This document shows positions 1 to 64,000 of a stretch of DNA of 64,000 nt, in pieces. Source of the stretch: Mangifera indica (taxonomy: Eukaryota > Streptophyta > Magnoliopsida > Sapindales > Anacardiaceae); contig NC_058145.1 in the NCBI RefSeq assembly GCF_011075055.1, positions 2,182,887-2,246,886 of the forward strand. Direction: 5' to 3'. The first letter of the stretch is position 1. Every line of letters starts with the position of its first letter. The position numbers were made by a program, and so were the translations under genes. The notes under the pieces were generated by a model that saw nothing but the letters and a program-made list of their open reading frames with translations, did not search any database and was not told the DNA's origin.

Positions 1-1092
1 CAAGCACAATTTACTTATGATTTCTCTCCTTTGAAGTTGGAAGCGGGGGTGTAATCCAACCATGTTAAGTAGTCATTGACTCAAGGGCAGTTAAGCTAAA
101 ATACTTTCAAGTTTAAATTTAAATACGAGAAAATAACAATTCACCCAACCTTTATTTAAAAAATTATATTTAAATTTTATAATTTTTATATTTATCAATT
201 ATTTCTCGTATACAAAATTAATGATTTAAAATTTTAGAGATTTATTAATATTTTATTAGTTATCAAGTTTACGAACTATACAATCATACAAACTTCAAGT
301 GTTAATAAAATTAATAGAGTATTAGAATTTCGAAAGTAAAAATTTAAGTTCGAGTCTTTATCATATTTATATAATTTTAACTGATTTATATGCATTGATA
401 CTCAACAGCATCACTTTAAAGTAAAGTTAGATTGATCTAGATTGATCCCTAAACTAACTTATTTAAGAGTTGTTTGAAATCAAAGAGTCGAAGCTCTGAG
501 TTAATTAAAAAATAATTTGAATTTGAATTCAATATAAATTAATTTGAACTTGAAGATTTAAATCAATTTGAACAAAACCTCCTTGCCCGATCTCATTCAT
601 CCAATTAAAATTTGAATTTGAGTGTAAAGTCACACAGTTCAAATTAAATTTAACCCTATTTAAAAGTGGAAGTCAAAGAACTTGGTTAGGTAATTTTATT
701 TCTACAGCAACTTTTAAGAACTAAAGCAACCATTCCCAACTGCCATTTTTATTAATCGAAGAAAAAGAGATCAAAGAAGTTTTGTATAATTCGATAATCG
801 TAGAAGGTCAAAGTATTAATGTTTCAATAAAATTATATATATCTAATTTTTAATTAATTTAAATATTTTAATAATATGTTATTATTAGAGTTTTATAAAC
901 GTAACAAAGATTCAAATCCAAATCTTTTTATTAGAAGATTTAATACTATATTAATTTTATTATCTTTTTAAAGTCTGCATTGGCTTAACATTGCTGATAA
1001 TGTTTAGTTTAGCTTTAACCTAAACACACGTAGCCAAGCGTTGAACCCGACTTCAACTTCCTCCCAACTCTCTCTTCTTACCATTCATACAG
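1..1092. other. AT-rich intergenic DNA upstream of the LysM gene
   Basis: No coding frame or RNA gene is visible. The stretch is AT-rich with many short A/T runs. The last few hundred bases are the likely promoter region of the LysM gene. Confidence 0.6.
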
Positions 1093-1100
1093 TATATATA
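1093..1100 (+). promoter_or_regulatory. Probable TATA box of the LysM gene
   Basis: TATATATA lies about 75 bases before the chosen ATG at 1173. This gives a plausible start site near 1125 and a leader of about 50 bases rich in CT. It supports starting the protein at 1173 rather than at an upstream in-frame ATG at 1041, which would lie before the TATA box. Confidence 0.5.
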
Positions 1101-1172
1101 TGTACACATCCATCTCTCCTTTCTTTCCTTAAACAGCTCCAGATTTTTCCTCTGTTTCGTCCTCTTCCATTC

Positions 1173-1520
1173 ATGGCTTCTTCTTCTTCTTCATCTTCTT
1201 CCTTAACCAGAGCCTCAGTAACCGTTACCGATGCCGCCTCTTGGTACTGTGCCATTGTGCTATTAGCCTTAATACTACTCTGCTCAATCAGAGAGAACAA
1301 TTCCCTTCCCGATGAAACTCAAGTGAAAGGCAACCAGCTTTTAGACAGACCCTGTGATGAAATCTACGTGGTGGGTGAAGGCGAGACCCTCCACACCATC
1401 AGCGACAAGTGTGGCGACCCGTATATAGTTGAGCGCAACCCGCATATCCATGACCCGGATGATGTCTTCCCGGGTCTCGTCATCAAAATTACTCCTTCGG
1501 AACCCAGAAAGTTGAGGTAG
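1173..1520 (+). CDS. Small single-LysM-domain protein with N-terminal membrane segment
   Basis: A 115-residue intronless protein. After a serine-rich start (residues 3-10) there is one hydrophobic segment at about residues 24-38 (AIVLLALILLC), which could be a signal anchor or an uncleaved signal peptide. One LysM domain follows at about residues 62-106, opening with DEIYVVGEGETLHTISDKCG and ending with the usual FPGLVIKI strand. Cys61 and Cys80 could pair. LysM domains bind N-acetylglucosamine glycans; plants have a family of about 100-residue single-LysM proteins of unclear role, and this matches their size and layout. There is no kinase domain or GPI signal, so it is not a CERK1- or LYM-type receptor. 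The start is the ATG 3' of a TATA box; the frame is also open upstream. An AATAAA lies at 1662-1667. Confidence 0.85.
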   Translation: MASSSSSSSSLTRASVTVTDAASWYCAIVLLALILLCSIRENNSLPDETQVKGNQLLDRPCDEIYVVGEGETLHTISDKCGDPYIVERNPHIHDPDDVFPGLVIKITPSEPRKLR

Positions 1521-2432
1521 CTGGTTGAAGAGAAAGGAAAGCTCTGTTCTTCTTCTTTCTAGCTTGTATCGTATATATATACTTATACGAGTATATGATT
1601 TCTGATAGGATTAATACTTTTAGCTGTTTTGATTTTGATACGACTTGTTTTCATCACAGAGAATAAAATTTGACTATAAAAATAAACTCTTTGTATATAT
1701 TTCTTCGTGAGTAATGAATCTTCTTCAGTTTTTTTGCCGGTTCTGTTCCAGAGACTCTTTGAGGTACGCAGATCGTTTTTCTTTATCAGATATTCATAAA
1801 CTTCATTTTCGATTTCTGCAGTTTGAAAAATCTCAAATGTTCTGAATTCCTCGAAAACTTAATTCGAGTTCATCTTGAATTTGATTTGTTTTTAACAGAG
1901 CTGAAAGAACAAATTTTTCTATGAGTTCGGTTGATGGTGGGAAGAAAGGCTTGCGGCCTTCCTTCAACCGCTAGGGGAATTTGATAAACATTTTCTTTTT
2001 GTTCCTATAATTTTGAGGGAGTCCTTTTGCCCCCTCCATGTTTGTTCCATAACTTTTCCACCCATCATTGGCAACCATTACGATTTCTGATAGTAATAAT
2101 TATTATTACTTCAAATTAAATACCATAATTATTTATAATTATTAATTTTTATCAAATTTTATTAAATATAATAATAATTTATATTCAATAACCTCTTAAG
2201 TAATATATCTTTAAGGTAATATTTTATTTTTAATAATAAAAAATTATCTAAATTAAATATATCCCAAAGATTATTTAAGATTATTTTTTGTTGATTGAGT
2301 TTAATTTTAAATTTAAAAAAGTGATTTATTCTATAAATGAGTGTTAAAGTTTCAGCCCAAACTTTGGGTCGGAAAATGTGATTCACTCTATAATTTTTTA
2401 TCTTTAAATTAAATTTTTTAATATATTTTTAA
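1521..2432. other. LysM 3' flank and AT-rich spacer
   Basis: It contains the 3' untranslated region with AATAAA at 1662-1667, then AT-rich sequence without a credible gene. Frames open here consist of low-complexity A/T codons. Confidence 0.5.
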
Positions 2433-3269
2433 GGCCAAACGTCTATTTCCCTCTCTTCTAAGTTTTGATGCGTTTTTAAAATCATATTTAGAAGGTTTTA
2501 AAAACCTAAAATCGCATCCATTTGTTTAAAATCCCAGTTAGAATTGAAGGTAAAATTATTATTTAATAAAAAAATTATAAAAACTAAAGTTTTATTACAT
2601 TTGTCCATTTCAATTTGAAAATCTCACAATTCTCCCTCTAAAGTTAGAAGAATCCATATTTCCCCCAAGGTTTGCAAACCATCGCGGGAGACTATAAAGT
2701 TCGCTATCTCCAACTTCGTCAGCTCTCTCTCCTGACTTATCTCTTCCTACCAATCAAATCTTAACTACCGGTAAAATTGATTTCTTCTGACGAAGACAAA
2801 ATCGTCTTTGTCAGAGTGTTTTTATCTTAGACGAAAATGATTTCGTCTTTATCTAATATGAAGACAACCGTCGAAGGTCTTAGACAATCATATCGTCTTC
2901 GTTTGAGATCTCTGACATTCATCATCCTCTTAGACAAAGACTTGTTTTTATTAAAGAAAATTGATTTCATCAGTGATTGAAATTTGATCGATAGAAAAAA
3001 ATAAGTAGGAAGGGATAGCTAATGCAGTCGGAGACAATAATTTTCGACAATAGTTTACAAACTCTAATGAGAAAATATTAATTTTTTAAATTTTAAGTTA
3101 AAAAATTATAAAATTTTTAAACTGAGAAAGTGAACATAATAAAATTTTATTTTTTAAAATAATAATTTCATCGTTAATTCTATATGAGATTTTAAAGCAA
3201 TGATGAAACTGTGAATTTTTTAAATTTCACTTACATGTGAAAACTTGAGTTTGAAATAGTCCTTCAGCC
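2433..3269. mobile_element. Non-autonomous MULE-like element, GGCCAAA family (member 1)
   Basis: The left end reads GGCCAAACGTCTATTTCC. The right end is a decayed inverted copy (AAACTTGAGTTTGAAATAG then TCCTTCAGCC). The flanking nine bases are tatttttaa and tatttttta, an 8/9 match and the target-duplication size of Mutator-like elements. The interior has degenerate GAAGACAAAGACGA-like motifs (about 2790-2960) shared with other members in this window. No transposase is present. Confidence 0.6.
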
Positions 3270-4001
3270 TATTTTTTAAATGAACTATAATTTTCTGTTT
3301 AGATCTCTTTAGTTGACTGTCAATTTCCCAAACGTGTCTTCTTTCAAATGGACTCATCTGGACACGTTTATAGGAATCCTTGAAGTTCCCATGCTTTTCA
3401 ACCACCGCGTCGGAATAATACCTCAATACTGGATGTAAGCCGTGACCCAAGCTGATTCGGCTTCCAAAGCCAGTTTGGTTTAATTTCAGTAAATTTAAAT
3501 TCTTTTAACTTAAAGTTAAATAGTATTTAAGTTAAAAGAGTAAATTTATTTTTAAAATCGAATTAAATTTAAATTTAAAATATTCTATTCAATTTTATTT
3601 ATAAGTTATGAATAATTTAATTTGATTTAAATTTAACTCATAATTTGATTTAAATTATATTAAATAATTGATAATAACATTATTTTATCAATTATTAAAT
3701 AAAATAATCTCATTTTATTAATAATTTGTGTATTAAAATCACAAATTTAAATTATAAATTTAAACTGTGTTATTTTTATATGAATTAAACTCTAATAATA
3801 CTTAATTTTAATTCATTGAATTCCAATCAAATTATTTTTTATTCAATCAAACTCAAGTTAATAAATTTTCAAACCCAATTTAGTTTATATCATATCCACC
3901 TTATATACATTTGAAAAACAAAAAAAACCAGATAAGTTTAGATTAAAAAAGATATAAAATATATGAACTCATACCTTGAGCCTTGAGCAGATTTTAAAGA
4001 A
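3270..4001. other. AT-rich intergenic spacer
   Basis: AT-rich DNA dominated by ATTTAAATTT-type runs. I see no gene, RNA or clear element boundary. Confidence 0.5.
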
Positions 4002-4260
4002 AGGCCAAAAGGCCAAAGAAATATTTGCCACTTAAGTTTTAATACGTTCTTAAAGTTATATTTACAAAATTTAAAAAATTTAAAATGTAATTTATAGACT
4101 AATTGTAGACTAAAGTGGAGTTATTAATTTTTAAAATTAAAAAAAAAATTTATATATTTTTAATATTATTAGTAAAATAATGAGATTTTAGGTTTTTTAA
4201 ACATTGTAGATGTGACTTTGAAAATATATTAAAACTTGGGTGGGAATCAGTCCTTTGGCG
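4002..4260. mobile_element. Short member of the GGCCAAA element family
   Basis: The left end begins AGGCCAAAAGGCC at about 4002. The right end reads AACTTGGGTGGGAATCAG then TCCTTTGGCG, the inverted form of the family end. The flanks tttaaagaa and tttaaaata match at 7 of 9 positions. At about 260 bp it is the smallest member seen here, an internal-deletion or MITE-like form. Confidence 0.5.
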
Positions 4261-4992
4261 TTTAAAATATCAATAAAAATTATTTGTATTTATTTTAAAT
4301 ACATACGTAAGTACATATTTGATATATATAATTAAATGATTGAGTAATTTTGAATTAAAAATAAAATAATATATAATTATATAATGGTTTAATATATTAT
4401 ATATTTATTTATATTCTCAAAAATAGTTATACATAATATTACTATTGAAAAATTGATTATGGAATCCAAAATTCAAAAAAATAAAAATAAAAATAAAAAA
4501 TCCTTAAAAAAATGGAATAAGTATTTTGCACAGAAAATGGGATGTAAAAGGGAATAATTAAAGAGACTGACAAAGACCAGGAAAATGACTTGTTTGTTTT
4601 CTTTCCGGGTGATTATCAATTGTCAATTCTACCATCAAATTGCCCATAATGGATTTTTTAAAAATATTTTTCTATTTTGTCGTTTTAATTCACAAAAATA
4701 AAATAAAAATTAAATAATGGGTTCCCATTTATATATAATAGTTAGTTATTAAAAATTAATACTGAAATTGGATGGTATAATTATAAATAAATTTGAATAT
4801 TTAATATTATTATATAATAACATATTATTTAAAAATTAAAAATTATATATACATCACAGACCATCCATCGTGTAATCATCGTCTTCCTCAACTAGCCATG
4901 TTTCCTCTTCCACACTTGGGATAATGACGATGAATGCGACATTGTGGGTTGGCACCTCCCACGCTTTTGCCGCTTCCACTTCCTATCATATT
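4261..4992. other. AT-rich intergenic spacer with a possible MITE remnant
   Basis: Roughly 4280-4430 resembles, at low identity, the AT-rich short elements seen elsewhere in the window (ATGATTGAGTAATTTTGAAT block). Nothing coding is visible. Confidence 0.4.
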
Positions 4993-5832
4993 GGCCAAAC
5001 GACTATTTCCCACCCAAGTTATGCTTTTCTCTAAATTCTCCCCTATTAACTTTGAAAAACCTATTTACCTACTCATAGATTGTTAAAAAAACGTCAGATT
5101 GACGGATTTAAGGGCAAAATCATCATTTTACTTATAATATTAAAAATAAACTTAAATTTAATTTCTTTTTTACGCCCAAACCCTAATAACTAACAATTTT
5201 CTCTTAATCCAAGTTTTCAAAAATAATATTTCTCCCTCTAGGGTTTCCAAACTTTCGGATTGAATTTTTCAGTAAAGACTGACAATCTCCAGGCGACGTC
5301 TCCTTCTCCCTGGTGTCTCCTTTTTCCGACCATACGATGTCTTTCCCTCCTAGGTGTCGTCGTCGACGAAGACGAATCGTCTTTGTCTTTGAACAAAGAT
5401 GATTTGTTTTCGTCAGAGATGAAGATGATTCGTCTTTGTCTTTGAACAAAGATGATTTGTCTTCGTCAGAGATGAAGATGATTCGTCTTTGTCTCGACAA
5501 AGACGTGTCGTCACATCGTACAGAGTCAAAAGGGTACGACCGAAAGGAGGGGCCGTCGAAGGGAGAGAGTAGGTGCTTGGATATCACCGGTCATCACTGA
5601 AAAAATTAGATAAAAGTTTGAAAACCCTAGAGGGGAAAATATAGTTTTTGAAAACTTAGGTTAGGGGAAAATTTAGTTTTTAAAGTTTAAGAGAGTAAAA
5701 AGAGATAAAATTTTAAGGAGTTAAGATTCCATTAATTTTAACAACTCATACGTGAATATTTAATATTATCAAAATTAATAGAGAAAAACTTAAGAATACA
5801 ACGTATCTGAGATGAAAAATAGTCTTTTGGCC
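4993..5832. mobile_element. Non-autonomous MULE-like element, GGCCAAA family (member 3)
   Basis: The left end is GGCCAAACGACTATTTCCCA at 4993. The right end, in inverted orientation, is AATAGTCTTTTGGCC ending at 5832. The interior carries repeats of a CGTCTTTGTC / GATGAAGATGATT motif (about 5350-5510), giving short spurious open frames on both strands. The flanking 9-mers (tatcatatt and ttttttatt) match at only 6 of 9, so the target duplication is weak. Length is about 840 bp, close to member 1. Confidence 0.55.
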
Positions 5833-6746
5833 TTTTTTATTCGGTTTTTTAGAGATACTGTTGAAATAAGTGGTATAGGGACAAGATAATAAAATATAAT
5901 AAAACTATATATGCATAATTTTAAATATTTAGATAATTTGAGATACCTTAAGTGGGAATTGGTCTTTTGGCCTATTAGAAAAGGAAGGCTGATACTTAAG
6001 ACAAAAATGAGGAGTGGCTCTTGTCCTGTATATATATTTTTTCTTCTTCTGACTGTGCTCCATCATGGTCACTTTCAACTATTAAATTATTGTAAATTTC
6101 AGCCTCTTTTCACTCTTTGTTCACACCTTCACGCGATCATCCTTTTTACGAATAAAATGAAGTTGATTTTATAAGGGTTTAATTAAGAAAAATTAATTAA
6201 AATAGTCTAATTTTTAAGTGTGCAAATAATTTTAATTAAATCCTAATTTAATTAATATATATATATAAATTACCATTATCTTTAAATTTAAGTATCTTAG
6301 CCTTTTAAATATTTTCAATAAAATATATATACTTCTTAACCATATTCGTAAATTAGTGAAAAAATTAGTTTAAATCAACCAAACGTATTAAAAATATGTT
6401 ATTTTAATTAATTTTTCATTCATATGTTCTTAAATATAATTTTAATAATCACACGCTACATAAGCTTTAGGATTTTGAGTTCACGTGTTAATGATAAATA
6501 ACAAGGATTTATCTAATTCAATTCTAAATCCAAATTAATTAAATAATTGTGTTTCCCCTATTAGAAATAAATCCATTTAAAGTAATTGAATTAATGTGAT
6601 TCCTCCCAAGGTAGTTCATCTACTTGGTTGAAAAATAATCTAAAGTTTTTCTTTGCATTTAATGAATCTATCCCAAAGTGATTGCAAATGTGTATACGCC
6701 ATTGATTTTTGTCTATTTGATTACTCATAATTTGAAAAATACAAGA

Positions 6747-6747
<1 letters not shown>

Positions 6748-6790
<43 letters not shown>
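6748..6790. repeat. (TA)n microsatellite
   Basis: About 20 uninterrupted TA units, read directly. Confidence 0.95.
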
Positions 6791-6793
<3 letters not shown>

Positions 6794-7547
6794 TCATTAT
6801 CTATATGAGTAGATTTGAGCATAATTGAATCGAACTCAAGTAGAGGCCAACTCAAATTATACTCGCTCGATTGGTTATTAGTTTGCCACCATTGGAAAGT
6901 TGCTGAAAAGAAGAAAAAGAAAAATTGTTAGAGAAGAAGATAGAAAGAAAAAAAAAAAGTTATCAGATAAGATAAATATTTGAACAAATCAAAAAACAAT
7001 ATTCGTCTAACCCATGCCTACCCACCTAACTGTGCCTACGCTCATGCTATTTTAATTAAAGTATTTTGTTTTCCAACAATTCGATCTAAAAAGCTAGATA
7101 TTCTTTTATTCTAATGTAAAGAAATTATTCATAATACTAAAGTAACTATTAAACAATAACAAAAACAGTGAACATAATAGAATTCTTCACTACATAAAGA
7201 AATCTCAAATTTTTAATTTCAAAAATCTTTAAATAAATTAACAAACAATATGATGAATGCTATTTACTTGGATTAAAATGATTTTCATGTAGAATTCTTT
7301 TTATTTTGAACTAATTTTTAGATAAGAATATGAATTAAAAAAAGTTTGAAAGACTAGGGTTCTTAATGTTAGAGATAGGGGTGAAATATGTATGAAATTA
7401 AGATCTTAGCTATATATGTATAATACATAAAAAGTGAGCTAAAATTGTATAATATGACTAAAAAATGTTAAATTAATTAATGTCCCAACATAATATTTAT
7501 ATTATTTTATTATCCATAGAGGTATTTGAGTTGGGTTGAGCTAGGAT

Positions 7548-7809
7548 TAGGGTTGAATTTGAGCCGAACCGAACTCGAGCTCAGCTCGGTTTACATATAG
7601 TTGAGCTCGAGTTCGTGAAAGCCAAACTCGAATTCAGCTTGAATTTGGCTCGACTCATTTTTTGTTATTAAAATGACGTCGTTTTAATACATATTGGTCA
7701 AAATGACATCGTTTTGTATCAAAAATTTTAATTGAAAAATTTGACGAGTAACTCAAGTTTGAACTCGATCAAGCTCATATAGAGTTGGCTCGTTTCGAGT
7801 CTAACCCTA
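7548..7809. mobile_element. hAT-like MITE rich in GAGCTCGAG motifs (copy 1)
   Basis: The left end TAGGGTTGAATTTGAGCCGA mirrors the right end (reverse complement TAGGGTTAGACTCGAAACGA). The interior has palindromic AACTCGAGCTC motifs and a pair of AAAATGACGTCGTTTT-like motifs. The flanking 8-mers gctaggat and actgggac match at 5 of 8 positions and all three differences are transitions, consistent with a decayed hAT-size duplication. A clearer relative lies at 57929-58280. Confidence 0.5.
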
Positions 7810-8487
7810 ACTGGGACCAAACAAAGGTCAACTCAAACTTAGATCGGTTGATTGACAATTATTTTGCCACTATTTGAAGGTTGTCAAAAAGAAGAAAAAC
7901 AATTGAAAAAGATGAAAAGTCATTGAACAAGTTTTCGATAACTTGATCTTGAGATGGGCCAACACCTACTCAAATTGGGATCGTTAGATTTAAGTTGCGA
8001 TCCAAACTTAAGTCAGCTTGGGTCACCTATAGCCCTAATCATCCATATAGGTAGGATTATATTATGAATAACATTCCTGAGGCCCAGCCCAATTAAGATA
8101 TCCTGGCCTGGCAAATGGTTTACTTTATTAATAATACTCCTACTAACAAAGTAACTATGGTCGAGCTTGAATCGGGATTTTCACAATTTTCACAAAAAGC
8201 AATATTACATATATTTATTTAAATATATATATATTTATATATTATATGATTATATATTATTATATTAGTAATTTAAAATTATTTAATTATATAATAATAT
8301 ATATTAAGAATATATCTATTTACGTAATTAAAATGGGTAACTATTACTTCATGAAAATTAAAAAAAGAGAGAGCAGAAGCACAGCGAATGAGTTGGTTTG
8401 GACTAGCTTTTAATTAAGATTAAGGTAACATAGATTGCAGGCAGCTAAATCATAGTATAACTTTTGCATAGTGTCATTAATATTTTG

Positions 8488-8497
8488 CCTATAAATA
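8488..8497 (+). promoter_or_regulatory. Probable TATA box of the HOTHEAD-like gene
   Basis: CCTATAAATA lies about 30-40 bases before a plausible start near 8525. A leader exon could then run to a good donor (TTTTG/GTAAGT, GT at 8567), with the 5' UTR intron ending at TTACAG (8836), just before the ATG at 8845. This arrangement is inferred from motifs only. Confidence 0.5.
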
Positions 8498-8844
8498 ACG
8501 TTATGTGATGATATATGAACACTCGATCTTCACTGTCGAGCACCATTAGCAAGCTGATCAGTTTTGGTAAGTATATAGGTGGAGAGATTCAAGGGGAAGA
8601 AGTTCTGGTAATTAATGCCACACATCATGCATTTAATCCAGAATTAACATTGAATCTTTATATGAAGTGGGGGTTCAATTAATGTCGTTGAACTATATTT
8701 TAGATCAGCAAAAGAATTTTACACCGTATACACCGCTGAGCTTCGGCTAATATTTAAAGCCTGGCAGTGATTTATGTTCTTGTTAGTGTTTCTGTAAAGC
8801 ACACCAAGATTGCTGGATTTCTTTAAGTTTTTACAGATCAAGTT

Positions 8845-11800
8845 ATGGCTTTGCAATGGTGGAGATTTTTCCCATTTTCTCTTGTTGCCATTTTCATCTT
8901 CCATGGCTTCTGTCTCTCAGAGAAAGGTAGGAGAACCATTTGTTTTACTTCTTATTTGTTCATGCATGTTTCTTTTTTTAAGAACCTGTCTGACTTTACC
9001 AGATAAGTAAACCAGGGAGTGGACAAGTGATTCAGGTTTCGGTCTACATTTAATGAAAGCTTTATGTTTATAATAAACAGCTCCATACTACACGTTTGTC
9101 AAAGAAGCAACTTCAGCTCCGCCGATTTCATATTACGATTACATAATCGTCGGTGGAGGAACCGCTGGCTGTCCCTTGGCTGCAACTCTCTCGGAGGATG
9201 CGGTGGTTTTAGTCTTGGAAAGAGGCGGCTCACCGTACACAAAACCAAACGACATAGGCAACTTCGCCACCACTCTGTCGGACACTTCCCCGACATCGCC
9301 AGCCCAACAGTTTATCTCCGAGGACGGCGTGTACAACGCCCGTGCCCGTGTTCTCGGCGGCGGGAGTGTTCTCAACGCCGGATTCTACACGCGAGCTGGT
9401 GAAAATTACACCAGAAAAGCCGGGTGGAGGGAAGATTTGGTGAAGCGTTCTTATGAATGGGTGGAGAAGAAGGTGGCCTTTGAACCACCGATGTTACATT
9501 GGCAATCCGCCGTGAGAGATGGGTTGATTGAAGTTGGAGTGTTGCCGTACAACGGCTTCACGTATGATCATATATATGGGACGAAGGTCGGTGGAACTAT
9601 TTTTGACAGCGATGGCCATCGACACACTGCCGCCGATTTGCTAGAATATGCTGATCCTCAGAAGATTACGGTTTATTTGCATGCCACCGTGCAGAAAATC
9701 TTGTTTACAACGAAAGGTAAATCATATTTTTCTCTTATAATAATGCATGCACTGTTATACCGGCAAACCGACGGGTGGGGGTGCCGATTCATTTCTCACT
9801 ACTCGTATCCAATCTTCCGAGTATGAATCAATCCGAAGATTACTCGCTCATGTTAATTTCTAACTACATTTTTATTTGTATTATTTTAACATATATTATA
9901 TAATTTTTAATATTTTTCTACTCTATGATAAATGTTTTATTGAAAAACAAAAATTTATATTAAATTATAAAAATATTTTTTATAAATTTGAAGAATTTAA
10001 ATATTGTATATAAAATAAATATCTATAACAAAATGTTTAATATTTAAATTCTTTAAATTTATTTTTAACATAATAAATTATTTAATTTAAGAATAAATTT
10101 GAAGTTATTTCATATTAAAAAACAACTTTGTGATGGGATATTGAAGGAGGAGGAAAATATTAGCAAGAAAGAAATAATTGATGACCCGAGGGTATACCCG
10201 ATAGTAAGCAAAAATCCATTATCTTCGAATGCAAATTCAAACAAATATAAGTTTAAAAATCTAAAATCTATACCTGTTTTTATATGGATAACCATGAGTA
10301 ACCCACCGATTTTACCACGTTTATATTCGGCTCTGATAGATTGTTCGTGTTCTTCCATTTTGATTGATGAAGGGAGACGACCGAGGCCAGAAGCTCATTG
10401 TGTGGTATTTCAAGATGCGTCAGGAGGGACCCATAAAGCCTGCTTAATCAAAAGCTTCGGCATGAGTGAGATAATTTTGTCGGCCGGTGCAATCGGGAGT
10501 CCGCAGCTGCTGATGCTGAGCGGCGTTGGACCTGCCAAGCAGCTTCGGCAGCACGGCATCGACGTGGTGGTGGACCAACCGTTAGTGGGGCAAGGGATGG
10601 CCGATAATCCGATGAACGCCCTTTTCATCCCTTCGCCACTGCCTGTTGAGGTCTCACTGATTCAAGTCGTCGGCATCACAAGGTTCGATAGCTACATCGA
10701 AACAGCCAGTGGTTTGAGCTTCGCTTACTCTTGGGCTCAAAGGCTTTCTGCAGACTATGAATTGTTCTCTAATCAGGTTTTCTATGAGTTGTTTCTGCAG
10801 CCAGTGGATTTTGTTTATTTTATATTTTTTAAAATCACCTGTTTTACACCTAAGATTTGATAATAATCAACCCATAAGTTTAAAAAAATCAATTTTCCAT
10901 CCATATGTTAAAATTAACTTTTAATTGAAGAATTAGATGCTATTTATCTATTTTTTTTTAATATTGAAATAATAGTGTATTGTGGGCAACATTATTTTTT
11001 TAAAACTTAACTCAAGGTCCATGTATATTTTTCTTATTTCATTTAAGAAATTATCATATTCACTCTATATATTTTAAAAATATAATATAATATTGATAGT
11101 TTATGATGTAATATTTATATTATTTATTTATTGAGTATTTTAGAATGTAATTTTTAATTTTGAAAATATTAAGGAGTATATTGAAATTTTAAAAATACCT
11201 CAAACTTTTTTAAAATTTCAAAACCCTTTTAAAATTTTATTAACACTTTTAATATTTTTAAAAATTAAATTTACTTCAAACATATGATTATATGTCACTA
11301 ACACTTTTATATATATTTGTATTAATAATATTTATTATTTTTAATTAAAATTAATAGACATTAGAATATAAAATTATTTATGGGAGTAAAGTGTCATTTA
11401 TCTTAAGAGTTTTTTTGTGTAAAAAAGAAAAGAGAATTTGTTAAAAAATTTAAGAGATGGATGAAATATTTAATTTTCAAACTTAACCATTGGAATAATA
11501 ATTTCACAAACCTTGGGTGGGAATTTAGTTAGAAATTGATATTGCAAATTAACTTTTGGGAAAAAAAAAATTCATATATGCAGAGTAGACGACAGCCGTC
11601 CCTGGTGACGCCAGAAGCAATGGCGAGCGCTCTTGAAACCGTGCAATCCTACATGAATGGAACAATAAGAGCTGGAGTTATCGTTGAGAAGATAATGGGT
11701 CCAATCTCCACCGGTCATCTTGATCTCCGATCCACTGATGCCGACGATAACCCTTCTGTAACTTTCAACTATTTTCAGGATCCTGAAGACTTAAAACGAT

Positions 11801-12195
11801 GCGTCCAGGGGATGCAAATCATCATCAATGTCGTCAATTCCAGAGCTCTGGCAAAGTTTCGTTACAGTGACATGCCTATTCAGGGCCTCTTAAACTTGAT
11901 AGTGAACGTCCCCACGAACCTGAGACCGAGGCACCTCAGCGCGGCAGTTTCCCTGGAACAGTTTTGCAGAGACACTGTGATGACCATTTGGCATTACCAT
12001 GGCGGGTGTCAAGTTGGAAGAGTGGTTGATGATAATTATAAAGTTCTTGGCATCGACGCTCTCAGGGTTGTTGATGGCTCTACTTTTTTCAACTCTCCTG
12101 GAACCAATCCTCAGGCTACTGTGATGATGCTTGGAAGGTACATGGGATTAAGGATTTTGCAGGAGAGAAAGAGACTGCCCTCTGGGAAGAAGTAG
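8845..12195 (+). CDS. HOTHEAD-like FAD-dependent GMC oxidoreductase
   Basis: Four coding exons: 8845-8926, 9081-9716, 10373-10776 and 11584-12195, all GT-AG with consistent phase, giving 577 residues, close to the usual length of HOTHEAD-type proteins. Residues 1-25 form a hydrophobic signal peptide, so the product is probably secreted. The FAD dinucleotide motif VGGGTAG lies at residues 51-57. GMC signature 1 ([17 protein letters not shown]) and signature 2 ([15 protein letters not shown]) are both present. The C-terminal catalytic region has the expected His in [11 protein letters not shown] and the NPQAT motif. In the family, HOTHEAD is linked to fatty alcohol oxidation for cutin and organ separation, and mandelonitrile lyases share the fold; the substrate here cannot be read from sequence. 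Exon 4 and its 3' flank were duplicated downstream (pseudogene at 14008-14618). Confidence 0.88.
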
Positions 12196-12707
12196 AAGAT
12201 GAAGATGAAGCTTTTTTGGGGGAAGAAGGAAGTTGATTGAATGTTACTGTGTGCATTCATTCAGGGTCTGCTTGAGTAAAAATATGTTAAATAATTTCCT
12301 TAGAACCTGAAATTTTTATTTACAGATGCCTTTGATTTCCCTTTTTCCGGGCCTTTTTGTCGCCTTTTAACAAAGAGAGTCAGCTCAGCAGTCAAATTCT
12401 CTTTTTAAAGTGAATTAAAGGGTGATGAGATGATCATCATAATTTCGACATGCTTACTTGGTCCCATTCTCAAAGGTTTTAAGGCACAAGACTTAAAGCA
12501 ACATCACTCATATTTGTTAACGAAGAATCATTACGTAATCAAAATCAGAAGAGGCATTAGATATAATTTTATATATAAATAATAATATATTATAATATAA
12601 TTAAAAAATTAAAAAAGTAAATATAAAATAATATTTTATCATATAATGATATATTGATATTTGTGTATATAATATTATTGTATAAATATTTATATTTTTA
12701 AAACTAA
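11457..12707 (+). repeat. Segmental duplication, copy A (HOTHEAD-like exon 4 and 3' flank)
   Basis: From the end of intron 3 through exon 4 and about 500 bases of 3' flank, this matches the pieces 13877-14726, 20759-21015 and about 22493-22655. In exon 4 I count about 15 substitutions and one 1-bp deletion over 612 bases, roughly 97.5% identity. Copy A lacks both insertions present in copy B. Confidence 0.85.
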
Positions 12708-13084
12708 AAAATTTAAATTAAATGCTCATTTTACTCTTTTATTAAGCAAAAAATGCTTATTTTCTTTATTTCAAAGTAAAAATACTTATTTTTTTATTCT
12801 AAAAAAAATACCTTAAATAATTTTTAAAATACCAAAAATACCTTCGCCACATCTATATAAACATTTTCACTCTCACTCTCATCATATTCATTTTTCATAT
12901 TACTCAAACACTCACTCTCACTCTCATTTTTACTCAATATTAGTTATTACAGGTTCGTTCGAAAGAAAAAAGTTCGTATTTCTAAATTCGAATTGAAAAA
13001 AATTAATTCGTGAGAAAAAAATATTTATATGAATCTTAACTCAAAACTTAATTTTATTTGTTAAATCTAGTTCATATGTCATGA
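12196..13084. other. 3' flank of the HOTHEAD-like gene and spacer
   Basis: The first 510 bases are the duplicated 3' flank described above. After about 12700 it is AT-rich with CT-rich patches (ACTCTCACTCTC near 12870-12930) and no gene. Confidence 0.5.
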
Positions 13085-13870
13085 AAAGGGAGCATTTTGA
13101 TATTTGATAATGAATTAGGAGTTAAATAAAATGTTAAAAAAATATAAAGGGCATTTTGATATTACACAATATATAAAATATTTAAATAACATGTTAAAAA
13201 TAGATAGATATACTTTCATACAAAACAACATACAATAGTGTTAAATAAAATGTTAGATAATTATAGGAGATAAATAAAATGTTATAAAAATATGAGGGGT
13301 ATTTTGATATTAAACATTATAAATGAAATGTTAGTAATAGATAAATACATTTTGATGCAAAACAACATATAAATGTGTTAAATAAAATGTTATATAATTA
13401 TAGGAGGTTAAAAAAATGTTAGAAAAATATGAGAATATTTTGATAATTAAACATTTTAAGACGGTTTTAAATGATATGTTAAGAGTAGATAAATGTATTT
13501 TCATATAAGACAATATGTGAGGGTGTCATATAAAATATTAGATAATTATAGAGGTTAATTGTAATATTAGAAAATACGGGGAGCGTTTTGATATTAAATT
13601 TTTTTAGACGGTTTTAAATGACATATTAGAAATAGATGATGCATTTCGAGAGAACACAATATTTAAGGGTGTTAAATGAAATGTTATATAATTTAGAGGG
13701 TTAAATAAAATGTTTAAAAAATATGGGGTGTTTTGATATTAAACATTGCAAGAATATTTTAAATGAAATTTTAGAAATAGATAGATATATTTTCATATAA
13801 GACAACAAATGAGAGTATTATATGAAATATTAGATAAATATAAAGGGTTAATAAAATTGTGAAAAAATGT
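13085..13870. repeat. Tandem array with a unit of about 145 bp
   Basis: The block TTTTGATATTAAAC recurs near 13151, 13302, 13436, 13584 and 13729. Each copy is followed by AAATGAAATGTTAG-, AAACAACATAT- and AATGTTAGATAATTATAGGA-like blocks in the same order. There are about five diverged units of 134-151 bp, ending next to duplication copy B. No coding potential. Confidence 0.75.
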
Positions 13871-14007
13871 TACATAAGGATGGGAAATTAATTTTTCAAA
13901 CTTAACCATTGAAATTGTTATTTCACAATCCTTCGGTTGGAAATAATGATTTGGCTAGAAATTAATATAGCAAATTAACTTTTGTGAAAAAAAATGCATA
14001 CATGCAG

Positions 14008-14618
14008 AGTAGACGACAGCCGTCCCTAGTGACGCCAGAAGCAATGGCGAGCGCTCTTGAAACCATGCAATCCTACATGAATGGAACAATAAGAGCTGGA
14101 GTTATCGTTGAGAAGATAATGGGTCCAATCTCCACCGGTCATCTTGATCTCCGATCACCGATGCCGACGATAACCCTTCTGTAACTTTCAACTATTTTCA
14201 GGATCCTGAAGACTTAAAACGATGCGTCCAGGGGATGCAAACCATCATCAATGTCGTCAATTCCAGGGCCCTGGCAAAGTTTCGTTACAGTGACATGCCG
14301 ATTCAAGGGCTCATAAACTTGATAGTGAACGTCCCCACGAACCTGAGACCGAGACACCTCAGCGCGGCAGTTTCCCTGGAACAGTTTTGCAGAGACACTG
14401 TGATGACCATTTGGCATTATCATGGCGGGTGTCAAGTTGGAAGAGTGGTTGATGATAATTATAAAGTTCTTGGCATCGACGCTCTCAGGGTTGTTGATGG
14501 CTCTACTTTTTTTAACTCTCCTGGAACCAATCCTCAGGCTACTGTGATGATGCTTGGAAGGTACATGGGATTAAGGATTTTGCAGGAGAGAAAGAGATTG
14601 CCCTATGGGAAGAAGTAG
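14008..14618 (+). pseudogene. Duplicated, frameshifted exon 4 of the HOTHEAD-like gene
   Basis: This is a near-identical copy of the last exon, including the preceding acceptor-like ATGCAG. A single-base deletion near 14156 (GATCCACTGATG in the parent, GATCACCGATG here) shifts the frame after DLRS and creates a stop at 14184. The original frame is open again from about 14170 to the native stop at 14618. There are no copies of exons 1-3, so a functional protein is not expected. It could only matter as an alternative terminal exon spliced from the upstream gene, and the frameshift argues against that. It keeps the GMC C-terminal motifs HYHGGCQVG and NPQAT. Confidence 0.9.
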
Positions 14619-14726
14619 AAGATGAAGATGAAGATTTTTTCGGGGAAGAGGGAAGTTGATTGAATGTTACTGTGTGCATTGATTCAGGGTCTGTTTGAGT
14701 AAAAATATGTTAAATAATTTCCTTGC

Positions 14727-15025
14727 TATTATATATGATGGATTTTCCACCACATAGGCAAGATTGACAAATTAGTGTGAATGCAAGAATATAAGCATGC
14801 ATTAAAGTCAAGAAAGGGGGCAGCAGATTTTCTATATAAAGCCCTCTCCTCTCATTTGTACAGATACTTTTCTCTCAATTTAATTGCATATTGCTTTTCT
14901 TCTTTCTTCTTCTTTTCATCCGGGATAGCATTTTTCCTTGAATAGCTTCTGCTCTTCTTCTCCTTTTCTCCCACTTTCGTTTTAATCTCATTATCTTTAT
15001 ATACTTGGATATTATTTTTATAACA
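14727..15025 (+). repeat. 5' LTR of the copia element
   Basis: 299 bp, starting TATTATATATG and ending TATAACA. It contains a TATA-like TCTATATAAAGCCC at about 14832-14845, a plausible promoter, followed by CT-rich sequence. The bases just after it (GTTATCAACACTATCAGC) sit where the primer-binding site should be but do not match the common initiator-Met tRNA site TGGTATCAGAGC. Confidence 0.93.
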
Positions 15026-15185
15026 CGTTATCAACACTATCAGCTCAGGTATATTATATCTTTTATTATGTCGTTATGCTGCTTAAATATTATAAATACA
15101 GATATCCCAATTGTGATGTCCCAGTTATTTTTAATTTTTATGTTATGCTTCTATTTAATTTTTCATTATAATTATACTCTATTTG

Positions 15186-16110
15186 CAACCCGAAGTTTGT
15201 AAAATTGTAAATCTAGACCTGAAGTCCTGCAACCCTTAAATCTAGACCTGAAGTCTGGAATATCATAAATGTGGACTCGAAGTTCTGAATATTATTTGTA
15301 ACCTGAAGTTTACAAAATTATGAATCTAGACCTGAAGTCTAAAACATCATAAATCTGGACCCGAAGTTCTGAACATTATTTGTAACTGGAAGTTTACAAA
15401 ATTATGAATCTGGACTTGCAGTCCTGAAAATCATGAATTTGGATCTAAAATCCTGAATATCATTCGTAACCCGAAGTTTACGAAATTATAAATTTGTGAC
15501 CTGAAGTTATAAATATTATTTGTAACCTGAAGCTTACAAAAACCAAGAATCTGGATCAGAAGTCCTGATATTATTTAAATGTTTATTTTTATCCCATTTA
15601 TTTGAATATTTATTTATTTGCATCTTTATTTTTATTTATATCCTATTTACAACCTGAAGTTTGTAAAATCGTGAGAATATATATATGAGTTCGAAGTCCC
15701 GAGTTTTACGATTTACAACTTGAAGTTTGTAAAATCATGAGAATACATATATATAAGCCCGAAGTCCCAAGTTTCATCAAAGTCTTTATTTTAATAATGA
15801 TATCACCTTTGCAACCTGAAGTTTGCATAAAAGGGTGAAAAATATGGACTTGAAGTCCAAAACATAATCAGAATACGTATTATAATATTTTGAATATTAA
15901 TTACAAAACCAGAATTTTTGTAAATATGGGATAATATATGAACCTGAAGCTTCCAAAATTAATCCTAATATTTCTCTTATAAAATCAGCTGTTTTGTACA
16001 TATGAGATAATATTTGAACCTGAAGTTTCAAAGACTAACTCATATATATTGTCTACAAAACCAGAAGTTTTGTAAATATGACAATAATTGAACCTGAAGT
16101 TCCTAAAATT
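15186..16110 (+). repeat. Degenerate leader repeats (CCTGAAGTT motif) in the copia element
   Basis: Between the 5' LTR and pol the motif ACCTGAAGTTT with variants recurs dozens of times, often as GTAACCTGAAGTTTACAAAA followed by ATCTGGACCTGAAGTCC-type blocks. Early units repeat at about 80-85 bp. The region has stops in all frames and occupies the space before pol where leader and gag should be. Confidence 0.75.
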
Positions 16111-16597
16111 AGATGGATAATATTAAATGGGCTTTTTGCATGAGTCTCCACCTATAATTTGTGAGCCTTGAAAAACTAACTAAATAAAATATCCCAGAAG
16201 GACAAATACAAGACTATTATCTTTTGGCATCATATCCCTGAAGGATTGCAAGCCGAAATATGAATATAATGACTATATTTAGTATAACTTTGTAATGTTC
16301 AGAATCTTTTCCTGAGTGTGGAAAATAAAATATTCCTCACATTTTATTATTGCTCCTGTAGTAGCAATATGAGAAAGGAAATTCTGAATTAATATTTTCT
16401 TGTTATACATTGTTCCCTGAAGTGAATGCAACTACGAGAAGTAGTTATTATGAGTATGAAATGCCCAAAATTTTTATAATTAAATCCATCATATATATTT
16501 TGGAGTCATGCATATTATTTTGTATTTTATTGTTATGTTCTCTTCCTTTCAATATTTTGTGTACGTTATAACTAATGTAATTTTTAAATGAAAGGAA

Positions 16598-19500
16598 ATG
16601 GACTCCAAAATTGACGTATTGACTTCAAAGGCTGATGAAGGAGATATGTGTTTGGTGGATAGTGCAACAACGCACACAATTCTTAAGGAAAAGAAATTTT
16701 TCTTATCTTTAGCATTAATTGAAGCTAAAGTAACTACCATATCAGGATCAATTGATCTGATAGAAGGCTCCGGAAGAGCCACAATTATGTTAAACAATGA
16801 GACCAAATTAAGCATCAATGATGCATTATATTCAAGTAGATCCAGAAGAAATCTACTGAGTTTTAAAGATATAAGAAAAAATGGTTATCATCTTGAAACC
16901 ATGAGTGAAAATGGTGCAGAATTCATCTGTATAACTAGTAATACCTTCGGAAGAAGGCTTATACTAGAAAAATTACCTGTCTTACCATCTGGATTTTATT
17001 ATACAATCATAAAGACAATTGAATCCTACATAGTATCGAACCAGAAGTTCATTGATCCAAAAGCATTTATGCTTTGACATGATCGTTTAGGCCACCTAGG
17101 ATCTACAATGATGTGTAGGATTATTAAAAATTCATATGGATATACATTACATAATCATAAAATTTTATTGTTTAGTGAATAATTTTGCACCGCCTGTTCT
17201 CAAGGCAAATTAGTAATAAGACCATCCCCCTCTAAAATTGGAGGTGAATCCTCATCATTCCTACAAAAGATTCAAGAGGATATATGTGTACCCATTCATC
17301 CACCAAGTGGGCCATTTCGTTATTTTATGGTCTTAATTGATGCATCTGCATGATGGTCTCATGTTTGTTTATTGCCTACCTAAAATGTTGCATTTGCTAA
17401 ACTGTTAGCATAAATTATCAAATTAAAAGCACATTTTGCAGATTATTCGATCAAGTCAATACGGCTAGATAATACTGGTGAATTTACATCCAAAACATTT
17501 GATGATTATTGCATGTCTATGGGGATTGAGGTTGAACATCCAGTCCCGCATGTCCACACACAGAATGACTTAGCTGAGTCTCTTATCAAACGACTCCAGG
17601 TAATTGCACGCACTTTATTATTAAAAAGTCAATTACCTACTTCTATGTGGGGACATGTTATATTACATGTTGCAGCGTTAATTCGCTTGCGACCTTCTTC
17701 TTATCATCAATATTCTCCCCTACAATTGGTTCTTGGTTACCAACTTAACGTATCTCATTTGAGAATATTTGGTTGTGCTATATATGTCCCTATTGCGTCC
17801 CCTCAACACACAAAAATGGGACCCTAACGTTGTTTGGGAGTATATGTTGGATATAATTCACCATCCATTATCAGATATCTGGAACCATTAACAGGTGATC
17901 TTTTTACTACACGATTTACAGATTGTCACTTTGATGAGACAACTTTCCCATCTTTAGGGGAAAAGAAAATGCCTCCTCAAATTAGGCATGAACTTATTTG
18001 GTATGTACCTACAATGTCTCATTTAGATCTTCGCATATCCCAAAGTGAAACTGAAGTTCAGAGGATAGTGCGATTACAAATTATTGCCAACCAAATGCCT
18101 GATGCATTTGTTGATATGGCAAAAGTGACAAGATCACATGTTCCAGCTGCTAATACACTAGCAAGAATCAATGTGATTGCTGAATAGTCCATTCGAGCCA
18201 TGACTGATCCATCTACCTCACGCCAGAAGCATGGTAGATCTGTTGGATCGAAGGACACTGTTTCTCAAAAAAGAAAGGCAAATAATCAAACAAATATTTC
18301 TCCAGAAGAGGTTATGGTCCCTGAAGACACTCAAGCCCCAGAAGTGGCATAAGCCCCTGAAGTGGCACAAACCCCTGAAGTGGCACAAACCCCTAAAGTG
18401 GTACAAAATCCTGAAGAACAGGAAAATGAGAATATTGAAATATCTTTAAATTATGTTCATATACAAGAAATGTGGAATCATGAAACAATTATAGTTGATG
18501 AAATATTCTCATTTGTAGTAGCTACTGAAATTCTGAATGATGATAATTTTGAATCACGTACTCTGACTGAGTGCAAACAAAGACATGATTGACCTAAATG
18601 GGAAGAAACAATTCAAGCAGAATTAGCTTCTCTAGCAAAACGTCAAGTGTTTGGGCCTGTAGTTTCAACACCTCAAGACGTACAACCTGTTGGATATAAA
18701 TGGGTATTTGTGAGAAAAAGAAATGAGAAAAATGAAATTGCTAGATTTAAAGCCAGACTTGTAGCTCAAGGCTTTTCCCAAAGACCCGGTATAGACTTTT
18801 ATGAAACAAATTCACCTGTGATGGATATAATCACATTCAGATATTTAATCAGTTTAATAGTCTCTGAAGGACTGGATATGCGTCCAATGGACGTAGTTAC
18901 TACTTATTTGTATGGAAATTTAGATGCTGAAATTTATATGAAACTCCCTGAAGGATACAAATTGCCTGAAGCAAAAAGGGTCAATTCAAGAGGCTTGTAC
19001 TCAATTAAATTACAACGATCATTGTATGGATTAAAACAATCCGGATGTATGTGGTACAATCACCTCAGTGAATATTTGAAAAAAGAGGGTTATGTGAATG
19101 ACCCTATATGTCCATGTGTCTTTATTAGAAGGTCAGAATTGGGATTTGCTATTGTAGCAGTTTATGTTGATGACATGAATTTAATTGGGACTCCTGAAGA
19201 GATCTCAAAAACTGTTGAATATCTGAAAAAAAAATTTGAAATGAAGGATTTGGGGAAAACAAAATATTGTCTCGGCCTGCAGATCGAGCATAATTCAAAT
19301 AGAATACTTATCTATCAATCAGCGTATATTGAAAAATTATTAAAACGCTTTAATATGGATAAGACTTATCCTTTGAGCACCCCAATAGTTGTTTAGTCTC
19401 TTGATCCAAAAAATGATCCATTTCGTCCTAAAAAAGAAGATGAAAAGATACTTGGTCCTAAAGTACTATATCTTAATGTCATTGGAGCCTTATTATATTT

Positions 19501-20173
19501 GGCCCAATGCATGAGACCGGATATATCCTTCGCAGTCAATTTATTGACCCGATTTAGCTCTGTATCAACCCGTCGTCACTAGAACGGAATCAAATATATA
19601 CTCCGTTACCTATGTGGGACTAGAGATTTGAGATTATTCTATTCTGTCAAATCTCCTAAAAATCCTAGTTTGGTTAGATATGCAGATGTTGGTTATCTTT
19701 CTGACCCCCATAAGGCCCGTTCACAAACGGGATATGTTTTCACTTATAATGACACAACTATATCATGACGCTCCACCAAACAGACCTTTGTTGCAACTTC
19801 TTCAAATCATTCAGAAATTTTAGCTCTCCATGAAGCCAACCGAGAATGTATATGGTTACGGTCTGTCATCCATCATATTCAGAATGCATGCAGTCTCCTT
19901 TCTATAACAAACACTCCTTCCATATTATATGAAGATAATGCAGCATGTATAGCCCAAATTAGAGGTGTGTACATCAAAGGAGACATAACCAAACATATCT
20001 CACCGAAATTCTTTTAAACTCATGAGCTCCAGCAGAGTAAAAAGATTGATGTCAAACAAATAAGATCTAGTGAGAATCTTGCAGATTTGTTTACTAAGAC
20101 ACTACCGACATCAACATTTGAGAAGTTAGTGTATAACATCGGTATGAGGCAGCTCAACAAGCAACCAAATTAA
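16598..20173 (+). pseudogene. Decayed copia pol (protease, integrase, RT, RNase H)
   Basis: Reading in one main frame across stops: protease-like core with CLVDSATTHT (Asp-Ser instead of the usual Asp-Ser-Gly) near 16650; a pre-integrase zinc region (HDRLGHLG, CTACSQGK) at about 17077-17210; integrase core with the acidic triad in VLIDAS, RLDNTGEF and DLAES, about 17330-17580; reverse transcriptase from about 18595 with the catalytic VYVDDM near 19160; RNase H with EDNAACIAQ and the terminal DLFTKTLP near 20090. Stops interrupt at about 17075, 17180, 17350, 17824, 18185, 18351, 18590, 19394, 19580, 19766 and 20015. A proline-rich linker before RT holds four copies of an 18-base unit (PEVAQT, 18338-18420). 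Gag and its zinc knuckle are not found. The family resembles Tnt1-like elements. Confidence 0.88.
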
Positions 20174-20453
20174 TCCTACTACAAAGAGGAGGAGCGTTCA
20201 TCAAGGAGAGCATTCATCAGACAAAATTTTGAAGTATTGGACAAAAGGTGCATTGTACTCTTTTTCCCTTCACTAGGTTTTATCCCACTAGGTTTTCCTA
20301 GTAAGGTTTTTAATGAGGCAGTTTAAACACGTCCAACGCCAACTTACAGGACATTTAATAATTATGTTCCTTTACTTTGGTTTTTATCCCACTGGGTTTT
20401 TCCTTAGTAAAGTTAATATAATTATCTATGAGTGGTGAAAATCCAAGGGGGAG

Positions 20454-20753
20454 TATTATATATGGTGGATTTTCCACCACGTAGGCAAGATTGACAAATT
20501 AGTGTGAATGCAAGAATATAAGCATGCATTAAAGTCAAGAAAGGGGGGCAGCAGGTTTTCTATATAAAGCCCTCTCCTCTCATTTGTACAGATACTTTTC
20601 TCTCAATTTAATTGCATATTGCTTTTCTTCTTTCTTCTTCTTTTCATCCGGGAAAGCATTTTTCCTTGAATAGCTTCTGCTCTTCTTCTCCTTTTCTCTC
20701 ACTTTCGTTTTAATCTCATTATCTTTATATACTTGGATATTATTTTTATAACA
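20454..20753 (+). repeat. 3' LTR of the copia element
   Basis: 300 bp, about 98% identical to the 5' LTR. It is preceded by the purine tract at 20445-20453 and followed by the target duplication cttgc. Confidence 0.93.
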
Positions 20754-21042
20754 CTTGCAACCTGAAATTTTTATTTACAGATGTCTTTGATTTCTTTTGT
20801 TTTTGTCCTCCATGCGTGCGGCCTTTTTTTTGGGCCTTTTTGTCGCCTTTTAACAAAGCGGGTCAGCTCCGCAGTCAAAATTCTCTTTTTAAAGTGAATT
20901 AAAGGGTGATGATCATCATAATTTCAACATGCTTACTCGGTCCCATTCTCAAAGGTTTTAATGCACAAAACTGGAAGAAACATCGCTCATATTTGTTGAT
21001 GAAGAACCATTTTATAGGGATATTAATTAAAATAATTTTTTT

Positions 21043-21076
<34 letters not shown>

Positions 21077-21093
21077 TTAGTCAATTTTTTTTA

Positions 21094-22061
21094 GGGATAT
21101 TAATTAAAATTGATAAAAAAAATTTTACGTAAATCTTTTTAGACAAATGTACAATGGTTTTACTTTTATAGGTAAATTTATTTTTAATTTCAAAAATACC
21201 GTCTCCCAGCTTATTGTGTCACTCCCAGTGATTTACGTCACGCTCGATCACCTAAAACTTTCTTAACATATTTGATAATTTTTTATTTGAATTATCACTA
21301 ATTCACGTTTTAAGGATTAAAAACATACTTAAAAATTGATAAATTTTTGTTTAGGTTTCAAATACAGATAGTAATGAAAAAATAGCATAGATGAGGAGAA
21401 TGATAAATGCGAACTGATGCTATATCACTGTGTGTATGAAGTGTAAAATGTGTGTAGGGTGCATACAAGATGTGTGCAGAGTGCGTGCAAGATGTGTATA
21501 GAATACGTACAGGGTGTGCGGTGTGTAAAAAATATAAATAAATATATATATTTATATATAATAATATAATATAATATTTAAAAATTATTATTATTATTAT
21601 TTATTTATATTATATTAAATACTATAATATTTAATAATATTATAATATTTGATATAATATAAATAAATAATAATAATAATAATTTTTAAATATTATATAT
21701 ATATATTAGTTATTGGCTCACCATTTTCCAAGAGCCATGCACCCCAAGCATCAACTCTTCACTTGCGTATCCTAACGTACCCTACGCACCCTGCACGTAC
21801 TCACGCACCATGCAAGCATCCATGCACCTTATACGCACCTACACACCCTGTACGCACCCTACACGCACCTTGTATGCACTTACGTACCATTTACGCCCCC
21901 ATACATTGTGATATGCACACAGAAGTTGCTGAAAGTGACGTAATAAGCTGGAGAGGATATTTTTGGAATTAAAAGTAAATTTGCTTATAAAGGTAAAACC
22001 GCTGTACGTTTGCCTAAAAAGGTTTAAGCGGACAAAATTTTACCGATTTTAATTAATATCT
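21094..22061. mobile_element. Foldback-type element with inverted minisatellite arms (inner)
   Basis: Terminal inverted repeats start GGGATATTAATTAAAATTG and extend about 110 bases; the right arm inverted shares TTTTTAG-CAAA-GTACA-GGTTTTAC and AAAAATA blocks. Inside each terminus is a short GTGTGCAGGGTGCGTAC-like minisatellite in opposite orientation (about 21440-21525 and 21765-21905), and the centre is a long AT palindrome. The flanks are T-rich (aatttttttta / aattttttta), so the duplication is plausible but of low complexity. The architecture is the same as the larger element at 30001-33322. Confidence 0.7.
21569..21698. repeat. AT-only palindrome, arms of about 65 bp
   Basis: The two halves are reverse complements with only about two mismatches, centred near 21633. 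Almost every base is A or T. It forms the core of the inner foldback element. Confidence 0.85.
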
Positions 22062-22655
22062 AATTTTTTTATTATATAAATATACTTAATTTTTAATTTG
22101 ATTTTATTTAAAAAATTCTAAAATTTGATATTAATTAGATAGATTGGTTGGGTCGACCAATTTGACCAATCAATTTTTAAAAAAAAATATGGTTAGTTGG
22201 ATGTTTGATCGACTGTCTAACCAGCTGGTCAATCACCTAACCAAATCTTCTCACTATCAAAGTTGTAAGAAAATTTTATATTTTCATCTTATTTTATCTT
22301 ATATCTCAACATTGATTGGATGAGTGAATGAGTTTTGTATCTTGATTGAATGAATTTATACTTGGTTGAATGAGTACAAGATCTAAGACTATTTTTGATA
22401 TTTTATGTTTTACACTATATATGTATAATAGGAAAAAAAGTAGCTATATATGTATACAAGAGAGAAAAATGGACTATTTTAATTAATATCTCCCATTATA
22501 TAAGCATGAGTATTATTACGTGCATAAATAATGATATATTGTTTTATAATTAGATAGTTAAAAATTAAATATAAAATAACAATCAATTATATGATGTATA
22601 TCATTGTTTGTATACATAGTATTATTGTATAAATATTTGTGTTTTTAAAACAGGA

Positions 22656-25383
22656 TCAAACTGATTATCTCACTGGTTTACAATTTGATCGATTCAACTT
22701 ATTGTCAAATTATTATATGTTTCTTAAATAATATGAAATATTTACCATGTTTTTAAAACATAAAACATAATTTTAAATATGTTAATTAAATAAATGAAAC
22801 TTCATTACATAGATTTAAAAAAAATTACAAATTGTTGTTTTAAATTGTTTTTTCAATTTAATGGATTTATTTAGTTTGACCGAATTTCAAATAAATTGAT
22901 ATTTATATATAAACTAGATTTGATTATAGACTAGTTTGATTTTTAAAATACCAATAAATATTTGGTCAAATGAGTATTCCTCACCCACAATTCTTATCGT
23001 TAAAGTTTGAAAAAGATAATTTTTATTTATTTATCAACAATAAGTTAATTTTAATAATTAAAGAGTATTTACGTTATTTTGGTCAAATATTATACAATAA
23101 AATTATGTGTATCCAATTTTGGTACATAATTTATGTACACAGATGAGATGTCATCATGTGATTGGATAATTTTTTATTATATGGTGACACATGTTTTAAA
23201 ATCACCTAATTGCATGATGACACATCATTGTGTACATGAATTGTGTACCAAAATTGGGTACACATAGCATTGCTCAATATTATAACATAAAGAGTAAGTG
23301 AAGGTGTATGTTTTATTTTTTAAAATTTATAAACGACAAATAAATATTTTCTTTATATTGTTTTATAAAGTATCAAATCCATTTAATATATTTTAAAAAT
23401 ATATTTCTAATTCTAATAGTTTTAATATGATATTTACGTTTCTAATTTGTTATATTCTATTTTTTACTGTATAATTATAATTTTTTAAATTATTGAAGGG
23501 TTTATTAAAATTTTAAAATTTAAAAAACACTCTAAATTTTATTTAAAATGTATAAAAATTCTCTAAAATTTTTATTACCATTCTTAATATTTTCACAAAT
23601 TATAATTTACTTTACATATTTGATTATATATCATTGATCTTTCTATAAATATTTGTATTAGCAAGTTTTTATTTTTAATCAAAATTAATATAAATTAAAA
23701 ATTAAAGAATTATCTAATAAAATTTTGAAAGTACAATGTTGTTTTGTTAGAGTGTTTTTACGTCTTTTTAATAATTTTATAAAAAAATAATTTTGTAATA
23801 AACTTATCATATATATAAGATATTAATTTTTTTTAAATTAAAAAAAGAAAAATTTATCATTTTATTACAGGTTATGTGAAAAATAATTATTTAATTTATA
23901 TTAATTTAAATTAATTGTCCAATTAATCTTTAATTCTACCAAATTTAAAGAGTAATTATTGGTGGGGACATTTGGCAGCTAATCGATTGACTTGGTGAAG
24001 TGTGAAGAATGTGTCAGGCGTTTATTGCCGAGCAATTTGGAAGCCTTCAATGCGAAGCATTTATAGCCGCAAAAGTGGGTTGTACGGAAAGAAATTTTGT
24101 ATTTGAGTAAATATAAATTTAAATATTTTTAATAATTATAACATCCATTATTTAATTTAAAATTTATTTTATTTAATATGATTAATTTAATTTTAAATAT
24201 AATGCCTCAATTTTTAATAAATTTTTCTTTAAAATAAAAAAAAAAGAATCAATTATAAAGCAGCTTTATTTTTAGCCAAAGTGGAAAATTATGAGGCCTT
24301 CCCTTGCCGATGAAAAGGCACTTTTATTTTCTTGTCCACTAGTTATTGTTGACTGCCGCTCTCCGCCTCCTGCACTTGAAAACAACTACCTGCCTGCAAT
24401 TTCACCATATCAGGAGAAATTTGTGCCGTTGATTCTTCAACTGGTGGACACGTGTAACGGAAAGATGAGTGTGATGCATCATTAGGTACCTACTTGGGAA
24501 TACACGAAAGACAAGGTCAACTTAGTAGCTTGACTTGTTCAATCAGCGTGTTTGGGCATTAATGCCCATCATCAGCTATTCAGTCCAAAACCACTTGGGA
24601 CAAAGAAAAACTCCCACCCAATGTTTGACCTTAAAAACCTTTTTTTACCCCTAATTAGTATAAATAATATTTTTTCCTGATCCAAAATTATACTTTGTTA
24701 ATTAAACAATTATATTGGGAATTAAAATTATTATTTTCCCTTTATTATTTTATTTTTTAATAGTATCATATAACTTCAAATTAACAAAAAAATTCATATT
24801 TTAAATATTCAAATTATATAAAATTTTTTTTTTATTTTTCTTTCCTTTCATTCTTGTTGCTTCCTCTCATCTTATAAAGAGGAATATATTTGTCAAATAT
24901 TCCTGTACTAGAGGGTCACATATAATTTTTAAAATATTAGAGGTCATGTTTTTTGAAATTTCAAAGGTTATTAGAAATTCATAAAAAAATTGGAGGTTTT
25001 TTGAAAAAATTTGATATATTCTCTAACCCTAATAATTTAAATAATGACATCAAAACCCGTAAAGAATTGAACATAATATAATAAATTATTATATAAATAT
25101 AATATTATAACTATTTGAATCATATAATAATTTAAAATATATAGAGATTCGAAAAGATTTTTAAAATTGATTTATGAGTTTGCAAACTTTTCTTTTAAGA
25201 TTAAAACGTGATTTTTATATTGTTTGGATCTAGTAAAAAATTGTCATTTTTTATTTTTATTTTTCAAAACTAATAAATTATTAAATTACTATCCTCCTAT
25301 TGCTGTATTAGTTTTTTTAAAAGAGAGCCTGAATTTGGCTGAAATTCCATATCTTAATGGCAGAAGTTCAAGGTACACAGAAA
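22656..25383. other. Intergenic region upstream of the MOCOS-like gene
   Basis: Mostly AT-rich without a gene. It holds one clear MITE (listed separately). The segment 23940-24600 is less AT-rich and includes a G-box/ABRE-like GACACGTGT (CACGTG at 24449-24454), about 0.9 kb before the MOCOS-like start. A short open frame at 24291-24485 has no recognisable domain. Confidence 0.45.
23106..23264. mobile_element. Short MITE with near-perfect inverted repeats
   Basis: TGTGTATCCAATTTTGGTAC at the left mirrors the right end (reverse complement TGTGTACCCAATTTTGGTAC). The arms cover most of the 159 bp. It is flanked on both sides by TA, consistent with a TA target duplication. Similar but more decayed short elements occur at about 37726-37858 and 38740-38890. 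Confidence 0.75.
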
Positions 25384-27111
25384 ATGCAGTCACCTTGCCT
25401 GAAAGAAGTTACGCAAGTAAGCCCACATCGCTGCTGCCTATCTCCTCTCTTTAACCCGCCGGAGCCTCTGCACAAAGCCTCAAAGCCTAGAAGTAGTTCT
25501 GCCGATTGCCGTCGAGATTTTGTGGCAAGAACTTCCTCTTGTATTTTCCCCAATACCCAGTTTACTAATCATGAATCTCTCCCATCTTTGCAAAAATCTT
25601 TCTCTGAATTTCTCAACGCTTATCCGCAATATGCTGAAAACTTTCAAATTGATCAGATAAGAGCCAAAGAGTACTATCATCTCTCTCTTTCTAGCCATGT
25701 TTGTCTTGATTACATTGGCATAGGCCTCTTCTCTTATTCTCAGCTGCAAAACCAGGAGGAGTCTTTTAATTATGAAACTGCATCTTCTTCTTCTCCTTCT
25801 CGGATTTTGGATATTCCCTTCTTTAGTGTGTCGTACAAGATGGGGAGTCTGAAGACGCAGTTGCTTCATGGGGGGGCTGAATCGAAATTGGAATCTACAA
25901 TGAAAAAGAAGATAATGAATTTTCTAAATTTTTCTGAGAATGATTACAGCATGGTTTTCACTGCAAACAGAACATCAGCCTTCAAACTTCTGGCGGAATC
26001 TTATCCGTTTCAGTCTAGTCAGAAGCTTCTAACAGTTTATGACTGCGAGAGCGAGGCGGTGGAAGCCATGATAAATACTTCTGAGAAGAAAGGAGCAAGA
26101 GTCATGTCAGCAGAATTCTCATGGCCAAGACTGAGGATTCAGTCTGCAAAGCTGAAAAAGATGGTTGTGAGTCAGAAGAACAAGAAGAAAGGATTATTTG
26201 TTTTCCCTCTTCATTCTAGAGTTACAGGGGCAAGATATCCTTATCTATGGCTGAGAATCGCTCAGGAAAATGGATGGCACGTCTTGATCGATGCTTGTGC
26301 TTTGGGCCCAAAAGATATGGATAGCTTCGGCTTTTCCCTCTTTCGCCCTGATTTCCTCATTTGTTCCTTCTACAAGATTTTTGGGGAAAACCCATCTGGA
26401 TTTGGATGCCTAATTGTTAAAAAATCAACTCTTCCGATTCTTGAAGGTGAACCCAGTTCTGGAATGGTCAGTCTTCTGCCGGCAAAGATAAAATTGGAGC
26501 CAGAAATTGAGGCCAAACCAACAGCAATTGAAGCGTTTAAAGCGTCTGAAAATAGAGGAGTCGAGAATATAGAGATTGAATGCAGGGGTTTGGATCAGGT
26601 GGACTCAATGGGGCTGACAAGGATTAGCAGAAGAGCAAGATGCCTCATTAATTGGCTGGTGAATGCATTGTTAAAGCTGCAACATCCCAGCACAGATGGG
26701 GTTGCCCTGGTGAAAATTTATGGGCCAAAGATAAAGTTTGATCGGGGACCTGCATTGGCATTCAATGTGTTTGATTGGAAAGGCGAAAAAGTTGAGCCTG
26801 TTCTTGTACAAAAACTTGCCGATCGAACAAATATATCTCTCAGCCATGGAAAACTGCATAACATATGGTTCTCGGAAAAGTACCAGAGAGAGAAGGACAA
26901 AGCTTTGGATAAAACGGGCATAACCGAAAGCAAGAAGAAAGATAAAAAGGTCCCTGGAATATCCGTAGTTACAACTTCATTAGGATTTCTGGCAAATTTC
27001 GAAGACGCTTACAGGCTGTGGGCTTTTGTTGCTCAATTTCTAGATGCAGATTTTGTTGAGAAGGCTAGATGGAGATACACAGCTCTTAATCAGAAGAAGG
27101 TTGAAGTCTGA
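25384..27111 (+). CDS. MOCOS-like PLP-dependent transferase superfamily protein
   Basis: An intronless gene of 575 residues from the ATG at 25384 (an in-frame ATG at 25357 would add nine). It is related to the aminotransferase-class-V domain of molybdenum cofactor sulfurase: the N-terminal part has the HGGAESKLE and NDYSMVFTANRTSAFKLLAE blocks, then VLIDACALGPKDMD, and the PLP-binding lysine at residue 331 in SFYKIFGENPSGFGC. The C-terminal part (IYGPKIKFDRGPALAFNVFD) matches the same family. The MOSC domain of full-length sulfurase (about 800 residues) is absent, as in a separate plant clade of intronless MOCOS-like proteins whose reaction is not established. PLP binding is supported; sulfurase activity is inference. 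The frame is intact and no transit peptide is obvious. Confidence 0.88.
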   Translation: MQSPCLKEVTQVSPHRCCLSPLFNPPEPLHKASKPRSSSADCRRDFVARTSSCIFPNTQFTNHESLPSLQKSFSEFLNAYPQYAENFQIDQIRAKEYYHLSLSSHVCLDYIGIGLFSYSQLQNQEESFNYETASSSSPSRILDIPFFSVSYKMGSLKTQLLHGGAESKLESTMKKKIMNFLNFSENDYSMVFTANRTSAFKLLAESYPFQSSQKLLTVYDCESEAVEAMINTSEKKGARVMSAEFSWPRLRIQSAKLKKMVVSQKNKKKGLFVFPLHSRVTGARYPYLWLRIAQENGWHVLIDACALGPKDMDSFGFSLFRPDFLICSFYKIFGENPSGFGCLIVKKSTLPILEGEPSSGMVSLLPAKIKLEPEIEAKPTAIEAFKASENRGVENIEIECRGLDQVDSMGLTRISRRARCLINWLVNALLKLQHPSTDGVALVKIYGPKIKFDRGPALAFNVFDWKGEKVEPVLVQKLADRTNISLSHGKLHNIWFSEKYQREKDKALDKTGITESKKKDKKVPGISVVTTSLGFLANFEDAYRLWAFVAQFLDADFVEKARWRYTALNQKKVEV

Positions 27112-28263
27112 AGAGAAATGCAATACTGAAGCCCATGTGAAAAATTGTAAATTTGCAGAAGAACAGCAGCCAACCAGCCATCCAGTCCAGATGGTCTTCC
27201 ACATTGTGTGTTCAAAGCCTCAATAGATGCATTCTGATTTTATCTAATATTTGTGGATTCAATTTTCATGTTCATTTCTATGTGAGAAATTCTGCAACTC
27301 TTTCAAGCAAGTTTGATAATTGAAAATTCATGTTTGAACATTTATTTTGCTTAAAGCATGCAACAAAAAACTAACTTAAAAAAAACAAAAAACAAAAGCA
27401 AGCAACAAAAGTTTCAATATAGATCAAGACACTCCTGAATATTTTATAATAACAGTCCATTCAATTGGATATTAGCCTTTGGTTCAAGCTGATCAAAAAG
27501 TAACTGATAATATATTTTTTATTATTGAGATTAACTTATTTTATTTGTAAATGATGATGTGACATGTTGTATCAGGAGAATTTGATACTTATTAATTTTT
27601 ATAATAAAAATATTTTTATTTTTAATTAATATAATAAACAATATAAATAATTTTTAGATTTAATTATACTCAATAATCTTTACGATATTTAATTAAAATT
27701 ATTATTTATAGATATCGTTTTTGATTGAGCATAATAATTCATATTTAATAATTTTATAAGCAATTTTTTTTTTGGATAAGAAGGAACTCCATCCAAGCTT
27801 AATTATCTTTTTGGGATCGAATCAATTATATCAAACAGAACAAACCCTAAGTTTAGTAATAGACCTGATAATATTAAATCAGATAAATTAAGAGTTTAAT
27901 TTTAATATGACGTCAAAAGAAACTTGAACACATAATTTTTTATATATAAAACATTTTTTTTACCACTCAAGTTACCCATTGAGGGTAACTATACTCAATA
28001 ATCTTTATGACATTTAATTAAAATAAATTCTAAGTATTTTTTTATACCTCTAACAACACATAATAATTATTACAAATCCTGAATCCAATGACTAATCTTA
28101 CAATACTTAATCAGATAAATTAAAAGTTTAATTTTCATATAATGTCAAAGGAGACTTGAACCTTGTTGTTTTATATATGAAATTTTCGCTTTTATCACTT
28201 AAATTACTTCTTTATGTAATTTTATAAATAATTTATTTTTATGATAATTTTTATTTTTTATAA
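27112..28263. other. MOCOS-like 3' flank and AT-rich spacer
   Basis: 3' untranslated sequence, then AT-rich DNA. Two diverged copies of a block (about 27650-27990 and 28000-28215) share TACTCAATAATCTTTA, AGATAAATTAAGAGTTTAAT and GACTTGAACC-like segments, a local direct duplication. Nothing coding. Confidence 0.45.
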
Positions 28264-29420
28264 GGCCAAAGGATTGATTCCCACTCAAAGATTACTCTTT
28301 TCCTAAATTATCACCTTTTATCTTTTAACAACCCAAATATCAACCCTTACGGTAAAATTCATTGTTAGAATCAAGAATAAAAATATCATTGAGTTAAAAA
28401 TATTAAAAAAATATAAACTTATCACATTTCCCTCTTTTAGTTTAAAAATTTAATAATTTTCCCCCATACAAGGTTTAAAAAGTAACAAATTTCACCATAA
28501 GGTTTTGAAAGTGTCATACGAGACGATAAACTTCACCATCCCCAACCATCTTTGTCTTTAGTCTCTTTCCCTTTTTCTTTGGTGAACTTACTAATCTCTC
28601 TTTCTCCCACCCTGTCTTTAACAAAGACAACCTACGATAGAGGGTGAGATAACGCTATTAGATATGGAGAACTTGTCGTTTCTAATGACAGTTTCAAAAT
28701 CCTAAAAAGTCATTTGGTTCAAGGAATTTAAAAATTACCTTGATAATCTATCTTTTATTACTTATATTATCTTGTTTAGTTTGTCAATAATAAAAAATTA
28801 TGGTAATATTTTATTACTAATAATAACGTGACAGGTAATATCGGTGGTAATTTGATTACTACCTTCATCTTATGTATTAAAATATTAGTAAGATAATCTT
28901 GATTTTATTATAATTATATTATTATTTATTAATTTTTTGAGATAAAAATAAATTTATTTTTAATTAATATAACAAATAATATAAAAAATATTTAAAAATA
29001 ATAATATTCAAGAGCATTTAAGTAAAATAATTTACTAGTATTTTTTAATTATCCTTAACCAAACACAATAATTATTTATACCTACTAAATTTTATTAAAT
29101 ATAGTAATCATTTATATCCAATAATCTTTTAAGTAATCTATTTTTAAGGTAATTTTTCTATTTTGATAATAAAATATTACTCAAATCAAACGTCTCATAA
29201 GAGAAATTTATTATTTTTCATACCTTGAATTGAGAGAAATTGTTAGATTTTTAAATTAAGAGAGAGAAATATGATAATTTTTTTTAAATATTTTTAGTTG
29301 AATAATATTTTTATTTTTAATTTTAACAGTAATAAAAAATTAAGTATTTGAGTTTTTAAAAGGTAAAATGTGAAAACTTGGGCCAAAAAGTAATATTTTG
29401 GTGGGAACAGGCCTTTGGCC
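28264..29420. mobile_element. Non-autonomous MULE-like element, GGCCAAA family (member 4)
   Basis: The left end is GGCCAAAGGATTGATTCCCA. The right end is GGTGGGAACAGGCCTTTGGCC. Flanking 9-mers tttttataa and ttttgataa match at 8 of 9. The interior includes the family's GTCTTTAACAAAGACAA motifs near 28550-28640. At 1157 bp it is the longest member in the window. No transposase. Confidence 0.7.
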
Positions 29421-30000
29421 TTTTGATAATAAAAAATTAAACAAACAAATGGTCCCAAAAGTTTTATAAGTCACACCACAGGAGGACCCAAGAGTAAACT
29501 TTGACAGCTCAACGGCATCTACATATGATTCATAAAATCCCAAACCAACCACCTAACTGGCAGAAGTAGAGCGGGAGGAAATTTCCCTTTTCTTTCAAGG
29601 ATACAATTGGAAAATTTGAATCAGGCCATGACTTTAATCTTGAATCGTTGTCAAAATCACATGATAAAGGATCTTGACATTTTTATTGCGTATCCCAAAC
29701 TTTCTTACAGGATTTTAAGACCGATATATCCTATAAGTAGCCCTTGTGATCATATGGCATTTCTTATGGGCATCGATATGGTAGAACTAGGGATAAAAAT
29801 GAGACGGAGAGGGGATGAGGATGGATCTTTGTTTTTTGTTATGAGAAAATTTTTTTTCATCTTTTTCCCCTCTTTTCCATAAATTTTTTTTCTCTCATTT
29901 TTATTTAAAAATAATATAATATTTATTATATATTATAATATATTTATAATAATTTAATTTTTTTAAAAATATTTTAATGTATATAGATATAAAAGATATG
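29421..30000. other. AT-rich spacer
   Basis: A 91-codon open frame at 29607-29882 shows no domain or conserved composition. Purine-rich GGGGATGAGGATGG near 29810 may be the edge of an older element into which the next element inserted. No firm call. Confidence 0.35.
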
Positions 30001-30350
30001 GGGATATTAATTAAAATAGATAATTACTTTCCCGTCTGAATGTTTTTCGGTAGCAATTCTTATTTTTTATCTTTTTAAACAAATTATATTTTTCATTCTA
30101 AAAATACCCCTCATTTAATTTCTCAACGCTTACCATAGTTTTTCGTTAATTAATTGCTTATATTTCACGATACGCATTAAGATTAAGTTATCTGTAATGA
30201 ATAAAATCTATAGATTGAAAAACAGATTAATTTTTTATAAAATAATTGATTGTTATATATAAAAAATAATGGATATATCTTAAACGATACGTTTTGCTCA
30301 AAACGGTGCATTTTCTAAAAAACGTTGTGTTTTCCTCTCAAACAGGTTGC

Positions 30351-30770
30351 GTGAAGAGGTGAGGGAATTTGGAAAGGGGTGCGGGTGTGGGAGCAGGAAT
30401 GGATGCGTTAAGAGGTGCGAGAATTTGAAAAAAGGTGTAAGAATTTGGAAAGGAGTGTGGGAATCTAGCAAGGGGTGCAGGTGCGGGAATTTGAAAAGGG
30501 TGTGAGAATTTGGAAAGGGGTGCGGGAATTGGTGCGTTAAGAGGTGCAAAAATTTGAAAAAGGGTGTGGGAAGGGGCACAGGTGCGAGAATTTGAAAGAG
30601 GGTGTGGGAAGGGATGCGGGAATTTGGAAAATGGTGCGTGGAAGGGTATGGTAATTTCTAAAAGGGTGCGACAAGCATTGCAGGTGCGTGGAAGGGTGCG
30701 GCAACTCATTGTGGCGTGCGTGGCACGGTGCGTTAACTCATTGTGGCGCGCGTGACGCGGTGCGTTGAGT
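30351..30770 (+). repeat. Left minisatellite arm (G-rich)
   Basis: More than a dozen variants of GGTGCGGGAATTTGGAAAGG and shorter GGTGCG-type units. Open frames across it on the other strand encode low-complexity HPFPNS-type peptides, which are artefacts of the repeat. Confidence 0.85.
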
Positions 30771-31139
30771 GAGAAAATTACTAATAACTATTCGACATGC
30801 AAATCAAAACATCAACCAAACCACGAAGATCGACAGTCTTGCTTAAACCAAAATTACTCACCCTTGATTCACTGTCAGGAAACGTCATCGGAAAACCACG
30901 ACAATGTCGTTCGAGTTATCTGCGTCGTCTCAGGTACATATTTATTGTTAACATTGATTCAGCTTTGGGACATTGGATGAGATTTAGGTTTTCATTTCGT
31001 TGGATGTCGATTGGTTGATTAAAGTTTAGATTATGCGATTGATTTTGCTAGTTTGACTGTATTGGTTTAGAATATGTGATTGATTTTGCTGGATTGATTA
31101 TGTTGGTTCGTCGTTATGGGAGGATGACATGTTATTTTG

Positions 31140-31670
31140 GTCGCGCCGATTTCCTTTTGCATATCGTTAACACATTCACGCACACATTCACACCTACAGA
31201 CCACCATTGACACCTTCACGACCATTCCCCTTCATACGCTCACACACCCCTTAACATTTTCCCGCACCCCTTCACACTTTCCCACGCCCTTTCATATATT
31301 GACGTACCCCTTAACACTTCCACGCACTTTTAACGCATCCACACACCCTTTAACATTTTCCTGCACCTGTTCACACTTTCTCTCACCCTTTTACACTTTG
31401 TCTCTCCCTTTCACATGTCGATGCACCCCTTTGTACTTCCACGCACCCTTTCATATTTTCCCGCACCCCTTCATACTTTCCCGCACCTTTTCACGTATCG
31501 ACACACCCTTAACGCATCCACACATCCCTTCACATTTTCTCTTACGCGTTCACACTTGGCTACACCTTTTCACACTTTGTTGCACCCTTTCACATGTTGA
31601 CGCACCCTTTTGCACTTCCACGCACCCTTTAACATTTTCCTGCACCCTTCACACTTTCATGCAACCACAA
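31140..31670 (+). repeat. Internal minisatellite array (C-rich)
   Basis: Units such as CGCACCCTTTCACACTTTCC and CACGCACCCTTTAACATTTT are repeated about 20 times. Composition differs from the two arms (ACATTTTC rather than AAATTCCC spacers), so it is a separate expansion. The frame is open for 183 codons only because unit lengths are near multiples of three. Confidence 0.8.
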
Positions 31671-31689
31671 TATTCATCTTCTTCTTGAA

Positions 31690-32317
31690 GGTGAATATCA
31701 TTTCTTGATAAATCATTTGTTTGATAACAATCTTTAGGTGTACCCTATATTGGTTCTGGGCCTCTTTCACCATGTGCAAAGTCTTGAGAAAAAGGATTTC
31801 AATCAACATCGTTCTCAATACCATCATGATCATGATTTATATTTATCCTGCTACTTCTTAGTACACTTTCTGATTATGAATATATGTTATCCATAGAATG
31901 AATTTCAGTTGATGGATTTTGTTGAATCCCTTGATGAGTCTCTTGATGAATCTCTTGATCTGGTTGTAAATATTGCTCATAATTATCTCGAAATTCATTT
32001 TGCTGTATAACCACTTCAAGAAATAAGGGAGATCTTTTGCGAGACTTACATAGCTACATCATCATTCAAATATCATAATCATCTTTCAATAAATAAGGCA
32101 AATTGCTAAACTCTGTTGGATTTGACATATAAATTTTAATTTCATTAAAACTTTGATTGATACCTAAACGAGAACATACTTCTTCCATAAATCCTTCGTA
32201 ATTGATTCTTCTATTGACTGAAAATAATTTCTGAAATCCACCGACATATTTTAGGTTATTACCCTCTTCGTTGTGCCATTCTCCACCAAATCTACGCATG
32301 AACATCACTCCTACCAT
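31690..32317 (-). pseudogene. Relic resembling the N-terminus of a MuDR-type transposase
   Basis: From ATG at 32317 on the minus strand an 83-codon frame reads RRFGGEWHNEEGNNLKYVGG, then ISYDE-like NYEGFMEEVCSRLGI and the acidic LLKDDYDI. This is the pattern of the N-terminal PB1-like domain of plant MuDR-type MULE transposases (a GGEW-YVGG start, a strand with Val/Leu-Gly, and a DDxD end). After a stop the same frame continues with CKSRKRSPLFLEVVIQQN, as expected after that domain, and then a Glu/Gln/His-rich stretch with more stops to about 31690. The catalytic DDE core, SWIM zinc finger and rest of a roughly 700-residue transposase are absent. The assignment is by motif pattern; a profile search would settle it. 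Confidence 0.6.
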
Positions 32318-32689
32318 TCTTTTCGATCGATGGATTCAAGAACAAAAATATGAGGTTAGTTTAGAATAAAATAGATTTGTACTATTGAAAATAAGTGAAG
32401 AAAGAAAAAAATATTTGTGAAATAATAATAAGGATTTCTTTCTGGAAGAAGTAAATAATTGTAGTTTTATTAATATTGCAATAAATACTTTCATCTGCTG
32501 CAAATCTACCATATCTAAATATGAATGAAGAATTAAATTCTCTTCTTATTAAAATTAATTATTAAATTTTTTTAATAAAGAGGTTTTCATTACATATGAT
32601 AAGTTGTGCATGCATGCACACGTCCACGCATTAGGGTTTTCATGCACCCGTTTGATTATAATGCAATGCACCAATCCACGCACCGCCGC

Positions 32690-33000
32690 ACCCGTTGCCA
32701 TACCCTTTTCCAAATTCCCGCACCCCTTTCCAAATTCCCTCACCCACACCCTTTTCCAGATTCCCGTATCCCTTTCCAAATTCCCGCACCCCTTTCCAAA
32801 TTCTCTCACCCACACCCTTTTCCAGATTCCCGTATCCCTTTCCAAATTCCCGCACCCCTTCTCGCACCTATTCTCGCACGCACCCAGCACCCATTCCCTT
32901 AGCACCCCGCACCCCGCACCCCTTTCCGCACCCTTTTCCAAATTTTCGCACCCCTTAATGCACCCCTTCCGCACCCTTCCCGCACCCCTTCACTCAACCG
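32690..33000 (-). repeat. Right minisatellite arm (C-rich on + strand)
   Basis: TTTCCAAATTCCCGCACCCC units and CACCCACACCCTTTTCCAGA variants; an inner block of about 66 bp is repeated (compare 32720-32785 with 32786-32850). It is the inverted counterpart of the left arm. Confidence 0.85.
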
Positions 33001-33322
33001 TTTGAGAAGAAAACACACCGTTTTGAGAAAAAAGTATCGTTTTCGATATATCCATTATTTTCGATATATAATAATTAATTATTTTATAAAAAATTAATCT
33101 GTTTTTCAATCTATAGATTTTATTTATTATAGATACCTAATCTTAATACGTATTGTGAAATGTAAACAATTAATCGACGAAATACTATGATAAATATTGA
33201 GAAATTAAATGAGGGGTATTTTTGAAATAAAAAATATAATTTACTTAAAAAGGTAAAAAATAAAAATTATTATCAAAAAATGTTTAGGTGAAAAAATAAC
33301 TGTTTATTTTAATTAATATCCC

Positions 33323-33739
33323 TAATGGGAGTGGGAGAATAAATTAAAAAAAAGATAAAAGATTTATCTATTTTTATTTTTATCCCGTTTTCTATTATAA
33401 GAATTTTAATTATTTGTATTTGTACCTTTTTCAAAAAATCCACTCCCTAATTGTAGAGAGAGAGATTAAAAGTCTGGTTTTACAGACTGAATTGCAATCT
33501 CTAGGCAGAACTTTTCTCTTTCCAACCTCTTGATTATCTGTTTAACTCCTGAATCTGTTCGTTCTACACTTTTAAGGCCTGGACAAATGCCTGCGTGGGT
33601 AAGCAAGAAGGCAACAATGGCTGAAATCAAAATAGCAAAAAATGAGTCCTTGATGAGACTGACCAGCTTCTTAACCAAGAGTCAAGATTTGCGGGACCCA
33701 TGCCTGCTGAGGCCATCCCAACCGTTGATGCATTCCCCC
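33323..33739. other. Upstream region of the TCP gene
   Basis: AT-rich to about 33450, then a less AT-rich probable promoter. GGGACCC (33693-33699) resembles a class I TCP site. A 70-codon minus-strand frame here has one hydrophobic stretch but no recognised family. Confidence 0.4.
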
Positions 33740-33766
33740 TATAAATACATAGGGTTTGAGGGACCC
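33740..33766 (+). promoter_or_regulatory. Core promoter of the TCP gene (TATA box and GGGACCC)
   Basis: TATAAATA at 33740-33747 is followed by TAGGGTTTG, a telo-box-like motif, and by GGGACCC at 33760-33766, a half-palindrome similar to TCP-binding sites. Transcription could start near 33772. The leader probably has an intron ending at TTAATTCAG (34134), just before the ATG at 34144. Confidence 0.5.
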
Positions 33767-34143
33767 TCTTTTCAGCACAACTTGCGAAAAGATAAGAGTG
33801 AGGGCTGTCTTCGTTTTCAGGGTTTGTTTCTCTCTCTATATCTCTTTCTGTGCTGTAAATTCTATAATTTCGTTTAAATAAAGATAAGAAAATCTGTGTT
33901 CTAATGTCCTTTACTCTCCTAATCTATCACGGTATTGGGAAAAAATAAAAACTCAATCAAACTACTTCAATTTCTCTGTTCCTTGTAAAATTGTTTTAGG
34001 GTTTCCACTTTTATTCCTCCTTTAATTCCTGGAAATTCTCATCTTTCTGGATGATTCTTTGTTGATTCTTATTGGGTTTTCATCGATCTTGTCTGGGTTC
34101 TGTTTATTTTTCTGGGGTTATTTCATTAATTCAGGTTCCCGCC

Positions 34144-35058
34144 ATGGACTCCGATTATCAAGAGCCACGTTTAGACGAAGTTAACAGCAATGAAGGACAG
34201 AGCAACGCCACCGCCACCAGGTCCGCCGCTAACGTTTCTCCATCAGAGACGTCAATCATGGACCTATCCGAATCAACGGTCCACTTGAAAGAAGAAGAAT
34301 TAACAGACTCAGAAAACCAAAATTTCAATCAATCTTCTTTACCTGTAGGCCTTGTACAACGCTCGCTTGTTCCTAAACGGCCCTCCAAAGATCGACACAC
34401 AAAAGTCGAAGGCCGCGGCCGTAGAATTAGAATGCCCGCCACGTGCGCCGCCAGGATTTTTCAATTAACTCGCGAATTGGGTCACAAGTCCGACGGAGAA
34501 ACTATAAGATGGTTACTTGAACACGCAGAGCCAGCAATTATCGAAGCAACTGGTACTGGCACAGTCCCCGCCATCGCCGTTTCCGTTAACGGCACGTTAA
34601 AAATTCCGACAACTTCTGCGGCGAAACCCAACAGTGAAGAAGAGTTACCAAGGAAACGGCGTAAACGACCATGTAACAGCGAGTTCATCGACCTTAATGA
34701 ACATAACCAAAGCTCTGCCTCTTCAGGGCTCGCACCAATTACCCCAATCAGAACGACTGCTTCACAAACTTTCGTTCCTTTTTGGCATATGGGCACATTT
34801 ATGTTACCAGCAGCTCATACTGGTCTCGTTAATGGCGGCTCTAAACAGCCTCATTTGTTGGCTCCAGTTTTTAATCTTCAGCCTAGACCCACTTTGAATT
34901 TTGTTTCTCAGGATGGTGCATTGGGTTCATCAAGTGCTGCTGCAAATGTTAGTGCTACCAATACTTCTACTAGTAGTTCTAGTACTACTGCTACTCATAT
35001 GCTTAGAGATTTTTCTCTGGAGATTTATGATAAGAAAGGAGCTTCAATTTCTGGGTAG
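34144..35058 (+). CDS. Class I TCP transcription factor (TCP9/TCP19-like)
   Basis: 304 residues in one exon. The start at 34144 is chosen because the upstream in-frame codons cross a likely 3' splice site (TTAATTCAG). The TCP basic helix-loop-helix domain spans about residues 80-136: [20 protein letters not shown] basic region, then helices ending [17 protein letters not shown]. The shortened basic region is the class I (PCF) form. Cys101 corresponds to the conserved cysteine that makes class I TCP DNA binding redox-sensitive. Downstream come [17 protein letters not shown], a basic RKRRKRP nuclear signal (about residues 184-190) and SSGLAPITP, typical of the TCP9/TCP19 subgroup. Class I TCPs bind GTGGGNCC-like sites and act in growth, leaf development and hormone responses. 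Exact orthology needs a tree. A serine/threonine-rich tail ends the protein. Confidence 0.9.
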
Positions 35059-36999
35059 GTCTGCTAATCAGCAAACGACTTAAAACCTTAGATTTTGATA
35101 TTGATATTGATGATAATACAGCCTTAGTTTTAGGGTTTGGTCTGATTTTTGTAATGCTAACAAGGCAACAAAGAACAGTTTGATTTATTTTTGTTATCCA
35201 ATGGGGTCGTATTCATTCGAGGCCTGCTGTGTTTTTCTTTTCTTTCTTCTTCTCTCTCTGTCTTTCTTCCCTGTAAGTTAAATGTTGCTTCTGGACTGTT
35301 TGATTTGCTGGATCACGTGATTTGATGTTTGCACGTGCGAGGTGCGGTCCAGCCTTTTTGGTGGGTCAACCAAGCCAAAACATCGCGTTGTTGACTGAAT
35401 GGGTTTAACGCGGCTACTAGTTGCCTTATCACGTGATGGAGGCACGTGGTCCAGAGATGTGGACCCATCTGTTTTTTCTGCTATTTTTTCTACCTGGTTA
35501 ATGGTCAACCTGCCACGCGTCATTTTCTAGATGTTTCAGTGGGACTTTTTACTTAACAGTTGACACGTCTATACTCTTATTTCTTTGGTAAACTTATCTT
35601 TTCAATTTCGTTTAGGAATGGTTTTTCTGTAGATGAACATTGGCACTTTGAGTTTCTCCAAGTAAATTTGGCCCCAATAGGTTGCTTCAATGGTTAAACT
35701 GGGGTTGCCCAAGCATTGATTTGAAAATTCGAAATTCATTAGTGACACAAGATCAAAATTTTAATTACATGATATAATTGTTATTGGAGTTAGTTAATAT
35801 CTCGAGATGATTTTATCTGTTTAATGTAATTGCTTCAAGATCAAAGAAATGGGTTGGCTCAAGTAAAGTGTATTAAATTCTATATGAGAAGATTGTATTG
35901 TGTGCTTTAAATTCTTATAATGCCAGTAAAACAAGATGGATGAACTTGCTTTTGCCCATCTTGACACACAAGAAAAAAAAGAAAACAAATGGTTTCAGAT
36001 TCAACCTATTAGGAACAACTTTAGACCCATGCAGAGTGCTAAGTTTACCTCAAATATATGCTGCGGTCATTTCTTTTTTCACTTCGTGAAGCATCTTAGC
36101 ACTGAGACAGAGAGTCAAGGAGTCTTAGGCTGGCCAGGAGATCTTTCTTCTCTTAAGCCTTATGGGCTCAGGAAGCTTGTTTTCACCTTCAAGAGCTGCT
36201 TCGAGACTTTCTTTCACAAGCATTGTCCCCATCTTCATCTTCCAAAGCCCAAAGTCATTTATGCCAGTAAACTTGGACTACATTTTGGAGACTAGTGTAG
36301 CTCACTTGTTCGAGCCCAACTTGGCTTGGATGCCAGTTGTTGTTAGAACAAAGAGCAAATTTTCTACTTTGCACATGTGTAACTTCAAGAACATTGAAAG
36401 AAAACAAAGAATTAATGGAAAGAGGAGAAAGAAATTCAGCCACCAAGAAATGTAGTGGGTTAATGGCCAAGGTAGCTATGGACAAAGTTTTAACGAGTTT
36501 GCAGCTAAATAATAAGAAAAAAGAAAGTTTCCAAATATTGTTGCAAAAGTAACAGTCTGATGTTAAGATCCAAATGTTGTTTCTTCATGGAAGTGTTGAC
36601 TTGCCTCCAACTCCATATTATTCCCAAAAGCATATCTAGGAATACCAATGGGATTAAGGTGATTCTTGAAGTGGAACAATACCTCATTGATCCATAAACA
36701 AAAAACTAATACAACATGATCGCACTTAAAAAAATAATGCATCCTTTGGTCAATGACAAACTTTTATTATAATTAGTTATAAAATGGAAATGATTTCTAT
36801 TAAATGTCAATTGCAGCATATCAACTTCTATGGTATTGGTTACTCAAAAAACAATATGTGTATTCTTGTTAGGAACAATCAGTGTGTAAGAAGCTGGGTT
36901 ATGGAGGTCTATGAATAAAAGATACAAAGGGATTATGGTAGACACTGACTTATCATGAAAAACTCACCATGCCTGTCCGATATTAGTAACAATTGGTCT
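35059..36999. other. TCP 3' flank and unassigned sequence
   Basis: 3' untranslated sequence to about 35280, then a motif-rich stretch (separate entry). Between 35900 and 36550 several overlapping frames of 60-119 codons are open on both strands and composition is less AT-rich, but I recognise no domain. It may be old gene or transposon debris. Confidence 0.35.
35314..35466. promoter_or_regulatory. Cluster of CACGTG, W-box and TCP-like motifs
   Basis: Four CACGTG palindromes lie at 35314, 35332, 35430 and 35443. GGGTCAACC and TTGACT W-box-type cores and a GTGGACCC TCP-type site (35459-35466) are interspersed, with further TTGAC/GTCAAC cores to about 35565. The cluster is about 250-400 bases after the TCP stop codon. 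Target gene unknown; function is inference from motif density. Confidence 0.4.
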
Positions 37000-38570
37000 T
37001 CAAGAAAAAACTACATCTGAACGAAACACATACTTGACACACTTAGTAATGTTCTGGGCTTCATGCAACATACACTTGTTACCATGAATGTGTTAGAGAG
37101 CCATTCCTTATAACTATTATTCAAGAAAATGAAACTTAATACGAAAGAAAAAAAAAAATTCCAAGGTTATAAAATGCTCATGCTTGCATTACAAAGAAAT
37201 GATAGGGGAATGAACTAAAGAAAAAAGATTTACCTCAGCCACAAGATTATTATTTCTTAACCCATAGAAGACAGTCTCTCCTTCAACTAAAGGCTCCAAG
37301 GAAGAATCATTGGGGGAACTAGGGTCATTTTTAGCCTTGGCTTTACCACCACCACTCAAATATACTAGCAAAGTATAATGTGTGTGCTTCCTATCTCCAA
37401 GCCTGACACTTTCATCAATATGCTTTCCAAAACGTTGGCCTCACTTTTACCTGAAAATATAGATTACATATTAATTCCTAAACATAAATAAAGATTCTAG
37501 TTTGGAGGTAACAACAATTTGAGAATTCCATTAGCATATCATAGTGGACAAATATACTTGACAGAAATGTCTGTTAGTATCAAATCCACGAGAATTCTTT
37601 CTAAGTCAATCAAGATGATACCCAATTCATAAAGCAAAGAGACGGTTTGTGACTTGCGAATAAGCCTGATACAGTTTGACAACTCCTCTTGTCACAGTTT
37701 ATAGCATAAAATGAATAATAAAACTGTATACACACAATTGAGTATATAGATAATTTGTCATCATGCAATTGAGTGATTTTGAATTAAAAATAAAATATCA
37801 TCCAATCAATGAAAAATACTTTGTATATTCAATTATATACTTAAAAATGTGTATACATAACATAACTAAAAAATGAATACCACCTAACTAGTATGAACCT
37901 GTAGAATCTGATATTTGGATTCAGGCCAACAACAAACTTCCCCCGGATTTTAATATCAGCAAACAATTTGCCAATTCCAGACTCCCATTTTGAATCCGCA
38001 AGAACAGGATCATTCTCGATTATTATCTATATACGCTTCACCTTTTAATAGACCTAGACTCCCTTGATGAACAAATCCATTGATTCAATAACTTTAACAA
38101 ATGCTTTTCATTCAGCAGATGAGAAGAAATTTCTCACCTGAAAAATTAATACTGAACAAAAACAAATGGAGAATCTGCATGAAATTGGATAGGGAAGAAA
38201 GCCTTTAATAAAACACAATAGTCAAAGTAAATAAGTCACAAATTTAGGACAAGCTTTCACACTCAGTTTGAGAAGTGAAGCATCATAAAGATGCTTCTCA
38301 TAAAATAACACCTATATCAGAAACTTCAACAGGGCGTTCCTTAAAATTAGAAAAACTGATTAAAACCGAGATGACAAAATTTATAGCAAAAAGATAATAC
38401 ATTATAGAAAAAAGGAAAGGAAAGAGAAATGGGGGATGGAAAGAAAAGTGTACATTGAAAAGATTTGTGTCTTTCAGACAAGTAATTTGAAGGTTTTATT
38501 TAGGTTTGATGGTTGGCCATTTTGTTGCTGCAGCTTTCTTGGTTTTGTTTGCATATTTTCTATCACCCAT
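37000..38570 (-). pseudogene. Decayed 2OG-Fe(II) oxygenase (prolyl-4-hydroxylase-like) gene
   Basis: Four exons on the minus strand with recognisable splice sites: 38570-38454 (MGDRKYANKTKKAA start), 38137-37899 (VRNFFSSAE; NDPVLADSKWESGIGKLF; FVVGLNPNIRFY), 37450-37234 (FGKHIDESVRLGDRKHTHYT; GETVFYGLRNN) and 37113-37000 (HIHGNKCMLHEA; CVKYVFRSDVVF then stop). The His-x-Asp iron site (HID), the second His (KCMLHEA) and the Arg of YVFRSDV that would bind 2-oxoglutarate remain readable. Stops interrupt exon 1 (after KPK), exon 2 (after SSAE), exon 3 near its start and exon 4 (after GMAL); exon 2 also has frameshifts. Retained introns show decay of a normal or segmentally copied gene, not a processed copy. 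A MITE-like repeat lies in intron 2. The family call is firm; the substrate of the ancestor is unknown. Confidence 0.82.
37726..37858. mobile_element. Decayed short MITE in the pseudogene's intron
   Basis: GTATACACACAATTGAGTAT at the left mirrors the right end (reverse complement GTATACACATTTTTAAGTAT), with an inner CATCATGCAATTGAG block similar to the MITE at 23106-23264. Arms are imperfect. Confidence 0.5.
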
Positions 38571-39134
38571 TTTCCTCTTCTTCGTTCCCCTTACTAGCTT
38601 TAAGAAATAAGAACATTAACATACCTGCCTTCTCAACGCGGCTATTATAATAATATTATGATTTGGGCCGTCCAATTAGGCCCAACAATACTCATTGCCA
38701 ATACATAAAATTTTTTTATAATAAAATTATATCTATATATTTATAGTTTAAATATACAGATAACATGTTATAATATGATTAAATAACTTTAAATTAAAAA
38801 AATACATAATTATATAATGACACATTATATATGTATCTAAATTATATACCTAAAATGAGTACACATAACTTTACTCTTATTTTTAAGTTCACTTATCTTC
38901 TTTAAAATCATTAATATTATATACATTTAGTTTTGAGTATTTAAAAGGTATTTAGATGATGTGTTATTATGTAATTAAATATTATTTTATACTTAATTCA
39001 AAATTATCTACTCATAATATATATAATGCATTATTCGGATGCTCAATTAACAACTCAAAACTAAGTGTTCATAACTTTATTGATTTTAAACTTGTAAATT
39101 TTTAATTTTCTTCTCCCACAAGTCATGCTTTTTC
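38571..39134. other. Relic promoter region and AT-rich short elements
   Basis: Just upstream of the pseudogene start (minus strand) lie TGGGCC (38664-38669) and GGCCCA (38679-38684), paired site II-type motifs common in plant housekeeping promoters. Further on (about 38740-38890 and 38930-39065) are two AT-rich inverted-repeat fragments of the MITE type. Confidence 0.4.
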
Positions 39135-40035
39135 CAAGGGCCTATTTAGACATGTCCATGGGCCAAGTCGGGCCAGCTCTGGCTCGACCCATCGGGCCCA
39201 TGGGCCAAGTTGAGTCCGACCTTAGACCCACATAGTGATGGACTTTTGGATTGGGTCTACCCATGAAATTTTTAATGCCCAAGACCCTATATATAAGGTT
39301 GCGCTGGGCCTTAGTCCGGTTGCCCATTGAAACAATTTTTTTAAAATTAATAAAAAAATTTAAACATAAATTATTTTTCAATTATTAAAATTATGGATAG
39401 TACCCTGAATATTTTATTTATAATTTCTCACTTGTGGCAGAGAAATATCATAGGTACATGATGAAAAACAATATAAAATAATATAAATAAATTTATCTAC
39501 ATATTATATAATTATAGACATAATATATATATATATATATATCATACCATTTATCTAAATGGATTGAAATAGATTGAATTCATTTGATATTGGATCTATT
39601 TGTAATATTTTGTAACTATAAAATTGAAATAAAAACGAAATTATAAATACAGAGAATTATAATTTGTGAATTTAGACAGTTTTTAAAAGAGAGTTGATGA
39701 GAGAAAATGAGATTGAGAAATTTATAAATAAAATTGAAAAATAAAGAAAATTTCGATTGTTTATATAAAAAAATTTAAAAAATAAAAAAACTTCTACCAC
39801 AAGTAGGTTTCTGCTTGTTATAGAAGCCAACTGTCATATGTTTTTTTTTTAATTTTTTAAAATTCTCAATATTGATGAGCTAGACTGGGTTGACCCATAT
39901 GCTAATATCTAGGCCCACAACTTACCTAGAAGGCCCAGGGGTAAGATGCGACACGCTATAGTGCCAGATTGGGCCTAAATTTCGGGCTTCAGACTAAGCC
40001 TCCATTTGCCCTAACCCAACTGACGTGTTTAGGCT
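39135..40035. mobile_element. Probable TIR element with GGCCC-rich ends
   Basis: The left 200 bases (GGGCCTATTTAGACATGTCC, then many GGGCC/GGCCC motifs) are mirrored on the right by about 150 bases ending ACGTGTTTAGGCTTATT. The middle is AT-rich with an (AT)n tract near 39525. This GC-rich-ends/AT-rich-core design is common for non-autonomous DNA elements in plants. No clear target duplication, so boundaries are approximate. Confidence 0.4.
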
Positions 40036-40159
40036 TATTGGAATAACTCAATATAAATAAAATATATAGATATCAATCAATCACATTACAATATAAGACA
40101 AAATAAAAAAAAATACCTATAGAAATTCATCAACTTAAATAATAGGTAGAATTAGATCT

Positions 40160-40320
40160 ATTCGAATGATAGTTAGTAGTATCTTATGATACATGATATG
40201 TATCTTACGATACAATATGATACAAGTGAAAAATGATATGCATCATAAAATGTATAAAAAATTGTTGATACAATAGACATATCATACGATATGATATGTA
40301 TCTTATGATAAAATAAAAAG
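40160..40320. repeat. Short degenerate GATACGATATGTATC repeats
   Basis: Variants of GATATGTATCTTATGATAC appear at least five times, several palindromic. Confidence 0.6.
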
Positions 40321-41030
40321 AATATTATTGTCTAATTAGTAATTTCTTAAATATTGAGATATCTTAAATTAAAATATTTCTCTAAATATTTATTTCCTAA
40401 ATAGGGGAATATCCTAGAATAAAATATTTATATCTAAAAAATAAAATATTTACCTTTAAAAAACCTAGGTACAATAGATTGTAGACAGTTGGAGAATTTT
40501 TGACTATGCATTTTCCTTATTATGCCCTTTGAAGATGGTGGTCAGTGGCTGAACACCAATCTTGACCTGTAGTGATTACAATTGTTGACGAGAAAGAGGT
40601 TTTGTAAAAGTATCAACAAGTTGGTCATTGGAGGTGACATGAAGTTCATCTTTTTGTACTTTATCTTGAACAAAATGAAAGACTATGGCAATATGTTTCA
40701 TGCATGAGTGAAATATAAGATCTGCACATAGATAAGTAGCATCGATGTTGTCAAATAACAGAAATAGTGGGCAATTGAACTCTAAGTTCATGTAATAATG
40801 ATTGGAGCCATGTGTTAGCGGCTATAGAGGCAACTACTTGGTATTTAGCTTTAGTAGAGGATCGAGCAACTATCCTTTGTTTCTTAGAGGTCTAAGAGAA
40901 AACATTGTGATTGAGGAACACAACATGAGCACTGATAGATGTGTGATCATCAATGTTTCTAGCCTTGTCGACACTAGAAAAGTTGTGAAGTGTCATGAGA
41001 GAGTGATGTCAGAGCAGTTGATGTAGGACA

Positions 41031-41814
41031 AGCATTGATGAGGTTGTGATATTATTCACAAGGATACAAAAAGGTTGATATCATTCAATAGACAAAAGGA
41101 TAATTAAGAATTCAATGCAATCTTTGCAAAACAATTTTTTTTAATCAAAACTTATATATGAATTTTTATTGATAATTGGTGAATTGATTTATTTACAATG
41201 ACTTAAGCCTTTTATATAAGCTAATGACTCTCTTAAATATAATAGAAATTCTAAGTCTACTAAAATAAAAAACTTATTAAACTAGGACATTACTTTTACT
41301 AGAATTATGAATATTAATTGACTTCAAATTCTAAGAAACTTAGACTTTAAGTGCATAATATTAAATAAAGCTTTCCTAAAATATAAACTCCTAAAAGCTC
41401 AATTAATTCTAAATTAAAATAGGATTCCTAAAACTATTAGGAAAACTAATATTTATAAAAGACTATTAACTAAATTAGACCAGAGATCCTTATTTTACAT
41501 GCATAAGATTTCCTATATGGCTCCCACATCATTATGCACGTCTATATCATGTCATGTCACCAAATAAGTTGCCATATCATATACCATATAATTCTCTTAC
41601 GTTTGGTTTTTCCTTCCTCATTTTTTATGATTTGCACCCTATCACCCTTTTTCCATGGTCCTCTATTATTTTCCTTTTCATTCACCTTTTCCACCCAACC
41701 TACCTCTTACCTTGGATCTTCTTATGATGTATTTTTCTTCCATGTTTTAGCCACGATTTCCCTCTATGGGTTGAATGCCTCAATCCCCCATCAATAATAA
41801 GCCATGTTTGATTG
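41031..41814. other. Insertion between RT and RNase H parts of the copia relic
   Basis: Non-coding AT-rich sequence separating LCGTIKHG-type and KKQRIVARSS-type coding parts. It has CT-rich and ACCCTATC-type stretches and a polypurine GATGGGGGATTG on the minus strand (about 41780-41795). It may be an LTR fragment, but I cannot define its ends. Confidence 0.4.
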
Positions 41815-42200
41815 TGCCACAAAGTTAGTGAAGTAGACATTTAATAGCAAACTAATGTTGAGTTATAGGATGATGCATGAATTGAGATAATTTGTTAATA
41901 GTGAAAGCAATATCTAGCGCATGAGGGAGAGATATTGTTAGCCACCAACTACAGACTTATATTCCTTTTTATCAGTGAGAGAGGTACCATCATGAAGTGT
42001 AGGAACATTGTTTTGAGACATGAATGTATGGATGTCATTAGCATGGAGCATTTTCATTTTCTCCAAGAGATCATGTATGTATTTTCGTTGAGACAACAAG
42101 ATTCTAGTGCATGTAGGAAGTGCCTTTATGCTAAGAAAATAAGAAAGGTCACTAAGATCCTTTATGGAAAACTTAGGAAAATGTTGGGCTTGGGTCCTCC

Positions 42201-44040
42201 TATGATGAGTTGACCCGACCTAAATTACATAACTATCATGGGCAGTTGAGGAGAAGCTATGGCAGCGATTAAGGGCAATTAGACACATATTTAACGTCTC
42301 AAAAACTACCGTAGTTTTATCCAACCAACACAAAATTACAAAACATGTTTTATCATAGAAAAATCTTCCCAAAATACATTGAAATTTTTATAGAATTATT
42401 TTGGGAAATTGTGTTGTGGATATTAAATAATTATGCTCGGGATCGCATTCATCTTAAATACAATGCAAATTCGGGTATGTTAATTTATTATATTATGGAT
42501 TTAAAAAATTATGACTGACATCTTATATTGGTATCAGAGCTTTGCGTTATTGTTCATGTCTATGATTCTATGATTTTGGATTCCATGATTATAGCACTTG
42601 ATTATGTGTTTTTGGATTCTATGATTATGTTTCTTGTCTTTAAAATTATTTAAATTTGGATTTTGGGTTTGAATTAAATTTATGAAAAATAAATGAAATT
42701 GATGATTAGAAACATGTTAGAATGAAGCTTGAATGCGTTATACATATTTTGAATTAAAAATCACACCCAAAACATGCCTAAATAGATGATTTTTTAGGCC
42801 AAAAGCTGTGACTTTAATGCCTTGATTTTGTCAAATTCCAGTAATATTGGTGCCTAAAAATGATACGCTTGAGATTGTCGACGTGTTATGATTAATTGAT
42901 CTATGGTTTTAGTTTGATTGATGGTAAGAATTGGTGACTCGATATCAATTTCTAGGGTTAATCGGGTAACGCATATTGCAATTAGGTTAGAAAAACCTGA
43001 TTACTTGACCCATTTGGTCAATGGGTTAGCTAAACCCATTGGTCAGTGGCCCGAATTGGCCAACACCCATCAGGTTAGTTGATCTGTCAATGATCAAAAG
43101 TCTAGTAACAGTGTTGACAGTGCATAATAGTGTATAAAGTCTGTTTTGACGCATAGGACACTATATTGGCACGTGTAGGCATGTATAGACATTGTCTTAG
43201 TGCATGAAGGCACGTGAAACTTTAAGTAGGTGCATGAAAGTGTGTGGAACCTTTGTACAAGCATGTGACAGTGTGTTAATACTCGAATCGATGTGTGGAC
43301 TCATATAAGTGGGTCACATGGTGCATGAAAGCATGCATGACCTCTTTTTGTCTCATGTAAACATGTCACGATGTTTCTAGACACATGTTTTGAATTATAT
43401 AGTGCTAAATAAAATGTTAACTTATTTTTGTTTTACTTATTATGCATGTGAAATTTATTTTTATCTAATTTTCATGTAAAGGTTAAATATAATGTTAACT
43501 TATTTTTGTTTTGTTTATTATGCATGTGGAATTTATTTTTATCTACTTTTCATGTATAGGTTAAATATGTTAACAAGGACTATTATCTGAACTATAAGAT
43601 GAGATCATCTGACAGTCTAATGACATATTTTGGGAGTATATGTTATAGATATAAAGACTTATAACTAGGTCGAGTATCCTTAACCAGAAAAGAGAGGATA
43701 ATTGGTCTACTTAAGTCCATGCCTGATCATTAGACTCTTGTAATAAATAATATTGTCTGGGACAAGAATGTATCAAATATTTTGGGATTATGTGGATGGA
43801 TTACAACTTGCTAAAGAGTGAAACATTGTAATGAACATAAAAAAATCCACTATTTTATCTCTTTTCTCAAATCAATGGAGTGCAAGGCATGTGAGCTATC
43901 GCAAATATCATATAAACTTTATTATGGATAAAATGACTCAAAGAATTGTATGAGATGATGAACTGGTTTTTCTTAATATAGGTAGAGATCAAACAATATA
44001 TATAAAGAAAGGTTGACATGTAAATTGCCCTATTTTAATG
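42201..44040 (+). mobile_element. Fragment of another LTR retrotransposon (LTR end, primer site, leader)
   Basis: TTGGTATCAGAGC at 42528-42540 is the initiator-Met tRNA primer-binding sequence used by many plant LTR elements, so an LTR should end just before it. Downstream is non-coding with GTGCATGAAGGCACGTG-type repeats (about 43130-43390) and a 75-bp tandem duplication (about 43405-43560, TTATTATGCATGTG-AATTTA). No gag or pol is seen. It replaces the middle of the copia RT. Confidence 0.5.
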
Positions 44041-45340
44041 ATTATAAACCTTGGATTAATCATTAAATCGAATGGTGTCTGTTTAAGTACTTAAGTAGTT
44101 TTCTTGAGATGACACACATAAGTGAGATTGTTTTTGTCGATGAAGCTTGAGGTTTGACACATGTAGATATCTTTAGTGAAATGACGATGCAGGAAAACAT
44201 TGACCTCCAATTGTTTAAGAGGTTAACCACGTGATAGAGTGAGACTAAGTACAAATCGAATGGTCACAAGTTTGATTACTAGACTAAAAGTCTCATGGAA
44301 GTTAACACTTGGTCGTTGATTGAACCCTTTTGTAACGAGACAAGCTTTGTAAAGTGCTATAGAGTCATTAGGGTCCCTTTTAATTTGACAGACCCACCTG
44401 CAACCAACAAGATTTTGAGTTGGGTTAGAAGGAATTAAATCCTATGTGTTATTGTGGAGAAGAGTAAGAGTAGTTTCGATTATATGATGATGGCAACGTT
44501 TTAAGAAACCATTATGTTTAGATGCATGTGATAAAGTAGTGAGATGTGAGATTTCATTGGTTGTAAGAAGATGACTTGAAGGATATATTACTAGTGTAAA
44601 GCATAACAATAAAATTTTTGGAAAAACTTTTTTGCAAGTGCTTTGAATCTTATAAAGATGTCATGAACATCATATTTTTTCTTAAGGTTGTAAAGCCAAA
44701 TGTAATGACTGTAATGATAAACAAATATCACATAATATTTATATTCGTCAATGGAAGTAACAAGTGAGGTCCAAATATCAGAGTAAAGTAATTCAAGAGG
44801 ATATGAACTACTAAAAGATAAGGAAGAAAATGGGAGTTTGTGAGTTTTGTTACAATGAAATGAATTACACAAGAATTTAGACAAATAAAACGCTAACATA
44901 GGTAATGTTTTGGTTGACACGAGATGACTCAAAATGGAGAATAATGGATGACCTAAGTGTTGATGTCATTGGTCAACTAAAACTTTGAGAAAGGAAAAAA
45001 CTATAATTGATTGTGTGGATGGTAATGAATACGACCACTTGTAGATAGTATCCTTAGTTGCCTCTTGTAGGATTATTGCCTCTGTGTGAAAGTCTTTCAC
45101 CAAAAAAGATGCGGTGAGAATTCAACAGAGACATTGTTATCTAAACATAATTGGAGAGCGAATATCAAGTTTTGTTTCATGGATAGAACACAAAGAACAT
45201 TATTTAAATGAAGGAGTTTTGAAGAAGAAGATAAAAATATAGAATTGGTATGGGTGATTGAAAGATTAGTACCATCTCCAATCGTGATGTTATCATGTGC
45301 AAGATACTTGGTGTGAAGAGGCAAATTTTAAAGATCAAAA

Positions 45341-47015
45341 TGTTAAAGTATGTGCCCTAGAGTCAATTATATTTGACATTTGTAATTGTGATTTTATATT
45401 AATTATTCATAAAGGATTTATTATTATTCAATTCATATATCAATTAATTATGTAATCATATGAATAATATGTTCATAGAACAATAGAACTATGATGAAGG
45501 GGTCAGATGACTGATTGTAAGAATCCTATGCACACACTAAGCCGTCATTCTAGAAATATCTGTAATCTTAACATTACAATTAAATAAGGTTCGTGTAATG
45601 ATGATGGAATTATTATAATGTTAAGCAACTCCACCGAAATGTGGTAACAATTCTCACATATTGAAGCTATACAACTTGGTGTAATATATAGATGTATGTT
45701 GTAGACGTGTTCACTAGACTAACTTGACTAGAGGATATCCATATGAATGATTGCTTTATATCTATGGAATAAATCCTATGAACTCCACGGGTGCATGTAA
45801 TCTTTTGACTTGAGGTAGCCAAATTGTCTTATGTAAGGATCGGTATAAATTGATGTTATCTAATATGCCATTGTAATTAGTGTAACCATAAAGGTAATGA
45901 TTAGACATATTATGAGATACATGAAGATTATGGTTGATCAATAAAGGAATTATTACTCCTGAACATGAGAAAATATATCCCAAATGAGAATACTGAATAA
46001 CATCCATGATCACTTAAATTTATGACCATATTAGGGATTAAGTGGTAGCATGATCCACGTTGGTTATTAATGTGTATTAGTTCATATCAAAGAATTACTA
46101 AAATAAACACACTTCTATGTCTTAACCTCGAGAGATATTGGTTGATGAAAGAATTGAATTACACGTAATTATAATATCGTAAAGGCTTAAAAGATTTTTA
46201 TTAACACTTTTTCATCCGAGTGGCCATGATACCTTGCTAGAGACCAATCTTAGTCTATGTCTGGATTTGACCCAAATCTAGATACCGTTGACACAATGGA
46301 GAGCTTATCAGTCATAAACATAAAAGAGTTGATTCAAACTTAGAGGTAAAGATTATTTGTTGATAATTCTAGTGTTTTGGGATGAGAGAAAGACTATAAA
46401 TAGACTAGACTTGTCTTATTGGATAGAAAGCCTAGATTAACCATGCCTTGACCAAGTGCATAACAATGCACCTTGCTAGTTGGCTATGCACCTTGCTAGT
46501 TGGCTATGCACCTTGTTGAAAATAGTAGTAGCTGTCTCATATAGTAAAACTAGTCGTGCACATGTTTTAGAGAGAGCTGACCATTCCACATAAGTGGAGT
46601 CGATCATGCCATTTATCATAACTTTATTTAAAAGTGTGCATTCATGAAACTTGGGACATAGTGTTTTATATCCTTAAAACTTTAGCCATCATTATCTCTT
46701 CTTCACTCGAGAACATAATATCCAATTAAGAGCTTTAGTAGCCTCTCCGATTAGATTATCCTCATTTCTTGTTCATGCTTTGCATAGATACTAAGACACC
46801 ACCTCTTGAGGGTTGGATAACATACTATCTCTAAGCCATGTGAAGTTTGAAAGAGCCTTTAGCGCATGTGTCATTGTAAAGCAACCGATGAGTATTTATG
46901 CATGTTTATAAAATCTAAGTGCACAATGAGGTATCTGGGTAATGGTTTTTCCCATTTGATTTTTAAATTTCAATTTCACTGCTTTATCGGTTATTGATGC
47001 CTTGAAAACCTAACA
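45341..47015 (+). mobile_element. Solo-LTR-like insertion in the copia protease
   Basis: 1675 bp starting TGTTA and ending TAACA. It interrupts the minus-strand protease exactly: joining the flanks restores VTS-DL across the gap. The flanking 5-mers caaaa (45336-45340) and cagag (47016-47020) are a 5-bp duplication if two G-to-A changes are allowed, as expected for methylated repeat DNA. No coding or primer site inside, so a solo LTR is the simplest reading. An inverted partial relative is at 49671-50234. Confidence 0.65.
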
Positions 47016-47527
47016 CAGAGGTGACATAATAAGATGCAACATAATCTAAAAGACATTTAATGGTTGAAAGTGCGAAATGGGGTACAAAGTGGGTTTGAGA
47101 AGTGTAGGTTGATAAGGCATTGGATTGTGGAATGTGGTTCCAAGGTATATATTTGTATGTAGAGCATCATTTTGTAGAATGTCCTTGTTGGCCAAACGGT
47201 TGACATTTTCCAAGGTAAGGTCGAGAGTTTGGGTGTTATAGGTTGGATTGTGGTGAATAATGTAAAAAGTGAGGGGTGGTAGTGTTTTCATAGAAGAATT
47301 GTTGATTTTAGTTGTATGGACAAGGCTAATTTTGATGTTGGTGGTTATTTTTAAAGGACTAAGAGGTTGAATTTTTTAGCAGGATTGGTAAAGGCAAACA
47401 TGTTTATGAGGCTTTGTTTCTTTTGTGCTTTAGACTTGATGTGTGCGTCATGATTTATGAGTTTTTCATGTAACTCATCAAACATAATTAAAGTTTCTTG
47501 TACACACAAGGTTAAGCATAGACCTTT

Positions 47528-49670
47528 TGTAACATCCCTCCCTAGAAGTACTACCCATCGAAGGAGAAATGTTACGAATTAATATTTAGAACATCTATTT
47601 TTTTTCTTTTTAAAAATACTTTAAAATAAACGCATCATTAAAAGTATTTAGGAAGTATTCCAAGAAAATTGAAAATATGAAAGTGAACAAAAGATGTATA
47701 TACTCATATGAAAACTCATTTGAAAACATCTGAAAATAGAGAGTAATCATATGTAACTGTACCATAATCTCAAAAAGTCAAAATTTGACAAGAACATGCC
47801 ACTGTATGCATGTAATATAAACCAGAGGTAACCTGCTCCAACTAAATCTACCTACGTTAACCTGACCCTGCCTCACAACTACCTCGATCACCTGTACCTG
47901 CAATCAGGAAAGAAAATATGTGTGTAATCTGTTAGGTTGCAAAAATAGGTTGTTTTTACGCTTTCCAAACGTCACAAATGACTAGTTGTTGAGGAGGAAT
48001 GATCAATAGTGTTTAGAATGCATAAATTACAGGTTACAAATGATGTGCGGTATAAGACACACGCTTGTTCACATAATGTTTAGTTTTGAAATGAGTTATC
48101 CTGGTGTTCTAGCAATCATCAAACATTGTAGACTGGTGAACGGTTGACTAGGGTACTAAGTCTATTTGTTTATGTGTTAAAAACACCTAAACATTGGGTA
48201 AAATGACTAAAATACCCTTGAAAATTGTTTAAGTGTTACATGGTTCAGTACAGAGAAAGACTACCACCCATTCATGCTTAAGGAAGAATGTTTTTCTAGC
48301 TTACAGAAAGGCATGATAACAAGGAATGAGAGACCTAGTTGTTATTCCAAATAGTATCAGCGAATGTTCATTCCTAAGGAAGGGGAATGTCCGTTCATAA
48401 TGTTTCATAAAGGAACATTTGTGAAGGCTAGCCTTTCCCCACGAACGAAGAGAGTAACGGTTGTGGGTCTAGCACATACCTTTTTATAATAAGAAAAGTA
48501 AGAAATAATAAGAAAGGTTAGTTCTGAGAGATATTACAAATAATTTTGGTATGTAGTAATGCCTTACGTGCCAAGATATAAGTAATGATTAGACACAAGA
48601 GATGATTAGGGTGAAAGGCAGGAAAAGCTTGAAAGGATATAAAACTCTAGATGTAAGAATGCTAGACATCTTAGGATCGTTAAAGAGGGTACTATAAGTA
48701 CATATTATCTACATTGCTCACAGTAGGTCATGTTCATAGTAGGACACAATACTCATAGTAGGGTATTTACTTATAGTAGAGCTTGGTTAAGATTTTGTTA
48801 AGGTGTAAGCAAGTTGATTGCATAACGAGTACTTACATTTCCAAGATGTTGAATCGCTTTTTTCAATCTAATTTGATCGCCTTAACATATAACTATGAGA
48901 CATAACTTTTAGATGATGACACTTTCACTAAAAGATGATATGGTCACACCAATTGGGAATTTGGGAACTGATTTTTTAGTGATCGAGCGAGACATAGCCA
49001 AACCTAGAGATGTCATGGTCACACTAGTTAGGGATTCGGGAAGTGATTTCTTAGTGATCGAGTGGTCAATGTTTGACCTAAAAGTTATGATATATAGGCT
49101 AAATGTTTTTGAGATTAGTATGGGTACAAATATGAGATATATGACTCATCATCATTCAATTGAGAGTTAGTGTCAAACTTCGACTGATTGAGATAGTACA
49201 AGTTGAGAAAAGGGCAATTTGAGGATTATGTAAAAGTTAATGGTAGAGTGTCTTCTTACTTAGTGTTTTATCACTCATTCTCCTACTTTTATGTGTATAG
49301 GTACAAGTGATTGTGATAACTATAGAGTGAGCAGCCGTCAATGAGCTTAGAGTCGACGCAAGGGCTTATAAGATATTTCAGTTCATGTTTTATGTTATTT
49401 TGATATTTTGTTTTGGATTTTAAAAATTATGGACTACACACATTATGAGTTGATATTTTATGTTATATGTTGATTAAGCAAACATCCTTTGTTACGTGTT
49501 CTCATTAGATTTTAGATCAAAGAGCATTTAAGTAATTTTTAGTTTACATATATTTTATATTTTAATGTATGGGATGTTATGTATTGTTGTTTTACAGTAA
49601 ATGCATGCTTAGTTAGCCTATTTGGTAACATTTTCCTTCGAAGAGTAGTACTTCTGAAGGAGGTGTTACA
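47528..49670. mobile_element. Element with ~48-bp terminal inverted repeats (TGTAACA...TGTTACA)
   Basis: The left end (TGTAACATCCCTCCCTAGAA, then GTACTACCCATCGAAGGAG) is mirrored at the right (reverse complement TGTAACACCTCCTTCAGAAG, then TACTACTCTTCGAAGGA). About 40 of 48 positions agree. The flanking 9-mers tagaccttt and tattacttt match at 6 of 9. No transposase is found; a frame at 48913-49170 contains an internal direct repeat of about 85 bp (FLVIE twice). It could be a non-autonomous TIR element or an LTR-type solo element with unusually long inverted ends (TG...CA also fits). Confidence 0.55.
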
Positions 49671-50234
49671 TATTACTTTTATGGTTACCCCTATTATGGT
49701 GGTACATTAGATAGTATCAAACCATAAAAATCTTTGTACGAGATAGTTTGGTGACCTTAAGTCTAAGTACCACATGTACTTATCAGTTAGACGATTTATT
49801 TCATAGACACATGAGTAACTATCTATCTAAAAATCCTTTTGTCAAGTCTGTTTAATGAATATGTCTACAACGTGCAACCACATGTTGCACCAAACTGTTG
49901 TCTAAGTGTTTCAACATGTGAGAATTATCACCACATTTCGGTGGGATCACTCAATATTATGATAATCTCATCACTATTACTCGTGCCCTTGATCATAGTA
50001 ATATTGAGATTATAAATGTTTTTAGAATGACCATCTAATGTATGCATAAGATTTTCGTGATCAGTCGTTCGATCATCTCGTCATGTTTCTACCATTTTAA
50101 TAACATAATATTTGTTCGAACATATTATGTTAAACTTTTGTTTGCTGCATAATAGAATGCCGTTTATTAATAAATAAATAAATTACATCATTACAAACGT
50201 AAAAATCAATTGACTCTAGAATACTACCCTAACA
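49671..50234 (-). mobile_element. Inverted, truncated relative of the solo LTR at 45341-47015
   Basis: On the minus strand it starts TGTTAGGGTAGTATTCTAGA and then follows the first ~570 bases of the other copy (shared TTCTAGAAATAT-, CACCGAAATGTGGT- and ATTCTCACATGTTGAA-like blocks). It stops abruptly at the boundary of the TIR element. Its remaining ~1.1 kb is absent. Confidence 0.65.
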
Positions 50235-51803
50235 GACATATAATTTATGTACCCATTTTGTGTACTCAAAGTTTATATACATAATTTATTAGTGGTTACT
50301 AATACTAATCTCTTATTTGCAGCAACTCAAATTGTGCATACATAGTGACTCCAAGAAAAAATGATATGTTATATTAAAGACAATGGAACCTGACATTAGG
50401 ATAGGTTTTCACTGTTCCTTCATGTAGGAATTCGCTTAGTGGTTACAAAACTAATACCTTCGATAAAGAATGAATCCAATGATGAGATCATGTGGAAGTT
50501 AACAACGAATAGTGTATTTAGTGTCATTTTTACACATGACCTGTTAGTGTGTGAAATTCCATATTTTTCGGTATTTAATTTCCTTGATTTGTGATATTTA
50601 ATTTGTTAATTATTTGATTAATTGCTTGTTTTAAGAAATTGGGCATTAATTGCATTATTCCGAGAAAAAATGTAAAATAAAAGGAATTTAGAGTTGTCAC
50701 GTATCAAGATAGAATGACGACAAAATACATAAGAGATGACTGATTGTGGAAATGAGAGAATTGCGCTAAACTTAGACTTGAAGTAGCTAAACAATATGAA
50801 ACTATAAATATCCCAATTGAATATGATTTTAAAGTGGCAAACCAACTTGTGTATTCTATCGCAATTAAAAATGATTTTAAAGTGGCAAACCAACCTGTGT
50901 ATTTTACACATTACATCAAAGGTTCTCTTACTCATCACCGATATTTGTGAATTGGTAAATGAGGTTTGCACATGTAGCTTGTGAAGCTAATGAAAATTTT
51001 AAAGCTAACGAAATTTTTAATTGGATATTCAAATTTGCTTTCTATTGTTTTATTAAGTATTTTCCTATATGGCAAATCAATTATTTTTTTTGGGTAAATA
51101 AAATATAAAGAATCAATAAAAAATAATAATAAAATCTTGTTTAATGATTTTGGAGATGGGGAGAGTGAATCGTGTACTTTTCATATATGAAGGAAACACT
51201 TATCATTTAAGTTACTTGATCAACGTAGTATGTATGATAAATTAAATTAACATATGCTACTGCACAGTTAAAAAAATGTTAACAAAAGAGGGAAAAAAAA
51301 ATTAACTGGAGGGTAAATTGTCGCTAACATCAATTAATAATTTATTTTTTAATTAATTAATTAGCCAAATTAATAAAGAAATAAATTAAATACACTTGAC
51401 ACCTCAGTTTGCATTCGTCGTTGTGATGACAAAGGTTGGTGCGTTGTCGTTCCTTCATTGGCTCCTTACGGAAATCATTGTACGATGATGTTGACAAATT
51501 TTATTCATTTTTATTACTTCGGCAAATTTCAATGCTTTTTTTGCTGTCTCTTTCTTTTATATTCTTTTATATTTTTCTTAATTTTACCAAAACAAGCTAT
51601 GCAGTGAAGTAATAAAAAATCAACTTACATTTATTTATCTATTTTTATCAAAAATTTATCTGTCATTCGCTTTAGTTCTGCTTTTCTGTTTATTTGGGGC
51701 AAGATCTTCAGCTCTTGGAAAGTTGAAAGAGACAAATGATATGAAGTCAACGGGAACTGCTGAATATGGAAATAAAAACATCAAGCTAGGCTTGTGGTCT
51801 GAG
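50235..51803. other. AT-rich region upstream of the MADS gene
   Basis: No gene. TGTGAAATTCCATATTTTTC at about 50550 resembles an LTR start but no partner is seen. A 35-base block TGATTTTAAAGTGGCAAACC (about 50823-50857 and 50871-50905) is repeated in tandem. From about 51400 composition is less AT-rich and is likely promoter. Confidence 0.4.
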
Positions 51804-51810
51804 TATAAAG
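51804..51810 (+). promoter_or_regulatory. Probable TATA box of the MADS gene
   Basis: GTATAAAG lies about 360 bases before the ATG at 52169. A leader starting near 51830 with an intron ending at AACTACCAG (52165), just before the start codon, is the likely arrangement; SOC1-type genes commonly have such a 5' UTR intron. Confidence 0.4.
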
Positions 51811-52168
51811 AGGGTGATGCATCTAACTATCGCAAGGTTCTCTGCGTTTTTGCCCTAGGGTTTTGGAATTTTCGCTTTTTCGTAGCATTTTAATGTTTTT
51901 CTTTATCTTCTGGTCAGGTTGTGTGGCATTTTCCTTCTGTTTCCTATAAAATCTGAAACCCTTATCCATAAAATTGTCTTGTAAATCTAAAGGAGATAGT
52001 TTGTTTCTGGGTTTCTGCGTTTTGAATTTTCTTGTGAATACCGCGCTTAAAACAATCTCTGGGTTTTTCAGAATAATTGGTGAGATGATTTTTGCATTTC
52101 ATTCTTTACATGATTAGGGTTTCCTTGAATCTGTGACTAACTCTGATTTCATGTTTAACTACCAGGCC

Positions 52169-55100
52169 ATGGTGAGAGGGAAAATTCAGATGAAAAGAAT
52201 TGAGAATGCGACGAGCCGGCAAGTGACTTTTTCTAAGCGTCGAAATGGGCTGTTGAAGAAGGCTTATGAGCTATCGGTTCTTTGTGAATCTGAAGTTGCA
52301 GCGATTATCTTTTCACAGAAAGGAAGAGTCTATGAGTTCTCGAGCTCTGGGTAAGTTCTTCAAAATCCTCCAATTCTTGATCTTGTTTTTAGCATCATAG
52401 TGTGAGCCGAAAGCAAGTGAAAACCTGTTAGCACCAACTAAATATTAAATACGAGCGGTTTTACTGGTTGTGTGATGGAGGAAAAAGAGTACAATAATCA
52501 TTTTAGGCTTTGAGCATTTATCATATTTCATGTCCCTCCTTTTCGGCTGATTCGTACTACTCCGGAAAGAATCTTATTTCATTTGTACTTTTTAGATTTG
52601 GAAATTAATTGTGTAGATTTTCATATCTCGATGGTGTATTTTCCTTTGCTGGGCTCTTAGTATATTTCTTCTGCAATAAATCAAGGCGGAATTTGTCAAT
52701 TGGGTTTTTATAGTATCTTTCTGTATCATCTATATAATGACATTGTTATTGCCTTGATTCTTTTAGTGAGTACTTTGTATCTGTGTCATGTTGTATATCT
52801 AGGGTTGCTAAAAGCTTCTTGCAAAATTGACCATTTCACTAATAGTACTTTGGTTCAGGCATAGGATTTTTATTGAACGATTTTAAAAATCTACCTTTAT
52901 CTTTGATATACTTTGTAATTTACATTAATTATTAATTAATTCTTCCCCCTTTCATTTCATTATTTTTAGTGGGAACTTGCAACGTGGCCTAAAATAGTGT
53001 AATATTAAATGGACTAATGACCTGTGTCTTTATGGTGCTGTTTTAATGTTAATAAAATGATTTTGGTGCATTTCTGTCACAATATATATCATCTAAAGGC
53101 AATTGATGTCAATTTGTAAACTTCTACTGTTCTTTATGAATTAAGAGTTCTTTTACAAATATTGTTTGCTATTTATCCATGTACAGTGATTTGTTTTATT
53201 TTCATTTATCAAATCCTCTAACTAATTGATGAGAAGGAAATACAAGATTCTCATTGTGTAAGATGCATATGCATTGAAAAATACACTCTCTTTATAATTG
53301 GACTGGAAGTTTTGAATCATTAGTATTTAAATGCATATGTGAAATGGCAATAATTTTTTTAATGCTAGAGCAATTATCTTGATGTGTTTGAAGTTCTTGA
53401 TTTTTTTTAGAATATCTAAGAGAGACATGCTCATTCATCTCAAGTTTTATCTTGTTGATCATAACACAATGCAATGAGGTAGACACTCTTATCAATTATC
53501 ACTTGCCTTTTGATATTACAATAAAACTACGTGTATAAATAAATCTTAATAAAGAATATATATAAATTGAGGTGGCAATATGTGATTGACTAATGTGAGT
53601 CAAAATAATCCAATTACATGTTTTGAGGTTGTATAGATTTTTTAGTAAAAATTATTTGTACATATTTTTTATTTTATTCTATCCATTTTGCATAAAAATA
53701 TACCAAAATTTCTTGAATTTCTTATAAATGCAATCTTTGGTTTATAACGGAATCATCCCAAATCTGGCCTTTTACTAAACAAACATAAGGAATCTTTGTA
53801 CAGGAAATTATAGTTTCTCATTTTAAAAACTTGTCACATAATGTATGATCCATTTATTTGATTAAATACTTGTCTTATGACTGTTTAGCTCTCTTCTCAA
53901 CCCAATGATTCCTGCATTTTACCCACCTAAAGTTTGATTTATATATTATATATAGTACTCTTTTCTATATATAAAAAATAATGATGATTTCAATTTATGT
54001 GTTGCAGATACCAGTCTGTGTTTTATTAATGCATGCAGGCGGAATAACAATTTCTGTATGTTAATGGTCAAATATTCTGATTCAAGAAATAGGTTTGAAA
54101 GATTAATTTGGTTTATATCTGAATTGAAGTTTTCGATCTTGTTCCAATATGGATGAGTTATTTATTGTCTAAAAATCTAGTTCAATTTCTTTTGTTAATT
54201 GTTAAGTTTCTCTGTTTTGTATTGTCAGGGTTAGTTTTATATATATGGTTAATAACATCTTAGTAAGTAGGATTGGAAGATTTGGTGTCATAATTTCATT
54301 ACGTTTCTGTCCAAATCAATATATATTTTTGTAGTACCGAAGTTGATGGAAGGTTTTAGTTTAAAAAAAATTTCATGCTGGTGATTTTGAACTTGATTAA
54401 CTTTTCACGTTGTCTTTTAATGAAGCTCTAAAGGCACAGTCTTGTCTTTGAAGTCAGCTTCATATGGCCTTTGAGATTATCTTTTTCACTTTTGGTTTAC
54501 TAAAATCTTCTAGTTTTCTTTAGAATTCATGGTTATTTCATGATATTTCTAGAAAACGTTTTGTTTTTTAAAAAGTTATTTTTATAAAAAGGAAAAAATA
54601 TACATAATACAAAAGGTATATTCCAGGTCCTCCTAGAACAATAGACCTACGGCATCCAAAATATATTTCTTCCTTCATGGTATCTTTCTGTATCATTTAT
54701 ATAATGGCAGCGATATTGTCTTGATACTCTTAGTGAGTACTTTCTTTCTGTGTCATGTTGTATATCTAGGGTTGCTAAAAGCTTCTTGAAAAAATGGTCA
54801 TTTCACCAATGGTACTTAGGTTCAGGCATAGGATTTCTATAATACTATTTTAAAATCTACCTCGAACTTTGATATATTTTGTAATTTACATTAATTATTA
54901 ATTAATGCCTTCCCCTTTCATTTTCATTATTTCTAGTGGGAAAATGCAACATGGCCTAAAATAATGAAATATTCAATGGGTTCATGACCTGTTTCTTTAT
55001 GGTGCTGTTTTAATGTTAATACGATGATTTTGGAGCATTTCTGTCACAATATATGTCATCTAAAGGCAATTAATGTCAAATTGTAAACTTTTACTGGTTC

Positions 55101-58100
55101 TCATAAATTTTAATGAATAAAGAGTTCTTTAGCAGAGATGGTTTGCTATTTATCCATGTACACTGATTTGTTGTTTTATTTTCATTTATTAAATCCACTG
55201 AGGAATTGATGAGAATGAAATACAAGATTCTCATTCTGTGAGGTATACATACATGGAAAAAACACTCATTTGATAGTTGGATTGGAAGTTTTGATTCATT
55301 AGCATTTAAATGCATATGTGAAATGATGAAAAAATTTTCAATACTAGATCATTATCTTGATTTGTTTGAAGTTCTTGATTATTTTTGTAAGATATCTAAT
55401 AGAGATGTATGTTTATTCATCTCAAGTTTTATCTTGTTGATCATATCAACACAATGTAATAAGGTAGATATTCTTATCAGTCACTTGACTTTTGATCTTA
55501 AGATACATTTGATTAAGGTAAATTATTAAAATTGAAAGATTATCACAAAAATAGATTATTTAAAAGATCAATGAGTAAAAATTACTATTATATTAGACAA
55601 AAATGAGTAGTTATGAATAATTATTATGTATGGATGGATGTAATAAAAAATATTAAGGTTATTTTTATCTAAAAATATTAATAAGGATAGAATTGTAATA
55701 AAACAAAAATTACCTTATAAAACTTGTAAAACTTAAGTTGGAAATGGTAATTAGATTAATTATATATTAACTATTATATTACCATTAGTAATAGGATATT
55801 ACCAATTAAATAAAGTAATATTAATAATAAAAAATAGATTACTGAAGCAATATTCATTCCTATGAACGAAAAGCCCCTTATTGTCTTCATTTTGCATAAA
55901 CATATACCATAATTTCTTGGATTTCTGATAAATGCCATCTTTGGTTTATAATGGAAGGAATCTTTGTACATGGATCGTAGTTTCTAATTTTTAAAACTTG
56001 TCACATAATTTATGCTCCATTTATTTGATTAAACACTTGTCTTATGATTGTTTAGCTCTCTTCTTAACCCAATGATTCCTGCATTTCATCCACTTAAAGT
56101 TTGATTTATGTGTTATAGACAGTACTTTTTTTCTATATAAAAATAATAATAATGATTTCAATTTATGAGTTGCAGATATCAGTGAATGTTTTATTAATAC
56201 ATTGAAAACCGAATAACAATGTCTATATGTTAATGGTAAAAGATTCTGATTCAAGAAATTAGCTTGACGGATTAATTTGGTTGATATCTAAATTGAGGTT
56301 TTCCATCTTGTGCCAATGTGGATGAGTTATTTATTGTCTATAATCTGGTTCAACTTGTTTTGTTACTTGTTAAGATTTTCCATTTTGTATCATCGGGGTT
56401 AGTTTATTTATGGTTAATAACAGCTTTGTAAATAGGATTAGAAGACTTTGGTGTCCCAACTTAATTTCGTTTCTGTCCAATTCAAATATATTTTTGTAGT
56501 ACCGAACTTGATGGAAGGTTTCTGGTTAAGAAAAATTTCATGCTGTTGATTTTTGTAGCACAGTCTTGTCTTTGAAGCCACCTTCATCTGGCCTTTGAGA
56601 GTGTCCTCTTTAACTTTTGGTTTACTAAAATCTTCTAGGTTTTCTCTTGGAATTTATGGTTGTCTCATGATATTTTACTATATCAACTTTATATGTTGAA
56701 AATTAAACTGTTTGCTGATATAGTAATTAATATAGATCTTGGTATTATTCTAGATTGCAAAATATCCTTTGCATAAACTTTGATAGCATTAAAAAATTAA
56801 AAAAATACTTTTAACAGTAAGTGAATAAGATATTTGAAAAACCGAACATGGAACCTTCTTGCCTTCTTACAAGTTACATAAAGCTAGTTCACCTGTTGGT
56901 TGTACGTCTTTAGATGATGTAGTTTTTCTGACTTAATCAAGTTTTTCACATTGTCTTCTAATGGAGCTGTAAAGTCACAGTCACGTCTTCGAAGTCAGCT
57001 TCATATGGCCTTTGAGAGTGTCTTCTTCACTGTTGGTTTACTAAAATCTTCAAGTTTTCTTTGGAATCTATGTTTATTTCATGATATTTCACTATATCAA
57101 CTTCTTATGTTGAAATTCAAACTGTTTGCTTATTTAGTAATAAATATGGATCATGGTGTTATACTGGATTGAAAATCAAACTTCTCCAAAAGTATATCTT
57201 CCTACATCTCAAAAAGTATAATATTTTTAATGTTTTAATCATAATACTATCAATAGAGCATAGGTATGAAGTACAAACATAAGGCAAGAGGGTTTAAGGG
57301 CAATGTAACTGTTCCTAAACATTAAGGGACGTCCATCGTTTACAGGGAACCTTCAGCTGGGTATTAGATGCATTTTTCTCTTATATTTGATTTTAATTTT
57401 AAATAATGCAATGATGAATTTGAAACTGAAGTCTTCTTTAAATTATACAATCTTGGATGAAGGAAAGCTATATGTTTTATAAAAGAGAAGTCTTATTTTA
57501 GTAGATTAAATTTTTTTTTTCCCTGAGGAAATAATGACCTTATGTAAAGTGGTTGTAGGGGATTTGAATGAGAGCAAACAACAAACTTAACTATTCAACT
57601 GACCCTATGGATACATGGCTGAAGAGTTTTTAAGAATATTTTTTTAAAAAGTTAGTTCAAAATTTGGAAAAAAGGAAAATCAAGCCATTTAAATTAACAG
57701 TAGATGAATATTCTATATGTTGCATTGCATATGTTTTTCATTATTCTAAAGCTAATCAGGGAGAATTGTATATTAAGATCATGTGCTTTTTAACTTGTGA
57801 TTTTTAGAGGATAGCTAGTTGATCACAAAACCTGAGTCCTATAAGAATTGAAATTCAAATCTTGTCTGTGAATTTGGTTGATGAAAGGGCAAAATTAGAG
57901 CAATGTTAACTTTGGTGTGAGATTAACTTAGGTTTAGATATGAATTGAGTCAAACTCGAGTTTAGTTAAACTTGAGTGAAACTAAAATTGAGCTCGAGTT
58001 TGATCTAAAGTTGTTCAAACTTGGCTCGTTTGAAAGAATCAAACTCTAAATTTGGTTTGATATTGTAATTGATAAAAAAAAGACTAAAATACCGTTATTA

Positions 58101-61100
58101 AAATGACGCCTTTTTAATCAGTTTATATAAAAAATTTATGGGTTTGTGAGTTTGATGTGCTGAACTCTTCTAAAACTTGAGCTTGAAAATATTTAACTCT
58201 TAAACTCAAGCTCAAGCCCGAGTTTGCTTGAATCGAACTTATTTTCGAACTCAAATAAGTTCGGCTTGAATCTTGTCCTAGATTAGCTACTTTGACATGT
58301 AATTTAGTTAACTAAAACTCTATTGAAATGCAACAGTTAACAATAGCCATGAATGGTAAAATAGTCCATTTTACAAACGAAAAGGAGGTTAGAAATTCAT
58401 CAAATGATAAAACACATTAAGCATTTTAAATTATATTTGACTTTTATATTTATGTGTTGATGACATCTCGCATTTGAATGCTTCAGAATGCAAAAGACAA
58501 TCGATCGATACTTCGAATACAAAAAAGAAGTGCTAGCTAACAAGCCTGAAACGGAAGAAGGCATGCAGGTTAGAAATTCATCTTTAATTAAGTAAATTAT
58601 TCTGTGATGTCTTTAAGCACAATTATCAATTTTATTGTGCATTATGAATAAGACATGCAAAATAATCCTTTCTGAGAGTAGTTCCTTCATGGGGAAGCAG
58701 TAGTCATAATCTCCTGTAATGTAGGGATAGAGCAGTGTATTCTAATTCTCTATAACTTTTATTTATGCCTATTAACCAAGAAACTCTAAAATTCACTTAA
58801 TGTCAAAGTAAAGATGATCAGTAGTAACAAATAAAGTTGATTATTGGACCATAAAAAATTGTGGAACATCTAATTATATTATTATTTGCTGGCTAAAAGA
58901 CTTCCCATCCAAGGTTTGCTGAAATAACAAATTCCATCCTTTAAATTTCAAAAAAACTAAAATCCCACCCATCGGTTAGTGAATTTCATTAAATGAAAAG
59001 GTAGAAAGATTTATTTGTACAGGTTTTTCTATTTTATCTTTTTTTCATTGTTCTTATGATTTTCTCTTTCCCCCATATTAGTTTTGTTTTTCCTTTTATT
59101 TTTTCTATTTTTCCTTTTCAAAACTTTAGGAGGCAAATTACAATGTTTAAAAAATATTAGGGGTGTTGAAAAAATTTTCCAAGGGTTTTAGAAATTCAAA
59201 AAAGCACAGAAATGTTTTTGAAAATTTTGAAATTTCAATGTCTCTTTGAAGTATCAGAAAATGACAATTATATCTCAAGTAACTTACTAAAATGCAATAT
59301 TTTAAAGTTGGTTGGAGTTGATATTTTCTAAGAATATTAGTGGCAATTTTGTAATTTTAATGAAATGAAAGAAAAGTCATTTATAGAAAAACTTAACAAA
59401 TTTACTAATAGAAGTGGATGATAGGTGATAATTTAACTTTTTAAAACCTGAAAGTTGGAAACTTCTTGTTTCATCAAACCTGCTGGGAAATAGTCATTTG
59501 GCCTTATTTGCAATGTATAAAGTCACTTATGAGCGTCTGTACAACTAGATTACTATTGTTGAACAATAAGTCAATATTGAATGTGATGGTGATGCTTTCA
59601 ATATGTTCATTCTGAATGTTTGAATGATGTAGCTTTCTGAAAGCTTGTAATACCTTATCATTAATCACATCCATTTTAATGGTTTTTCTTGCAAAAATTT
59701 TCCACATGGAGCAAATGCATGCAGCATGATATAGCAAACATGGTGAAGGAGATTGAGAGAATTGAAGTTTCTCAAAGGTTAGTAATTAAACTGATACTTG
59801 CCCTACAATAGCAAACATTGGCACATAACATTTTCGTTGAAGTAGTAGATTTTTTCTGAGGTTTGAATTATGTTGGTGTCTCAGAAAGCTTTTAGGGAAA
59901 GATTTGGATTCGTGTAGCGTTGATGAACTCCTAAATATTGACGGTCAGCTGAAAAGAAGCTTGCGCAGCATTCGAGCGAGAAAGGTAATCAATAGGCTGA
60001 GCTAGCCAAATGCTAGTTGTTGGGAAATTGTTGATTGACAGCTAGTAACCTAGGCAATTACACTTTTTTTTCAGGCTGAGCTATTTAAGGAGAAGACAGA
60101 GCAACTAAAAGCAAAGGTAACAAGTTCTTTATGTAAGATTTAATATTTATAACCCAAATAAAACCATTCAATCTTAATTTCGTAGGATTTACACATATAG
60201 TATAAAATACTGAATTAAAATTTTAGGATTATAAGAATATTTAAAACTTTATAATAGAATCTGAATTTGTAAAGCTTTCGAAATTACCTGTATCTAGTGA
60301 TTGGTTTTTTGCTTCTGAAACCTTCTAGAATGATAATTTTCAGTAAGTAAAACTATACTGTATAAGTTTCGCCGAAGGGGCCTAATCAATATATAGATGG
60401 TTATTAGATCTCATCAAAGGTCTAATGAACCTTAAAACTCATAATAGTCTATCTACTCAAATCATAATGTTTAAGTATATTGGACTTATCTTTATTATCA
60501 TTTAAGCTTATCTGTAAACTGTTATTAGATTATTTAATTATCTGGTTTTGTTAAACCAATTTTATAATTAATGTTAACTGACATTAAGAAATTTTATAAC
60601 ACTCTTAATAAGGATTTGGATGTCTTCATACACTTTTTGCTTTGTTTGATATGCAGGAGAAACTATTACTGGAAGAGAATGATAGGTTAAGTTTAAAGGT
60701 GAAAATTTGAACTCTTCATTTATCTATTACTCAAATGATAATACTGGAGAAACTATTAATAGTCTATCTACTCAAATCATAATATTTAAGTATATTGAAC
60801 TTATCTTTATTATTATTTAAGTTTATCTGTAAACTGTTATTAGATTATTTAATTATCCGATTTTGTTAAACCAATTTTATAATTAATGTTAACTGACATT
60901 AAGAAATTTTATAACACTCTTAATAAGGATTTGGATGTCTTCATACACTTTTTGCTTTGTTTGATATACAGGAGAAACTATTCCTGGAAGAGAATGAAAG
61001 GTTAAGTTTAAAGGTGAAAATTTGAACTCTTCATTTATCCCCTTTAAGCAAAAATCAAACTTGTATTTTTTTCCCAAAAGGGACATGAATCACACAATAC

Positions 61101-61240
61101 ACTTCTTATTTTAGTTTCGTGCGAAGCCATGGCAGACATTGGCTCAACAGAAAGGTGCAACCCATAACAGCCAAAGCTCTCAGAGTTCAAAAATAGACAC
61201 CGAGTTATCCATTGGACCAACTGAAATACGTTTCTTCTAG
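52169..61240 (+). CDS. SOC1/AGL42-clade MIKC MADS-box transcription factor
   Basis: Exons: 52169-52350, 58487-58568, 59725-59777, 59885-59984, 60075-60116, 60657-60698, 60972-61013 and 61115-61240, all GT-AG and phase-consistent. The protein is 222 residues if both 42-nt exons are used, or 208 with one. The MADS domain fills residues 1-60 ([20 protein letters not shown], then [20 protein letters not shown]). The I region follows, then a K domain with leucine heptads ([32 protein letters not shown]). The tail has KIDTELSIG, matching the C-terminal SOC1 motif. The family promotes flowering by binding CArG boxes as dimers. Intron 1 is 6.1 kb with internal duplications and a hAT MITE; intron 2 holds a MULE-like element. 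Exon 3 is 53 nt, three codons shorter than the usual 62. The frame is intact; use of each 42-nt exon is untested. Confidence 0.87.
52712..57172 (+). repeat. Tandem duplication inside MADS intron 1
   Basis: Copy A, about 52712-54552, and copy B, about 54679-56672, align in order (GTATCTTTCTGTATCAT start; GGGTTGCTAAAAGCTTCTTG; GATGAGTTATTTATTGTCTA), with an AT-rich insertion in B near 55500-55850. Their distal ~200 bases (CTTCATATGGCCTTTGAGA, TTGGTTTACTAAAATCTTC) occur a third time at about 56925-57172, and B and this third copy share a further ~80 bases. No exon lies within the duplicated unit. Confidence 0.8.
57929..58280. mobile_element. hAT-like MITE in MADS intron 1 (copy 2)
   Basis: Begins TAGGTTTAGATATGAATTGA and ends with the inverted form (reverse complement TAGGACAAGATTCAAGCCGA). 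The 8-bp flanks gattaact and gattagct match at 7 of 8. The interior has CTCGAGTTT and AAAATGACG motifs like the element at 7548-7809. Confidence 0.75.
58891..59503. mobile_element. GGCCAAA-family MULE-like element in MADS intron 2 (member 5)
   Basis: Left end GGCTAAAAGACTTCCCATCC, right end TGGGAAATAGTCATTTGGCC. The 9-mers ttatttgct and ttatttgca match at 8 of 9, giving a clear Mutator-size target duplication. 613 bp, non-coding. Confidence 0.78.
60446..61040 (+). repeat. Tandem 315-bp duplication containing a 42-nt MADS exon
   Basis: The block from AGTCTATCTACTCAAATCAT (60446) through the exon and its donor to TTCATTTATC (about 60725) repeats at 60761 to about 61040, offset exactly 315 bp. 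Both copies keep the acceptor, the 42-nt frame and the GTGAAA donor. The encoded 14-mers differ at two residues ([14 protein letters not shown] and [14 protein letters not shown]). Confidence 0.92.
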
Positions 61241-64000
61241 CCAGAAATTTTCTTTCAACGAATAAAATAATTGCCTGTTTGAATTATTGTGATGCATTTA
61301 GTCATCCAGTAGAGAATATATGGTTGACATATTGATTTGATATGATCAAATATTTTAATTGATATGAGTGTATATGGATTGATGTAGTCAAATATTATAG
61401 TTTATATGGATTGATGCAATCAAATACTTTGTTACCTTGTACATACTATAGAACCCTTGTTAAGTTGTCTAACTATTTCATTGTATATTTTTTCTTTCTT
61501 ATTAACATGTATCTTGATCATGTATATTCTTAGATAATATTAAAATACAAATGAGTTGGAAGTATTTGTTAGTATATGCACTAGAAACCATTTGTGTTGT
61601 TGGTTTCAGTGCATTTTTATCTTGTATATACATGTAATCATTTATTAACAAAAAAAAAAGTTCTTCTATTTGTATATGTAAAATGCTTTCTTTACTTGCA
61701 TTTATATAAAGTATAGGTATGAACTATTCAAATACTTTGTTTAACAAATAAAATTGAATTATCAAATTGTTCTTTACAAATGTAATAAAAATCGGGCAAT
61801 AATATCATATAGTAAACATATTGAATGTTTCTGTTGAATATTACAAGATGATGTTAGTGTAGGTGACGATGAAGGTTATGTCATTAATGCATTAGTGTGG
61901 ATTAACCGTTGCTAAATTGTTTTTCAAACGTGATCAATAGCGATAAGTCATGAGCATTATATCGTAATTAATGATTTATCATATAATTATATTAGTGTAT
62001 AAAGTAATCTTTTAACTTGATAAATCATAATCGGATTTGATATGGATGTGTTAGGTTCATATGGTATATAAATATGAGACTAATCATTTTTGTATGAAAG
62101 CCATGTTGGTCAAGCATTGCTTGTTTGCAAACATGAATGAAAATCAAGATGGGATTCGTTGACTCGAATATATTGGATTGATGATATTTGTTGATTTGAT
62201 CTAGTTCCAAGTTCTTGAACGATTGTCGATAAATATTGAACACCAAAATCTTTAGCCAGAGTATAATATAACTCATATGAAGGGTGTTCGTAATGACGTG
62301 TTTCAAATATATCGATTGATAATTTATAGATAATCAAAATTAAGGTTTTGTTATACCATGAGTCCGAAATTGATCAAGATTGGATAACAAAATGATCTTA
62401 TTTATACGGAATGTACGATTGAAGATTAGGTTAAATTGAGTGTTTCTTTATTATGGTTTAGGAGCTATGACACATTCTTAGATGTTTACCATAGTTGTTG
62501 AGTTTTCAAAGGTATTTTCGTATTATCTGAAAAAAGGTTCACGACTACACCACGGTGAACTTAAAAAGTCACACTAATAAACCAAATATTTTGAGAATAA
62601 AGATTAATTGTTTGGGTTGGCTAACACCTTTTGAAGAGTAATGAAAGTGAAATTATATAAAGTATTATATGAGTGTAAAAGCAACATTTTAAGAGTTAAA
62701 ATAGAAGTGAGAAAAAATTACAGTGGTTAAAATATATATTTGATATGTATACATGACCATAGTTTAAATTAAGAATTTACAAAGACCAAATAACAAATAC
62801 ATATTTGTTAACTAACCCACCACTATATAAATAGACATTTAGTTTGTTTTAAATACAATTAGTTCATTCAACTAAATTTTTCTCTCGCTAAGCAATAAAA
62901 CCTCTCCCTTTTTTCTACCTCACAATATTTGTGCTTTTTAGCTTAGTTGGTGCATCCCTTTAGAGGCTTCACACTTGAGAAGTTCATCTTCATCATGTCC
63001 ATCAAAGAAAGAAGGTAGGAGTAGGAAAATCCTAACACTTTCTTTGCATGCTTCATTTATGCATTGATTCTTAATTATTCCTTACATACATGTCATTTTG
63101 TATCATCCTTTTCTTCACATTCTTTTAAATGGTATCAATGCCATTTTGACTTTTTACATGTTTATTTTGAGCTAAATATATGTTATTTGTGCATAAAAGT
63201 ATGTATAGATGACATATGTGCACACACATGTTGTTGATTTGCCGTGAAAATCATGTTTCAAGCATATCTTGGTAATGTACCTCTTGGTGTTGACTTGTTT
63301 GCTAGGTTTTTATTTCTATTTTGTATGTTCTAATGATTTAAGATGAAGAATATATGATTTAATGCATGTATATGATGAAGTGTTCATGAGATGCATATAT
63401 ATGTACTTGAATGTGACATGCATGTGCTTTTTGGCTTGTGAATTAAGATTTTTAATCTTGGAACATGGACGCATGTCTCGGCCATGATGTATATTTTGAT
63501 ATACATTGTGATTTTTATGTTATCTTTATGTATTGTACATGAAATATATGAATTAAGTGCATGCATGTATGGTATATGTATGGAGATGATTAATGTATGA
63601 AGATATGTTAATATATGTGCATATATGTATTGAAATGTTCATATAAAAATTCTGAATTTTTAAATTTTAGTTCAAACATGCTAAATGTCAGTTTATTGGT
63701 GATTAAAGCAATTTTGGGTGAAAATTAAGTTGAATAGAATTAATGTAATTGCATATAAATTAAAAATGTGATGTATGGTAAAAAGGGTTTTACATGACAT
63801 GTTGAATGGTGTAATATGTATGTGCCATGAAGGTTTAATGTATGATTTAATTTAATGTGATTAAATGATAAATTATACATATATGTCAATTAACATTTAA
63901 TTGTGATTAAGTATGAGATATGCTTTTAAGTTGACATGAGATTAATATATTCATATAATATAAGACAGACATGTAAAATGTTGTTTGTATTCTTATGTAA
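61241..64000. other. MADS 3' end and AT-rich repeat-like region
   Basis: AATAAA at 61261-61266 can serve as poly(A) signal. A possible LTR starts TGTTAGTATATGCACTAGAA at 61567 and may end CCTAACA at 63037, followed near 63128 by TGGTATCAATGCC, a degenerate initiator-Met primer site; flanks give no target duplication. The last kilobase is non-coding with ATGTATATG-rich sequence. Confidence 0.4.

Follow-up and report, generated by a model that had tools for sequence, protein, structure and literature searches.

What kind of structure occupies positions 30001-33322 of a 64-kb stretch of the mango genome, and why should its arms consist of G/C-rich minisatellites? A sequence-only reading of this stretch (64,000 nucleotides of Mangifera indica, hereafter the window) had proposed a foldback element derived from a MULE. 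Here, we found that 30001-33322 belongs to a mango MULE family with long foldback arms, of which it is a non-autonomous copy with an internal deletion, and that DUF1985 and Ulp1 sequence is present on the strand opposite the transposase in full-length copies of this family. As far as the available parts of the source go, VANC proteins comprise DUF1985 and variable parts, a short motif bound by VANC21 is found in introns as well as in intergenic and terminal non-coding parts of VANDAL21, and VANC targets are often tandem repeats, which differ between families (PMC5735166). In the accessible text of two further sources, KIU (Kaonashi) is a VANC gene with Ulp1 that reportedly acts on KIU-bearing elements (PMC13317346, citing Sasaki 2022), and VANDALs have degenerate inverted repeats, perhaps evading RNA-directed methylation in this way (PMC10398659).

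Results

Ends and arrays of the window element

The following features were assigned to the window element (coordinates of the window):
30001..30316, plus strand: left terminal inverted repeat, starting with GGGATATTAATTAAAAT (end alignment; genome matches)
30346..30764, plus strand: array A, left-arm minisatellite with 12 GGTGCG on the plus strand (array comparison, motif count)
30904..30933, plus strand: short frame ending before GT, putative first exon of a DUF1985-Ulp1 gene (similar in three full-length copies)
~31164..31663, minus strand: array B, third array with 6 GGTGCG on the minus strand (related to A and C)
31655..31670, no strand: junction left by an internal deletion of ~5.6 kb, as compared to the full-length element (alignment to the C16 copy)
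31661..32317, minus strand: stop-interrupted transposase relic comprising a PB1-like N-terminal region and a linker (protein homology; PB1 below cut-off)
32606..33005, minus strand: array C, right-arm minisatellite with 13 GGTGCG on the minus strand (array comparison, motif count)
33008..33322, minus strand: right terminal inverted repeat (end alignment)

The element is bounded by GGGATATTAATTAAAAT at both termini in inverted orientation, and the long terminal inverted repeats claimed by the sequence-only reading were confirmed: positions 30001-30316 and 33008-33322 are 85% identical over 316 columns, with an end-to-end local score of 395 against a maximum of 42 among 200 dinucleotide shuffles. 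Mismatches between the two ends comprise 38 transitions and 7 transversions. The arrays are indeed GC-rich in AT-rich surroundings (GC content in 200-bp intervals of 0.465-0.585, compared to 0.13-0.245 at the two ends), and long inverted repeats with internal tandem repeats make up much of the element, as is required of a foldback element. No 9-bp target duplication was found at this copy, its best pair agreeing in 6/9 positions, which is chance level; random pairs of places in the window, compared with wider slack, agreed 9/9 in 3 and 8/9 in 63 of 3000 cases. An enclosing host element was considered and rejected, as the flanks are similar only through their AT-richness. The element stops about 750 bp short of a TCP-factor frame that starts at 34072 (Pfam TCP). 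Rfam and tRNA scans of the 64-kb window gave no match, and the terminus pattern occurred 0 times in viral contigs.

The G-rich strand of arrays A and C runs from the element end inward. Their opposite orientation, as previously claimed, is clear from the comparison of A with C, which scored 134 in inverted orientation (12 on the other strand), a value reached by 0/200 dinucleotide shuffles and exceeding all 200 block shuffles (maximum 133). Array B had been described as a third, unrelated array; it does exist, but its supposed unrelatedness has to be rejected, since the A-B and B-C scores of 55 and 47 beat every dinucleotide shuffle (maxima 40 and 37; 0/200 each). The core GGTGCG is common to all three arrays. 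Block shuffles reached the A-B score in 6/200 and the B-C score in 35/200 cases, indicating that array B and the arms have only the unit in common. The 64-kb window contains 22 CGCACCC words (0.61 expected), each of which lies in this element or in a second one 8 kb off. A G-quadruplex account of the arrays was rejected because the three canonical motifs of the window, all of them in the element, are within the range of A/C shuffles. When used as a protein query, the minisatellite frame yielded 59 candidates, none of them at E values up to 1.

Distribution of the family in the mango genome

A search of the 391-Mb genome with the left end, in which the best 40 of 692 candidates were scored, placed 38 matches outside the window element, whose termini are thus shared with other loci. 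The best 40 matches were grouped by hand into 33 other places, 20 of which were examined. Two inverted end matches were present at 18/20 loci, enclosing elements of 1.4-3.1 kb, so the two arms do not stem from different elements; L022 and L025 have one end only, and at L010 one terminus itself was not found. As L012/L013 and L021/L027 are probable alleles or haplotigs, 16 of the 18 paired loci count as independent. Exact target duplications of 9-10 bp flank the element at 7/18 paired loci (in L015 shifted by one base at one end), those of the remainder being partial or uncertain.

GGTGCG/CGCACC arrays were found in 18/18 paired loci, with a minimum per locus of one GGTGCG in the left half and three CGCACC in the right half. 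The motif occurs 391 times in the 34.6 kb of these elements, compared to 11 times in 127.4 kb of their flanks. It is oriented by arm: with the window copy included (19 elements), GGTGCG is found 189 times in left and 33 times in right halves, CGCACC 171 times in right and 29 times in left halves. Arm-to-arm homogenisation in old copies was considered and not seen, identity within elements (0.850) being comparable to that between elements (0.839-0.864) in 16 elements over 250 bp, with L010, L012, L021 and the second element of the window left out. In contrast, the arms of the C1 and C6 copies described below are 99-100% identical over 280 bp.

The second element (element 2) belongs to a sister subfamily, subfamily 2, and comprises:
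21017..22492, no strand: outer pair of termini with flanks CCATTTTATA / CCATTATATA (9/10), a nested or tandem-end copy
21094..22062, no strand: element 2, flanked by AATTTTTTT (9/9, low complexity)
21431..21530, plus strand: degenerate left-arm array lacking an exact GGTGCG (weakly similar to the window element's arrays)
21746..21925, minus strand: right-arm array with 5 GGTGCG on the minus strand

About 110 bp of end sequence are common to both elements of the window; the score between array B and the left array of element 2 was reached by 20/200 shuffles. For subfamily 2, at least 41 matches exist, element 2 included (40 of 739 candidates scored). Target duplications in six subfamily 2 copies were 9/9 in two, 8/9 in three and 7/9 at shifted ends in one; two of the 8/9 copies lie on C2 with identical duplication letters and may represent a single duplicated locus. 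Subfamily 2 arrays are short and degenerate. GGTGCG is the most enriched 6-mer in this subfamily (seven copies), and in one of its arms (L047) the TGCG spacing is regular in 3/4 cases, with count and phasing not above the shuffle maximum.

Full-length copies and their genes

The sequence-only reading had also noticed a relic resembling the N-terminus of a MuDR-type transposase. This claim is well supported, as the relic (minus strand, 32317-31661) matches a mango MULE protein with an E value of 7e-19, the homology stopping at the edge of array B. The Pfam match of the relic, PB1, is below cut-off. A PDB search with the relic gave five weak matches, the best to Ceg4 (E 0.001).

A mango MULE protein found with the relic, P0002, led to full-length copies, three of which are flanked by exact target duplications. 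The copy at C16:8851874-8861174 spans 9301 bp and has ATCATTCAC on both flanks as an exact 9-bp duplication. Two younger copies, at C6:13247509-13258247 (10.7 kb) and C1:23891081-23903854 (12.8 kb), are flanked twice by TTTTATAGA and TTACTTAAT, respectively. The C1 arms are 95.4% identical over 1695 bp, a match that includes the arrays. Left ends (2.5 kb) of copies on C1, C7, C8 and C14 are 99.68-99.84% identical at sites that differ in their flanks, which indicates recent mobility. Read in reverse, the window copy is colinear with the C16 copy: an end with its array is followed by 1076 bp of leader and transposase N-terminus (87% identity), a gap of ~5.6 kb, array B and the other end. The window copy thus arose by internal deletion, and array B, being present in the full-length copy, is ancestral. 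Membership among the MULEs follows from the transposase in the relic and in C1 and from 9-10 bp duplications in the family (6/9 at the window copy itself); shared and paired ends, the duplications of related copies and the MULE transposase relic together support the earlier interpretation as a foldback MULE family. A chance or composite structure, i.e. two unrelated elements or an assembly artefact, would account for the missing target duplication at the window copy, but the same structure recurs elsewhere with exact duplications and a colinear full-length copy exists, so we regard such an origin as extremely improbable.

On the plus strand of the C1 copy, one frame of 705 aa has MULE, Transposase_mut and MuDR domains; another has SWIM above cut-off and a zinc-finger match that falls below it (Pfam above cut-off on this strand: PF10551, PF00872, PF03108 and SWIM). 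On the minus strand lie a DUF1985 frame (PF09331) and an Ulp1 C48 frame (PF02902), both above cut-off, and between them two frames without any Pfam match. DUF1985 and Ulp1 sequence is located opposite the transposase in all three full-length copies read (C1, C6, C16), and all four C1 minus-strand frames are matched in C6 and C16, with 77-83% identity for DUF1985/Ulp1 and 56-64% for the frame adjoining DUF1985. This latter frame recalls the variable parts reported for VANC. The window copy gave no match to DUF1985 or Ulp1 when the C1 minus-strand frames were used as queries (best E 0.5). The short frame ending at GT is similar in the window copy, C1, C6 and C16. Array B lies upstream of the DUF1985 frame in full-length copies and, in C1, between the short frame and DUF1985; it is probably intronic there, and the DUF1985 and Ulp1 frames probably form one gene.

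Of 41 transposase places, 28 have DUF1985 no more than 9 kb away on the other strand. The 41 places were picked by hand, and the comparison included 33 DUF1985 places picked by eye from 150 (the best 150 of 1608 candidates scored in the genome). Since the C16 copy is among the 13 misses and yet has DUF1985, 28/41 is a rough lower bound.

The GGTGCG motif in full-length copies and related families

In full-length copies the inverted repeats continue into arrays with a ~20-bp unit and the core GGGTGCG, and motif spacing is dominated by 20, 40, 60 and 80. C1 has 131 motif copies, 130 of them outside its six ORFs (1.43 expected) and one inside (0.75 expected); as reading frames exclude minisatellites, such a non-coding location would be expected for any minisatellite. 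The enriched 6-mers of subfamily 1 include CACCCC, GCACCC, CGCACC, GGGTGC and GGTGCG; the units of the two subfamilies differ by eye, and their common core ranks first or near the top among the 6-mers of each. Two related families (L050 and L051) encode transposases 73-74% identical to P0002 opposite DUF1985 and have, inside a similar terminus, different GC-rich arrays, TTTGCGCGG in L050 and AGTGCGCGG in L051, with TGCG mostly 9-11 bp apart (one copy each); L051 additionally has five GGTGCG. The distance from one TGCG to the next is 8-12 or 18-22 bp in 31/43 cases in C1 and 13/30 in C6 (shuffle maximum 5), and in 12/18 cases in L050 and 11/19 in L051 (shuffle maximum 8 for both). This phasing is due in part to tandem repetition itself. 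In a more distant mango family (L049), GGTGCG was absent from the 4.4 kb examined.

In other elements with repetitive ends, the internal repeats are regarded as transposase-binding sites. The position of the mango arrays within the ends of all 18 paired loci, oriented by arm, would agree with such a role, in which the DUF1985 gene is not involved. However, long arrays of either orientation are also found deep inside C1, in the stretch that separates the DUF1985 frame from the right arm (GGTGCG at 9824-10488, CGCACC at 10719-11618, joined coordinates), where no transposase site is needed, and families with transposases 73-74% identical to P0002 have different arrays. We therefore consider it unlikely that the arrays serve the transposase.

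With much the same reserve we view the idea that slippage expanded the arrays as neutral minisatellites, so that only the family and its foldback form would be real. The members of each of the two probable allelic pairs differ between their ends by gaps of as much as 60 bp, the arms of young copies are nearly identical, their arrays included, and minisatellites persist only outside frames, all of which slippage would explain. It would explain less well why the same core is the top or near-top 6-mer in two subfamilies whose units differ by eye, why this core is found in 18/18 paired loci and why a 10/20-bp phasing, although partly a product of tandem repetition, is seen in C1, C6, L050 and L051.

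Discussion

But, why should a transposon maintain phased arrays of a short word in both arms and in its interior? Full-length copies carry DUF1985 and Ulp1, and the arrays thus look like targets of a protein rather than incidental expansions. We hypothesise, and consider it rather probable, that they are the targets of the element's own VANC/KIU-type anti-silencing factor, built into long inverted repeats, and that the transposase moves array-bearing copies. Following this argumentation, the product of the DUF1985-Ulp1 gene would be a VANC/KIU-type factor that binds the GGTGCG arrays both in the arms and internally; once bound, it would relieve silencing of any array-bearing copy, which the transposase could then mobilise via the shared termini with formation of 9-bp duplications. 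Deleted copies would retain arms and arrays because both are needed, the ends for the transposase and the arrays for the anti-silencing factor.

This proposal builds on the anatomy of Arabidopsis VANDAL MULEs, which, in the available text, likewise combine a MULE transposase with a DUF1985 gene (plus Ulp1 in KIU) and have a short motif tandemly repeated in terminal and intronic non-coding parts, the motif varying between related families (PMC5735166, PMC10398659, PMC13317346). In its anatomy, the mango family possesses the parts of a VANC/KIU-type system and, on these grounds, may also work like one, with binding and anti-silencing as its presumed functions; the likeness of its frames to VANC/KIU rests on Pfam domains in common. 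Of the second gene that characterises such elements, with DUF1985 and, in KIU, Ulp1, both domains are found in C1, presumably in one gene, with matches in C6 and C16, and are absent from the window copy. In contrast to the degenerate inverted repeats described for VANDALs in the accessible text, the mango arrays lie within long inverted repeats that are near-perfect in young copies (316 bp in the window copy; 1.7 kb at 95% in C1), and we therefore do not file the family as VANDAL. The motif differs as well, GGGTGCG in mango as opposed to YAGTATTAY or AGTTGTCC/AC in the VANDAL texts at hand. Work by Sasaki from 2022, a eudicot survey by its title, is said to have found a role for the sequence of the motif, its density and its helical periodicity.

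Other elements resemble the mango family in single traits. In the part of the source considered, ULP1-bearing MULEs of grapevine, melon and rice have Ulp1 downstream of the transposase in either orientation and comprise TIR and non-TIR types, and the terms tandem repeat, foldback, subterminal and minisatellite are absent from the main text (PMC2528002); the mango family, by comparison, has array arms. Tm1 Mutator/Foldback elements of root-knot nematodes have a MULE-type transposase, 9-bp duplications and likewise repeat-built inverted ends, mostly of ~14-bp tandem repeats in variable number, but come from a nematode, use another unit and have no Ulp1/DUF1985 partner in the text examined (PMC3169594). 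MULEs with multiple tandem TIRs are reminiscent of the doubled termini of element 2, although the repeats described in the available text are whole TIR copies and not short-motif arrays (PMC3310237). MuTAnT MULEs of Medicago include short foldback MULE-derived copies, but target TA microsatellites and lack motif arrays in the text examined (PMC4486113). Among open-licence texts, judged by title and start of abstract, we found no paper on a mango MULE family or on a foldback MULE that combines DUF1985-Ulp1 with motif arrays; an earlier mention elsewhere is possible. The Arabidopsis FARE foldback elements of Windsor and Waddell (2000) reportedly have long modular inverted repeats and 9-bp duplications, and are said to occur as small arm-only copies and as large multi-gene copies including a transposase, which by this description is much like the situation in mango.

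A broader and more tentative version of our hypothesis, which we hold to be possible though somewhat short of probable, is that the ends of a mango MULE lineage came to combine two functions, the long inverted repeats serving the transposase and, inside these repeats, phased copies of a short CG-containing word recruiting the element's own DUF1985-Ulp1 anti-silencing factor. Sister families would have swapped the word (GGGTGCG, TGCGCGGTT, AGTGCGCGG) as the factor diverged, with arm-only foldback copies riding along by virtue of having both kinds of site. The question bears on the coexistence of long inverted repeats and VANC-type genes, and this broader version, if true, would count against the view that VANC-type elements have to lose inverted repeats to evade RNA-directed methylation. 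The anti-silencing hypothesis, if right, would join foldback elements with repetitive arms to sequence-specific transposon anti-silencing, two subjects that are separate in the literature examined, and would make plant minisatellite-armed foldback elements readable as anti-silencing target arrays. Furthermore, it would offer testable pairs of word and protein in a tree crop that is not a member of the Brassicaceae, where several young copies are almost identical.

Regarding its age, the window copy appears to be old and to decay mostly by transitions, as expected for methylated DNA. Among GGTG[CT][GA] words, the CG of the motif is retained in 84% in C1, 80% in C6, 43% in C16 and 56% in the window copy. 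In the two probable allelic pairs, transitions and transversions amount to 65:22 and 84:12 in the element and to 18:13 and 38:28 in the flanks, and the mismatch rate in the element is above that of the flanks. Both the transition excess and the loss of CG fit methylated, decaying copies.

Neighbouring features and further family copies

Besides element 1, the foldback MULE copy at 30001-33322, the window harbours a second member at 21017-22492, which comes from a sister subfamily and is nested or tandem-ended. Near-duplications flank the inner as well as the outer pair of ends of this element 2. The following other features were found in the window:

11536-12195 and 14235-14618, C-terminal portions of a GMC oxidoreductase gene, closely similar to each other
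13116-13867, 148-bp tandem array between these two parts
16598-19396, retrotransposon reading frames of the Copia type, with RVT_2 at 18647-19393
34072-35058, TCP transcription factor frame (Pfam TCP)
46466-46515, perfect tandem repeat, 2.5 copies of the 20-bp unit ATGCACCTTGCTAGTTGGCT
60435-61039, 315-bp tandem duplication (96%)

The position of the 148-bp array between two similar parts of the GMC oxidoreductase gene points to a local duplication. Element 1 ends upstream of the TCP frame, at a distance of about 750 bp (33322-34072), and is probably located in the promoter region of this transcription factor gene. The 20-bp unit differs from the GGTGCG core motif of element 1.

In one of the younger full-length copies (C1:23891081-23903854), a stretch ahead of the right arm (11725-12624 in the joined coordinates of L036/L037) matches its own reverse complement at 68% and is a further palindrome within the element. 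The mango gene model P0039, annotated as a disease resistance protein, also contains a piece of the transposase family of element 1 (39% identity, 26% of the query covered); the gene model may be chimeric, or a transposon may have inserted there.
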